From NCBI GenBank assembly GCA_039028635.1, contig JBCCHV010000053.1:1-48538 (forward strand): a DNA stretch of 48,538 bases. The letters run 5' to 3'. Position numbers and translations under genes: made by a program. The DNA is from Acidobacteriota bacterium (GTDB lineage Bacteria; Acidobacteriota; Thermoanaerobaculia; Multivoradales; JBCCEF01). Shown one piece after another: positions 1-48,538 of this stretch (its first letter is position 1; each line of letters opens with the position of its first letter). A model generated the notes under the pieces. The model was not told where the DNA came from, made no database searches, and was given only the letters and a program-made list of their open reading frames with translations.

Positions 1-449
1 GCTCAGACATCTGCGCTCCGTGCTCGCTCGACGGGCCCCCGGCCGGCTCCTTGGGTGGCTTGAGCACTGCCTTGCCGGTGGTTTTCAGGTTGGGTCCGAG
101 TTACGGGCCGCAATTCTTGAGAGAGGGAGTATTCTGGCGGGCCGCCGTCCTGGGTCCCGTCGGCTGCGCTCGGTGCTCGGAACTCGCGCGTCTGTTGGTG
201 GCTCCGCTGGTCTTGGGTGATTTCCGGAAGTGGCTGGCTTCGGAAGTTTTTTGGGAGCTCAGACATCTGCGCTCCGTGCTCGCTCGACGGGCCCCCGGCC
301 GGCTCCGTGGGTGGCTTGAGCACTGCCTTGCCGGTGGTTTTCAGGTTGGGTCCGAGTTACGGGCCGCAATTCTTGAGGGAGGGAGTTTGCTTGTCGGGCC
401 GCCGTCCGAGGTCCCGTCGGCTGCGCTCGGTGCTCGGAGCTCGCGCGTC
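1..449. repeat. degenerate tandem direct repeat, non-coding, unit about 256 bp
   Basis: Bases 1-131 recur almost exactly at 257-387, and similarity continues with small indels to about 191 and 449, so two copies of a unit of about 256 bp are present; the array may extend left of the window. Inside each unit a shorter stretch (CTGCGCTCGGTGCTCGG followed by a GGGCCCNCGGCCGGCTCC block) occurs twice in degenerate form. Open frames of up to 185 codons run through it, but they lack recognisable domains and consist of the repeat itself, so I read it as non-coding. Bases 450-540 hold nothing else I can name. Confidence 0.75.
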
Positions 450-535
450 GGGCCCTCGGCCGGCTCCTTGGGTGGTTTCCGTGGCAGTCTCGACGGGGGA
501 TTGAAGCGTTGGAGATGTCTCTTGCACCCGAGAGA

Positions 536-566
536 CGAAAAAGGGGGAGCTCGAAAGCTCCCCCTT
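536..566 (-). terminator. rho-independent terminator of the first array gene
   Basis: A perfect 11-bp stem (AAGGGGGAGCT, loop of 4, AGCTCCCCCTT) spans 541-566. Read on the minus strand it ends in a run of five T, 40 bases beyond the stop codon of the gene at 605-1459. Confidence 0.85.
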
Positions 567-604
567 GCGTGTCTGGCGAGTAGCTCTCGCCTGCTTGGAC
601 TCCT

Positions 605-1459
605 CTAGAAAACGACGTTCTCGCACTCGTAGGAGATCTCGCAGAGAACCCCCGGCGGGCAGGGCTCGCAGCCCGGCGGGTAGAGGCAGTGCCGGTGACC
701 GCACTCCGCATAGTCGCAGTGGCAGTCGGAGCCTTCGATGAAGTTTCCGTTGTCGTCGACGCTCCAGCCGGTGACGAAGCCGTCGGTGCCGTGGACCCAG
801 GTGTCGGGCTGGCGATCAGCGTTGGTGTCGACCATCACCGCGGCCGGGGCCTGGATTCCGCCGCTGCCGGCCTTGGTGCTCCAGGCGGCGTTGGGTGCGG
901 GGGCGAAGGCGAGGTCGCGGACGAGCTCGCGGGTGCCCTTTTCGCGGGCGTCGACGGGGGTGAAGATGAGGCGCACGCGGACGGCGATTTCGGCGAGGAA
1001 AAGACCGCCATCATCGTTGGTGCGGATGATCTCCATTTGGGTGATCGGCTGCTCGCCTTCGAGGACGGTGCGGACGCTGTAGGTTCCGCAGTCGGTCTTG
1101 ATCAGGTCGAGACCCTCGAACTCCATGGCGATGACCTGGACGCGAGTGCTGGCATGACCGCTGCCGTTGAAGATGGCGTCATCGAGGCGCCGCACGATGG
1201 TGTCTGTGCTGCCGAGGGCGCGGACCGGATTGGTCGCCAGGGGCACGCCCTTGAAGCCGATGGAGCCACGGAAGGCTTCGCCGCCGCTGCAGAAGAAGCC
1301 GGCCGGGATCGGCTCGAGCAGGAAGTCGGCGCGGGTGGAGCCGTTGTTGGTGGTTTCCCACAGGTCCGGTCCGGCGGCGATGAAGTCGTTGGCGGCGAAA
1401 GCAGGGACTGCGATCAACAGGGCGGCGAGGGTCAGGGTCCAGCAGCACTTCTTCAGCAT
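605..1459 (-). CDS. secreted array protein, paralogue 1 of 7 (unknown function)
   Basis: A 284-aa protein with a signal peptide (residues 1-22, cleavage after AFA). The mature part begins ANDFIAAGPDLWETT, a block shared by all seven paralogues. Residues 211-219 (DTNADRQPD) fit a DxDxDxxxD calcium loop with Asn at the second ligand position. Residues 245-258 form a Cys/His cluster (DCHCDYAECGHRHC), followed by a tail with CEPCPP and two more Cys. I recognise no named family. The start is supported by AGGAGG five bases upstream. It has its own promoter (1607-1635) and terminator. The exported, disulphide- or metal-rich character is visible; the function is not. Confidence 0.8.
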   Translation of the reverse strand: MLKKCCWTLTLAALLIAVPAFAANDFIAAGPDLWETTNNGSTRADFLLEPIPAGFFCSGGEAFRGSIGFKGVPLATNPVRALGSTDTIVRRLDDAIFNGSGHASTRVQVIAMEFEGLDLIKTDCGTYSVRTVLEGEQPITQMEIIRTNDDGGLFLAEIAVRVRLIFTPVDAREKGTRELVRDLAFAPAPNAAWSTKAGSGGIQAPAAVMVDTNADRQPDTWVHGTDGFVTGWSVDDNGNFIEGSDCHCDYAECGHRHCLYPPGCEPCPPGVLCEISYECENVVF

Positions 1460-1606
1460 GAAACCTCCTGGAGTGATGAAACGACTCGAGGGATTCGACG
1501 GAAAACTGCAGCCGTTCTCGTCACCCGGCAGGGCGCGACATCTTCTCGTCGCCGTCAGCCCGGGGCGCGAAGGAAGCAGCCATCCAATTTTTGTGTACCG
1601 GAAGAG

Positions 1607-1635
1607 ATAGTAATAAGTACTTATTATAATGTCAA
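1607..1635 (-). promoter_or_regulatory. sigma70-type promoter with palindromic spacer, for array gene 1
   Basis: On the minus strand TTGACA (1635-1630) is followed after 17 bases by TACTAT (1612-1607), close to the vegetative consensus. The spacer overlaps a perfect 16-bp palindrome, TAATAAGTACTTATTA (1611-1626), well placed for a repressor or activator. The same arrangement recurs at 6490-6518. The rest of the 1460-1865 gap is a leader of about 140 bases, also similar to the one before 6347, and the terminator of the next unit. Confidence 0.7.
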
Positions 1636-1804
1636 TATGCGCAACTAATCCCTTGTCCTTGTGGGTAACTGTGTTTTAGGCGTGGGTTGATTGAGGTCGA
1701 GTCGCGGAATTCGGCTGCCGTGGGCGAGCTCGCCACGGGTCGTCTTCGGTTGCCGGACCGCTGGACCGCCGGCAGTTTTCCTCGGGATAGGGACCACAGA
1801 AATG

Positions 1805-1832
1805 AAAAAGGGGGAGCTCGGAAGCTCCCCCT
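1805..1832 (-). terminator. rho-independent terminator of the array operon (genes 2-6)
   Basis: A perfect 10-bp stem AGGGGGAGCT / AGCTCCCCCT with a 4-base loop (1809-1832), followed on the minus strand by five T. It lies 34 bases past the stop of the gene at 1866 and is nearly identical to the terminator at 541-566, so gene and terminator were duplicated together. Confidence 0.85.
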
Positions 1833-1865
1833 CTCGTCACGAGATTGATCGCGTGACGGTGTTGA

Positions 1866-2723
1866 CTAGAAGAGGGTAGGGTCTTCGCAGTCGATCGGGA
1901 TCGGACAGATTTCACCCGGCGGGCAAGGCTCGCAGCCCGGCGGATAAAGGCAGTGGCGGTGACCGCACTGGCTGTAGTCGCAGTGGCAGTCGGAGCCCTC
2001 GACGAGGTTGCCGTTGCCGTCGACGCTCCAGCCGGTGACGAAGCCATCGGTGCCATAGATCCAGGTGTCGGGCTGGCGGTCGGCGTCGGTGTCGACCATC
2101 ACGGCGGACGGCGTTTCGACACCGCCGCTGCCGGCCTTGCTGCTCCAGCCGGCATTGGGGGCGGGGGCGAAGACGAGGTCGCGGACGAGCTCGCGGGTGC
2201 CCTTTTCACGTGCCTCGATGGGGGTGAAGATCAGCCGAACGCGGACGGCGATTTCGGCGAGGAAGAGGCCGCCGTCGTCGCTGGTACGGATGATCTCCAT
2301 CTCGGTGATGGGCTGCTCACCTTCGAGAACGGTGCGCACGCTGTAGGTGCCGCAGTCGGTCTTGACCAGATCGAGGCCCTCGAACTCCATAGCGATGACC
2401 TGCACGCGAGTGCTGCCATGGCCGCTACCGTTGAGGACGGCGTCATCGAGGCGCTGCACGATGGTGTCGGTGCTGCCGAGAATTCGGTTGGGGTGCGTTG
2501 CCAGGGGCACGCCCTTGAAGCCGATGGCGCCGCGGAAGGCCTCGCCGCCGTTGCAGAAGAATCCTGCCGGGATGGGCTCGAGCAGGAAGTCGGCGCGGGT
2601 GGAGCCGTTGCTGGTAGTTTCCCACAGGTCCGGTCCAGCGGCGATGAAGTCGTTGGCGGCGAAAGTGGGGGCCGCCAGCAACAGCGCGGCGAGGGTCAGG
2701 GTCCAAAAGCACTTTTTGATCAT
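1866..2723 (-). CDS. secreted array protein, paralogue 2 of 7
   Basis: A 285-aa close paralogue of the neighbouring array proteins: signal peptide 1-22 (cleavage after TFA), conserved block ANDFIAAGPDLWETT, calcium-loop-like DTDADRQPD near residue 211, and C-terminal DCHCDYSQCGHRHC followed by the tail YPPGCEPCPPG and two further Cys. GGAGAT precedes the ATG. It is the last gene of a five-gene unit that starts at 6347, and lies 44 bases after the gene at 2768-3625. Function unknown. Confidence 0.8.
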   Translation of the reverse strand: MIKKCFWTLTLAALLLAAPTFAANDFIAAGPDLWETTSNGSTRADFLLEPIPAGFFCNGGEAFRGAIGFKGVPLATHPNRILGSTDTIVQRLDDAVLNGSGHGSTRVQVIAMEFEGLDLVKTDCGTYSVRTVLEGEQPITEMEIIRTSDDGGLFLAEIAVRVRLIFTPIEAREKGTRELVRDLVFAPAPNAGWSSKAGSGGVETPSAVMVDTDADRQPDTWIYGTDGFVTGWSVDGNGNLVEGSDCHCDYSQCGHRHCLYPPGCEPCPPGEICPIPIDCEDPTLF

Positions 2724-2767
2724 AGAGATCTCCAGGATTCAAGTGTCGGTTGGAAGTACTTGCAGGC

Positions 2768-3625
2768 TTAGAGCATCGGTTCTAGTGCGCAGAAGCTTGG
2801 ACAGTCGACGCCCGCTGTGCACCCTCTCCAGCACTCGGACGATGGCTGCAGGCAATGCTTGTGACCGCATTCCGAGTAGGTACAGTGGCAGTCGGAGCCT
2901 TCGACGAGGTTGCCGTTGTCGTCGGGGGACCAGCCGGTGACGAAGCCGTCGGTGCCATAAACCCAGGTGTCCGGCTGGCGGTCGGCATCGGTGTCGACCA
3001 TCACCGCAGTCGGAGTCTCGACGCCGCCGTGGCCTGCCTTGGTGCTCCAGCCGGCGTTGGGAGCGGGGGCGAAGGCGAGCTCGCGCACGAGGGAGCGAGC
3101 GCCCTTTTCACGCGCTTCGATGGGGGTGAAGATGAGGCGCACGCGGACGGCGATTTCGGCGAGGAAAATGCCGCCATCGTCGCTGGTGCGGATGATCTCC
3201 ATGTTGGTGATCGGCTGTTCACCCTCGAGCACGGTGCGGACGCTGTAGGTGCCGCAGTCGGTCTTGACCAGGTCGAGTCCCTCGAATTCCATGGCGATGA
3301 CCTGCACCCGGGTGCTGCCGTGGCCGCTGTCGTTGAGGACGGCGTCATCGAGGCGCTGCACGATGGTGTCGGTGCTGCCGAGGATGTGGTTGGGGTGAGT
3401 CGCCAGGGGCACGCCCTTGAAGCCGATGGCGCCGCGGAAGGCTTCGCCCCCGTTGCAGAAGAAGCCAGCCGGAATCGGCTCGAGCAGGAAGTCGGCGCGG
3501 GTGGAGCCGTTGCTGGTGGTTTCCCACAGGTCCGGTCCAGCGGCGATGAAGTCGTTGGCGGCGAAAGTGGGGGCTGCCAGCAGCAGGGCGGCGAGGGTCA
3601 GGGTCCAGCAACACTTCTTCAACAT
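2768..3625 (-). CDS. secreted array protein, paralogue 3 of 7
   Basis: 285 aa, with signal peptide, the shared ANDFIAAGPDLW block and the DTDADRQPD loop. The C-terminus differs from the other copies: the metal-type cluster reads DCHCTYSECGHKHC, and the tail replaces CEPCPP with a separate Cys-rich sequence (SSECWRGCTAGVDC, then FC). The body is otherwise almost identical to paralogue 2, which points to recent duplication with a diversified tail. An AGGAG lies upstream of the ATG. Function unknown. Confidence 0.8.
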   Translation of the reverse strand: MLKKCCWTLTLAALLLAAPTFAANDFIAAGPDLWETTSNGSTRADFLLEPIPAGFFCNGGEAFRGAIGFKGVPLATHPNHILGSTDTIVQRLDDAVLNDSGHGSTRVQVIAMEFEGLDLVKTDCGTYSVRTVLEGEQPITNMEIIRTSDDGGIFLAEIAVRVRLIFTPIEAREKGARSLVRELAFAPAPNAGWSTKAGHGGVETPTAVMVDTDADRQPDTWVYGTDGFVTGWSPDDNGNLVEGSDCHCTYSECGHKHCLQPSSECWRGCTAGVDCPSFCALEPML

Positions 3626-3684
3626 GAAAGTCTCCTGGAGTGAAAGAAGAGCTCAAGGCCGCCGAGGGCGTCTCGGCGACAGAG

Positions 3685-3715
3685 CCCTGGACCTCGCCCT
3701 CAGCGAGGTCCAGGG
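3685..3715 (-). terminator. 12-bp hairpin between array genes 4 and 3
   Basis: CCCTGGACCTCG (3685-3696) pairs perfectly with CGAGGTCCAGGG (3704-3715) across a 7-base loop, 34 bases after the stop of the gene at 3749. There is no clear T run on the minus strand, so it may be a weak or partial terminator, or an mRNA-stabilising stem inside the operon. Confidence 0.5.
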
Positions 3716-3748
3716 GATGGTGGCGATAGGGCTGCGGATCGATCCGCT

Positions 3749-4552
3749 CTAGAGGGCGGGAGCGCCGAGACAGTGCCGGTGGCCGCACTCCAGGTAGTCG
3801 CAATGACAGTCGATGGTGTCGTAAGGAGCCTCGAAGCTGCCTTCGCCTTCGGTGCTCCAACCGGCGACGAAGTCGGGCGTACCTCCGATCCAGGTGTCAG
3901 GGTTGCGATCAGCGTCGGTGTCGACCATTACCGCGGCCGGTGCCTCGATCCCGCCTTCGCCTGCTTTGGTGCTCCAGGCAGCGTTGGGGGCGGGGGCAAA
4001 GGCGAGCTCACGGACCAGCTCGCGGGTGCCCTTCTCGCGGGCCTCGACGGGGGTGAAGATGAGACGCACGCGCACCGCGATCTCGGCCAAGAAGAGGCCG
4101 CCGTGATCATGGGTGCGCAGGATCTCCATCTCGGTGATCGGCTGCTCGCCCTCGAGGACGGTATGCACGCGATAGGTACCGCAGTCGGTCTTGACAAGGT
4201 CTAGGCCCTCGAACTCCATGGCGATCACCTGGACGCGGGTGCTGGCGTGGCCGCTACCGTTGAAGACGGCGTCATCGAGGCGCTGCACGATGGTGTCTGT
4301 GGTGCCGAGGGCACCGGCCGGCCGCGTCGTGATCGGCACGCCCTTGAACTCGATGGAGCCCCGGTAGGCTTCACCGCCGTTGCAGAAGTAGCCGGCCGGG
4401 ATGGGCTCGAGCAGGAAGTCGGCACGGGTTGAGCCGTTGTCGGTGGTTTCCCACAGGTCCGGTCCGGCGGCGATGAAGTCGTTGGCGGCGAAAGTGGGTG
4501 CTGCGAGCAGCAGGGCGGCGAGGGTCAGGGTCCAACAGCACTTCTTGGTCAT
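3749..4552 (-). CDS. secreted array protein, paralogue 4 of 7 (short tail)
   Basis: 267 aa from the ATG at 4552, chosen because a GGAGG lies seven bases upstream and the signal peptide (MTKKCCWTLTLAALLLAAP) then begins at the N-terminus; an in-frame ATG 30 bases earlier lacks this. It shares the ANDFIAAGPDLWETT block and a DTDADRNPD loop, and reads GGTPDFVAGW where most copies have GTDGFVTGW. The protein stops just after the Cys/His cluster (DCHCDYLECGHRHC) with a tail of only five residues. Function unknown. Confidence 0.8.
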   Translation of the reverse strand: MTKKCCWTLTLAALLLAAPTFAANDFIAAGPDLWETTDNGSTRADFLLEPIPAGYFCNGGEAYRGSIEFKGVPITTRPAGALGTTDTIVQRLDDAVFNGSGHASTRVQVIAMEFEGLDLVKTDCGTYRVHTVLEGEQPITEMEILRTHDHGGLFLAEIAVRVRLIFTPVEAREKGTRELVRELAFAPAPNAAWSTKAGEGGIEAPAAVMVDTDADRNPDTWIGGTPDFVAGWSTEGEGSFEAPYDTIDCHCDYLECGHRHCLGAPAL

Positions 4553-4597
4553 GGGGTGCCTCCAGGGTTGAGCGATAGGCATTGTGAGTCTGGGTCC

Positions 4598-4615
4598 GGG
4601 AGCCCGAAGGCTCCC
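4598..4615 (-). terminator. short hairpin between array genes 5 and 4
   Basis: GGGAGCC / GGCTCCC 7-bp stem with a CGAA loop, 27 bases after the stop of the gene at 4643. No T run follows on the minus strand. Probably a weak terminator or processing stem. Confidence 0.4.
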
Positions 4616-4642
4616 CTCGGAGTACCGGATTCCCGCAGGCTG

Positions 4643-5488
4643 CTAGCGCAACTCACACTCGATGGTGATCGGGCAGAACTGGTTCGGCGGGCAGGGCTCG
4701 CAGCCCGGCGGATAGAGGCAGTGCTGGTGGCCGCACTGGGCGTAGTCGCAGTGACAGTCTGAGCTCGCATAGGCCGTGCCGTTGTCGCCGACTTTCCATC
4801 CCGTGACGAAGCCATCGGTGCCGTGGACCCAGGTGTCCGGCTGGCGATCGGCATCGGTGTCGACCATGACGGCCGCGGGCGCTTCGATGCCACCGCGGCC
4901 TGCCTTGGTGCTCCAGCCGGCGTTGGGGGCTGGGGCGAAGGCGAGGTCACGGACCAGCGTGCGGATGCCCTTTTCACGCGCCTCGACGGGGGTGAAGATC
5001 AGGCGCACGCGGACGCCGATTTCGGCGAAGAAAAGGCCGCCGTCGTCACTGTTGCGGATGATCTCCATGTTGGTGATCGGCTGCTCGCCCTCGAGGACGG
5101 TGCGCACGCTGTAGGTGCCACAGTCGGTCTTGACGAGATCGAGGCCCTCGAACTCCATGGCGATGACCTGGACGCGAGTGCTGGCGTGGCCGCTGCCGTT
5201 GAAGACGGCGTCATCGAGGCGCTGCACGATGGTGTCGGTGCTGCCGAGGGCGCCGGCCGGATGCGTTGCCAGGGGCACGCCCTTGAAGCCGATGGTGCCG
5301 CGGAAGGCTTCACCTCCGTTGCAGAAGAAACCAGTCGGGATGGGCTCGAGGATGAAGTCGGCACGGGTGGTGCCGTTACTGGTGGTCTGCCACAGGTCCG
5401 GTCCGGCGGCGATGAAGTCGTTGGCGGCGAAGGTCGGAATCGCCAAGAGGGTAGTCAGTGCGAGAATCGAGAGAATTTTCTTGTTCAT
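4643..5488 (-). CDS. secreted array protein, paralogue 5 of 7
   Basis: 281 aa from the ATG at 5488 (AGGAGAG six bases upstream; the longer frame to 5524 would overlap the upstream gene and bury the signal peptide). The signal sequence (MNKKILSILALTTLLAIPTFA) differs from the other copies, which share a KKCCWTLTLAALL type, while the mature part is conserved: ANDFIAAGPDLW, DTDADRQPD, DCHCDYAQCGHQHC and the CEPCPP tail. Nineteen bases separate it from the gene at 5508-6347. Function unknown. Confidence 0.8.
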   Translation of the reverse strand: MNKKILSILALTTLLAIPTFAANDFIAAGPDLWQTTSNGTTRADFILEPIPTGFFCNGGEAFRGTIGFKGVPLATHPAGALGSTDTIVQRLDDAVFNGSGHASTRVQVIAMEFEGLDLVKTDCGTYSVRTVLEGEQPITNMEIIRNSDDGGLFFAEIGVRVRLIFTPVEAREKGIRTLVRDLAFAPAPNAGWSTKAGRGGIEAPAAVMVDTDADRQPDTWVHGTDGFVTGWKVGDNGTAYASSDCHCDYAQCGHQHCLYPPGCEPCPPNQFCPITIECELR

Positions 5489-5507
5489 GTTGCTCTCCTG
5501 AATCTGT

Positions 5508-6347
5508 CTAGAGCGCGCAGTCAACGGGGCAGAAGATCAGATCGTCTTCGGTGCAAGGGCACGGGTCTGGCGGCGAAAGGCAGTGGCGGTGGCCGCACTC
5601 GAGGTAGTCGCAGTGGCAGTCAGTGCGCTCGAGGGTGCTGACGCCGTCCGAGCTCCAGCCGGTGACAAAGCCGTCGGTGCCGTAGATCCAGGTGTCGGGC
5701 TGGCGGTCGGCGTCGGTGTCGACCATCACCGCGGAAGGCGTCTCGATACCGCCGGCGCCGGGCTTGCTGGCCCAGGCGGCGTTGGGGGCGGGGGCGAACT
5801 TGAGATCGCGCACCAAGGTGCGGGTGCCCTTCTCGCGGGTATTGACGGGAGTGAAGATGAGGCGCACGCGGACGGCGATCTCGGCGAGGAAAATGCCGCC
5901 GTTGTCGTCGGTCCGGAGGATCTCCATCTCGGTGATCGGTTGCTCGCCTTCGAGGACCGTGCGAACGCTGTAGCTACCGCAATCGGTCTTGATGAGGTCG
6001 CTGCCCTCGAACTCCATGGCGATGACCTGGACGCGGGTGCGGGCCAGGTTGCTGCCGTTGAAGACGGCGTCGTCGAGACGCTGGACGATGGTGTCGGTGG
6101 TGCCGAGAGCAACCGCCGGCTGAGTGGCGATCGGCACACCTCGGAAGGCGATGACGTCATTGAAGGCGGCGCCGCCGGCGCAGAAGAAGCCCGCGGGAAT
6201 GGGCTCGAGGAGGAAATCGGCGCGGGTGGCACCGCCGTCGGCGGTCTCCCACAGGTCCGGGCCGGCGGGGATGATGTCGTTGATGGCGAAGAGCGGTGTG
6301 GTGAGAAGAGCGGCGAATGCGAGGGTGCAGCAAAACTTCTTGAACAT
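5508..6347 (-). CDS. secreted array protein, paralogue 6 of 7, first gene of the array operon
   Basis: 279 aa with a signal peptide (1-21) and a more diverged N-terminal block (INDIIPAGPDLWETA). It carries a DTDADRQPD loop and the DCHCDYLECGHRHC cluster, with a tail containing DPCPCTEDD and two more Cys. AGGAGG lies four bases before the ATG. The gene heads a unit of five closely spaced paralogues reading to 1866, driven by the promoter at 6490-6518. Function unknown. Confidence 0.8.
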   Translation of the reverse strand: MFKKFCCTLAFAALLTTPLFAINDIIPAGPDLWETADGGATRADFLLEPIPAGFFCAGGAAFNDVIAFRGVPIATQPAVALGTTDTIVQRLDDAVFNGSNLARTRVQVIAMEFEGSDLIKTDCGSYSVRTVLEGEQPITEMEILRTDDNGGIFLAEIAVRVRLIFTPVNTREKGTRTLVRDLKFAPAPNAAWASKPGAGGIETPSAVMVDTDADRQPDTWIYGTDGFVTGWSSDGVSTLERTDCHCDYLECGHRHCLSPPDPCPCTEDDLIFCPVDCAL

Positions 6348-6489
6348 GAGACCTCCTGGAGTGATCGAACGACTCGAGGGAAAACGAGAAAACCGAAGTC
6401 GTTCCGATCACCCGGCGGGGCGCGACATCGGCGCCCCACGCGCGAGGTCCGGCGGGGTGATAAGCGCATTCTTTCTGGTGCCGGGAAAG

Positions 6490-6518
6490 ACCGTAATAAG
6501 TATTTATTATAATGTCAA
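6490..6518 (-). promoter_or_regulatory. promoter with near-palindromic spacer for array operon (genes 6 to 2)
   Basis: Minus strand TTGACA (6518-6513), 17-base spacer, TACGGT (6495-6490). The spacer region contains TAATAAGTATTTATTA (6494-6509), one base off the perfect palindrome of the promoter at 1607-1635. Sequence around it (the TGCGCAA before the -35 and the leader down to 6348) is also duplicated. The -10 is weaker than that of gene 1. The rest of 6348-6723 is AT-rich spacer and the terminator of the next unit. Confidence 0.65.
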
Positions 6519-6679
6519 GATGCGCAATTAACCTCCTATCTCTGTACAGATCTCTGTTTTAACTCTGGCGGTTGGCCGTATTTTTATTGATCTCTGTAAT
6601 TTAGATAAAGCCCTTTTTTTCAGAGGTATACGGCAAGGGCTTGGAGTTACTCGCTGGAAGGAGGGGTTGGAGAGGGGGG

Positions 6680-6706
6680 CAGGGCCTCGACTCGGTCGAG
6701 GCCCTG
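6680..6706 (-). terminator. hairpin terminator of array gene 7
   Basis: CAGGGCCTCGA / TCGAGGCCCTG, a perfect 11-bp stem with a 5-base loop, 18 bases after the stop of the gene at 6724. It is followed on the minus strand by a C-rich rather than T-rich tail, so termination efficiency is uncertain. Confidence 0.55.
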
Positions 6707-6723
6707 GATGCTTCGAGACCAGC

Positions 6724-7539
6724 CTACTGGGCGACGGGCATCGCCTCGAAGGGGCCCGGAGCCGACAGGCAGTGACGGTGACCGCAGGAGGCGTAGTCGC
6801 AGTGGCAGTCGGAGCCTTCGGAGAAGTTTCCGTTGCCGTCGATGCTCCAGCCGGTGACGAAGTCCGGCGTGCCGCCGATCCAAGCGTCTGGGGTGCGGTC
6901 GGCATCGGTGTCGACCATCACCGCCGCGGGCGTTTCGATGCCGTCCGGTCCGACCTTGTTGGCCCAGCGAGCGTTCGGAGCCGGCGCGAAGGCGAGCTCG
7001 CGCACCAGCGTGCGGGTGCCCTTCTCGACCGCGTCGATGGGCGAGAAGATCAAGCGCACGCGCACCGCGATCTCGGCCAGGAAGCGACCGCCGTTGTCGT
7101 CGTCACGCAGAATCTCCATCTCGGTGATCGGCTGCTTGCCCTCGAGGACGGTGCGCACGTGGTAGGTGCCGCAGTCGGTCTTGACGATGTCGAGACCCTC
7201 GAACTCCATGGCGAGTACCTGGACGCGGGTGCGGGCGTGGCCGCTGCCGTTGAAGACCGCGTCGTCGAGGCGCTGCACGATGGTGTCGGTGGTGCCCAGG
7301 ATGTCCGCCGGCCGGGTGGTCAGGGGAACGCCCTTGAAGGCGATCGAGCCGCGGAAAGCCTCGCCGCCGTTGCAGAAGAAGCCGGCCGGGATGGGCTCGA
7401 GCAGGAAGTCGGCACGGGTGGAGCCGTTGTCGGTGGTCTCCCACAGATCCGGTCCGGCGGTGATGACGTCGTTGGCGGCGAAGGCCGGCGAAACGAGGAG
7501 AGCGGCGACGACGAGAACCTGCACAAACTGCTTGACCAT
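6724..7539 (-). CDS. secreted array protein, paralogue 7 of 7
   Basis: 271 aa from the ATG at 7539, chosen for the ideal AAGGAGG upstream and because the signal peptide (MVKQFVQVLVVAALLVSPAFA) then starts the protein. It is more diverged than copies 1-5: ANDVITAGPDLWETT, DTDADRTPD and GGTPDFVTGW. The Cys/His cluster DCHCDYASCGHRHC is kept but the tail is Cys-free (ends MPVAQ), as in paralogue 4. It has its own promoter and terminator. Function unknown. Confidence 0.8.
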   Translation of the reverse strand: MVKQFVQVLVVAALLVSPAFAANDVITAGPDLWETTDNGSTRADFLLEPIPAGFFCNGGEAFRGSIAFKGVPLTTRPADILGTTDTIVQRLDDAVFNGSGHARTRVQVLAMEFEGLDIVKTDCGTYHVRTVLEGKQPITEMEILRDDDNGGRFLAEIAVRVRLIFSPIDAVEKGTRTLVRELAFAPAPNARWANKVGPDGIETPAAVMVDTDADRTPDAWIGGTPDFVTGWSIDGNGNFSEGSDCHCDYASCGHRHCLSAPGPFEAMPVAQ

Positions 7540-7683
7540 GGAACCTCCTTGGGGTTGGTCAACCGATGAATTGGGCGTTCGGGCCAATGGGGTCGGTTGT
7601 CCAGGGCGCGGCGGAGCTCGCGCGCGAGCCCGCCGGAGCGGGGCACATCGCCGGAGGAACATATTTTCGAGTAACCTGATGCA

Positions 7684-7711
7684 AATATAGTCATCTTTAC
7701 GGAAAAGTCAA
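7684..7711 (-). promoter_or_regulatory. promoter of array gene 7
   Basis: Minus strand TTGACT (7711-7706), 16-base spacer, TATATT (7689-7684). Just downstream lies AGTAACCTGATGCA (plus strand, 7670-7683), a sequence nearly repeated before the small secreted-protein array at 34535-34548. The remainder of the 7540-7928 gap shows no gene I can support. Confidence 0.65.
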
Positions 7712-7928
7712 TGTTTTTATTTAAACTTATGCGTATAGAATCCGCTGCCCAGGACTGCCGACACGTAGGTCGTTCTCGGGGTATCGCAGTCGTCGAAGCT
7801 CCTGAGCCCAACGGGCGAGGTGGCGGCAAAGGCGCCGAGGTCGCGGCCGCCCTGGATTGAGGCTCCCGGCTGAGGGGTGAGAGCGATCGACCCGTGCACT
7901 GGCGGGCCGCGCAGGCTCGAGGGCGCGC

Positions 7929-8450
7929 CTAGAGCTCGCCGGGTTCGACAGCCGGCAGGTCGAGCCGCGCTGCGATGTCGTGGCCAACGATCTGGCCACG
8001 CACGACGTCGCGAACGATGCCCTCGGAGTCGATCAGCAGGGTGTGGGGAATGGCGAGGCCGCCGAGGCGGGTGAAGGTTTCCTGGTCACCGATCAGAACC
8101 GGGTAATCGATGCTGCGCTCGGCGACGAAGGGTCGCACCACCTCGGCGCCGCCTTCATCGAGGGCCACGCTGATCAGGCGCAGGCGCGGATCGGCGTCGA
8201 GCTCGCGCAGCAGCGGGATCTCTTTGAGGCAGGGCTGACACCAGGTGGCCCAGAAGGTCAACACCGTCGGTTGGCCCACCAGCTCGGTGGAACCCAGCGG
8301 GGTGCCTTCGAGGCTGGGCAGCGAAAAAGCCGGCAGGGGGCGACCGACCTCCACTCCAGAGCCTGCGCCGCCGCAGGCCAGTTGCAGGGCGATGACGACC
8401 AGCAAGGCGGGGAGTCCGGCGGCGGATCGGCGATGGGACTTTCGCATCAT
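7929..8450 (-). CDS. TlpA-like thioredoxin-fold lipoprotein
   Basis: 173 aa. The N-terminus is a lipoprotein signal (lipobox LQLAC, Cys about residue 26), so it is predicted to be anchored on the periplasmic side of a membrane. The rest is a TlpA/ResA-type AhpC-TSA thioredoxin fold with the redox motif WCQPC, preceded by LTFWAT, and the cis-Pro region IPHTLLIDSEG. The family reduces periplasmic disulphides or haem-protein cysteines. The ATG at 8450 overlaps the stop of the acyltransferase fusion (ATGA) and has AAGGA six bases upstream. It is the last gene of the operon starting at 15438; the specific partner is unknown. Confidence 0.85.
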   Translation of the reverse strand: MMRKSHRRSAAGLPALLVVIALQLACGGAGSGVEVGRPLPAFSLPSLEGTPLGSTELVGQPTVLTFWATWCQPCLKEIPLLRELDADPRLRLISVALDEGGAEVVRPFVAERSIDYPVLIGDQETFTRLGGLAIPHTLLIDSEGIVRDVVRGQIVGHDIAARLDLPAVEPGEL

Positions 8451-10189
8451 GTCGTTTCCTTGTGATCCGTTGAGGCGAAGGCGGAGCCGTGGAAGATCCC
8501 GGGGCGACGCGCCAGAAGCGCGCCGAGGGTCTCGGCCATGGTGCTTCGGACGCGGGCGTCGAGGGCGCGGTAGACGGCCGGGTCGTCGGCCGCATCGGCG
8601 GCTCCGTACTGGCGCGGGTCGATCGGCGGGAGTACCTCGATATGCCATTTGCTGGGCAAGGGCACCAGCGAGAGGGTTGGAGTGATCGGGAGCGTCGGCC
8701 AATCGCTGAGGCGCTTCCACCAATCCCAATCGAGCTTCGCCAGGATGGGAAAGATCTCGGCGCTGCCAACCACCACGAAGGGGATGATCGGAGCTCCATG
8801 GCGCAGCGCCAGGCGGGCGTAGTCGGGCCGGAAGCGGGTCAATCGATGGCATTGTCGGTAGGGCAGGAAGGCGCCCCGGATGCCCTCCGGAAAAACCGCC
8901 AGGAGCTTGCCCTGGGAGAGCACCCAATCGCCGTTGCGTCGGCAGGCCGGGATGCCGCCGCAGCGACTGATGTAAGGCGCCAGATGGGGAAGTTTGACCA
9001 GCGCTGGATGGATCAGGAAGCGCGGGTAGCGGCCGAGATCTCGCGCCAGCCGATGCAGCATCATCACTCCGTCCCACGGCTGGTGGCCGCGGTGGTTGGC
9101 GACCAGCACCGCCGGTCCGTGGCGCGGCACGTGTTCGAGGCCACGCCACTCGATACGCCACCAACGGTCGTGGAGGAACCGAAACAGGGTGCGGCCGAGA
9201 CGATCGATATAGGGACGGTCGAGACTGAAGGGGTCGAATTCGAGCTCGGCGACGGGTCTTTCGAGGCTGGCCGGGGGCAGCGGCTGTGGGCGATGGGAAG
9301 GGCTGGTCATGATGCGACGGCGAGCCGCGTCGCTGACCGTGAAGGGGTAGCGCAGCCCTTCGACGGCGTCGGGTTGGTCGCCGCGCCAGCGCAGCAGCCA
9401 GCGCAGCACAGTGGTGGGTATCGGGAGCCGGTGAACGCCTTCGCGGCGCAGGGCCCGATGCAGTGGGACCACCCCTGGCGGGGCGACGTGCCAGGTTCCG
9501 GGGGCCAGCTCGCCGCGGACGGCGGCGGCGATGGCGGCGGCCAGCTCCGCGCACGAAAGCCACTGGATCGGTGGGTCGTAGCCGGCTGGAGTCGCCGCCA
9601 CCTTGCCGGCCAGGAGACGGCCGAAGACATCACGTCCCCCGGTCGCGGCGAGGGGCGTCGGTCGCAGCACCACCGGTGCCGTGGCGGTTGCGGTCGCGAT
9701 CTCCGTCACCTGCGCCTCGAGCCGGCGCCAGCGCCGGGCGACCCGGTCCTCGGGCGGTCGACGGGGCAGCTCGTCCTCGCCGACGTGGCCCAGGTGACGG
9801 TGGCTGGGAGCATGGATGCGGGCGCTCGAGATCAGGATCAGGCTTCGCCTGTCGCAGCCGCGGTCGGAGTCGCCGACCCAGTCACCGAGAGCCGCCACCA
9901 GGCCTCGGTCCGAAGCCTGGAGTGCCTCACCCAGGGTGTGTCGGGTGCGGCGCTCGGCGAGTACGACGAGGGTTTCGACCTCTGCCGCCAGAGGCTTCTC
10001 CGGAAGGGGGTGCTCGAGTCCCGCGAGCGGCTCGACGGGAACTCCGTCGAGGGCCGCGGACAGGGCCCCGCCGACGGCCGCTGCGAGGCCCGCTTCGGTG
10101 GGCCAATGCCAGAGGTGAAGGCGGGTCGGTGGGTCCGGTAGGGGCGGACGGGGCGACTCGCCGGCGTCGAGGCCGGCCGGTGGCGTCAC
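8447..10189 (-). CDS. degenerate SDR/epimerase-like domain fused to a glycerolipid acyltransferase
   Basis: 580 aa from a GTG that overlaps the preceding TGA (GTGA). About residues 1-300 resemble the second half of an extended short-chain dehydrogenase/epimerase (VVLRPTPLAATGG, then a sensor-like IQWLSCAELAAAI), but no N-terminal GxxGxxG is visible, so NAD binding is doubtful. The C-terminal 270 residues are a PlsC/LPLAT-type acyltransferase: NHRGHQPWD gives an H-x6-D spacing as in MGAT-like members, and FPEGIRG matches the acyl-acceptor motif. It probably transfers an acyl chain to a glycerolipid or alcohol at the membrane. The substrate is not predictable; the operon also encodes HMG-CoA reductase and a desaturase-like enzyme. 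Confidence 0.75.
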   Translation of the reverse strand: MTPPAGLDAGESPRPPLPDPPTRLHLWHWPTEAGLAAAVGGALSAALDGVPVEPLAGLEHPLPEKPLAAEVETLVVLAERRTRHTLGEALQASDRGLVAALGDWVGDSDRGCDRRSLILISSARIHAPSHRHLGHVGEDELPRRPPEDRVARRWRRLEAQVTEIATATATAPVVLRPTPLAATGGRDVFGRLLAGKVAATPAGYDPPIQWLSCAELAAAIAAAVRGELAPGTWHVAPPGVVPLHRALRREGVHRLPIPTTVLRWLLRWRGDQPDAVEGLRYPFTVSDAARRRIMTSPSHRPQPLPPASLERPVAELEFDPFSLDRPYIDRLGRTLFRFLHDRWWRIEWRGLEHVPRHGPAVLVANHRGHQPWDGVMMLHRLARDLGRYPRFLIHPALVKLPHLAPYISRCGGIPACRRNGDWVLSQGKLLAVFPEGIRGAFLPYRQCHRLTRFRPDYARLALRHGAPIIPFVVVGSAEIFPILAKLDWDWWKRLSDWPTLPITPTLSLVPLPSKWHIEVLPPIDPRQYGAADAADDPAVYRALDARVRSTMAETLGALLARRPGIFHGSAFASTDHKETT

Positions 10190-12624
10190 GGATTCCCCGT
10201 GCCGTCGGCTGCCACCAGGCTCGAGCCCTGGCCTTCGATGATCCGCAGCCGGTGACGGGCCGGCAGCTCGGTGAAGGTCTCGACCAGACCGCTCGGCCAA
10301 TGCACCGTCAGGCGATCCGCCTGAGGCTCTTCACCGAGACCGAAGCTCAGGCGCCGATGATGCTGTGAGGCGTAGCTCGATCCGGCGACCACTAGCTGAG
10401 TCTGCGGTTCGCCGGCGATCTCCAGGGTGACCCGTGCCCCGATAGCGGAACGGTTGCTGGCGGTGCCCTCGAGCTCGACGCTCAACCAGTGGTGGCGCGC
10501 GCCGACATCGTTGCGCAGCAGGGAGGGGCGGGCCCTTTCGGGGTCGCCGCTGTCGCCGGGATTGTTGTTGATCGCCAGGTCGAGATCGCCGTCGTTGTCG
10601 AAATCGGCGATCGCCAGGCCGCGGGCGTCGAGCCCTTGATCGGCGCCCAGCGCCATGGCGACGTCGACATAGCGCGGAACGCCGTGCTCGTCCGGCCCTT
10701 CGTTGCGCAGCAGGTTGTTGGTCTCGTAACCATTCCACGACATCGCGCCGCGAAACTCATCACTGTAGAAGGTGCCCTTTTTGTACTCGTCGATGTGCGC
10801 GACCGCGCCCAAGATGTAGGGCAGTCAAAGATCGTCGTGGGTTTCCCCACTGATCCAGCCGTTGTTGGCGTAGAGGTCCTGGCGGCCGTCGTTGTCGAAG
10901 TCGAGGAAGGCCGATCCCCAGTACCAGCCGAAGGGGTTGGCGCCGGCGATCTCCGCCCGGTCCTCGAAGCGGCCGCCATCGTTGAGGAGCAGCGAGTTGC
11001 CCTTCACCATGGCGTCGCCGTAGTCCCGCCAGTCGGCGCCGGTATAACCGTAGATTTCGCGGTAGAGGTCGAAGTCGTCCCCCAAAGTCCCCTGGCGAAG
11101 ACTGTTGAGCAGGTAGCGGTAGAGGGTCGTGGATTGGCCGTACCAGCGCTGCCCCGAGTGGACGTTCGAAACATAGAGGTCGAGATCGCCGTCGTTGTCC
11201 GCGTCGCCCCAGGAGCTACTCATGCCGAAGCCGAAGTCGATGGCGCCGCTCTCGGCGCTGACGTCGGCGAAGCGCACGTTGCCGGACTCGTCCGGGCCGT
11301 CGTTGCGCAGCAGAGCGTTGCGGCCGAAGTCGTTGGCGACATAGAGGTCGACATCGCCGTCTTCGTCGTAGTCCGCCCAGGCGGTGCCGAGGGTGAGGCC
11401 ACCATCGCTCACGCCGGCGCTCGCGGTGACCTCCGTGAAGCGGAAGTCGCCGTCGTTGCGCAGTAGCGAGTTGCCCTGGCCGTTGCGGGTGTAGAAGAGC
11501 GTCGTCGGCAGGTCGACGCGAGGATCGAGATAGCGACCCAGGTAGAGATCGAGATCGCCGTCGCCATCGTAGTCGGCGGCGCTGGCGACGGTGACGAAGG
11601 TCGCGATCGCTGCCAGGTTGGCGCTCAGGTCGGTGAACTGGACGATGCCGGCGTCGTCCGGTCCGTCGTTGCGAAACAGCAGGTTCTGGTCCATGAACCG
11701 ACCGAGGAAGAGGTCGTCGTCGCCATCTTCGTCGAGGTCGACGAAAAGGGCGACGTTGGTGCTGGCGGCCTCCACCGGAAGACCGCTGGCGGCGGTGATG
11801 TCGGTGAAGCGCAACTCGCCGTCCTCGCCAGGGCCGAGGTTGCGATAGAGGCGGGGCTCGATGCCGTCGCCGAAGTAGAGGTCCACCCAGCCATCGCCGT
11901 CGGCGTCGGCGGCGGAAACGCCGGCCGAGCCATAGGGCAGGATCTCGAAGGCCTTCGGAGCCCACTCGGCGGTGGCGAAGCGCGGATTGATGCGCCCCCG
12001 ATGGTCGAGCCCTGCCGCCGCCGCGATATCGACGAAGCCATCGCCCCGGCCGAGGGTGGTGGTGCCTTCGAGAAGCTCCTGGCGAGTGATCTGCCAGCCG
12101 GCGGTGGGCTGCTCCGAGCGTTCGAGGTGAAGGCGCAGGGAGGCTTGGCTCTCGAAGCGGTGGCCGTCGGCCTGCTCGCCCCGAAGCCACAGGACGGCGG
12201 CCACAACGGCGCGATCTTCGCTGCTCTCGATCACCCGGCCGAGCTTTGCCTTGGCGACTTCGAGGCTGTTCACACCCTCGAGGAGGCGGGCCATCTGCGC
12301 CTCGACGGCGGCCTTGTCGGTCACCGCTCCGACCTCCTCGCGCTGCCAGCGAAAGACCTCGACGCCGTCCCGTTCGGAGGTTCGCTGCTGGCTCCAGCGG
12401 GCGCCTTCGGGGTTGTCGTAGTGGTCCGCGTAGCATCCCGCCACGCGTGCCGGATCCTGCTCCCGTAGGCCGGCACCGAGCTCCGTCAGCAGCTTGATCG
12501 CCGCCGTGCCGGTGGTCGCCAGGCGGTCCGCCTGGCTTTCGATGCGGTGGTTGGCGCCGGCGAGCAGGGCCAGCAGGAGAAGCGGTGGCAACAGCCACCA
12601 CAGCAGTTTTCTTCGTCGGCTCAT
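10186..12624 (-). CDS. FG-GAP/VCBS-ASPIC repeat protein with in-frame TGA at codon 600 (possible selenoprotein)
   Basis: One reading frame of 813 codons from the ATG at 12624 (AAGGAGAG upstream; N-terminal membrane segment LLWWLLPPLLLLALL) to the stop at 10186, interrupted by a TGA at 10827-10825. Before the TGA: an N-terminal domain of about 190 residues, then FG-GAP/VCBS repeats with DxDxDGxxDL calcium-type loops. After it, the same frame continues into another such repeat (ADFDNDGDLDLAINNN) and an ASPIC/UnbV C-terminal domain (SNRSAIGARVTLEI). Such proteins form secreted beta-propellers. Either the TGA is recoded, or the gene is a nonsense pseudogene, or translation restarts at the TTG at 10812. 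It overlaps the next gene by GTGA. Confidence 0.75.
10797..10827 (-). promoter_or_regulatory. in-frame TGA followed by a SECIS-like hairpin
   Basis: The TGA (10827-10825) is followed 16 bases later by GCGC-GGTC-GCGC (10808-10797), a 4-bp stem closing a GGTC loop. Bacterial SECIS elements place a short hairpin with a G-rich loop about 16-37 nt after the UGA, and E. coli fdhF has a GGUC apical loop at similar distance. A competing GCCC/GGGC stem (inside 10822-10807) weakens the case. The coding frame continues through this sequence. Confidence 0.4.
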
Positions 12625-12661
12625 CAAGCTCTCCTTACGGCGCCTCGCGAACGGCGCCGCC

Positions 12662-14188
12662 TCACGTATTTCGAGGCGTCCGAAGGGGGTTGGATGTTTC
12701 TTGGGCGATGCGTTCGGCAACTCGCTGGGCGGAGACGATGACCGGCGTGATTCCGCCGCCGGGGCGCACCCAGTGGCCCACCCGGTAGAGGCCTGGGAGC
12801 GGTCCAGCCAGCCCCGGACGCGCCGCGCCGAGCTGGTCCGGTGCCATCTCCCAGCCGAGCATGGCGCCGGCGGTGTTGCGGGTGAAGCGCCAGGAGGTGT
12901 GGGCCGAGGCGGCGCTGCGCTCGACCACCTTCTCCTCGATGCCCGGAATCACCCGCGCCAGGTGGTCGAACATCTCGCCTTCGACCGCCGCCTTGTGCTG
13001 CGGCCAGCGGCCTCGCCGGTCGAGGCTTTCGTAGTCGATCTCCTGGACCTTCTGCAGAATCACGATCTGGCCTCCCGGCGGTGCCAGGGACGGGTCGTAG
13101 AGGGTGGGCGCGAAGATCTTGCAGATCAAGCCGTCGCGGCCCACCCGGTCCGGGTCCCAGTGGCGCCAGTAGTAGCCCTGGGCGCGCTCGAGAACGTCGT
13201 CCGGCACGTCGCGCAGGCCGATGTGGACCAGGAAGCAGGGGAAGCTCGGCCGGCGCTGCCCGGGGCGGTCGTCGAGGGAGGAGTCGCAAATCTCTGCCGG
13301 CAGCAGATCGCGACCGGTGTGGTGCAGGTCGGCGTTCGACACCACCACTTCCGTTGCCACCCGATAGTGGCCTTTGAGCTTGCCGCGGTCGGTGGCCAGG
13401 CGCACGCCGGAGACGCGGCCATCGCTGGCTTCGATGCCGTCGGCGGCGGTGCTCATCAGGATCTCCCCGCCGGCTTCTTCGAAGACCCGGGCGAGCTCGT
13501 CGGCGAAGTCCTGGGAGCTGCCCCGCGGGTAGTAGTTGCCGAGGAAGTAGGACAGGCGCAGCATCGAGTCGAAGACAAAGGAGGTCCGTGCCGGCGGCGA
13601 GCCCCAGTGAGGACAGTCGGCGGTCAACAACAGGCGCAGCTTGGGATCGTCGATGTGGCGGTCGAGAACGTCCGTCACGCTGAGCGGCGCAAGGTCGCCG
13701 AGGAGGCGTTCCGGGCGATTGCGGAAATACACCATCAGGCCGCGGGCATAGGCCTGCTCGGCCTGGGCGAAGAAGCCGTCGAGGGCCTTCTTCTGGTGCG
13801 GGAACTGGTCGTCGAGGCGCTGGCGGTAGGTGGCGAAATCGGCCGGCACTTCGAAGCGACTGCCGTCCGGGAAGTGGAAGGTGTCCACCGGATCCATTTG
13901 CACCCACTCGGTCTCGACGCCGAGGCCGGCGAGGAGCTTGCCGGTGAGGGTGGTCGGGTTGCCGAGCAGGGGATAGAAGTGCGACGCCGCGTCGAAGGTG
14001 TAGCCAGCGCGGCGGAAGGTGCTGCAATAGCCACCGACCATGTAGTGCTGCTCGACCAGCAGGACCGAGAGCCCTTGACGGACGAGCAGGTTGGCGCTGA
14101 CCAGGCCGCCGATGCCGGCGCCGATCACCACCGCGTCGTAGTGGCGTCGCGGGCCGGTCTGGCGCAGGCCGCGAAACCGCCGCTTCAC
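12662..14188 (-). CDS. phytoene-desaturase-like FAD/NAD(P)-dependent oxidoreductase
   Basis: 508 aa from a GTG that overlaps the HMG-CoA reductase stop (GTGA). The N-terminal dinucleotide-binding motif is IGAGIGGLVSANLL, followed by an acidic residue at the end of the next strand (LLVEQHYMVGGY). The C-terminal GLYRVGHWVRPGGGITPVI matches the FAD-closing motif of CrtI/retinol-saturase-type amine-oxidase-fold enzymes. The family desaturates, saturates or isomerises polyprenoid chains. Placement directly after HMG-CoA reductase suggests an isoprenoid substrate, but no phytoene synthase is nearby, so the exact reaction is open. Confidence 0.8.
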   Translation of the reverse strand: MKRRFRGLRQTGPRRHYDAVVIGAGIGGLVSANLLVRQGLSVLLVEQHYMVGGYCSTFRRAGYTFDAASHFYPLLGNPTTLTGKLLAGLGVETEWVQMDPVDTFHFPDGSRFEVPADFATYRQRLDDQFPHQKKALDGFFAQAEQAYARGLMVYFRNRPERLLGDLAPLSVTDVLDRHIDDPKLRLLLTADCPHWGSPPARTSFVFDSMLRLSYFLGNYYPRGSSQDFADELARVFEEAGGEILMSTAADGIEASDGRVSGVRLATDRGKLKGHYRVATEVVVSNADLHHTGRDLLPAEICDSSLDDRPGQRRPSFPCFLVHIGLRDVPDDVLERAQGYYWRHWDPDRVGRDGLICKIFAPTLYDPSLAPPGGQIVILQKVQEIDYESLDRRGRWPQHKAAVEGEMFDHLARVIPGIEEKVVERSAASAHTSWRFTRNTAGAMLGWEMAPDQLGAARPGLAGPLPGLYRVGHWVRPGGGITPVIVSAQRVAERIAQETSNPLRTPRNT

Positions 14189-15438
14189 GAGTCCTGGTCC
14201 CGGCTCTCCGGCGGGCGATTGCGGCCGTAGGCTTCGTGGGCCTGGACGAACTCGCCGCTGGCGATCGCGCCGGCCATCGACAGATCGCCGGCGAGAACGG
14301 TGGCGGCGGTGATCTCGGCCAGCTTGCGGGCCCCGCCGGTGCCGGCACAGCCGAGCATCTCGAGGCACTCGCGCGCGGTGCCGCTGCCGGTGCCGCCACC
14401 GACGGTGCCGAGGGTGAGCGAAGCGAGCGTCGCGCTGGCCTCGAGATCGCCCTCCGGAGTGGCCTCGAGCTGGGTCAGCCCGAGGCAGGAGTTGGCGACA
14501 TTGGCGACATCCTGGCCGCAGGCGATGAACAGCGCCGTGAGGCCGTTGGCGTAGTGTCCGCAGTAGCCCAGGGAGCCGCTCGTCAGGTGTCCGACGACGG
14601 TGTCGCGCCACAGCGAGGCCATCGCCTCGGCGGTGGTGCCGAGCACCGCCCGCACCACTCGGCGGGGCAGGCGGGCGCCGGCGACGACCTTCTTGCCCTT
14701 GCCGCCGCGCAGCAGCGATCCGGCGGGTCGTTTCTCGGCGCTGTAGCCGCTGAACACCAGATAGCGGTCGCCGCCGACGTGCTGCTGCAGATAACGGCAG
14801 GCGGCGTCGGTGGCGCGTACGATCATGTTCATGCCGTGGGCGTCGCCGGTCGAGTAGACGAAGTCGACGATCACCTGGCGGCCCGCCGGCAGGGCGGTGA
14901 CGTCGAGCAGCTTGCCGTGTTGGGTGGTGGCTTCGGCGGCTCGGCGAATCGCCGGCAGATGTTGCTCCAGCCGGCCGGCGAAGTCGTGGGCTGCGGCGAC
15001 ATCCGCGAAGTGGAAGATCGGCGACACGCGGTTGCTGTCTCGGTAGATGCGAGCTTGTGCGCCGCCGGAGCGGGTGAGAGCGGTCATGCCGCGCTCGTAG
15101 GAACGCACCAGGGCGCCTTCGGTGGTCGCCAGCGGCACGTAGAAGATGCCGCGGGCGTGCTCCCCCTCGACCTGCAGCGGTCCGGCGATGCCGAGCGGTA
15201 CCTGGGCGACTCCCACCGGATTCTCGATGTTGCCGCGCATCGCCTGCGAGTCGACCGAGAATCGACCGACGTGCTCGAGGCGGGCACCGGTCTGCTCTTC
15301 CACCCAGCGGCGGCGCTCGGCCATCTGGTCGCGGCCATATCCCTGGTCGGCGAAACGCGGGATGAGCTGACGCGAGCGCGGCGTGGAGCGCTTGGCGTGG
15401 GACTTCTCCGGGGCCTGGTCGGTGGGGTCGTCGGTCAC
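14185..15438 (-). CDS. class I 3-hydroxy-3-methylglutaryl-CoA reductase
   Basis: 417 aa. It reduces HMG-CoA to mevalonate with NADPH, the committed step of the mevalonate pathway. All four catalytic residues of the family are visible: Glu in TTEGALV, Lys in SAEKRPAG, Asp in GQDVANV, and the C-terminal His in FVQAHEAYGRN, which fits class I rather than the usual bacterial class II. ENPVG, DAHGMNM and GTVGGGTG are also present. The GTG at 15438 is chosen because a promoter (TTCACA-16-TATCAT) ends six bases before it, which would give a leaderless mRNA; no proper ribosome-binding site is seen. It heads the operon running to 7929. Confidence 0.85.
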   Translation of the reverse strand: MTDDPTDQAPEKSHAKRSTPRSRQLIPRFADQGYGRDQMAERRRWVEEQTGARLEHVGRFSVDSQAMRGNIENPVGVAQVPLGIAGPLQVEGEHARGIFYVPLATTEGALVRSYERGMTALTRSGGAQARIYRDSNRVSPIFHFADVAAAHDFAGRLEQHLPAIRRAAEATTQHGKLLDVTALPAGRQVIVDFVYSTGDAHGMNMIVRATDAACRYLQQHVGGDRYLVFSGYSAEKRPAGSLLRGGKGKKVVAGARLPRRVVRAVLGTTAEAMASLWRDTVVGHLTSGSLGYCGHYANGLTALFIACGQDVANVANSCLGLTQLEATPEGDLEASATLASLTLGTVGGGTGSGTARECLEMLGCAGTGGARKLAEITAATVLAGDLSMAGAIASGEFVQAHEAYGRNRPPESRDQDS

Positions 15439-15444
15439 CTTTCG

Positions 15445-15472
15445 ATGATAGCAATCGCAGTGAGTATGTGAA
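15445..15472 (-). promoter_or_regulatory. promoter of HMG-CoA reductase operon, possibly leaderless
   Basis: Minus strand TTCACA (15472-15467), 16-base spacer, TATCAT (15450-15445), then six bases to the GTG at 15438. Transcription would begin at or next to the start codon. Confidence 0.45.
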
Positions 15473-15516
15473 TCTCTGCCTCGCGTCGCTGCGGTGACGA
15501 TCTCGGGCGCCTTTGG

Positions 15517-15546
15517 TTGACACTGTGGAAAGTCCTTTGCTAGCCT
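15517..15546 (+). promoter_or_regulatory. promoter of the tRNA-Val / rpmI operon
   Basis: TTGACA (15517-15522), 18-base spacer, TAGCCT (15541-15546), about 50 bases before the first tRNA and divergent from the HMG-CoA reductase promoter. Confidence 0.5.
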
Positions 15547-15595
15547 CGCCAACCTTCGACGGCACGGATAACTGTGTCCGTCGGGCGGTGAATCA

Positions 15596-15672
15596 AGGCC
15601 CGTAGCTCAGCTGGTTAGAGCGCTACGTTGACATCGTAGAGGTCAGCGGTTCGAGTCCGCTCGGGCCTACCA
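15596..15672 (+). tRNA. tRNA-Val (anticodon GAC)
   Basis: 77 nt including an encoded CCA. The acceptor AGGCCCG pairs with CGGGCCT. The D arm is GCTC/GAGC, the anticodon stem CTACG/CGTAG with loop TTGACAT (anticodon GAC), and the T arm AGCGG-TTCGAGT-CCGCT. All stems are complete. It reads GUC and GUU codons. Confidence 0.95.
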
Positions 15673-15696
15673 TTCGCCGCACCGCCTGCGCGGGAT

Positions 15697-15773
15697 AGGC
15701 GCTTAGCTCAGCTGGTTAGAGCGCTACCTTCACACGGTAGAGGTCAGCGGTTCGAGTCCGCTAGCGCCTACCA
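15697..15773 (+). tRNA. tRNA-Val (anticodon CAC)
   Basis: 77 nt including CCA. The acceptor AGGCGCT pairs with AGCGCCT, and the anticodon stem is CTACC/GGTAG with loop TTCACAC (anticodon CAC, reading GUG). The D arm, variable loop and T arm are identical to those of the tRNA-Val(GAC) 24 bases upstream, so the pair looks like a local duplication that split codon duties. Confidence 0.95.
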
Positions 15774-15820
15774 ATCGGCGGACCAACGACCAGAGCCGTG
15801 AGCTCTCAGGAGTAACGATC

Positions 15821-16015
15821 GTGCCGAAGCAGAAGACCCACCGCGGCGCCGCCAAGCGCTTCAAGGTCACCGGAACCGGGAAGGTGCGTCGTCATCACTC
15901 GATGACCAGCCACATCCTGACCAAGAAGACCACCAAGCGGAAGCGCAATCTGCGCCAGTCGACGGAAGTTTCGCCGGGCTTCTCCAAGATCATCAAGGAA
16001 GTCCTGCACAACTAG
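15821..16015 (+). CDS. rpmI: 50S ribosomal protein L35
   Basis: 64 aa, the usual size of L35, a basic protein of the large ribosomal subunit. [21 protein letters not shown] and the [20 protein letters not shown] stretch are family hallmarks. It starts with GTG, with AGGAG nine bases before. It stands in the standard order rpmI-rplT-pheS-pheT, directly after two tRNA-Val genes and probably co-transcribed with them. Confidence 0.95.
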
Positions 16016-16123
16016 CAGGCTGCTGAAAATCTGCGTCGGCAGCCTGCCTCCGGGCCCGAGGGCCCGGCGCTGGCGGAGCCAGCGCGATGGGAGAGGAGGC
16101 CCAAGAACCGCGCTTCTTGGGCC
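16015..16123 (+). promoter_or_regulatory. cluster of four hairpins in the rpmI-rplT intergenic region
   Basis: Four strong stems follow one another: 16015-16023/16039-16047 (9 bp), 16050-16057/16060-16067, 16067-16074/16078-16085 (8 bp, 3-base loop) and 16098-16107/16114-16123 (10 bp). None has a T run. In several bacteria L20 or an attenuator controls this operon through leader RNA structure, so autoregulation by L20 is plausible but not shown. Confidence 0.45.
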
Positions 16124-16268
16124 GGAGAGGGGCGCGTAGCCCGTCTCGGAACAAATCCTCGGCTGCTGCTGGAACGAACCTGTCCAGTGGGGCCGAAGCC
16201 GGACCTTCGCCGCTCGGAGGCTCCGGCCTGACCGCTTCCCTCCCCGGAAGCAGAAACGAGGTTCATCG

Positions 16269-16646
16269 ATGTCACGTGTCAAGCGCGGGAATACCCGCAA
16301 GAATCGTCGTCAGAAGATCCTGAAGCAGGCCAAGGGCTACTACGGGGCCAAGAGCAACAACCACCGCGTCGCCAAGCAGGCGGTGGATCGCGCCCTCTCC
16401 TATGCCTACCGTGACCGGCGCCAGCGCAAGCGTCAGATGCGCAGCCTGTGGATCGTGCGCATCAACGCCGCCGCCCGCGAGCACGGCTTGAGCTACAGCC
16501 GTCTGATCGCCGGCCTCAAGGCCGCCGGCTCCGAGCTCGACCGCAAGGCTCTGGCGGAGATCGCGGTGCACGACAGCGCCGCATTCGCCCAGATCGCCGA
16601 GCTCGCCAAGCAGTCCCTCGAGGAACCGGCCGCCGCGGAGGCTTGA
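16269..16646 (+). CDS. rplT: 50S ribosomal protein L20
   Basis: 125 aa. It binds 23S rRNA early in large-subunit assembly and often represses its own operon. [20 protein letters not shown] and the [20 protein letters not shown] region are characteristic; the globular C-terminal part ([20 protein letters not shown]) is complete, with a short Ala/Glu-rich extension. The ATG at 16269 has GAGG upstream. The stop lies four bases before pheS, and a structured 250-base gap separates it from rpmI. Confidence 0.95.
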
Positions 16647-16650
16647 TCGC

Positions 16651-17685
16651 ATGTCCGCTCCCGGGGTCGACCTGGAGGAGCTGACGCGGCGCTTCGGCGA
16701 GGAGGCCAGCGGGGTTACCGATCGGCCCTCCTGGGAAAGCCTCCGACTGGCTTGGTTGGGGCGCAAGAACGGCATCGTGCGCGGCCTCCTCGGCCGTATG
16801 AAGGATGTCGAGCCCGCCGAGCGCCGCGACTTCGGGCAGTCCGTCAATCAGCTCAAGAGCCTGGTCGAGGCGCGCCTCGAGGCCCTCGATCAGGAGCTCA
16901 CCGGTGCCGAAGCGGAGGTCGAACGCCGCCAGGCGGCGGTGGACGTCACCCTGCCCGGTCGGCGGGCCGCTCTGGGCAGCCTGCATCCGGTGACGCTGGT
17001 GGTGCGCGACATGGAGCGCATCTTCGCCGAGCTCGGCTTCAGCGTCGCCGAAGGCCCCGAAGCGGAAACCGATTACCACAACTTCGAGGCCCTGAACTTC
17101 CCCCACGACCACCCGGCGCGGGATACGCAGGACACTTTCTTCTTGAAGAACGGTCTGCTGCTGCGCACCCACACTTCGCCGGTGCAGATTCGCACCATGC
17201 TGGCCCGCAAGCCTCCGATCCGGGTGATCTGTCCGGGGCGCGTCTACCGCAACGACAACGACCTGCGGCACTCGCCGATGTTCCACCAGGTGGAGGGCCT
17301 GGTGGTCGCCGAGGGCATCACCATGGGCCATCTCAAGGGCACCCTCGAGGCCTTCATCCAGCGCCTGTTCTCGCCCGACACGGGGGTCCGCCTGCGGCCC
17401 AGCTACTTCCCCTTCACGGAGCCTTCGGCGGAGGTCGACATCACGTGTCCCTTCTGTCGCGGCAAGGGTTGTGAGGTCTGCTCCGGCTCCGGTTGGATGG
17501 AGATCCTGGGCTCCGGCATGGTGGATCCGCGGGTGCTCGAAGGCTGTGGCATCGATCCCCGCGTCTACAGCGGCTTCGCCTTCGGCATGGGCGTCGATCG
17601 GGTGGCGATGATCCGCTACGGCATTCCCAACATTCGGTTGCTCTTCGACAACGACGAGCGCCTTCTGCGGCAGGTGCAAGGCTGA
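16651..17685 (+). CDS. pheS: phenylalanyl-tRNA synthetase alpha subunit
   Basis: 344 aa; the catalytic subunit that activates phenylalanine and charges tRNA-Phe as an alpha2beta2 enzyme. The N-terminal coiled coil (about 1-90) is followed by the class II core: motif 1 around HPVTLVVRDMERIFAELGF, motif 2 FHQVEGLVV with RVYRNDNDLRHSP, and motif 3 GFAFGMGVDRVAMIRYGI. CPFCRGKGCEVC is the Cys-containing loop often seen in bacterial PheS. Its stop overlaps the pheT start (TGATG), so translation is coupled. Confidence 0.95.
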   Translation: MSAPGVDLEELTRRFGEEASGVTDRPSWESLRLAWLGRKNGIVRGLLGRMKDVEPAERRDFGQSVNQLKSLVEARLEALDQELTGAEAEVERRQAAVDVTLPGRRAALGSLHPVTLVVRDMERIFAELGFSVAEGPEAETDYHNFEALNFPHDHPARDTQDTFFLKNGLLLRTHTSPVQIRTMLARKPPIRVICPGRVYRNDNDLRHSPMFHQVEGLVVAEGITMGHLKGTLEAFIQRLFSPDTGVRLRPSYFPFTEPSAEVDITCPFCRGKGCEVCSGSGWMEILGSGMVDPRVLEGCGIDPRVYSGFAFGMGVDRVAMIRYGIPNIRLLFDNDERLLRQVQG

Positions 17686-19760
17686 TGCTGTTCTCGCGCA
17701 ACTGGCTGGCCGAGTACGTCGAGCTGCCGGAGTCGATCGACGACCTGGCGCGCGCCCTCACCGACGTCGGACTCGCCGTCGAGACCGTCGAGGAGTCCGG
17801 CGACGACCTGCTGCTCGATGTCGATGTCACCACCAACCGCCCGGACTGCATGAGTCACTACGGTCTGGCGCGGGAGGCGGCGGTGGCCCTCGGGCGCCCC
17901 CTCGCGGCGCTCGACCACCGGGTCGACGAGAGCGGCGTGCCGACCAGCGATCAGATCGCGGTGCACCTCGATGATCCGGAGGGCTGTCCGCGCTACGTCG
18001 CGCGGGTGGTGCGCGGAGTGTCCGTCGGGCCCAGTCCCGAGTGGCTCCGGCGCCGCCTCGAGGCGATCGGGGCGCGACCGATCAACAACATCGTCGACTT
18101 GACCAACTTCCTGCTGTGGGAGACCGGCCAGCCCCTTCACGCCTTCGACCTCGACAAGATCGGCGGCGGCGAGATCCGGGTGCGGCGGGCACGCCCCGGG
18201 GAGTCCCTGACCACCCTCGACGGCGAGGAGCGCGAGCTCGACGAGGAGATCCTGGTGATCGCCGACGGCGCCGAGGCGGTGGCCTTGGCGGGTGTGATGG
18301 GTGGCCTCGATTCGGAGGTCACCGGCGAGACCGTCAACGTGCTCATCGAAGGAGCTCATTTCCAGCCCCAGCGGGTGCGCAAGGCGGCCGGCGCCCTCGC
18401 CATGCACACCGATGCCTGCCATCGCTTCGAGCGCGGCGCCGATCCCGGAGCCTGCGGTTGGGTGGTCGATCGGGCGGCTCGCCTGATGGCCGAAGTCGCC
18501 GGCGGCGAGATCGCTCCGGGACGGGTCGATGCGCGAGTCGACGAGGCGTCGCCGCGCCGCGGCCGGCTCGAGATCGAGCGCCTCGATGCTTTCGCCGGGG
18601 TCGCCATTGCACCGTCGCAGACGGAAGGCTGGCTGCGCGGTCTGGGTTTCGACCTCGAGCCGACGTTGGAGCCGCGGGGTTGGTGGGTGACGGTGCCGAG
18701 CTGGCGGCTCTACGATTTCCCGGCCGGTCCCGGCGGTGAGGTCTACGAAGCCGACATTTTCGAAGAGGTACTGCGTCACTTCGGTCTCGACAACATCCCC
18801 TCGGCGTTGCCCGCCGTCGGCGGATCCGACGCTCCCGCCTCGCCGGCTCAGCGGCGGCGCGAGCGGCTGCGCGACCGGATGTGGGCGGAAGGCTACGCCG
18901 AAGCGGTCAATTTCGCCTTCTTGTCGGCCGAGGCCGATGCCGCCTGTCCCGCCCTCAGCCAGGTTCTGGGATTGCCGTCGGAGCCCCTCGAGCTCGCCAA
19001 CCCGCTGTCCGATCGCTATCGCTGGATGCGCCGCTCGCTGGTGCCGGGACTGGCCGAGAACGGTGCCTTCAACCTGCGGCGCGGTGCGCCTTCGGTGCGC
19101 CTCTTCGAGGTCGGGACGGTCTTCCACCGTGCCGGTGCCGATGCCGAGCTGCCGGCCCTCGAGACGGAAACTCTGGCGTTGCTCGCCGGCGGTTCCCTGG
19201 GAGAGCCCTGGGACGGAGCGCGCGAGATCGACTTCTTCGCCCTCAAGGGGGTGGTCGAGCGCCTCGCCGAGACCGCCGGGGTGGCGCTGGGCTACCGACC
19301 CGCGAAGCTGCCCGGCTTGGTCGAGGGAACCACCGCCGAAGTTCTCCTCGGAGAGCGGCCGGTGGGCTATCTGGGCCAGCTCGACGCCGACGGTGACGTG
19401 GCGCTGCTGGTCGCCGAGATCGACCTCGCCGCCTTCGCCGAGGCGAGCGCTGCCGGGCCGGTGAAGCTGCCGTCTCGTTTCCCCAACGTCGATGCCGACT
19501 TCACCCTCACCCATGCCCTCGACACGCCGTGGGCGGAGATCGCTGCGGTGATCGAGGCCAACCGTCCGGAGGACCTGCTGTTCTTCGGCCTGAAGGACCG
19601 TTACGTCGGTCGCGGAGTGCCGTCGGGGGCGGTCAACACCACCTGTCATTTCGTCTACGGATCGCGGGCGGGCTCCTTGACCCAGGAAGAGGTCAATCAG
19701 CGTCAGCAGGCTCTGATGGCCCACCTGACGGAGCGTTTCGCCTGGAAGGGGGAGGCATGA
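17685..19760 (+). CDS. pheT: phenylalanyl-tRNA synthetase beta subunit, short form without EMAP-type tRNA-binding domain
   Basis: 691 aa, about 100 shorter than the common bacterial form. After the N-terminal MLFSRNWLAEYVELP segment it runs directly into DVDVTTNRPDCMSHYGLARE, so the OB-fold tRNA-binding insertion of longer PheT proteins is absent. The B3/B4 editing region (NNIVDLTNFLLWETGQPLHAFD), B5 domain, catalytic-like domain and C-terminal FDX-ACB domain (FPNVDADFTLTH) are present. The short type occurs naturally in several phyla, so this is not damage. The stop overlaps the next ATG (ATGA). Confidence 0.93.
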   Translation: MLFSRNWLAEYVELPESIDDLARALTDVGLAVETVEESGDDLLLDVDVTTNRPDCMSHYGLAREAAVALGRPLAALDHRVDESGVPTSDQIAVHLDDPEGCPRYVARVVRGVSVGPSPEWLRRRLEAIGARPINNIVDLTNFLLWETGQPLHAFDLDKIGGGEIRVRRARPGESLTTLDGEERELDEEILVIADGAEAVALAGVMGGLDSEVTGETVNVLIEGAHFQPQRVRKAAGALAMHTDACHRFERGADPGACGWVVDRAARLMAEVAGGEIAPGRVDARVDEASPRRGRLEIERLDAFAGVAIAPSQTEGWLRGLGFDLEPTLEPRGWWVTVPSWRLYDFPAGPGGEVYEADIFEEVLRHFGLDNIPSALPAVGGSDAPASPAQRRRERLRDRMWAEGYAEAVNFAFLSAEADAACPALSQVLGLPSEPLELANPLSDRYRWMRRSLVPGLAENGAFNLRRGAPSVRLFEVGTVFHRAGADAELPALETETLALLAGGSLGEPWDGAREIDFFALKGVVERLAETAGVALGYRPAKLPGLVEGTTAEVLLGERPVGYLGQLDADGDVALLVAEIDLAAFAEASAAGPVKLPSRFPNVDADFTLTHALDTPWAEIAAVIEANRPEDLLFFGLKDRYVGRGVPSGAVNTTCHFVYGSRAGSLTQEEVNQRQQALMAHLTERFAWKGEA

Positions 19761-19972
19761 GCGGAGAAGACCGCTGGTTGGGAGTGCTCGAAGAGAAGGT
19801 GCGCGATGCGGCGACCCTGATCCGTCGTCTGCGCGAGGAAAATCAGCGGATGGCGGAACGCCTCGAAGAGCTCGAGCAGCAGGGCGCCGACCGTTGGCAG
19901 GAAGAGCGTTCCGAGATCCGCACGCGCGTCGAAGCGCTCGCCAACGGTCTCGAAGAGCTTCTCGAGGAGTAG
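19757..19972 (+). CDS. small coiled-coil protein, ZapB-like
   Basis: 71 aa, almost wholly a charged coiled coil (heptads through LIRRLREENQRMAERLEELEQ). It has no membrane segment. The ATG overlaps the pheT stop (ATGA) and has GGGGAGG close upstream. Small coiled-coil proteins placed just before zapA are often ZapB-like cell-division or chromosome-organising factors. Location and character support that guess; sequence identity alone would not. Confidence 0.7.
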   Translation: MSGEDRWLGVLEEKVRDAATLIRRLREENQRMAERLEELEQQGADRWQEERSEIRTRVEALANGLEELLEE

Positions 19973-20017
19973 CGTCGGAAAAGCCCCGGAAGCCCTCCCT
20001 GGAGGCCTCGTCGGGTG

Positions 20018-20026
20018 TGCTATAGT
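20018..20026 (+). promoter_or_regulatory. extended -10 promoter element before zapA
   Basis: TGC followed by TATAGT (20018-20026) fits an extended -10 element, about 50 bases before the zapA start. No convincing -35 is seen. Confidence 0.4.
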
Positions 20027-20078
20027 TGCCCTCAAGTCCCTGTAAGTAAGCCATTTGTGGCGCGGGACCGGAATGATC

Positions 20079-20405
20079 ATGGACGCCGAGAAGACGCAGC
20101 CTTCGACGACTGAGTTGGAGATTTTCGGCGCGATTTATAGCGTTCGAGGCCGGGACGACCGGGAGCATCTGGAGAAGCTTGCGGCGCATGTGGATCGCAC
20201 CATGCGCGAAATCTCCGAGCAGGTCCGAACCGTTGATCGCGGCAAGATCGCTATTTTGGCGGCCTTGAATATCGCGGACGAGCTCTTTCGAAGTCGGCGG
20301 GACGAGGAAGGGGTACGGGTCGAGATCAAAGAAAAGGTGATGGCCCTTGCGGGGGAGTTGGCCGCAGTGCTCGAAACAGATGGCCGCGAGGGTCGCCCTG
20401 GATGA
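20079..20405 (+). CDS. zapA: cell division protein ZapA
   Basis: 108 aa. ZapA binds FtsZ and bundles its filaments at the division ring. The N-terminal beta region (ELEIFGAIYSVRGRDDREHL) and the long helix (AAHVDRTMREISEQ ... KIAILAALNIADEL) match the family, and the C-terminal coiled coil follows. Start sites at 20073 and 20079 are both ATG; 20079 has the better-placed GGA. A 6S RNA-like sequence follows directly, as in many bacteria where ssrS sits next to zapA. Confidence 0.88.
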   Translation: MDAEKTQPSTTELEIFGAIYSVRGRDDREHLEKLAAHVDRTMREISEQVRTVDRGKIAILAALNIADELFRSRRDEEGVRVEIKEKVMALAGELAAVLETDGREGRPG

Positions 20406-20411
20406 AAAGAT

Positions 20412-20614
20412 TGGAATGGATGTGCATCCCCTGTGCAGTTGGTGATGGGTCAAGCAATCGTAGAACCAACACCAATACTTCGGGAGTCTTCACCTGCGGG
20501 CTTGTGCAAGCCCTGCGTCTGTAGGGAGCTAATGGCTCGCAGCGCGGACACCCACCTGGCGCGTTTCAGGTTCTAAACGCGGCAGCCCCACGGCTTCGCG
20601 GGGGATGCCTTCCG
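20412..20614 (+). ncRNA. ssrS: probable 6S RNA (RNA polymerase regulator)
   Basis: The sequence between zapA and rny can form one long closed rod. Its ends pair perfectly (GCATCCCC at 20424-20431 with GGGGATGC at 20601-20608, about 185 nt apart, the usual 6S length), with flanking GGA/TCC pairs. A GC-rich terminal stem-loop (CCTGCGGGCTTGTGCAAGCCC near 20500-20515) lies inside. 6S RNA mimics an open promoter and binds sigma70 RNA polymerase, and its gene is commonly adjacent to zapA. Boundaries are estimates, and I could not score the fold against the family model. Confidence 0.7.
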
Positions 20615-20661
20615 CCTTCATCGCCGATCGACTCGCCCCCCGTGGAGGAATAGGGGGCACC

Positions 20662-22230
20662 ATGGAGAACATCGACTGGACTGCGAATTTGCTGCTGTTG
20701 GCAGCATTCGCCGTGGCCTTCGGAGTCTGGTGGAGGTTTCAGCGCCGGGCCGGCCAGCGCCTGTTGGCCGATGGCCAGCGGCAGGTCGAGAAGCTCCTCG
20801 CCGATGCCGAGCGCCAGGGCGAATCGAAGCTGCGCGAGGCCGACCTGGTCGCGAAGGAGAAGCTGCTCCAGGCGCGCAGCGAGTTCGAGAAGGCGGCTCG
20901 CAAGGATCGCATCGAGCTCGAGAAGCTCGAGCGCAAGCTCAATCAACAGCAGGATGACCTCGACCAGCGGGCCCGCGACGTCGGTCGCCGGGAGAAGGAC
21001 ACCAAGTCCCAGGAGCGCTCCGTCGAGACCCGCGAGCGCAAGGTCGAAGAGCAGGAGCAAGAGCTTGCCGGCCTGCTCGAGGAAGAGCGCCACAAGCTCG
21101 AGCAGATCGCCGGCTTGACCGCCCAGCAGGGCAAGGAAGAGCTGCTGCGCCTAATGGAGGACCAGGCGCGCATCGATGCTGCCCATCTGGTCAAGCGGAT
21201 CGAGGACGAAGCGCGCGAGAAGGCCCATCGCGAAGCGCAGCGCATCATCGGCATGGCGGTCCAACGCTCGGCTTCGGACTATGTGTCGGAAACCACCGTC
21301 TCGGTGGTGGTCCTGCCCTCGGACGAGATGAAGGGGCGCATCATCGGCCGCGAAGGGCGCAATATCCGCGCCCTCGAGATGGCCACCGGCGTCGACCTGA
21401 TCGTCGACGACACGCCGGAAGCGGTGATCCTCTCGGGGTTCGATCCCTATCGCCGCGAGATCGCCCGAGTGGCGCTCGAACGGCTGATCACCGACGGCCG
21501 CATCCATCCGGCTCGCATCGAAGAGGTGGTCGAGCGGGTGAAGGCGGAGTTCGAAGAGCTGGTGCGCCAGGAAGGTGAGGCGGCGGTGCTCGAGCTCAAC
21601 CTCGCCAACGTCCACCCGGAGCTGGTCAAGCTGCTCGGCCGCCTGCGCTACCGCACCTCCTACGGGCAGAACGTCCTGAAGCACAGCAAAGAGGTCTCCT
21701 TCCTCGCCGGCACCATGGCGGCGGAGCTCAAGGCCAACGTTCACGTCGCCAAGCGGGCCGGCCTGATGCACGACATCGGCAAGGCCATCGACCGCGAGAT
21801 GGATGGCTCCCATCTCGAGATCGGCATCGATCTGCTGCGCAAGTACGGCGAGAGCGAAGCCGTGATCCACGCCATGGCCTGCCATCACGGGGATTACGAG
21901 CCGGAGACCGTCGAAGCGGTGCTGGTGACCGCGTCCGACGCCCTGTCGGCGGCGCGGCCCGGAGCGCGGCGGGAGATCCTCGAGACCTACGTCAAGCGGC
22001 TGGAGAAGCTCGAGGAGATCGCCGGTGGTTTCAAGGGGGTGCAGAAGACCTATGCCATCCAGGCCGGTCGCGAGATTCGCATCATCGTGGACTGCGAGAA
22101 GATCGCCGACGAGAACGCCATCTGGTTGTCCAAGGACATCGCCCGCAAGATCGAAGCGGAGCTCACCTATCCGGGCCAGATCAAGGTCACGGTGATCCGC
22201 GAAACCCGCGCCATCGAGTACGCCAGGTAA
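20662..22230 (+). CDS. rny: ribonuclease Y
   Basis: 522 aa endoribonuclease that starts mRNA decay at the inner membrane. In order: an N-terminal membrane helix ([19 protein letters not shown]), a long coiled coil (about 30-190), a KH domain ([20 protein letters not shown]) and an HD hydrolase domain ([13 protein letters not shown] with the HD pair, then [10 protein letters not shown]). Length is normal. The ATG at 20662 has AGGGGG five bases before and places the membrane helix at the N-terminus. ymdB overlaps its stop (TAATG), the typical rny-ymdB pairing. Confidence 0.95.
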
Positions 22231-23015
22231 TGAAGCTTCTCTTCGTCGGTGACGTCATGGGCAAGCCCGGACGACGGGTGTTGGCCGAGCAACTGCCGCG
22301 CCTGATCGACCGCCATCGGATCGATTACTCGATCGTCAACATCGAGAATGCGGCCGGCGGGTTCGGGGTGACGGAGAGCGTCTTCGCCGAGTTCGAGCGT
22401 CTGCCGATCGACTGCTATTCGACCGGCAACCACGTTTGGGACAAGCGCGAGGTGCGCGGCATCCTCGAGCGCGAGCCCCGGCTGCTGCGACCGGCCAACT
22501 ACCCGGACACCAATCCCGGTCGCGGGCTCTACGTCGGGCGGAGCGCGGCCGGGGTGCCGGTCGCGACCCTCAACCTCGAAGGCCAGGCGCTGATGGGCAC
22601 CTTGGATTCGCCCTTCACCGCCGCCGATCGGCTGCTCGCCGAGCTCGATCCCGAGGTCAAGGTGATTCTGGTCGACTTCCATGCCGAGGCGACCAGCGAA
22701 AAGCAGGCCATGGGTTTCTTTCTCGACGGCCGGGTGAGCGCCGTCTTCGGCACCCACACTCACGTTCCGACGGGCGACGAGCGGGTGTTGCCGCAAGGTA
22801 CCGCCTTCATCACCGACGTCGGCATGACGGGACCCTACGAGTCGGTCATCGGGATGCGCCACGACAAGGTGGTGGAGCGCTTCCTGAGAAAGACCCACGT
22901 GCCGTTCGAAGTCGCCAAGCGGGACGTCCGCCTGGCCGGCGCCGTGGTCGACGTCGACGAGACCACCGGCCGGGCGCGGACCGTCGAGCGATTGCTCATA
23001 CCGCGCGATTCCTGA
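22230..23015 (+). CDS. ymdB: YmdB family metallophosphoesterase
   Basis: 261 aa. Family members are dimetal phosphodiesterases; B. subtilis YmdB hydrolyses 2',3'-cAMP and affects biofilm gene expression. Metal-ligand motifs are complete: GDVMGKPGR, NIENAAGGFG, STGNHVWDKRE, DFHAEATSEK and GTHTHVPTGDERVLP, with TDVGMTGPYESVIG. The start overlaps the rny stop by one base, so the two are co-translated. Confidence 0.92.
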   Translation: MKLLFVGDVMGKPGRRVLAEQLPRLIDRHRIDYSIVNIENAAGGFGVTESVFAEFERLPIDCYSTGNHVWDKREVRGILEREPRLLRPANYPDTNPGRGLYVGRSAAGVPVATLNLEGQALMGTLDSPFTAADRLLAELDPEVKVILVDFHAEATSEKQAMGFFLDGRVSAVFGTHTHVPTGDERVLPQGTAFITDVGMTGPYESVIGMRHDKVVERFLRKTHVPFEVAKRDVRLAGAVVDVDETTGRARTVERLLIPRDS

Positions 23016-23039
23016 ACCGTTTCAGAGGAGACGAGGGGC

Positions 23040-23564
23040 TTGGTGAAGCAATCCACCCGGTGGGTCTTGTTGTGTGCGGCGACGCTGTTGCTGACCGCCG
23101 TTTCGGCCTCGGCGCAGGTCTTCGAGCCGAGTGAGCTGGTGGTCAGCGCCGGAGTCTTCAATGTGCTCAACGACGAGCGCGATAACGAGGTCGGCGTCGA
23201 GCTGCGTCTGGGCACCTTCGAGCTGCCCCTGGGGCGGCACCGCATTCCCCTCGGCGTCCAGTTCGGGGCGATGGCGACGGAAGAGAGCGCCTACTACATC
23301 TATGGCAGCTTTCGCTACGACTGGTGGTTGTCGCAGCGCTGGCGCCTGACGCCGTTTCTCGGTGGCGGCATCTACTCCGCCGGCGATGGCAAAGACCTCG
23401 GTGGGCCGGTGGAGTTTCGCTCCGGTCTCGAGCTCTCCGTCGGCTTGACCGAGCGCTCCCGTCTGGGCCTTTCCTTCTACCACCTGTCGAATGGCGTTCT
23501 CTACGACTCGAATCCCGGCGCCGAGTCCCTGGTGGTGGTGTTCAGCCGGCGGCTGGGAGGCTGA
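23040..23564 (+). CDS. PagL-like lipid A 3-O-deacylase
   Basis: 174 aa with a signal peptide (cleavage after SASA), predicted to be a small outer-membrane beta-barrel. The PagL catalytic signature is present near the C-terminus: His and Ser in YHLSNG and Glu in NPGAES, in the right order and spacing. The family removes the 3-O acyl chain of lipid A, altering the outer leaflet. The TTG at 23040 is nine bases after AGGAG; a GTG three bases later is an alternative. It lies 24 bases after ymdB. Confidence 0.82.
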   Translation: MVKQSTRWVLLCAATLLLTAVSASAQVFEPSELVVSAGVFNVLNDERDNEVGVELRLGTFELPLGRHRIPLGVQFGAMATEESAYYIYGSFRYDWWLSQRWRLTPFLGGGIYSAGDGKDLGGPVEFRSGLELSVGLTERSRLGLSFYHLSNGVLYDSNPGAESLVVVFSRRLGG

Positions 23565-23658
23565 GCCGGAAGGCTCCGCCGAAGTCGAAAAAGGAGCCCT
23601 CGGATCGCCTTTGGAGGCGCTCCCGCTGTGCTACGATCCGGCCCTGGAGGTTGCCGAA

Positions 23659-23910
23659 ATGCCTGTCGATCCTGAGCTTCTCGAGATTCTCGTCTGTCCC
23701 AAGTCCAAGGGCCAGCTGGAAGTGGTCGCCTTGCCCGAAGAGGTTCGCACGGAGCTGGTCGAGAAGTACCGCTCCCATTTTCGGGACGAGGAGCCGGAGG
23801 TGGAAGAAGGGCTCTTCGCCGAGGCTTCGAGCCTGGTCTACCCGATCGTCTCGGATATCCCGATCATGCTGATCGACGAAGCGCTCCCGGCCTCGGTCAT
23901 CGGTCGGTAG
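23659..23910 (+). CDS. Trm112-like zinc-ribbon-type protein
   Basis: 83 aa. The N-terminal LLEILVCPKSKGQLE and C-terminal LVYPIVSDIPIMLIDEA are the hallmarks of the Trm112p-like family, whose archaeal and eukaryotic members activate methyltransferases of tRNA and protein. Only one Cys of the usual four is present, so zinc binding is unlikely. CTGGAGG stands eight bases before the ATG. The partner is unknown; two methyltransferase genes (25125 and 34984) lie downstream. Confidence 0.85.
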   Translation: MPVDPELLEILVCPKSKGQLEVVALPEEVRTELVEKYRSHFRDEEPEVEEGLFAEASSLVYPIVSDIPIMLIDEALPASVIGR

Positions 23911-23934
23911 TCGATCCTTCCCGAGGCGATCGCC

Positions 23935-25128
23935 ATGGTGCGCATGGCCTCTCCACCCGACCCCTCTGCTGCTGAAGCGCGTCGGCCCTGGGCTTTTTGG
24001 CTCTATGCCGGTCATCTGCTGAGCCTGCCCGCCCTGGCGGCGTCGAATATCCTCGGCGGCCTCGCCCTGCTGGCCTCGCCGCGCTATTGGCGGCGCGCCG
24101 GCGGAACTCCTGCGCGCCGCCGGCTGCTGTGCCTGCTGGCGCTCTACTCGCTGCTGCTGGTGGCGGCGGTGGCCTTCTCCTATGAGCCCGGTCAGAGCCT
24201 GACCGCCCTCTCCGAGCTCTTCACCTTGACCACCCTGGTGCTGGGGCTGGCGCTGATCGCCGACATTCCGTTGGCGCGGCGGCTGGTGGATGCGCTGATC
24301 CTGCTCGGCTTGATCGTCGCTCTGCTCGGCCTCGCTCAGCTCACCATCGGGTTCGGTGATCTCGAGCAGCGCATTCGCGGGCCGTTTTCCCACTGGATGA
24401 CCTTTTCGCACTTCTTGCTGGTGTGCGATCTGCTCCTTCTCGGTCGCCTCGCCGCCGGCACGCCACCGCGAAAGCGCTGGCTGCGCTGGGGCCGGTGGGT
24501 GGCCCTCGCCATCCTCAACATCGCCCTCTTGGTCAGCCTGACGCGCAGTGCCTGGCTCGGTCTCGCCGTCGCCGTGACCTTGTTGGTGGTGCTCAAGCGG
24601 CCGCGGTGGCTTTTGGCCTACGTTCCTGCGGCGGTGCTGATCGTTCTGCTGCTGCCGGTGCCGGTTCTCCACCGGGTGGCGTCGATCGGGGATCTCACCG
24701 ATCCCTCGAACTACGACCGCCTGTGCATGGCCGAGGCCGGCCTGCGAATGATCGCCCAGCGTCCGCTCTTCGGGCTCGGGCCGGAGCAGGTCGAAGAGCG
24801 CTACGCCATCTACCGCTCGCCGTCGGCGCCCCGCTACTGGGTGCCTCACCTGCACAATAGCTTCCTGCAGCTCGCCGCCGAGCGTGGCCTGCCGGCGCTG
24901 GCGGTCTATCTGGCGTTGATGGTGACCGCGCTGGCGGCCGCGTGGCGCGGCTTCCGCAGCCGCGGTGGTTTCGCCACCGGCGATGGCGATCTCCATCTCG
25001 CCACCTTGCTCGCCCTGGTGGCCTTCAACGTCGCGGGCCTGTTCGAGAACAACTGGGCGGACACCGAGGTGCAGCGCCTGGTGCTCTTCGTGCTGGCGCT
25101 GCCCTTCGTCGGCGAGGCCGAACGGTGA
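23935..25128 (+). CDS. O-antigen ligase/polymerase family membrane protein
   Basis: 397 aa with about ten hydrophobic segments. The Wzy_C/O-antigen ligase-type loop is visible: LTRSAWLGLAVAVTLL in the membrane core, then the periplasmic LFGLGPEQVEERY and the conserved VPHLHNSFLQLAAERGLPAL (H-x-H-N-x-x-L). The family joins or polymerises undecaprenyl-linked glycans onto lipid A core, protein or glycan. The ATG at 23935 follows GAGG. The stop overlaps the tlyA GTG (GTGA). Confidence 0.82.
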   Translation: MVRMASPPDPSAAEARRPWAFWLYAGHLLSLPALAASNILGGLALLASPRYWRRAGGTPARRRLLCLLALYSLLLVAAVAFSYEPGQSLTALSELFTLTTLVLGLALIADIPLARRLVDALILLGLIVALLGLAQLTIGFGDLEQRIRGPFSHWMTFSHFLLVCDLLLLGRLAAGTPPRKRWLRWGRWVALAILNIALLVSLTRSAWLGLAVAVTLLVVLKRPRWLLAYVPAAVLIVLLLPVPVLHRVASIGDLTDPSNYDRLCMAEAGLRMIAQRPLFGLGPEQVEERYAIYRSPSAPRYWVPHLHNSFLQLAAERGLPALAVYLALMVTALAAAWRGFRSRGGFATGDGDLHLATLLALVAFNVAGLFENNWADTEVQRLVLFVLALPFVGEAER

Positions 25129-25856
25129 CCCGCCTCGATCGCCTGCTGACGGAGCGCGGCCTGTTCGCCAGCCGCGAGCGGGCCCAGCGGGCGATCAAGG
25201 CCGGCGGTGTCCTGGTGGAGGGACGGTCGGTGGCGCGTCCGGCGACGCAGGTGTCGGCGGATGCCCGCGTCGAGGTGGTGGGAGAGGCGGAACCCTTCGT
25301 CTCGCGCGGCGGCCGCAAGCTCGCCGCGGCGCTCGATCGATTCGCCCTCGATCCCGCGGGCTGGACCTGTCTCGACGTCGGCGCCTCCACCGGTGGTTTC
25401 ACCGACTGTCTTCTGCAACGCGGGGCGCGGCGGATCTATGCCGTCGACGTCGGCCGCGATCAGCTCGCCGAAGCGCTGCGGCGGGATCCACGGGTGGTGG
25501 CCCTCGAGGGCGTCAATGCTCGCCAGCTCGAAGCGGGGTTCCTGCCCGAGCCCTGTCGCCTGGTGACCGCCGACCTGTCCTTCATCTCGCTGCGCCTGGT
25601 GGTGCCCGCCATGCTCTCCCTGCTGGAGCCGGCAGGATTCTTGCTCCTCTTGGTCAAGCCGCAGTTCGAAGTCGGCCGCGGCGGATTGGGCAAAGGGGGT
25701 ATTCTGCGCGACGAAGAGGTGCGAGAGCGCACCGTCGAGAACACCGTTCGAAGTCTCGAAGAGCTCGGCCTCGAACGTCTGGGACTGATCGACTCGGCGT
25801 TGCCCGGTGCCGGCGGCAACCGCGAGAGTTTCGTTTGGCTGCGAGGACCCGAATGA
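25125..25856 (+). CDS. tlyA: TlyA family rRNA 2'-O-methyltransferase
   Basis: 243 aa. An S4 RNA-binding domain (RLDRLLTERGLFASRERAQRAIKAGGV) is followed by an FtsJ-type Rossmann methyltransferase with SAM motif LDVGASTGGFTDCLL and catalytic-site Lys/Asp (TADLSF, LVKPQFE). Mycobacterial TlyA methylates 2'-OH positions of 16S and 23S rRNA and determines capreomycin sensitivity. The GTG overlaps the upstream stop, and nadK overlaps its own stop, the frequent tlyA-nadK order. Confidence 0.9.
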   Translation: MTRLDRLLTERGLFASRERAQRAIKAGGVLVEGRSVARPATQVSADARVEVVGEAEPFVSRGGRKLAAALDRFALDPAGWTCLDVGASTGGFTDCLLQRGARRIYAVDVGRDQLAEALRRDPRVVALEGVNARQLEAGFLPEPCRLVTADLSFISLRLVVPAMLSLLEPAGFLLLLVKPQFEVGRGGLGKGGILRDEEVRERTVENTVRSLEELGLERLGLIDSALPGAGGNRESFVWLRGPE

Positions 25857-26737
25857 ACGACGACAGGCAATTTCAGCGCGTCGGCCTGGTGGCCAAGGGG
25901 ACCAGCGAGGAGGCCGGTGAGGCCGCCCGGGAGGTCGCCGAATGGCTCGAACGGCGGGGCCTCGAGGCGGTGCTGTCGCCGCGCCAGGTCGCCCCCGGCG
26001 GAACCCCGCCCTTCGGTGGCGATCGCAATTTCGACCTGGTCGTCGTCCTGGGCGGCGACGGCACGCTGCTCGCCACCGCCCGGGCCCTGCCGCGGATTCC
26101 TATCCTGGGTGGGAATCTTGGGACCCTCGGCTTCCTCACCGAGGTCAGTCGCAGCGAGCTCTACCCCAGCCTGGTGGAGGTCCTCGAAGGGCGCTTCGAG
26201 ATCGAGGAGCGGGCTTTGCTCGATGCCGAGCACGTCACGCCCGATGGCCGGCGCAGCGGCTTCCGAATTCTCAACGATGCGGTGATCACCAAGGGAGCTC
26301 TGGCGCGCATCATCGAGCTGACGGTGCGGGTGGACGGCCACCTGGTGGCGCGCTTTCGCTCCGACGGCGTGATCATCTCGAGTCCCACCGGCTCCACCGC
26401 CTACAACCTCTCGGCCGGTGGCCCGATCGTCGTCCCTCAGCTACCGGTGGTGGTGGTGACGCCGATCTGTCCTCACACTCTGACCCTCAGGCCGGTGGTG
26501 ATTCCCGCCTCGTCGCGGGTCGAGGTGACCCTCGAGACCTCCCGCGAGGAGGTCTTCCTGACCCTCGATGGCCAGGAGGGCGAAGAGCTCGCCGGTGGCG
26601 ACGTCGTTGCCGTCGAGCTCTCCCGCGAGGTCGTCCACCTGGTCAAGGTGAGCGGCCGGACTTTCTACGACAGCCTGCGGGGGAAGCTGCGCTGGGGCGG
26701 AGGCGTGGCGGGAGTGGAGCCCCCGACCAAGACATGA
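25853..26737 (+). CDS. nadK: NAD kinase
   Basis: 294 aa; phosphorylates NAD to NADP. The diphosphate-binding GGDGT (VVLGGDGTLLATAR), GNLGTLGFLTE, NDAVI, DGVIISSPTGSTAYNLSAGG and HTLTLRPVVIP blocks are all intact. Length is typical. The ATG overlaps the tlyA stop (ATGA). Fourteen bases separate it from tamB. Confidence 0.95.
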   Translation: MNDDRQFQRVGLVAKGTSEEAGEAAREVAEWLERRGLEAVLSPRQVAPGGTPPFGGDRNFDLVVVLGGDGTLLATARALPRIPILGGNLGTLGFLTEVSRSELYPSLVEVLEGRFEIEERALLDAEHVTPDGRRSGFRILNDAVITKGALARIIELTVRVDGHLVARFRSDGVIISSPTGSTAYNLSAGGPIVVPQLPVVVVTPICPHTLTLRPVVIPASSRVEVTLETSREEVFLTLDGQEGEELAGGDVVAVELSREVVHLVKVSGRTFYDSLRGKLRWGGGVAGVEPPTKT

Positions 26738-26750
26738 GACGGATGCGGCC

Positions 26751-29700
26751 ATGACCGGGCGCTCCCGGCGCCGGCGCCTACTGCGGTGGTTGATCTGGAC
26801 GGTGGTGCTGGTCGTCGGCCTGGCGACCATCCTCCTGTTGGCCATCAACAGCTCGCCGATCGAGCGTCGGCTGATCGCCCTCGCCGAGGAACGGGCGAGC
26901 GCCGCCCTCGATCGCCCGCTGACCATCGGTGGTCTCGAGGTCGGCCTGCTACCGCTGACCGTCGAAGGGCGCGACATCGTGCTCGCCGGACCGACGGCGG
27001 CCGCGACGCCGGTGGCGCAGATTCCCCGAGCTCGGGTCCACGTTGGCCTCGGCCGGCTCCGGCAGTCCGTTCTCGAGCTAGCGCGGGTCGAGGTTTTCGA
27101 GCCCGCGCTGCTGATCGAAAGCAGCAGTGAAGGCCTCAATCTGCCGGACTTCGGTGGTGGTGAGGACGGTGGCGGTGGGTTGGAGGTCGAGATCGGCACC
27201 CTGTCGGTGCAGAACGGTCGCATGCGCTTCGCCGAGCTCGAGCTGCCGCTCGACCTGTCGGCCGACGGCCTGTCGCTGCGGGCGATCGGCGAGGGGCCGG
27301 CGAATCTGAGATTCCACGCCGTGGCGGATCGTTTCGTCAGCCAATTGCCGGGGGCCGAGTCCTGGCCCAGCGCCCTGCGCCTTCGCGGGCTGGTGACCGC
27401 CGACGGCGTGACCGTCGACGAGCTCGCGCTGGACGGTGAGGATCTCCGGGTGACGGCTTCCGGCGACCTGCTTTGGAGCGGCGAGGTGCCCTGGGAAGCG
27501 GACTTCGCGCTCGATCTTGCGGGCGACGCCGGCTGGGCTCGGCGCGTCGGCTACCTGGAGGACGAGATCGCCGGGCCTTGGCGGGCCGATGGCACCCTGA
27601 AGGCCGATCCGGCGGGCTGGAACGTGCGGGCCGAGGTCGCCTCGCCGCGCTTGACCGCCGCCGGCCTGAGCTTCGAAGAGCTCGCTCTGAGCCTCGCCGG
27701 AGACGATCGTGGCTTCCGCTTCGCGCCGCTACGGCTGCGTCACGGTGAAGGAGTCGTAACCGGCGAAGCGGCCATCGCCTTGGCCGAGGTCGAGGAGCTG
27801 ACCGCCGATCTCGACTACTCCGATCTCGCCATCGCCGAGCTGCTCGCACCCCACGGCATCGCCGGCTTCGAGGACAGCGGTCGACTGCAGGGCGAGCTGT
27901 CCTTCCGGGCGCCGCTGTCGGATGTGCTGGCCGGTCGCGGAGCGACGGACTTTCGCTGGTCCGGTCCCGAGCGCTTGCCGGCGGCGGGCGCAGGTCGGGT
28001 GACCCTGGCGACGGGCTCGATCACCGTCGAGGCCCTCGAGGCGACCTACGGCACCTCGGCTCTGACCGCGGTTGGCGACTACGAGTTGGCGACCGCAAAC
28101 GGCGCCTTTGAAATTTTCGGGACGACCGAAGATGCCGGCGAGTGGGCGCCCTGGGCGCCGAACCTGCCGTGGAGCTGGAGCGGTGGACGGGGAACCGTCG
28201 AGGCGCGCCTCGAGCTCACCGCCGGGGAGGCGAGCGGTGCTGCAAACCTCGATTTCACCCGCCTGCAACTGGCGGAGCGGAGGGTGGATCGGCTGCGCGG
28301 CGAGCTGCGTTTGGTCGACAGCGCCACCGCCGAGGTCGATCTCGTCGCCCAGGCCGAGGGAGGTGAGCTGGCGCTGCGTGGCCGAGTCCCCTTCTCCGGC
28401 CCGGGGCTCGACCTCGCCGGCCGGGCCGAGGGCTGGCCCTTGAACGGAACAGCTTCGCTGATCGCGGGGGCGCCGGAGCTCGGCGGCCAGCTCGACGCCA
28501 GCGTCGAGATCGCGGGCGAGGTGGCGGCGCCGCGGATCGTCGCGCGCGGCGAGGTGGCCGCCTTGTCGGTCGCCGAGTCGCCCTTCGGAGCCACCCGATT
28601 CGAGGTCCGCGGTGGTCCCGAAAGCTGGACCGTCGAGCGGGCGGAGATCTCTCCGGCGGCCGGACCGGTGACGGCGCGGGGTAGCTGGCGCGCCGCCGAT
28701 GGCGCCCTCGAGGGGAAGCTCGAAGGTGCCTCCCTGAGTCTCGAAGAGTGGCCCTTCTCGCTGCTGACGGCGGGCGGCGATCTCGCCGGCGAGGTGGCGA
28801 TCGTGGCGCGCGTCGCTGGCACCAGCTCGGCGCCGCAGGTCGACCTCGAAATTAGCTCCCAGGAGGTGATGCTGGGCGCCGAGGCCTTGCCGCCAGCGAC
28901 GCTACTCTCGAGCTGGCGCGATGGTGTCGTCGAGACCTCCGGATCGCTGCTCGGCCTGGCCGAGATCCGCGGCGGTGGCGCCGCCTCGGCGGAGGCGCTG
29001 GACCTGCGCTGGGACCTCTCGTCCGAGCGCTTGCTCGACTGCCTGCGGCTGGCGGCCGGACCGGGAGTCGAGGGCCTGGACGGCACCTTCGCCGGCGAGG
29101 CCAGTCTGCGCGGTCCCCTCGACGACCTCGCCGGTGAGATCGTTCTCGATCGCTTCTCGGCCGCCTTTCAGGGACGCGAGATCAACGCCGTCGAGCCGAT
29201 TCGGGCGCGCTGGAGTGGTGACCAGCTGCGCCTCGAGTCGTTCTTTGTCGAAGAGCGGGAGGGCAGCGGTGAGCTCTTCGCCGCCGGCGTCGTCGACCTC
29301 GCCGAAGCCAGCCTGGCGCTCAACGTTCAGAGTAGTCTGTCGGCCGGCTGGCTGCGCCTCGCCCTGCCCACCCTCAAGGCCGACGGCACCTTCAGCCTGC
29401 TCGCCACCGTTCGCGGGCCGCTGGCCTCGCCGGCGATCAACGGCCTCGGCGAGCTGCAGCAGGGCCGGCTGGTGATGGCCGGCTTCCCCCATTCCTTCGA
29501 TGCCGTGGATCTGCGCTTGCTGTTCGATCCCGGAGTGGTGATTCTCGATCGGCTGACCTCCGAGTTCGCCGGTGGCACGGCGCGCGCAGCCGGAGAGCTC
29601 GACCTCGCCGAGCTGCTTGCCGGCAACCTCGACTATCGCCTCCAGACTCGCATGGAGGACGTCACGCTGCGTTACCCGGAGGGCTTCGTGGTGCGCGGTG

Positions 29701-30599
29701 ACGCCGCCCTGGTGACCACTCCCGTGGCCGGCGGTGGAACGCAGGTGGCGGGGACCGTCGACCTGCAGCGGGCGTTCTATCTCCAGGACGTGCCGGTCAG
29801 CCTGCCCAAGCTGCTGCGCGGCATGCTGCAGCGCGATCGCGTCGAGGTGACGGAGGCCGACGCGGTGCTCGGTTCCCTCGAGCTGGCGATCAACATTCGC
29901 GGCCCGGAGGCGCTGCGCATCCGCAACAACCTGGCGGACCTGCGCGGCGACATCGACCTCGCCCTGCGCGGTACCGCCGCCGTGCCGGTGATCATCGGTC
30001 TGGTCGACCTGGAGCCCGGCGGAACCCTGACCCAGGGCGAGGTCGAGTACGGGGTCGAGCGTGGTCGGGTGACCTTCAACTCGCGCTACGAGATCGATCC
30101 GGTGATCGACCTGCTGGCGCAGACCGAGGTCGCCGGCCACGAGGTTCGGCTGGCGATTTCCGGAACCCTCGACAAGCTCACCACCGAGCTGACCTCGGAG
30201 CCGGCTCTGTCGCAGGTCGAGATCCTCTCCCTGCTGGCGACCGGCCGGCGCCCCGAGGGCGAGCCCTTCGGCGCCGGCGCCGCTTCGTCCGATGGCGTCG
30301 AGACCTTTCTCTATGGTCAGGCGGCGAACCTCCTCGGCGAACGCGTCAACAGCCTCTTCGGCTTCGACCGCTTCCGGGTCAATCCGGTGGCCAGCGCCGA
30401 GGGCGACTCGGCCCTTTCCTTCACCGTCGGCAAGCAGATCTCGCGCGATCTCTTCCTCACCTACACCAGCGATCCGTCGACCGATCTCGACTATCGATTG
30501 CAGGTCGAATGGCAGGTGAGCGATGCCCTGACCGTGGTTCTGAGCCAGGACGGCGACGACACCTACGCCGTCGACCTGCGTCTGGAGCACCGCTTCTGA
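26751..30599 (+). CDS. tamB: TamB-like translocation and assembly module protein (AsmA-like clan, DUF490)
   Basis: 1282 aa. A single N-terminal membrane anchor (about residues 9-31) is followed by a very long beta-rich periplasmic region of repeating hydrophobic/charged strands and a C-terminal TamB/DUF490 domain (from about 930: AGTVDLQRAFYLQDV, VPVIIGLVDLEPGGTL, QVEWQVSDALTVVLSQDG). TamB spans the periplasm as a hydrophobic groove for phospholipid transport or outer-membrane protein insertion, with TamA. The gene overlaps the BamA/TamA-type gene by one base (TGATG), so the pair is co-translated. Confidence 0.88.
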   Translation: MTGRSRRRRLLRWLIWTVVLVVGLATILLLAINSSPIERRLIALAEERASAALDRPLTIGGLEVGLLPLTVEGRDIVLAGPTAAATPVAQIPRARVHVGLGRLRQSVLELARVEVFEPALLIESSSEGLNLPDFGGGEDGGGGLEVEIGTLSVQNGRMRFAELELPLDLSADGLSLRAIGEGPANLRFHAVADRFVSQLPGAESWPSALRLRGLVTADGVTVDELALDGEDLRVTASGDLLWSGEVPWEADFALDLAGDAGWARRVGYLEDEIAGPWRADGTLKADPAGWNVRAEVASPRLTAAGLSFEELALSLAGDDRGFRFAPLRLRHGEGVVTGEAAIALAEVEELTADLDYSDLAIAELLAPHGIAGFEDSGRLQGELSFRAPLSDVLAGRGATDFRWSGPERLPAAGAGRVTLATGSITVEALEATYGTSALTAVGDYELATANGAFEIFGTTEDAGEWAPWAPNLPWSWSGGRGTVEARLELTAGEASGAANLDFTRLQLAERRVDRLRGELRLVDSATAEVDLVAQAEGGELALRGRVPFSGPGLDLAGRAEGWPLNGTASLIAGAPELGGQLDASVEIAGEVAAPRIVARGEVAALSVAESPFGATRFEVRGGPESWTVERAEISPAAGPVTARGSWRAADGALEGKLEGASLSLEEWPFSLLTAGGDLAGEVAIVARVAGTSSAPQVDLEISSQEVMLGAEALPPATLLSSWRDGVVETSGSLLGLAEIRGGGAASAEALDLRWDLSSERLLDCLRLAAGPGVEGLDGTFAGEASLRGPLDDLAGEIVLDRFSAAFQGREINAVEPIRARWSGDQLRLESFFVEEREGSGELFAAGVVDLAEASLALNVQSSLSAGWLRLALPTLKADGTFSLLATVRGPLASPAINGLGELQQGRLVMAGFPHSFDAVDLRLLFDPGVVILDRLTSEFAGGTARAAGELDLAELLAGNLDYRLQTRMEDVTLRYPEGFVVRGDAALVTTPVAGGGTQVAGTVDLQRAFYLQDVPVSLPKLLRGMLQRDRVEVTEADAVLGSLELAINIRGPEALRIRNNLADLRGDIDLALRGTAAVPVIIGLVDLEPGGTLTQGEVEYGVERGRVTFNSRYEIDPVIDLLAQTEVAGHEVRLAISGTLDKLTTELTSEPALSQVEILSLLATGRRPEGEPFGAGAASSDGVETFLYGQAANLLGERVNSLFGFDRFRVNPVASAEGDSALSFTVGKQISRDLFLTYTSDPSTDLDYRLQVEWQVSDALTVVLSQDGDDTYAVDLRLEHRF

Positions 30600-33415
30600 T
30601 GCTCTGGCGGGCGCTTTTCGGGTGCGTCCTGGTGGTCATCTCGGCGACCGCCGGTTGGGCTCAGGATCCCGTGCTGCGGGCGATCGAGATTCGCAGCGAC
30701 GGCGATCTCGGCGATCTCGAGGAGGTGCGAGAGCTGTTCACCGTCGCCGTCGGCGAGGCGCTCACCGAGTCCGCCGTGCGGCGCAGCCTGGTCAACCTCC
30801 AGGTCAGCGGCTTGGCCTCGGAAGTCGCCCTCTATCAGCGGCCGCAAGGGGATGGCGGTGTGGTGCTGGTGGCGGTGCTGTGGGCCAACCTCCAGGTGGA
30901 GGCGGTAGAGGTGGTCGGTGAGATTGGCGCCCTGCGCCGGGAAGAGCTTCTCGCCGCCCTACCGCAGCGCGCCGGCGAGCCCCTCGTCGAGTCGCGCCTG
31001 GTGCGCGGCGTCTACCGGCTGCAGGACCTCTTTCTCGCCGCCGGCTATCGCAGCAATCGGGTGGTGCTGGCGCCCGAGATCGACGACCAGCGCAAGGTGG
31101 CGCGCATCGTCTACCGGGTCGAGGCCGGCCCCCGGACACTGATCGAGTCGGTGCGTTTCCTGGGCGAGCTGGGCAGCTTCGGGGACGACGACCTGCTCGC
31201 CGAGCTGCGCCAGCGACCGGGCTCCCCCTTGCTCGAGGATCGCCTGCCGGAGGATGCCGATCGACTCGAAGGCTGGCTGTTCGAGCAGGGCTACCGGCAG
31301 GCCTTGGTGCGCCGTCCGACGGTCACCACCGAGGGCGAGGGAGCCGTGGTCAGCTATCAGATGCGGGTCGGGCCTTTGGTGCGAGTCGAGGTGGTCGGGG
31401 TCGAGAGCCGTGAGCTCGAGCGCAAGGGCCTGTTGCCCTTCGCCGAGGGCGAGGGTTACGACGAAGCCCTGCTGTTGCTCACCGAGGATCGGCTACGCAC
31501 CCACTTCCAGCGCCGCGGCCACTATCGAGTGCAGGTGACGACCGAGGAAGAAGAGGTCGACGGTGAGTGGCGGATTCGCTTCACCATCGATCCGGGACCG
31601 GTGCTCGAGCTCACGGAGGTTGGCTTCCGAGGCAACGAGTCCTTCTCGGACGAGCGCCTGGCGCGGTTGATCAAGACCTCGCCGAAGGGCTTCCTCGCCC
31701 TCGGCTCGGGGCGCCTGGTGGAGACCGATCTGGCGGCGGACCTCGCCAATCTGCGCTCCTTCTACGCCCTCGAAGGCTTCACCCGGGTGCGCATCGCCAA
31801 CCCCGGCGTGACCAACAAGGACGATCGCCTGACGCTGGTCATTCCGATCGACGAGGGGCCGCGCCAGGAAGTGGGCTCGATCGACTTCGAGGGCTTTCCG
31901 CTGGAGATTCTCGCGGCGGTGCGAGACGAGCTCGAGGTTTACCCCGGAGGGCCCTTCCATCCGCAGCGCCTGCGCCGCTCCCTGAGTCTGCTGCGAGAGG
32001 CCTTCGAGCGCCTCGGCCACGAGCGCCTGCAGCTCTCGGCGGAAGAGGTCTGGAACGATGATCAGACCCGTGTCGATCTCACCTTGCAGGTCATCCCGGG
32101 GCCGCGCACGGTGGTCGATCGGGTGCTGGTGCGAGGCAATCGGCGCAGCTCCTCGGCGGCCATCTTGCGGGTCGCCGCCCTTTCTGCCGACGATCCGGCG
32201 AGCTTGAGCAACCTGCGCGAAGCGGAGCGCCGGCTGCTGCGCCTCGGGGTCTTCCGCCGGGTGCGCGTCGAACGCATGCCGGCGGCCCTCGGCAGCGAGG
32301 CCCGTGACGTCGTGATCCGAGTCGAGGAAGGCAAAGCGCGCCGCATCGCCTACGGTGCTGGCTACGACTCGGAAGCCGGCCTCGGCGGCCTCTTCAGCTT
32401 CGTCCACAGCAACCTCACGGGGCGCTTCGACAGCTTCTCCATCAATGCCCGGGTGCAGCAGGAAAGCCAACAGTTCAGCCTGTTTCTCGATCGCCCGCGA
32501 GGCCAGCGCCTGCCGCTCACCTTTTCCGCCTTCTGGATCGAAGAAGCCCTCGACCTGCGCAGTGGCCCGGCGGAAGACTTCGAGCTCACCCGCCGCGGCG
32601 CCCGGGTGGAGACCTTTCACGACTTCGCCTGGGGCAGGGCGGCCCTTTCGGCCGGCTACCGGCGGGTCGAAAATCAGGTGCCGGCGGATCTGCGCCCGGC
32701 GGACGAGCCCTTTGCCCGCGAGGATCAAACCCTGCGCCTCTCCAGCCTGGTTGCCAGCCTGCAGATCGATCGCCGCGATGATCCTCTCAACCCCTCCAGC
32801 GGCTGGAGCTCGATCCTGCGGCTGGAGCGAGCCCTGCCCGTCGAAGCCATCGATACGGAGGCGGATTTCCTCGAGGTCTTTCTGCAGCAGACCTACTACC
32901 AGCCCTTGGGGAAGGCCGGAGTGCTCGCCGGCAGCGTGCGCCTCGGCGGCATCGAGCCCTACTCGGACCTCGACATCGTCGATCCCGTGATCCCGCCGGA
33001 GCTCGGCCTGCCGAGCTCCGAGATCTTCATCGCCGAGCGTTTCTTCGCCGGCGGATCGTCGACCCATCGCGCCTTCCGCCGGGATCGTCTCGGCATTGCC
33101 GACGAAACCCTGTTCCCGGGCGACGACGCTTCCGGCGATCTGATCGCGGCCGGCGGCAATGGTCTCTTGCTGGTCAACCTCGACTACCGCTTCCCGATCG
33201 CCGGTCCACTGCAGGGGGCGATCTTCTTCGACACCGGCAACGTGTGGGCCGATTGGCGCGACATCGAGAGCTCCGACCTGCGCTCTGGCGCCGGCGTCGG
33301 GCTGCGCTACCTGTCCCCGATCGGGCCCCTGCGCATCGAGGTCGGATGGCCCTTCGACAAGCTCCCCGGCGACAGCGACGTGGCGGTGGGCTTCGGTCTC
33401 GGGACGTCTTTCTGA
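30599..33415 (+). CDS. tamA: Omp85 family outer-membrane protein, TamA/BamA-like
   Basis: 938 aa, with signal peptide (cleavage after GWA). Several POTRA domains occupy about 25-570 (for example TLIESVRFLGELGSFGDD, LTEVGFRGNESFSDERL, TVVDRVLVRGNRRSSSAAIL), more than the three of E. coli TamA. The C-terminal Omp85 barrel begins about 580 and contains the lid-loop-like GGSSTHRAFRRDRLG; it ends in a Phe (GLGTSF), the usual barrel signal. Coupled to tamB, it probably works as its outer-membrane partner. The last 300 bases are duplicated at 34609-34917. Confidence 0.88.
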   Translation: MLWRALFGCVLVVISATAGWAQDPVLRAIEIRSDGDLGDLEEVRELFTVAVGEALTESAVRRSLVNLQVSGLASEVALYQRPQGDGGVVLVAVLWANLQVEAVEVVGEIGALRREELLAALPQRAGEPLVESRLVRGVYRLQDLFLAAGYRSNRVVLAPEIDDQRKVARIVYRVEAGPRTLIESVRFLGELGSFGDDDLLAELRQRPGSPLLEDRLPEDADRLEGWLFEQGYRQALVRRPTVTTEGEGAVVSYQMRVGPLVRVEVVGVESRELERKGLLPFAEGEGYDEALLLLTEDRLRTHFQRRGHYRVQVTTEEEEVDGEWRIRFTIDPGPVLELTEVGFRGNESFSDERLARLIKTSPKGFLALGSGRLVETDLAADLANLRSFYALEGFTRVRIANPGVTNKDDRLTLVIPIDEGPRQEVGSIDFEGFPLEILAAVRDELEVYPGGPFHPQRLRRSLSLLREAFERLGHERLQLSAEEVWNDDQTRVDLTLQVIPGPRTVVDRVLVRGNRRSSSAAILRVAALSADDPASLSNLREAERRLLRLGVFRRVRVERMPAALGSEARDVVIRVEEGKARRIAYGAGYDSEAGLGGLFSFVHSNLTGRFDSFSINARVQQESQQFSLFLDRPRGQRLPLTFSAFWIEEALDLRSGPAEDFELTRRGARVETFHDFAWGRAALSAGYRRVENQVPADLRPADEPFAREDQTLRLSSLVASLQIDRRDDPLNPSSGWSSILRLERALPVEAIDTEADFLEVFLQQTYYQPLGKAGVLAGSVRLGGIEPYSDLDIVDPVIPPELGLPSSEIFIAERFFAGGSSTHRAFRRDRLGIADETLFPGDDASGDLIAAGGNGLLLVNLDYRFPIAGPLQGAIFFDTGNVWADWRDIESSDLRSGAGVGLRYLSPIGPLRIEVGWPFDKLPGDSDVAVGFGLGTSF

Positions 33416-33440
33416 GGTGATCCGGGGAGGGCCCCGGAAG

Positions 33441-33472
33441 CAGGACTCGCCCGAGATCGCGGGCGAGTCCTG
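33441..33472. terminator. bidirectional hairpin between tamA and the small secreted-protein array
   Basis: A perfect 13-bp stem CAGGACTCGCCCG / CGGGCGAGTCCTG with a 6-base loop. It lies 26 bases past the tamA stop and 71 bases past the stop of the convergent gene at 33543. T runs are weak on both sides. Confidence 0.6.
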
Positions 33473-33542
33473 GTAGAGCTTTCTCCGGGACAACGGCGAA
33501 CTGGTGTCAGGGCCGCTGGAAGAGAAGCTCGGGCTTAGTGGC

Positions 33543-33827
33543 TCACTCGTCGCCGCAGGTGAAGCTGCACGACGAGCCGATGCCGAGAAATCCCGAGCGG
33601 TGCTCGAATTCGTCGATATTGTTGACGCCGCACTGCTCCACGGCGGTGTTCATGCAGTTACGAAAGCTGACCGCGTCGGCGATCGATTCGACCGGCGCTG
33701 CCGGTCCGACCGGTGCGGCGGAGGAGAAACGGACTTCGCGATCACCCCCGCGATGGCCTTCGGCGAAGGTGGGCGCACAGACGGCGAGGAGCAGGATGAT
33801 TACGGCGAGGCAACGCATAACGGTCAT
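33543..33827 (-). CDS. small secreted Cys-containing protein, array member 3 (unknown function)
   Basis: 94 aa from the ATG at 33827 (AAAGGA seven bases upstream). Signal peptide with cleavage after TFA. The mature peptide of about 70 residues has four Cys: one in SFRNCMNTA, one in EQCG, and two in the C-terminal motif HRSGFLGIGSSCSFTCGDE. The motif is shared with the two upstream genes, so the three form a family. No known family is recognised. The order on the minus strand is 34454, 34129, 33827, with gaps of about 20-40 bases, consistent with one operon. Confidence 0.75.
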   Translation of the reverse strand: MTVMRCLAVIILLLAVCAPTFAEGHRGGDREVRFSSAAPVGPAAPVESIADAVSFRNCMNTAVEQCGVNNIDEFEHRSGFLGIGSSCSFTCGDE

Positions 33828-33847
33828 CAATCGGTCCTTTCTCTTGG

Positions 33848-34129
33848 TCACTCACTACCGCAGGTGAAGCTGCAGCGCGAGCCGATTCCCAGGAAGCCGC
33901 TGCGATGGTCGAACTCGACCACACCGTCATCTCCGCAGGTGTTTTCGGCGCTTCGCCGGCATTGGTTGAAGCTGATCTGGTCGGCCATCGATCCCGGACC
34001 TTCGGGACCGATCGGGCTGGCGATGACGAAGTCGAATTCGCGATCGCCGGTGCGGTCGTCGGCGGCGAAAGTCGGAAGGGCGAAGGCGATGGTCATTGTG
34101 ACTATGGCGAGAAGGGCAAGGTATCGCAT
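33848..34129 (-). CDS. small secreted Cys-containing protein, array member 2
   Basis: 93 aa from the ATG at 34129; a TTG three bases upstream would sit better relative to the AAGGAG and is an alternative. Signal peptide ends in PTFA. The mature part starts ADDRTGDREFDFVIASPIGP and shares GDRE, the SFNQC / TCG pair and the C-terminal HRSGFLGIGSRCSFTCGSE with its neighbours. Four Cys could form two disulphides. Function unknown. Confidence 0.72.
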   Translation of the reverse strand: MRYLALLAIVTMTIAFALPTFAADDRTGDREFDFVIASPIGPEGPGSMADQISFNQCRRSAENTCGDDGVVEFDHRSGFLGIGSRCSFTCGSE

Positions 34130-34169
34130 CAACTTGGTGACTCCTTGGTAATGGCGCATTCGGTCGTGG

Positions 34170-34454
34170 CTATTCTTCGGAGCAGGTGAAGCTGCACGAG
34201 GAGCCGATGCCGAAGAATCCGCCGCGCCAATCGATCGACTCGACTTCACCGTAGCCGCAGCCGACGTGGGCGGCAGCGAGACAGTTCCGGTAGCTGACCT
34301 CGGCGATCGCGACCTCGATCACCTCACCGCTGGCGGGTTCGCTGGAGGTTGCCGGTCTCTGCGGAGGACGGTCCACCGCATCCCTTGCGCCGGCGGCGTA
34401 GAGGGGGACACTCGTCAGAGCGAGGAGACTTACCAGGGCAATGAGTTTCTTCAT
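34170..34454 (-). CDS. small secreted Cys-containing protein, array member 1
   Basis: 94 aa with signal peptide (cleavage after YAA). The first gene of the array, with AAGGAG seven bases before the ATG. It is the most divergent of the three: a Pro-rich linker follows the signal, and the tail is WRGGFFGIGSSCSFTCSEE, with the same Cys spacing (RNC, GCG, CSFTC) plus one conserved Arg-Gly-Phe. Function unknown. Confidence 0.75.
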   Translation of the reverse strand: MKKLIALVSLLALTSVPLYAAGARDAVDRPPQRPATSSEPASGEVIEVAIAEVSYRNCLAAAHVGCGYGEVESIDWRGGFFGIGSSCSFTCSEE

Positions 34455-34499
34455 GAGTGCTCCTTGTTTTGAGAGCCCGCGACAATTCGCGAGTTTGGA

Positions 34500-34569
34500 G
34501 ATGATACATAAGAAAAGTTAAATTTATATCTTCAAGTAACGCGATGCATAAAAATAATCTGAATGTCAA
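34500..34569 (-). promoter_or_regulatory. AT-rich promoter region of the small secreted-protein array
   Basis: Abruptly AT-rich in a GC-rich context. On the minus strand a TTGACA lies at 34569-34564 and a second candidate TTGAAG at 34535-34530, with TTATGT 18 bases on. AGTAACGCGATGCA (34535-34548) matches 12 of 14 bases of the sequence at the gene 7 promoter (7670-7683). Which -10 is used cannot be decided. Confidence 0.45.
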
Positions 34570-34608
34570 TTGTCTCTATTGGCTGGTAAAGTGCTTTGCC
34601 TGAGGGTT

Positions 34609-34917
34609 TTCCAGGGGACGACGCCTCCGGCGATCTGATCGCAGCCGGCGGCAACGGTCTCTTGCTGGTCAACCTCGACGACCGCTTCCCGATCGCCGGT
34701 CCACTGCAGGGGGCGATCTTCTTCGACATCAGCAACGTGTGGGCCGATTGGCGCGACATCGAGAGCTCCGACCTGCGCGCCGGCGTCGGGCTGCGCTACC
34801 TGTCCCCGATCGGGCCCCTGCGGATCGAGGTCGGATGGCCCTTCGACAAGCTCCCTGGGCGACAGCGACGTGGCGGTGGGATTCGGTCTCGGGACGTCTT
34901 TCTGAGGCGTGATCCGT
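34609..34917 (+). pseudogene. decayed copy of the tamA 3' end
   Basis: Bases 34609-34917 repeat the last 300 bases of tamA (33113-33425) with about 95% identity by eye, including the stop region TTTCTGAGG. It lacks a start and the upstream 2.5 kb, has lost 6 bases (near 34780), and has gained one base near 34858, which shifts the frame. It carries no function as a protein. Copy and original flank the three-gene secreted array, as if that array arrived or was created by a duplication at the tamA end. Confidence 0.88.
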
Positions 34918-34983
34918 TGCGAGAGTGCATGCTAAGGTGATTTCCGACCGACCTTTCCAGCCCATTCCTCGAAGCGAGCCCTG

Positions 34984-35574
34984 ATGCGAACCTACGTCTC
35001 CCGCGGGGGGCAGAAGCTGGAGCACGCCCTCGAGCAGTTCGAACTCTCGGTGGCGGACATGCTGTGCGCCGACTTCGGCTGTAGCAAGGGCGGCTTCACC
35101 GACTGTCTGCTGCAGCACGGCGCCCGACGAGTGATCGCCGTCGACACCGGCTATGGATTTCTCGACTATGGGCTGCGCATGGATTCGCGGGTGGAGGTGC
35201 GCGAGCGCACCAATGTCCTGCACGCCGAACCACCGGCAGAGGCCGTCGATCGGGTGGTGATGGACCTCGGCTGGACCCGTCAGCGGGACTCGATCGCGGT
35301 GGCTCGGCGATGGCTGGCGCCGGGCGGACGGGTGGTTTCGCTGGTCAAGCCGCAGTACGAGGTGACGCCGGAGCAGAAGCGTTTGCTGCGCAAGGGAGTG
35401 CTGCCGGTGGAGGTCGCCGAAGAGGTGGCGGAGCGGGTCCAGGGAGAAGTGCGCGCCAGCGGCGTTGAGGTCCTCGCCTTCACGCGCTCGCCGATTCAGG
35501 GGCGGGGGTCGCAGAAGGCCAACGGCAACGTCGAGTTTCTCGCCCTCTACGCCTTTCCGGGGGCCGCGCCGTGA
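34984..35574 (+). CDS. FtsJ/TlyA-like SAM-dependent methyltransferase, no S4 domain
   Basis: 196 aa. The N-terminal TYVSRGGQKLEHALEQF is the TlyA linker, followed by the SAM motif DFGCSKGGFTDCLL and the catalytic-site-type MDLGWTRQRD and LVKPQYEVTPEQ. It resembles the second half of the TlyA at 25125-25856 but lacks an S4 RNA-binding domain. A 2'-O-methyltransferase acting on rRNA is the likely role. The ATG follows a spaced GAAG/CGAG, a weak ribosome-binding site. Twenty-five bases separate it from the DUF371-RsmI-like gene. Confidence 0.8.
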   Translation: MRTYVSRGGQKLEHALEQFELSVADMLCADFGCSKGGFTDCLLQHGARRVIAVDTGYGFLDYGLRMDSRVEVRERTNVLHAEPPAEAVDRVVMDLGWTRQRDSIAVARRWLAPGGRVVSLVKPQYEVTPEQKRLLRKGVLPVEVAEEVAERVQGEVRASGVEVLAFTRSPIQGRGSQKANGNVEFLALYAFPGAAP

Positions 35575-35599
35575 GCCCGGTCGCCGGCCGGAGCCGGCG

Positions 35600-36811
35600 G
35601 TGAAGCGCAGCGTCGCCTTCCGCTGCTGGGGGCATCGCAACCTCCGCGCCAGCCATCACAAGACCCTCGAGCTCACCCGCGAAGCGGAGATCACGTCGCG
35701 CGCCACCTGCGTCGTCGGCGTGAGGGCGGATTTCGATCCTCGCCAGGTCGCCGGGCTGCGCGGTTCGGTGCGGGTGAGGCTGCGCCACGGCGAGCGGGTC
35801 GAGGAGCTGGAAGCGACGGTGCCGGCCTTCGTAGGGGTCCGGCCGACCCTCGTCCTGCGGCGCGGTGATCGCCGTTTCGGCAACACCTTCGCCTACGGAG
35901 CGACGGCTTCGGCGAAGGACCTCGATCGCACCTTCGTCAACGCCCTGAGGGATTCCGAGGCGGAGCTGCGAGTGGAGATCAGCGAGCTCACCGAGGCCGC
36001 CGGGGCGCTGACCTTGGTGGCCCTGCCGGTGCCGCGTCTCGAGGCTCTGGATGCCGAGGTGAGACTCCGACTCGCAGCGGTCGATGCGATCGCGGCGGAG
36101 CGTCTCGGGGATCTCGAGCCTCTGGCCGCAGGCCTCGGCATTACCGAGCTGTTGGCTCTCGAGGCGGCCCCTCTGCTCGCTCGGCTGCGCTCCGGGGAGC
36201 GCCTTGCGCTGGTCTCACCGGTCTTCGATCTCGGCGCCCAGGGCGTCCTCTGGAACCTGGTCGACCGGGCCGCGGCCGAGGGCATTCCGGTGGCGGCGGT
36301 TGCAGGGGTTCCGCCGTGGACGGCTTGTCTTGCGGCCGGCGGCCTGACAGGGCAAGGGCACTGTCTCGATCGCACCGTGATCAAGAATCGATCACGTCTC
36401 GGTCGCCGCCTACGGGCTTTGCAGGGCACGGCCGGAGCCACCGTGCTGACGGACGTCCGGCTGGCTCCGAAGGAGCTGGCGACGGAGGTGCTGTCGCTCC
36501 TCGGGGAGCGACGTCTGAGCATCTTGGCGGCGATGGGCACCGCCGACGAGCGGTCCTGGGTGGGCACGGCCGCGGAGCTGGCGACGGCCGGGCTGGAGGT
36601 CCCGGCGCCGCTGGTCGTCGCGGTCGCTCCAGGGGAGACGGGAGACCTCCCGACAGGACTGCTTCGGGCGCTGCTCGATGAGGGGGTGCGGGGCCGGACC
36701 TTGGCCCGGGCGCTGGCCGCGGACACCGGTTGGTCCCGGAGCCAGGCCTATCAGGCGGTGCTCGACTTGCAGCATGAGGACCCTCTGCGGGAGCCGGAGA
36801 GCGGCGAATGA
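35600..36811 (+). CDS. DUF371 domain fused to a degenerate RsmI-like tetrapyrrole-methylase-fold domain
   Basis: 403 aa from a GTG with GGAG about 7 bases before (start not certain). Residues 1-130 match DUF371, a domain I know from archaea: CWGHRNLRASHHKTLELT, then the CVVGVRADF block. The rest follows the layout of RsmI, the 16S rRNA 2'-O-methyltransferase at C1402: TLVALPVPRLE, the SAM loop region ALVSPVFDLGAQG where RsmI has a GTPGISDPG motif, and a C-terminal helical tail (SRSQAYQAVLDL). The substrate-binding GTPG is replaced, so activity is uncertain. Translationally coupled to the next gene (ATGA). Confidence 0.65.
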   Translation: MKRSVAFRCWGHRNLRASHHKTLELTREAEITSRATCVVGVRADFDPRQVAGLRGSVRVRLRHGERVEELEATVPAFVGVRPTLVLRRGDRRFGNTFAYGATASAKDLDRTFVNALRDSEAELRVEISELTEAAGALTLVALPVPRLEALDAEVRLRLAAVDAIAAERLGDLEPLAAGLGITELLALEAAPLLARLRSGERLALVSPVFDLGAQGVLWNLVDRAAAEGIPVAAVAGVPPWTACLAAGGLTGQGHCLDRTVIKNRSRLGRRLRALQGTAGATVLTDVRLAPKELATEVLSLLGERRLSILAAMGTADERSWVGTAAELATAGLEVPAPLVVAVAPGETGDLPTGLLRALLDEGVRGRTLARALAADTGWSRSQAYQAVLDLQHEDPLREPESGE

Positions 36812-37467
36812 GGGTCGTTGTCGGCAAGAAGGTCCATGGAATGGACCGCGCAGCGCTCGTCGAGCGGGCCACCGCCTATCGCGAGATGGCGGTCGACTTC
36901 GGGACCGGCGACGGGCGCTTCGTGCTCGATCGCGCCCGCCGCGAGCCGGAGGTTCTCTGCCTCGGCCTCGATGCCGTGCAGGCGGCGATGCGGCGTTCGT
37001 CGCGGCGGGCCGCCAGCAAGGTGGCCCGGGGCGGTGCGCCGAATGCGCTCTTCGTGGTTGCTGCGGTCGAAGAGCTGCCGGGCGATCTCGAGGGTCTGGC
37101 GAGCCGCCTGACGGTCAACTTCCCCTGGGGCTCGTTGTTGCGCGCTGTCGCCCTGCCGGACGTCGAGGTACTCCAGCGGATCGCCGCCGTCGGTCGTTCC
37201 GGAGCGCGCTTGACGGCCTTGATCAACTATGCCGTGTTCGAGGACGACGCCTATCGCGTTCGCCTGGGGTTGCCGCCGATGGAGCACTTGGTGGAGGGCG
37301 AAGCCCTGCCGGAGGGCTGGCGCCAGGCCGGTCTGGAAGTGCGCCGGCGCACCCTGCTGGCCCGGGACGTACCCCACCGGACTTCCTGGGGCCAACGCTT
37401 GGTGGTCGGCTCCGGGCGCGGCACACTCCACCTTGAGGCCGTGAAGGCCGATTTGGAGAAGCACTGA
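36808..37467 (+). CDS. KamB/NpmA-like 16S rRNA (adenine-1408-N1) methyltransferase
   Basis: 219 aa. A Rossmann methyltransferase with SAM motif VDFGTGDGRFVL, GLDA, GGAPNALFVVAAVEELP, NFPWGSLLRAV and TSWGQRL. The order and spacing match KamB and NpmA, including the two Trp residues (in FPWG and TSW) that stack on A1408 in NpmA. Enzymes of this family methylate N1 of A1408 in the decoding site and give resistance to kanamycin- and apramycin-type aminoglycosides. The start overlaps the preceding gene (ATGA). A genome-encoded housekeeping or intrinsic-resistance role is possible; the activity is inferred. Confidence 0.8.
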   Translation: MRVVVGKKVHGMDRAALVERATAYREMAVDFGTGDGRFVLDRARREPEVLCLGLDAVQAAMRRSSRRAASKVARGGAPNALFVVAAVEELPGDLEGLASRLTVNFPWGSLLRAVALPDVEVLQRIAAVGRSGARLTALINYAVFEDDAYRVRLGLPPMEHLVEGEALPEGWRQAGLEVRRRTLLARDVPHRTSWGQRLVVGSGRGTLHLEAVKADLEKH

Positions 37468-37479
37468 AAGGAACCCGCC

Positions 37480-38313
37480 ATGGCGACCCAGGCAGAGAAA
37501 GCGATTCGTTTCCGCGCGCTGCATCAGCGCAACCGGGCCTTCGTGATGCCCAATCCTTGGGATGCGGGATCGGCGCGGCTGCTCGCCGGCCTCGGGTTCG
37601 AGGCCCTGGCGACCACCAGCTCCGGGTTCGCCAATACCCTGGGCCGGCGCGATGGGGAGGTCTCGCTGGCCGAGTGTGTCGACCATTGCCGTGAGCTCTG
37701 CGCCGCCACCGACCTGCCGGTGAGTGTCGACCTCGAAAACGGCTTCGGTGATTCTCCTGCGGCGGTGGCGGAGGCGATCGCCCGGGTCGCCGAGGTGGGG
37801 GTGGTCGGCGGCTCGATCGAGGACTGGAGCGGCGGCTCGGCCGGGCGCATCTACTCCCAAACCGAGGCCGTCGAGCGGGTGCAGGCGGCGGTCGAGGCGG
37901 TCCGGTCGCTGCCTTTTCCTTTCACCCTGACGGCGCGGGCCGAGAACTTGCTCCACGGGCGTCAGTATCTCGACGACACCATCCGTCGCTTGCAGGCCTT
38001 CGAGGCGGCTGGAGCCGACGTGCTCTATGCGCCCGGCCTGCGGACCCTCGACGAGGTGAAAGCAGTGACCGGGTCTCTCGAGGGACCGGTCAACGTGCTG
38101 GCGCCGATGGTCGCCGGGGCCACCGTCGCCGATCTGGCGGCGGCGGGGGCGAGGCGCTTGAGCGTCGGCGGAGCCCTGGCGCGGGCGGCTCAGACGGCGC
38201 TCCTCGCCGCCGGTCGCGAGCTGGTCTCGGCCGGTGGCTTCGGCTGGTGCGCCGCCTTGGCCGACGGCGATGAGCTCGACGATCTGTTGGCGGGCGGACC
38301 TGATGCCGACTGA
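37480..38313 (+). CDS. isocitrate lyase/PEP mutase family protein
   Basis: 277 aa TIM-barrel. FVMPNPWDAGSARLLAGLGF, ATTSSGFANTLG, SVDLENGFGDSP (metal ligands) and GSIEDWSG match the PEP-mutase/isocitrate lyase superfamily, close to the group annotated as PEP phosphonomutase-like or oxaloacetate-hydrolase-like. The lid Cys motif of true isocitrate lyase (KKCGH) is absent, so that activity is unlikely. AAGGA stands before the ATG. It follows the KamB-like gene by 12 bases and is probably co-transcribed, with no obvious functional link. Confidence 0.8.
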   Translation: MATQAEKAIRFRALHQRNRAFVMPNPWDAGSARLLAGLGFEALATTSSGFANTLGRRDGEVSLAECVDHCRELCAATDLPVSVDLENGFGDSPAAVAEAIARVAEVGVVGGSIEDWSGGSAGRIYSQTEAVERVQAAVEAVRSLPFPFTLTARAENLLHGRQYLDDTIRRLQAFEAAGADVLYAPGLRTLDEVKAVTGSLEGPVNVLAPMVAGATVADLAAAGARRLSVGGALARAAQTALLAAGRELVSAGGFGWCAALADGDELDDLLAGGPDAD

Positions 38314-38360
38314 GCTGACGCAGCCCGGTCGGGCGCGGACGCGACGCCGTTCGGCGCCGT

Positions 38361-39329
38361 TCAGTTCGCGAGGTGGCGGTCGAACCAACCGATCACCTGC
38401 CCGAGAGCCTCGTCGCGATGACCGCTCAGGCCGTGGTCGCCACCCTCGTAGACCACCAGTCGGTAGGGAATGTCGAGGCCCTCGAGCTTGAGCGCCAGGG
38501 AGAGGATGTCGTCGGTGGCGACCCGCGCGTCCTCGGCACCGTGGACGATCAGCAGGGGGACGTCGCGAGGCAGCTTATCGGGCCAGTAGAGTACCGAGCG
38601 GGCGGCCATGGCGGCCTTGGGATCGTCGTGGTAGCCGGGAACGAACTCGGACCAGTACTCGCCCATCTCCGGCGCTTCGACAATGATCCGCGGGTAGTTG
38701 ACGGCCGGCCCTCCGACGGCGGCCGCCTGGATGCGACGGCTCTTGGTCAGGGTGCGGAAAGTGGTGGCTCCGCCGCGGCTCCAGCCGAACATGCCGAGGC
38801 GCGAAGCGTCGACGTCGGAGCGGGCATCGAGCAGGTCGATCAGGCTGAGGACGTCCTGGAGGTCCCGTCCCATGTACTCTTCTTGACCTTCGCCGCCGCC
38901 GTTGCCGCGGTACTGGCTGGCCACCACCAGGTAGCCGGCGCGGGCGATGCGGGCGAGCTCACCGAGCTGAATCGAGGCCGTCGGCTGAGTCAACGAGCCA
39001 TAGTCGCGGCTACCGCCGCGGTTGTAGATCACCGCCGGATGAGGCCCCGGCGAGCGGGGTTTGAGGAGAAAGCCCTTCACCCTCAGGCCATCGCTCCAGT
39101 AGGTCAGTCCGAAGAGGTCGATGTCCGAGAGGGCGGCGTAGCGCGCCGCGTCGAGCGGTGGGGCAGGACGTTTCTCGACCTGCTCGATGTAGTCGGCGAG
39201 GTCGGAGAAGCCGGCGATGGGCTGGAGCGAGATCACTTCGCCGTTGTCCTGGGCGAGCCCGCTGGCCGCGAGCAGCAGGGCGAAGGTGCCCGCGATGGTG
39301 GTGAGAATCGAGAGTCGAAGGTCGAGCAT
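38361..39329 (-). CDS. secreted prolyl-oligopeptidase-family alpha/beta hydrolase
   Basis: 322 aa with a signal peptide (cleavage after GLA). The catalytic triad is visible: Ser in GMFGWSRGG, Asp in VHGAEDARV, His in GGDHGLSGH. The N-terminal part (IDLFGLTYWSDGLRVKGFLLKP) is the short beta lead-in of the S9-like family, with no full propeller. Likely a periplasmic or secreted peptidase or esterase; substrate unknown. It is convergent to the PEP-mutase-family gene and divergent from ribBA. Confidence 0.82.
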   Translation of the reverse strand: MLDLRLSILTTIAGTFALLLAASGLAQDNGEVISLQPIAGFSDLADYIEQVEKRPAPPLDAARYAALSDIDLFGLTYWSDGLRVKGFLLKPRSPGPHPAVIYNRGGSRDYGSLTQPTASIQLGELARIARAGYLVVASQYRGNGGGEGQEEYMGRDLQDVLSLIDLLDARSDVDASRLGMFGWSRGGATTFRTLTKSRRIQAAAVGGPAVNYPRIIVEAPEMGEYWSEFVPGYHDDPKAAMAARSVLYWPDKLPRDVPLLIVHGAEDARVATDDILSLALKLEGLDIPYRLVVYEGGDHGLSGHRDEALGQVIGWFDRHLAN

Positions 39330-39458
39330 GACGGGCTCCCCTGGCAGCGTCGGTGTTGTCGATCGGCCGGTGACGGGCCTCGTCGAGAGCTACGCAGACA
39401 GCAACCAAATCCCGCCATCGCTGGAGCAGTGCCCAGGCGGCAGCTCTCGCCGGCGGTC

Positions 39459-39467
39459 TGTTAGACT
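39459..39467 (+). promoter_or_regulatory. extended -10 promoter element before ribBA
   Basis: TG-T-TAGACT (39459-39467) in the region before ribBA, with a leader of about 70 bases. No FMN-riboswitch sequence or fold is recognisable in the 39330-39543 gap. Confidence 0.35.
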
Positions 39468-39543
39468 TTGAAAGCCCTCTGGTGGGCTCTCTCATCCTCT
39501 TTCCTGCGAGGGATCTCCACCCCGAACTCCGGAGTTACAAAGC

Positions 39544-40758
39544 ATGAGCAAGGCGTCCCCATTCGCTTCCATCGAGGCGGCCCTCGAGCAGTTTCGCCAG
39601 GGTCGCTTCGTGATCATCGTCGACGACGAGGACCGCGAGAACGAAGGCGATCTGGCGATCGCCGCCGATTGCGTCACTCCCGAAGCGATCAACTTCATGG
39701 CGACCCACGGCCGTGGACTGATCTGCCTGGCGCTCACCGAGGAGCGCTGCGACGAGCTCGATTTGCCGCTGATGGTGCAGGACAACACCACCCCCTTCGG
39801 AACCGCTTTCACGGTGTCCATCGAGGCACGCGGCAAGGTCTCGACGGGCATCTCGGCGGCCGACCGGTCGGCGACCATCCGTACCGCCATCGATCCCGCG
39901 ACGCGGCCCCAGGACCTGCTGCGGCCGGGTCACGTCTTCCCCTTGCGGGCGCGTCGCGGTGGGGTGCTCAAGCGCTCTGGCCAGACCGAGGCTTCGGTCG
40001 ACCTGGCGGTGCTCGCCGGGCGCGATGCCTCGGGCGTGATCTGCGAGATCATGAACGAGGACGGCACCATGGCGCGGGTGCCCGACCTGAAGAAATTCGC
40101 CGACAAGCACGGCCTGCTCATGATCACCGTCTCGGACCTGATCGAGTACCGCTTGCGCACCGAGACGCTGGTGCGACAGGTGGCGGCTCCGGACTTGCCG
40201 ACGGCTTACGGCCAGTTCCGTATCTACGGCTACGAGTCGGAGGTCACCGGCGAGGAGCACATCGCCCTGGTGATGGGCGACGTCACGACCGATGAGTCGG
40301 TGCTGGTGCGGGTTCACAGTCAGTGCCTGACCGGCGACATCTTCGGCTCCGAGCGCTGCGACTGCGGCCTGCAGCTCCTCGCCGCCCTCGAGCGCATTCG
40401 CGAAGAGCAACGCGGCGTCGTGCTCTATCTGCTGCAGGAGGGTCGCGGTATCGGCCTGTTCAACAAGCTGCGCGCCTATGAGCTCCAGGACCAGGGCCAC
40501 GACACCGTCGAAGCCAATGAGAAGCTCGGCTTCCGACCGGACTTGAGGGGTTACGGCATCGGTGCCCAGGTGCTGCGCGATCTCGGCGTGCGGCGGATGC
40601 GCCTGATGACCAACAATCCTCGCAAGTACGTCGGCCTCTCCGGCTACGGCCTCGAGATCGAGGATCGTGTACCCCTCGAGATTCCGCCGACGGACACTAG
40701 TCGCGACTATCTGCGCACCAAGCGCGAAAAGCTCGGCCACCTCCTCAAGCTGGTCTGA
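39544..40758 (+). CDS. ribBA: bifunctional 3,4-dihydroxy-2-butanone-4-phosphate synthase / GTP cyclohydrolase II
   Basis: 404 aa; makes both riboflavin precursors from ribulose 5-phosphate and GTP. The N-terminal RibB domain (1-200) has [38 protein letters not shown] and [11 protein letters not shown]. The C-terminal RibA domain has the zinc ligands [25 protein letters not shown] and [20 protein letters not shown] lies eight bases before the ATG. It stands alone here, without the other rib genes. Confidence 0.95.
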
Positions 40759-40777
40759 GGGGCGCGGTCGGACCCCC

Positions 40778-41944
40778 TTGAAGATTCTGCTGGTAGCCGG
40801 GCGCTATCCCTGGCCGGCGCGCCGTGGAGATCAGCTGCGCGCCGAACAGCTACTGCGGCTGTTGGGCGAAGAGCACGAAGTGCAGCTGCTGGCCCCCCAG
40901 CCCAGCGGGCCGGCGGTGGCGCCGCCTTCGGGAGTGCAGGTCGAGCTCTACCGGCGCCGACGCCGCTCCCAGGTGCGCGGTTTGCTGCGTGCTCTGAGGT
41001 CGGGGATGCCGCTGCAGGCCGGGCTGTTCTTTCAGGCCGATCTCGGTCGCCGGCTGCGCCGCTGGGCGCCGCGGGTGGATCTCGTCGTCCTGCTGCTGGC
41101 CCGTCAGGTGCTGCACCTCCCGGATCTCGGGGACCGTCCGATGGTGAGCGATCTGATCGACAGTCTGTCGCTCAACTTCGAGCACCGGGCACGGGTCGAC
41201 CATCCTTGGATGCGGCCGCTGTTGCGTTGGGAAGCCCAGCGCCTGCTGCGCGCCGAGGGCCGGTTGGTGGAACGGGCTGGCAATGCCTGGCTGGTATGCG
41301 AGCGGGACCGCCGGGCGCTGGCCCAACGCCTGTCCGGCGATAGTGGCGAGCTCGCGGTCGTGCCGATTCTGGTTCCCCCGGCTCCAGTGACGCCGGCCAC
41401 CGGGGCCGATCAAGAGACCTTGGTCTTCACCGGCAATCTCGGTTACTTCGTCAATGCCGACGCCATCCAGTGGTTCGTGGAGTCGGTCTGGCGAGGCTGG
41501 GCCGAGAAGCGTCCGCGGGCGCGCTTGGTGGTTGCCGGCTCGCGGCCGCCGCGGGCCCTGCGGCGGTTGCTGCGCGCCACTCGCGGCGCCGAGCTGGTGG
41601 AGTCGCCGCCGGATCTGCAACCGATTCTGGCGCAGGCGCGAGTCGCCATCGCGCCGATGCGCTGTGGCTCCGGAGTGCCGATCAAGGTTCTCGAGGCCTG
41701 GCGAGCCGGAGTGCCGGTGATCGCCTCCTCTTGGGCCGCCGCCGGCACCCGCGGCCAAGGCGGGCGCGAGCTGTTGGTCGCCGACTCGGTGGCCGAATGG
41801 CATGACGCCCTCGATGAGCTGATGCAAGGGCCGGCCCTCGCTGCGCAGCTCGTGGCGGCCGGTCGAGCTTGTCTCGAGCGCGAGTACTCGCCCGAGGCGG
41901 TGCGCGCCGCACTGCAGCGCTCCCTCGCGGCGGCCTCTTCCTGA
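40778..41944 (+). CDS. GT4-type glycosyltransferase
   Basis: 388 aa from a TTG (KILLVAGRYPWPARRGDQLR), 19 bases after ribBA. The N-terminal Rossmann half is followed by VFTGNLGYFVNADAIQWF and the C-terminal nucleotide-sugar half ending in APMRCGSGVPIKVLEAW, the E-containing GT4 motif. Cytoplasmic sugar transfer to a lipid- or glycan-linked acceptor is likely. The exact donor is not predictable. The TTG start is uncertain. Confidence 0.8.
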   Translation: MKILLVAGRYPWPARRGDQLRAEQLLRLLGEEHEVQLLAPQPSGPAVAPPSGVQVELYRRRRRSQVRGLLRALRSGMPLQAGLFFQADLGRRLRRWAPRVDLVVLLLARQVLHLPDLGDRPMVSDLIDSLSLNFEHRARVDHPWMRPLLRWEAQRLLRAEGRLVERAGNAWLVCERDRRALAQRLSGDSGELAVVPILVPPAPVTPATGADQETLVFTGNLGYFVNADAIQWFVESVWRGWAEKRPRARLVVAGSRPPRALRRLLRATRGAELVESPPDLQPILAQARVAIAPMRCGSGVPIKVLEAWRAGVPVIASSWAAAGTRGQGGRELLVADSVAEWHDALDELMQGPALAAQLVAAGRACLEREYSPEAVRAALQRSLAAASS

Positions 41945-41954
41945 AGAAGAACGC

Positions 41955-43055
41955 TTACGGCGCCGGTTGCCGAGCCGACCAGGCGGAGGTGTCGCCGGAT
42001 TCGAAGCCATCGGCGAAGAGAAGCTGGTCCGCGGCTTGGCCCCAGTGGCCGGTCGGCAACAGGGTTGGGCCGAGCCAAGCGCAGCGATAGGGGGCGTCCG
42101 AGTCGACGAAGGCGCGAGCGCGGTACCAGAGCACCGGGTCTTCGCCGGCGAGCGCCCTGCCCACCACATCTCCGAAGCCCTCCTCGGCACAACTCCCGGC
42201 AGGGGCTGGGTCCCCGTAGGTGGTTACCAACAGCTCTCCGGGGGGAAAGGGCAGGTCCGCGGCCCCCGGCACCAGGCGGTAGCCACGGCCGCTCTTGGGG
42301 TCGCGGATCTGCCAGCCGGCATCGCCATCGAGTTGTCGCGAGCGCCGTCCGGCGGTGCGATAGGGGAGGCCGTCGGGGCCCGAAACCTCGTCCCGGCGCA
42401 GGCCGCCGAGATCGAAGTCGAAGCGCCAGGTGACCTCGTGATGATGCGGCGTGCGGGCGCAGGACCGGCCCTCGCTGAGGGCTCCGACGAGGGCCTCGAT
42501 GCGACCGTCCCGGTGGAGCACCCAGCGCAGCGTGTAGCGAGACCAGCCGGCCCCGACCTCGGAGGTCAGCTGCAGCCGGTCGGCGCCGGCCTCGAGTGCG
42601 ACACCGGACTGACAGGCCCAGGGTTCGCCCCAGGGGCAATTGCCAGCGAAGCTTTGGGGACGGGCTCGATCGCAGGTCGTCACCACCGGCCGGGCGGTCT
42701 CGAACCAACCCTGGGAGCGCTCGCCGTCGATGCCGAAGGCGAGCTCCTGGCGGCTCCAGGTGGTAAAGCAGCGACCGGAGCACAGCGGGCTCTCCGGATC
42801 TTCGAGGTGACGGACGGCGAGATCGGGAGTTTGGGCGCGGGCGAGCACCGGGCGACCGCGAAAGAAGACCTGCTGCAGCTCGAGGCCGGATCCGGTGGCG
42901 CCGCCGCCGTCTTTCGGACGCTGAATACAAAGCTGCCAAACGGGATCGGCCTCCGGCCAGGCGACGTAGCGCGCCGGTGGGTGGCACTCCGGCAGGGGTT
43001 GGGCGCCGGCGGCGGGGACGAGCAGGAAGGACGCCAGGAGGAGGAGAGGTCTCAT
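41955..43055 (-). CDS. secreted protein with DGFESGDTSAWS tail (unknown function)
   Basis: 366 aa, signal peptide (cleavage near AGAQ). Nine or more Cys suggest disulphides. The central HHHEVTWRFDFDLGG resembles copper-amine-oxidase-type sequence, but the tyrosine and other copper ligands cannot be confirmed, so I do not assign that activity. The C-terminal LLFADGFESGDTSAWS is a tail type seen on many exported proteins of environmental bacteria. The ATG overlaps the stop of the lipoprotein gene (ATGA). It ends 10 bases from the convergent glycosyltransferase. Confidence 0.7.
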   Translation of the reverse strand: MRPLLLLASFLLVPAAGAQPLPECHPPARYVAWPEADPVWQLCIQRPKDGGGATGSGLELQQVFFRGRPVLARAQTPDLAVRHLEDPESPLCSGRCFTTWSRQELAFGIDGERSQGWFETARPVVTTCDRARPQSFAGNCPWGEPWACQSGVALEAGADRLQLTSEVGAGWSRYTLRWVLHRDGRIEALVGALSEGRSCARTPHHHEVTWRFDFDLGGLRRDEVSGPDGLPYRTAGRRSRQLDGDAGWQIRDPKSGRGYRLVPGAADLPFPPGELLVTTYGDPAPAGSCAEEGFGDVVGRALAGEDPVLWYRARAFVDSDAPYRCAWLGPTLLPTGHWGQAADQLLFADGFESGDTSAWSARQPAP

Positions 43056-43480
43056 GGCTCTAGAACCCGTCGGGTGTCGAGGTCGACGATCCAGCGCTCG
43101 CTGGGGGCACCCGCTCGATCCTCGAATCGGAAGATCTCGAGACAGCGATGGAGGGCTGGACAGGGCCTGTCCTGGAACCGGAATCCGCCTCCCAGGTGGT
43201 CCGTTGGGGTCAGGTCGGCATGGCCGCGAACGGTGGCGATGGCCTGCCGAATTTCGCTCCCCCGAGGGCTCGGAGGCTGGGGCGCCGGGCGCTGGGAGAG
43301 GACTTCACCACGCAGGGCGCGCCGTTGTTCGATCCAGCGACCGGCGGCGTCGCGCTGCAGCTCGACGCGAGTGGGGAGGCGCTCGGGACCGACCTTGATG
43401 GTGTCCTGCCACTGCCAGCGAGGGCCGGCCGGCGGCGAACAGGCGAGCAGCGCGAGGAGCCCGGCGGCCAGGTACCGCAT
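43052..43480 (-). CDS. small lipoprotein, unknown function
   Basis: 142 aa from the ATG at 43480, which overlaps the stop of the VTT gene (TGATG). The N-terminus is a lipoprotein signal with lipobox LLAC (Cys 14). No domain is recognised in the rest; it contains a CPALHRC pair and ends in LDTRRVLEP. It is the middle gene of a three-gene operon (44181 to 41955) whose genes all overlap by a few bases. Confidence 0.7.
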   Translation of the reverse strand: MRYLAAGLLALLACSPPAGPRWQWQDTIKVGPERLPTRVELQRDAAGRWIEQRRALRGEVLSQRPAPQPPSPRGSEIRQAIATVRGHADLTPTDHLGGGFRFQDRPCPALHRCLEIFRFEDRAGAPSERWIVDLDTRRVLEP

Positions 43481-44181
43481 CAGCCCTCGTCCGTCGGTTC
43501 GGAGTCCGCGAGATCGGCGAGGACCTCGCCGCCGAAGTGGTGGGCGAGGGCCGGCACCAGTAGCCAAAGGGCCGCCAGCAGAAGCAGTGCCGTCGCGATG
43601 CCGAGAGGATTCGGGCGACCGGCGGCGAGGTCCGGCAACTGGGCCGCCGCGTGGCAGTAGACCAGCGCTCCGGGCAGAATGCCGACGACGGTGGCGAGCA
43701 GGTAGTGGCGGAACCGAATCGCCGTCAGTCCGCACAGGTAGTTGAGCAGGTTGAAGGGCAGGATCGGGAGGAGTCGAAAGAGCAGCACGGCCCAACCGCC
43801 ATGGCGAGCCAGGGCTCGATCGACGGTTCGCCAACGGCTGTCGGCGAGGCGTTGGGCGACGGCAGCGCGTCCGAGGCGGCGGGCCACGGCGAAGGCTGCC
43901 ACGGCGCCCAGGCTACCGCCGAGCAGCGAGAGCAGCAGGCCGCTTTGAAAGCCGAAGGCGGTCACCGCCAAGGTCATCAGCAGCAGAGCCGGTACGGCGA
44001 GCACCGTGGCCAGTGCGAAGATCAGCACGAAGGCGGCCTCGCCCCAAGGTCCGGAGCGCTCGAGCAGGCCGGTCAGCCGTTGCCAGGCGCCCGGGTCGAT
44101 GGCGTAGAGGGTGCCGGCGGCGATCAGCAGGGCGCCGGTGGCCAGCAGGGCACCCTTCGGAGTGCGCTCGGCGACTTCCAT
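43480..44181 (-). CDS. TVP38/TMEM64 family (VTT domain) membrane protein
   Basis: 233 aa with about six membrane segments. The VTT (DedA/TMEM41-like) domain is shown by GGSLGAVAAFAVARRLGR and the RLLPILPFNLLNYLCGLTAI reentrant region. Relatives scramble or flip phospholipids or undecaprenyl carriers. First gene of the operon, followed by an exported lipoprotein and a secreted protein. The start codon lies 161 bases from a divergent CDP-alcohol phosphatidyltransferase gene. Confidence 0.82.
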   Translation of the reverse strand: MEVAERTPKGALLATGALLIAAGTLYAIDPGAWQRLTGLLERSGPWGEAAFVLIFALATVLAVPALLLMTLAVTAFGFQSGLLLSLLGGSLGAVAAFAVARRLGRAAVAQRLADSRWRTVDRALARHGGWAVLLFRLLPILPFNLLNYLCGLTAIRFRHYLLATVVGILPGALVYCHAAAQLPDLAAGRPNPLGIATALLLLAALWLLVPALAHHFGGEVLADLADSEPTDEG

Positions 44182-44342
44182 GGCGGCAGTTTACCGAGGT
44201 CCAGCGGCAGGTAGCTCATCTCCCGGCGTGCTGGCTGCGTACAAGATGACAGGGCGCCGGGAATCCCCTCCGAAGGTTGTGGTAGAAGGCAGGAGAAGGG
44301 GCGGCGGAGCACTGGCCGCCGGACATCGGGAGTGATCGCAGC

Positions 44343-44996
44343 ATGGCCGAGCTGATGAGGAGCGAGTCCGTTGGTGCCACCAAGGCGCAGGAGGATCTCT
44401 GGGAAGAGCGCCTCTACCTCGCGGTGCGACGCCTGCGCGATCTTCTCCTGGCGCCGCTGGTGACCCCTTTGGCGGCCCTCGGCGTGCCGCCGACCCTGCT
44501 GAGCTGTGCCGGCGTCGCCCTGGCCGCGAGCCTGATCTGGTCCCTCGAACGGGCTCCCGCGCTGGCCTTGGGCGGCTTTGTGGCGGCTCTCCTCTGTGAC
44601 GCCCTCGACGGTGCCCTGGCGCGACGCCAGGGGTGCGAAAGCGCCCTCGGCAAGCTGTGGGATCAGCTCTGCGATTCGGCCACCTGGGCGGCGGTGTTGG
44701 TGGCCGTTCTGGTGGCCGGGTTGGCGCCGCCGGTGGGGATCGCCCTGGCGATCTATCTCGGCGTTCTGCTGCTCTTTCTCGGAGTCGTGGAGAGCACCGC
44801 CCGGCGACCCGGGGCTTGGTGGGTCAATCCGCGGGCGGGATTTTTCGCCCACCTGCCGAAAATCTTCGTCTACGGGGCGATCCTGGTCTATCTGCTCAGC
44901 GAGCGCTCATGGATTCCGCTGGCGGTGGTGGTCAGCAACGGCTTCGCCCTGGCAGGCGTCGTCGGCCTGCTGGTGGCGCTCAAGCGTCGCGGCTGA
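44343..44996 (+). CDS. CDP-alcohol phosphatidyltransferase family protein
   Basis: 217 aa, about six membrane segments. The family motif D-G-x2-A-R-x8-G-x3-D-x3-D is exact (DGALAR to DQLCD), including the metal-binding Asp residues. It transfers a CDP-linked head group or lipid to an alcohol to make a phospholipid; the alcohol cannot be told. The ATG follows a GGGAG. The last 17 bases overlap the convergent BTAD/SARP gene. Confidence 0.85.
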   Translation: MAELMRSESVGATKAQEDLWEERLYLAVRRLRDLLLAPLVTPLAALGVPPTLLSCAGVALAASLIWSLERAPALALGGFVAALLCDALDGALARRQGCESALGKLWDQLCDSATWAAVLVAVLVAGLAPPVGIALAIYLGVLLLFLGVVESTARRPGAWWVNPRAGFFAHLPKIFVYGAILVYLLSERSWIPLAVVVSNGFALAGVVGLLVALKRRG

Positions 44997-47289
44997 CGGC
45001 CTTCGTGCTGAGCCTCTCCTCCATCGCCTGGAGGGCGTCGCCGAGCTTGCGGGTGGAGTCGTCCGGGCGCGCCACCCGGGCCATTGCCTGGCGGCCTCGC
45101 CGGCAGTAGAAGAGGGCGGTCTCGGGGTCCTGCAGATGCTCCGCCTTGTCCGCCGAGAGGTGGAGGTAGGGCAAGGCCTGATGCCATTCGCCGGCCAGCG
45201 AGTAGTGGTGTGCCAGGGCTTCCGCCGCCTCCCGCTCGCGGCCATGAAAGATCTCCCGGAAGGCATTGCCCACCTGGTGGTGCATCTGCTGGCGCCGCAG
45301 GGGGTTGAGGCTCTCGTAGACGGCTTCGCGGATGCGGTAGCTGGCGAACTCGAAGGTGCCTCGGCGCGCCCCTCGCGCCCACAGCACGACGTCGCGGTCG
45401 CGGGGGTCGTCGGTCCAGTAGCGCGGGAACTGGCGAATGAACCAGCGCTCGAGCATCAGCTCGATGCCGATCTCGACCACTCCGATGTGCTCCTCGGCGG
45501 CGCGTCGCAGCAGGCCGACATCGAACTTCTGGCCGATCACGGCGGCGAGCACCAGGAGCTGCCGGGCCGACGTCGGCAGGCGGCTGACCCGCTGCACGAT
45601 CAGACCATCGAGGGACTCCGGATGGGGCAGATGGTCGAGGGGTGGGTTGTCGCTCAGGCTCCAACGGTTCTCGGGCCCTGGGATCAGGACCCCTTCGTCG
45701 CATAGCAGGTTGATCAGCTCGACGAGATGCAGTGGAACGCCGTGGCCGTGATGCTCGAGATAATCGGAAAGCTCGTCGCTGCGCTCGCTACCGATCAGCA
45801 CCCGGGAGATCTCCTGGATCTTGGAAGCCGAGAAGGATTCCAGCGGAATCAGGTCGAAGCGTTTCGGTGACAGGCGCTGGAGGAGCAGCTCCAGGGGATG
45901 ATGCGGGTCGAGGCCCTGGTGGGCGGTGCCGAGAAACCACACCGGCAGCCCGCGCAGCTTGTCGAGGAGATGCTCGAGGAGCTGGAAGGTCGACGGGTCG
46001 GCCCACTGCAGATCGTCCAAGAAGACGATCATCGGATGCCGCGCCGTCGGCGGGCCGCAAAAGGCCTCGAACAGGCGCATCGTCAGGTCCGGCAGGGAGC
46101 GCAGCCGTGGTGGGGCGCTCTCCAGGGGGGCGCGCCAGGCCGGCTCGGCGACCGGCGGCAGGGCACCGGCGATTTCGGCGGCGAGCTCCGGCAGGCGGCT
46201 CCGCGGGTCCTTCGATTCGTGCGGTGGATCGTCCGAGAGGGCGGCGTGGAGAGCCTCCGTGAACGGCTGGAAGCTCACTACCGGGCCGTTCTTGTAGCTT
46301 CGTCCCTGCAGCACCGAGGTGTGACGCTGGGAGGCGAGCTGGTGAATCACCGACTTCGCCAGCCGGGTCTTGCCGAGACCGGCGGCGCCGGTGATCAGGG
46401 TGAAGCGGACGCCGCTGCGCAGGCTTTCCTCGAAGCCTTCGCGCAGCTTGCTGGTGGCGTGCTGACGACCGACCAGGGGCACGAAGGGGCCGAGGGGCTC
46501 GGCAGCGCTGCCGCCCTTGGTGGCCGGCATGTCCTGCTGCAGGATCTGCTCGTAGAGGATGCGGGTCTCGGGCATCGGCTCGACCCCGAGCTCGCGCTCG
46601 AGCAGGCTCGACAGGTCTTCGAACTGGGCCAGGGCGCGGCTGCGGCGGCCGGAGATGGCGTAGAGCTGCATCAGCTCACGGTGGGACTCTTCGGACAGCG
46701 GGTCCATCTCGACCAGGCGCCGGGCGTGGCGCACCGCGTCGCGGTACTCGCCCTGATTGCGCAGCGTTTCGACCAGCAGCTTGTGGGTCTGGATGGCGGC
46801 GTCGCGCAGGCGCTCCTGCTCGGCGACCAGCCAGTCCTCGAAGGCTTCGCTGCCCTTGACGAAGAAGCCGGTCAGGAAATCGCCCCGGTAGAGCTGGCTA
46901 GCGCGCGCCAGCTCGCGGGCGCGGAGCTGGTCGTCGTCTTCGACGGCGGCTCTCTCCAGGGTCTTGTCGAAGGCCTGGACGTCGAGCCAATACTCGATCT
47001 CGGGATTGAGCTGCACCGCCTGATGGGCGCTGCGAATGGCGTCCTTTTCGGAGGAGCCGAGGTTGCTGCGCAGATTGTAGAGAGCCTGGCGGAGATTGCG
47101 CCGCGCGGTGGCTTGCTCGTGGTCCGGCCAGAGCAGGCCGGCGAGCTGGTCACGGCTCAGCGGCCGATCGGCATGGCTCGCCAGGTAGGCGAGCAGGGCG
47201 CGAACCTTCTGCGATTCGAAGCGCTCCACCGGGCGCCCATCGCGGAACACCTGAAACCCGCCTAGCAATCGGATCTCTAATGTGCTCAT
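44980..47289 (-). CDS. BTAD/SARP-family regulator with AAA-type ATPase
   Basis: 769 aa. Residues 1-95 are an OmpR-type winged helix (LEIRLLGGFQVF start), about 98-250 the BTAD helical repeat domain, then a STAND/AAA-like ATPase with Walker A GAAGLGKT (301-308) and Walker B MIVFLDD (420-426), and C-terminal TPR-like helices. Such large SARPs act as signal-responsive transcription activators using nucleotide binding. The ATG at 47289 has a GGAG upstream. It overlaps the convergent CDP-alcohol transferase at the 3' end. The gap before the divergent gene holds two pairs of CCTGAC repeats with an 11-bp period, likely target sites. Confidence 0.85.
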   Translation of the reverse strand: MSTLEIRLLGGFQVFRDGRPVERFESQKVRALLAYLASHADRPLSRDQLAGLLWPDHEQATARRNLRQALYNLRSNLGSSEKDAIRSAHQAVQLNPEIEYWLDVQAFDKTLERAAVEDDDQLRARELARASQLYRGDFLTGFFVKGSEAFEDWLVAEQERLRDAAIQTHKLLVETLRNQGEYRDAVRHARRLVEMDPLSEESHRELMQLYAISGRRSRALAQFEDLSSLLERELGVEPMPETRILYEQILQQDMPATKGGSAAEPLGPFVPLVGRQHATSKLREGFEESLRSGVRFTLITGAAGLGKTRLAKSVIHQLASQRHTSVLQGRSYKNGPVVSFQPFTEALHAALSDDPPHESKDPRSRLPELAAEIAGALPPVAEPAWRAPLESAPPRLRSLPDLTMRLFEAFCGPPTARHPMIVFLDDLQWADPSTFQLLEHLLDKLRGLPVWFLGTAHQGLDPHHPLELLLQRLSPKRFDLIPLESFSASKIQEISRVLIGSERSDELSDYLEHHGHGVPLHLVELINLLCDEGVLIPGPENRWSLSDNPPLDHLPHPESLDGLIVQRVSRLPTSARQLLVLAAVIGQKFDVGLLRRAAEEHIGVVEIGIELMLERWFIRQFPRYWTDDPRDRDVVLWARGARRGTFEFASYRIREAVYESLNPLRRQQMHHQVGNAFREIFHGREREAAEALAHHYSLAGEWHQALPYLHLSADKAEHLQDPETALFYCRRGRQAMARVARPDDSTRKLGDALQAMEERLSTKAVSRDA

Positions 47290-47506
47290 CGGACGAGCTC
47301 CGGCGAGGGCTGCATGACGGTTTCGGAATGGCCGAAGTCAGCGCAGACGGTCCAGATTTCCGCGGGAGGGTGCGGAGAGGTCGGGAAACGTGTGGCAAAG
47401 GCTCAGTCTTCGATCATAACGGATCGCGAGCCCGGACCGAGGGATTCGTCCTTTTTCTTGCGCGAATTCGGGGAAGTTGAATTCATTCAGATTCTTCAGA
47501 TTGCCC

Positions 47507-47523
47507 CCTGACATTTTCCTGAC
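47507..47523 (+). promoter_or_regulatory. CCTGAC direct repeat, 11-bp period (possible SARP operator A)
   Basis: CCTGAC at 47507-47512 and 47518-47523, exactly 11 bp apart. A related TCTGAC follows at 47539-47544, 21 bp on. SARPs bind short direct repeats with one-turn (11-bp) spacing. It is upstream of both the regulator gene (minus) and the gene at 47761. Confidence 0.5.
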
Positions 47524-47635
47524 GGGCCTGGGAGATCCTCTGACCGTCGGGATAGCTGGTTTTTCCTATGTTCAGAAATTTAAAAACAAGGTCCCTGCTC
47601 GCGAGCCATCACGTCACTGCGGAGTGTCCAGGCCC

Positions 47636-47652
47636 CCTGACGCTCCCCTGAC
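47636..47652 (+). promoter_or_regulatory. CCTGAC direct repeat, 11-bp period (possible SARP operator B)
   Basis: CCTGAC at 47636-47641 and 47647-47652, again exactly 11 bp apart, about 110 bases before the start of the gene at 47761. A possible -10 (TACACCT or GGTACA) lies about 10 bases downstream, a spacing expected of SARP-activated promoters. The rest of 47290-47760 shows no gene. Confidence 0.55.
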
Positions 47653-47760
47653 GCGCCGGTGGTACACCTGTACTCACGAGCGGTACATGACATTCGAATC
47701 AGAGCGCGTGACCTCATTTGTCAGCGAATCCGAGGCGGAGATTGGAGACTGGAGACTGAG

Positions 47761-48538
47761 ATGAAAACACTGTGTAAGTCAGGTTTGATTTTTGCCGTCG
47801 CGACCTTCTTGGCGACGGGCGCCGTCGCGCAGATTGGCCCAGGGCCGTTTGCGGCGTTTCCTTCGGCGGATCCGACGGACAGTCGGTTCCTGGGCTTCGG
47901 TTGCCCGGGCATCGAGACTTTGGAGCAGGGCGTCAGCATCGCTTTGACGGTGCCTTCGACGTCGAGCGAGTTCACCCTGAGCTTCTTCGACGGTGAGACC
48001 GGCGGCGCGGATGTCGACGGATTGGAGCACTGGGATGTCGGCGACCGTCAGCTCGAGTTCTTGCTCTACGCCGATCCCCTGCTGACGGGGACCACGGACG
48101 CGGCCAGCTTGGTCGGCCGTTGGACCGGCAACGATCCCAACCCGCTGGCCGATCCGGGTGGTCTGTGGACCACTTCGGAGGCGCAGATGCCGGACAACGA
48201 TTGGTGGGGTGCCACCATTCAGACGTCGGCGAGCGCCCAGTCCCCGAGCGGCTTCTTCCATTACAACCTGGTGATTCAGCTCGATGGCGACTGCATCACC
48301 GGCGAGGTTCTGGAGAGCAACATCAAGGTTGCGTCGTCGAACCCGATGACCTTCCTGGTGCCGAGCTTCGGCCTGGTGGCGGCGCTGCGCGAGGTGGTCA
48401 ACGACGCCGCCTTCGTCTACCCGACGGTCAATTTCGCGGATCTCTCCAATCCGCGCGTGTTCGTCGATGCCCCGACCAGCTACGACGGCACCTTCACCTT
48501 CTTCTTCTCGGTGGCCGAGGGCTCGACCGAGCTTCGCC
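47761..48538 (+). CDS. secreted protein, unknown function, truncated by window end
   Basis: At least 259 codons, open to the right edge. Signal peptide (MKTLCKSGLIFAVATFLATG, cleavage after AVA). The mature part is beta-rich with DNDWWGATIQ, SGFFHYNLVIQLDGDC and FTFFFSVAEG and few Cys; it has no domain I recognise. The ATG lacks a strong ribosome-binding site (GGAGACTGGAGACTGAG upstream is possible). Its position divergent from the BTAD/SARP regulator, with two operator-like repeats between, makes it a likely target of that regulator. Confidence 0.7.
   Translation, partial: MKTLCKSGLIFAVATFLATGAVAQIGPGPFAAFPSADPTDSRFLGFGCPGIETLEQGVSIALTVPSTSSEFTLSFFDGETGGADVDGLEHWDVGDRQLEFLLYADPLLTGTTDAASLVGRWTGNDPNPLADPGGLWTTSEAQMPDNDWWGATIQTSASAQSPSGFFHYNLVIQLDGDCITGEVLESNIKVASSNPMTFLVPSFGLVAALREVVNDAAFVYPTVNFADLSNPRVFVDAPTSYDGTFTFFFSVAEGSTELR

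Follow-up and report, generated by a model that had tools for sequence, protein, structure and literature searches.

The 48,538-nucleotide stretch of DNA analysed here (the window), from an Acidobacteriota bacterium, contains a gene for an FG-GAP/ASPIC protein with a TGA codon inside its reading frame, and it raises the question of whether that codon ends translation or is decoded as selenocysteine (Sec). The gene occupies positions 10186 to 12624 on the minus strand. Its frame of 813 codons starts with an ATG at 12624, ends with a TGA at 10188-10186, and has a single internal stop, the TGA at codon 600 (10827-10825, minus strand); the product, counted with Sec600, has 812 residues. Translation confirmed that the frame runs uninterrupted through the TGA, as an initial annotation of this DNA had claimed.

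Domain content of the window protein

Pfam assigned seven FG-GAP_3 stretches and an UnbV_ASPIC domain to the protein. The FG-GAP (beta-propeller) part on the 5' side of the Sec codon extends over approximately 10825 to 12057 on the minus strand (PF13517 and PF01839, best stretch only), the UnbV_ASPIC domain covers residues 727 to 793 (10246 to 10446, minus strand; PF07593, E = 2.8e-19), and one further FG-GAP repeat motif was recognized in the translation C-terminal to Sec. FG-GAP repeats together with a PF07593 match above the gathering score place the protein among the CRTAC1-like UnbV/ASPIC FG-GAP proteins, and they bear out the earlier description of FG-GAP repeats before the TGA and a repeat plus ASPIC domain after it. 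The N-terminal stretch (12562 to 12624, minus strand) is hydrophobic and, judged from the translation alone, is probably a signal anchor.

Apart from Sec, the protein has one cysteine, Cys64, which is present in 7 of the 11 Sec rows of a 13-row alignment; no Cys lies close to Sec600. Neither a CxxU or UxxC motif nor a thioredoxin fold was found around Sec, Pfam detected no thioredoxin-like domain in the protein, and the chain ends after the ASPIC domain. Among the matches listed for the window's own genome there were 31 FG-GAP matches to the query, and among these listed matches, the Sec gene aside, a TGA fell within the match only at C37:60546-60995.

Conservation of the TGA codon among relatives

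An order-level search covered 59 genomes, the window's own included, and 57 of these gave some match. Near-full-length orthologues were recovered as 12 rows from 11 genomes (56 to 100% identity), each with exactly one in-frame TGA, and in all 12 this TGA aligned with window codon 600 in the context D-L-U-L-P-Y. The UGA was conserved in frame with coding conservation on both flanks, and in the 13-row alignment the conservation was unbroken across it. This is the outcome that the initial annotation had named as support for recoding, and Cys homologues exist as well (L123 and L124, described below). More distant paralogues in the same order comprised both TGA forms and stop-free forms. In the order-level search, the match rows G048:C167, G044:C609, G015:C88 and G022:C50 carried two in-frame TGA codons or a TAG, and a TAG fell within the match in three rows.

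Codons 601 to 800 were under purifying selection similar to that on codons 201 to 599. In all nine comparisons dN was lower than dS past the TGA, with dN of 0.20 to 0.42 and dS of 0.52 to 1.55 (for example, 0.20 versus 0.52).

A phylum-level search with a 151-residue segment gave a match in at least 176 of 396 genomes, and at least 61 distinct TGA segments were collected from the fetched part of these matches. TGA forms were grouped into subfamily A, which is the type found in the window (U-L-P-[YF]...A-V-A, plus L023 with U-A-A-F; 19 rows), and subfamily B (U-x-x-[FKL]-W-R-[QHR]-V; 40 rows, no two alike over 48 nt). Over 138 loci, all 63 distinct stop codons at the column in an A or B context were TGA, with no TAA or TAG. 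That the TGA is a true stop (through mutation, pseudogene formation or error) leaving a truncated protein of 599 residues or a split gene is exceedingly improbable, for although TGA is the ordinary stop here, ending 11 of the 12 window genes checked (the Sec gene included), its presence in every full-length orthologue excludes the nonsense mutation or sequencing error considered in the initial annotation, a plain stop would have been free to vary to TAA or TAG, purifying selection goes on past the codon, and truncation would remove the ASPIC domain. A reassigned genetic code was likewise rejected, on the same count of genes that end with TGA.

A hairpin downstream of the TGA

A bSECIS-type hairpin lies at 10797 to 10808 on the minus strand (stem GCGC at 10808-10805, loop GGTC at 10804-10801, stem GCGC at 10800-10797) and starts 16 bases 3' of the TGA; its position, stem and loop are as the initial annotation gave them. 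It stands shortly after the UGA and carries a G in its apical loop, the two features with which the rule for bacterial SECIS elements is concerned. The proposed likeness to the SelB-decoded SECIS of Escherichia coli fdhF also held, in that the hairpin follows directly on the UGA and has a GGUC loop. The fdhF loop starts 19 bases after the UGA, and the loops described here start close to this, at 21 bases in subfamily A and at 18 to 19 bases in subfamily B. Unlike elements of the fdhF type, the upper stem in subfamily A has just 4 bp and is located inside a conserved coding stretch.

Judged from the window alone, the hairpin would not convince: 28.5% of synonymous-codon shuffles of the window sequence scored at least as high. 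The minimum-free-energy fold of the window's 48 nt was a competing stem (z = -0.77), the folding z-scores of six single Sec sequences (-1.37 to +0.50) were uninformative, and for single A sequences a fraction of 0.06 to 0.44 of the synonymous-codon shuffles scored at least as high as the hairpin. Across subfamily A, the loop started at +21 after the TGA in 19 of 19 rows, all four pairs of the stem were intact in every row (100% of cells), RNAalifold selected the GGTC-loop stem, and the hairpin score was 12.1 versus a mean of 4.3 for synonymous-codon shuffles. One pair had changed from C-G to U-A in five rows, giving five cells altered on both sides, a value that none of 500 shuffles reached when relatedness among the sequences was ignored, as it was in all the stem shuffles.

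The competing GCCC/GGGC stem had been seen in the initial annotation as lowering confidence in the hairpin. This concern stood insofar as the competing stem is the optimum when the window's sequence is folded singly, but the alignment favours the GGTC-loop hairpin, since the competing stem was paired in 89.5% of the subfamily A cells (versus 100%) and one of its pairs was broken in 8 of the 19 rows. It was rejected as the functional hairpin because it is less well kept. Its covariation in subfamily A was matched by 1 of 500 shuffles, and it is possible that it forms a second fold there.

In subfamily B, the loop started at +18 or +19 after the TGA in 40 of 41 sequences, the remaining one (L080) being scored with another hairpin at the site. 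The B stem has 6 bp in a single register, with 92.9% of cells paired and 25 cells altered on both sides. Its covariation was 0.310 versus 0.116 in shuffles (0 of 500 as high), slid partners gave a covariation of at most 0.100, and the best slid version paired 70.4% of cells. RNAalifold predicted the inner four pairs unprompted, the hairpin score was 16.9 versus a mean of 3.2 for synonymous-codon shuffles, and for single B sequences a fraction of 0.007 to 0.145 of such shuffles was at least as good. Two further counts were often matched by shuffles in both subfamilies, since many bases are fixed by the encoded protein: the number of pairs with two-sided changes (one pair in A, with 418 of 500 shuffles as high; two pairs in B, with 107 of 500) and the number of further pair types (500 of 500 in A; 221 of 500 in B).

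The stem was also compared between forms with and without Sec. All 40 Sec rows of subfamily B keep at least four of the six pairs, and 31 keep all six. The 11 non-Sec B homologues, a count that leaves out P, L and T pattern matches because their context marks non-homologous sites, keep 5 pairs in the Ser form, 5 and 6 in the Asp forms, 3 in the Gln form, 3 and 5 in the Glu forms, 2, 3 and 4 in the Asn forms, 1 in the Cys form and 3 in the Ala form. The stem had decayed to four pairs or fewer in seven of these; in the other four (L072, L082, L096 and L102; Ser, Asp or Glu forms), the five or six pairs that are kept may be SECIS remnants after loss of Sec. Nine A-type Glu forms (L019 to L022, L024 and L059 to L062) have one or two of the four A-register pairs, in a count that leaves out the chance TEIE matches L002, L012 and L017 (1, 3 and 1 of four pairs, respectively). 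Across these sequences, presence of the hairpin thus largely follows that of the TGA.

Selenocysteine machinery

In the window's genome, an assembly of 117 contigs that is 95% complete, there is a tRNA-Sec (73 bits), which ARAGORN confirmed with anticodon tca (UCA), as well as selB (367 bits) adjoining selA (535 bits), both above cut-off, and selD (279 bits), also above cut-off. The search for sel genes suggested along with the initial annotation was thus positive throughout. Within the order, selB was above cut-off in 54 of 59 members, and in G038, one of the 11 genomes with an A-type gene, two partial selB matches both fell under it. Since the tRNA-Sec model gave matches in all 14 control genomes (above cut-off in 5), we used 60 bits as our own dividing line, and by this measure a tRNA-Sec is present in 55 of the 59 order members, including all 11 A-type genomes.

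Of 57 further genomes, hand-chosen from the rows of the phylum search, a tRNA-Sec of at least 60 bits was found in 24 of 28 with a TGA form versus 15 of 29 with a listed stop-free match, where some of the 28 were classed from the match row alone, at least two of them (G221 and G360) also hold other forms, and the Sec column is shared by only part of the 29. The four TGA-form genomes without a tRNA-Sec at 60 bits are all drafts, one of which is rated 95% complete.

Residues that replace selenocysteine

Across 74 distinct segments, the column held U in 54, E in 9, N and C in 3 each, D in 2, and S, Q and A in 1 each. On a tree of these segments the distribution of U required 7 changes versus 17.8 with shuffled labels, and none of 500 shuffles was as low. 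This tree does not show the direction of change, since only 26 of its 71 inner branches have good support and its root serves for drawing only. Cys accounted for 3 of the 20 non-Sec rows, namely L123, L124 and L097, the last on a long branch. The first two were found when 84,980 species genomes were scanned with a single Cys-containing peptide pattern, which by design detects Cys homologues only. Of the eight stretches returned, two belong to true relatives that have Cys at this position: L123, found in a Phycisphaerales MAG, and L124, found in 'bacterium isolate Vin_7'. The initial annotation had held that residues other than Cys or Sec at this position would speak against recoding. Cys forms do exist, but so do E, D, N, Q, S and A forms, and the usual argument from Sec/Cys pairs is weakened accordingly. 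In two of the Glu forms, an earlier blade contains a vicinal Cys-Cys pair (residues 329-330 in L019 and 316-317 in L022) that was not seen in the Sec rows of the 13-row alignment.

The variety of residues at the column is one point in favor of readthrough with a near-cognate amino acid or of reinitiation at the TTG at 10812, which would produce a second polypeptide and in neither case involve selenocysteine; a 208-residue open reading frame from that TTG does exist. Conservation is continuous across the TGA, however, the SECIS-type hairpin covaries and largely tracks the TGA, and the full sel machinery and Cys homologues are present, leaving readthrough and reinitiation very improbable. Conservation of the TGA, the hairpin and the machinery together lend strong comparative support to the selenocysteine interpretation of the initial annotation, and TGA codon 600 is very probably decoded as selenocysteine. 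SelB and the Sec-tRNA(UCA) would read the codon under the direction of the GGUC-loop hairpin 16 bases downstream, and insertion of Sec would yield the full-length protein.

Gene neighbourhood

Three minus-strand genes adjoin the Sec gene. Immediately upstream is a CrtI-family FAD oxidoreductase (12662 to 14230, frame extent; PF01593, with TIGR02734 at 173 bits under its cut-off of 238), followed by an HMG-CoA reductase (14185 to 15552; PF00368, 357.6 bits). Downstream is an acyltransferase (PF01553) in the frame 8447 to 10300, the true start of which probably lies close to where the Sec gene ends. Neighbourhoods were compared at every other orthologous locus except G010 (10 of 11). The acyltransferase was found at 10 of the 10 loci, the CrtI-like gene at 8 and the HMG-CoA reductase at 7; one of the three loci without the reductase begins, at the edge of its contig, within the CrtI-like gene. 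At four of the 10 loci (L128, L129, L132 and L133), a second FG-GAP/ASPIC homologue stands in tandem with the Sec gene. These tandem homologues (read as L012, L015, L016 and L117) are all TGA forms with a hairpin, either GTGC-GGTC-GCAC or GCGC-GGTC-GCGC. From the neighbourhood only, we infer that the Sec gene is linked to lipids or isoprenoids.

Elsewhere in the window there is a run of open frames of similar lengths, about 280 amino acids, at 605 to 6347 on the minus strand. Pfam gave no match for 13 short open reading frames between 605 and 7662 (seven minus, six plus), among them the six minus-strand and five plus-strand ones tried from this region. The plus strand carries two tRNA genes (15596-15669 and 15697-15770) and a 6S RNA (20425-20608).

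Architecture and possible function of the protein

The nearest solved relative of the window protein was murine CRTAC1 (9etn), both by sequence (E = 7e-23) and by fold (Foldseek, E = 1.9e-21, TM 0.51/0.58). The protein shares with CRTAC1 and the ASPIC/UnbV FG-GAP proteins the combination of FG-GAP propeller and ASPIC domain; the profile alignments to CRTAC1, however, leave the Sec column uncovered, and no Sec form was found in the literature searched. A structure model had a mean pLDDT of 63.9 and a pTM of 0.70, and its residues 412 to 455, which include Sec (model residue 422), were below pLDDT 50, so no geometry was drawn from the model. Sequence families and the model together support a propeller fold with moderate confidence, with Sec placed by the model in a low-confidence loop that connects two strands in one of the late propeller blades. 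The protein is probably a membrane-anchored FG-GAP beta-propeller with an ASPIC domain, located outside the cytoplasm.

Three longer proteins of subfamily B were analysed at full length. Both L134 (Sec, 1,421 residues) and L123 (Cys, 1,333 residues) combine FG-GAP, ASPIC, AhpC-TSA/Redoxin and TPR parts, with the motif WASWCVPC in the redoxin part of L134 and WASWCPNC in that of L123. In L124 (Cys, 1,147 residues), Pfam gave no redoxin match, and that part of the protein contains no CxxC. The C-terminal AhpC-TSA/Redoxin part of L134, in the same chain as Sec, resembles the TlpA/ResA-like thioredoxin-fold proteins; the difference from these is that Sec is in the propeller part rather than in the thioredoxin domain, and that the window protein is without such a domain.

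By analogy with these sequences, the selenol might take part in redox chemistry outside the cytoplasm, exchanging electrons with a thioredoxin-like partner that would be fused in the longer subfamily and supplied in trans for the window protein. To this proposal we assign slightly less than an even chance. Replacement of Sec mostly by residues other than Cys would fit poorly with one indispensable redox step. The principal alternative shares the decoding by selenocysteine and differs in giving Sec a non-redox role, in which it would bind a metal or a substrate or would be a near-neutral substitution in a loop at the surface. The residues with which Sec alternates (E, D, N, Q, S, A) could bind metal or do nothing, and no cis Cys is common to every Sec row. 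In the 13-row alignment, His489 and His610 (window numbering) are present in 10 of the 11 Sec rows but absent from both Glu rows, a pattern that resembles a ligand set. The histidine pattern comes from few rows, however, and His610 is encoded just beyond the SECIS stem; moreover, Sec and its SECIS have long been retained across many families, a thioredoxin-like domain is fused in two of the three B proteins analysed at full length, and some relatives have Cys. A non-redox role is accordingly rather unlikely in our estimation. The redox proposal can be extended to a phylum-wide family in which Sec on an extracytoplasmic integrin-like propeller would pass electrons to and from a TlpA-like domain (part of the same chain in one subfamily), and in which the window's subfamily would act on an isoprenoid or lipid product of the mevalonate, CrtI-like and acyltransferase enzymes encoded next to it; this extension is tentative and, taken as a whole, doubtful.

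Relation to known selenoproteins and significance

The decoding machinery is the same as that of known prokaryotic selenoprotein families, and decoding of the gene itself would be canonical. A 2026 inventory lists 119 prokaryotic selenoprotein families or subfamilies (PMC13188914, Table 1), through which the families of Haft and co-authors are represented here, and its table has no FG-GAP, ASPIC or CRTAC1 entry. Within the portions of text available, these three terms were also absent from PMC13188914, PMC12013277 and PMC9312934. NCBIfam (June 2026, selenoprotein models included) gave no family for the window protein at E values up to 1. Searches of the literature for selenocysteine paired with UnbV or FG-GAP, a scope outside of which fall supplements (such as S9 Table of PMC4807772, on planctomycete selenoproteins) and GenBank annotations, found nothing, and the records retrieved for selenocysteine paired with CRTAC1 were papers on peroxiredoxin 6 only. 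As far as these sources extend, a selenocysteine in an ASPIC/UnbV protein was previously unknown, as the initial annotation had supposed, and the selenoprotein family appears to be unlisted so far.

According to the available text of the inventory, most characterised selenoproteins have a thioredoxin-like fold and a redox motif, and homology-based discovery of selenoproteins relies on Sec/Cys pairs (PMC13188914). Because Cys is rare at the column of the present family, searches based on such pairs could miss it, and gene callers would be expected to cut its proteins at the TGA. With this family, a beta-propeller joins the selenoproteins listed so far, and the ASPIC/UnbV proteins gain a chemical handle. 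The lineages that carry Glu, Asp, Asn, Gln, Ser or Ala at the column, some of them with SECIS-like remnants, amount to a natural experiment on keeping or losing Sec. If the proposed role is true, it would mean a selenium-dependent function for ASPIC/UnbV proteins, for which we found none described.
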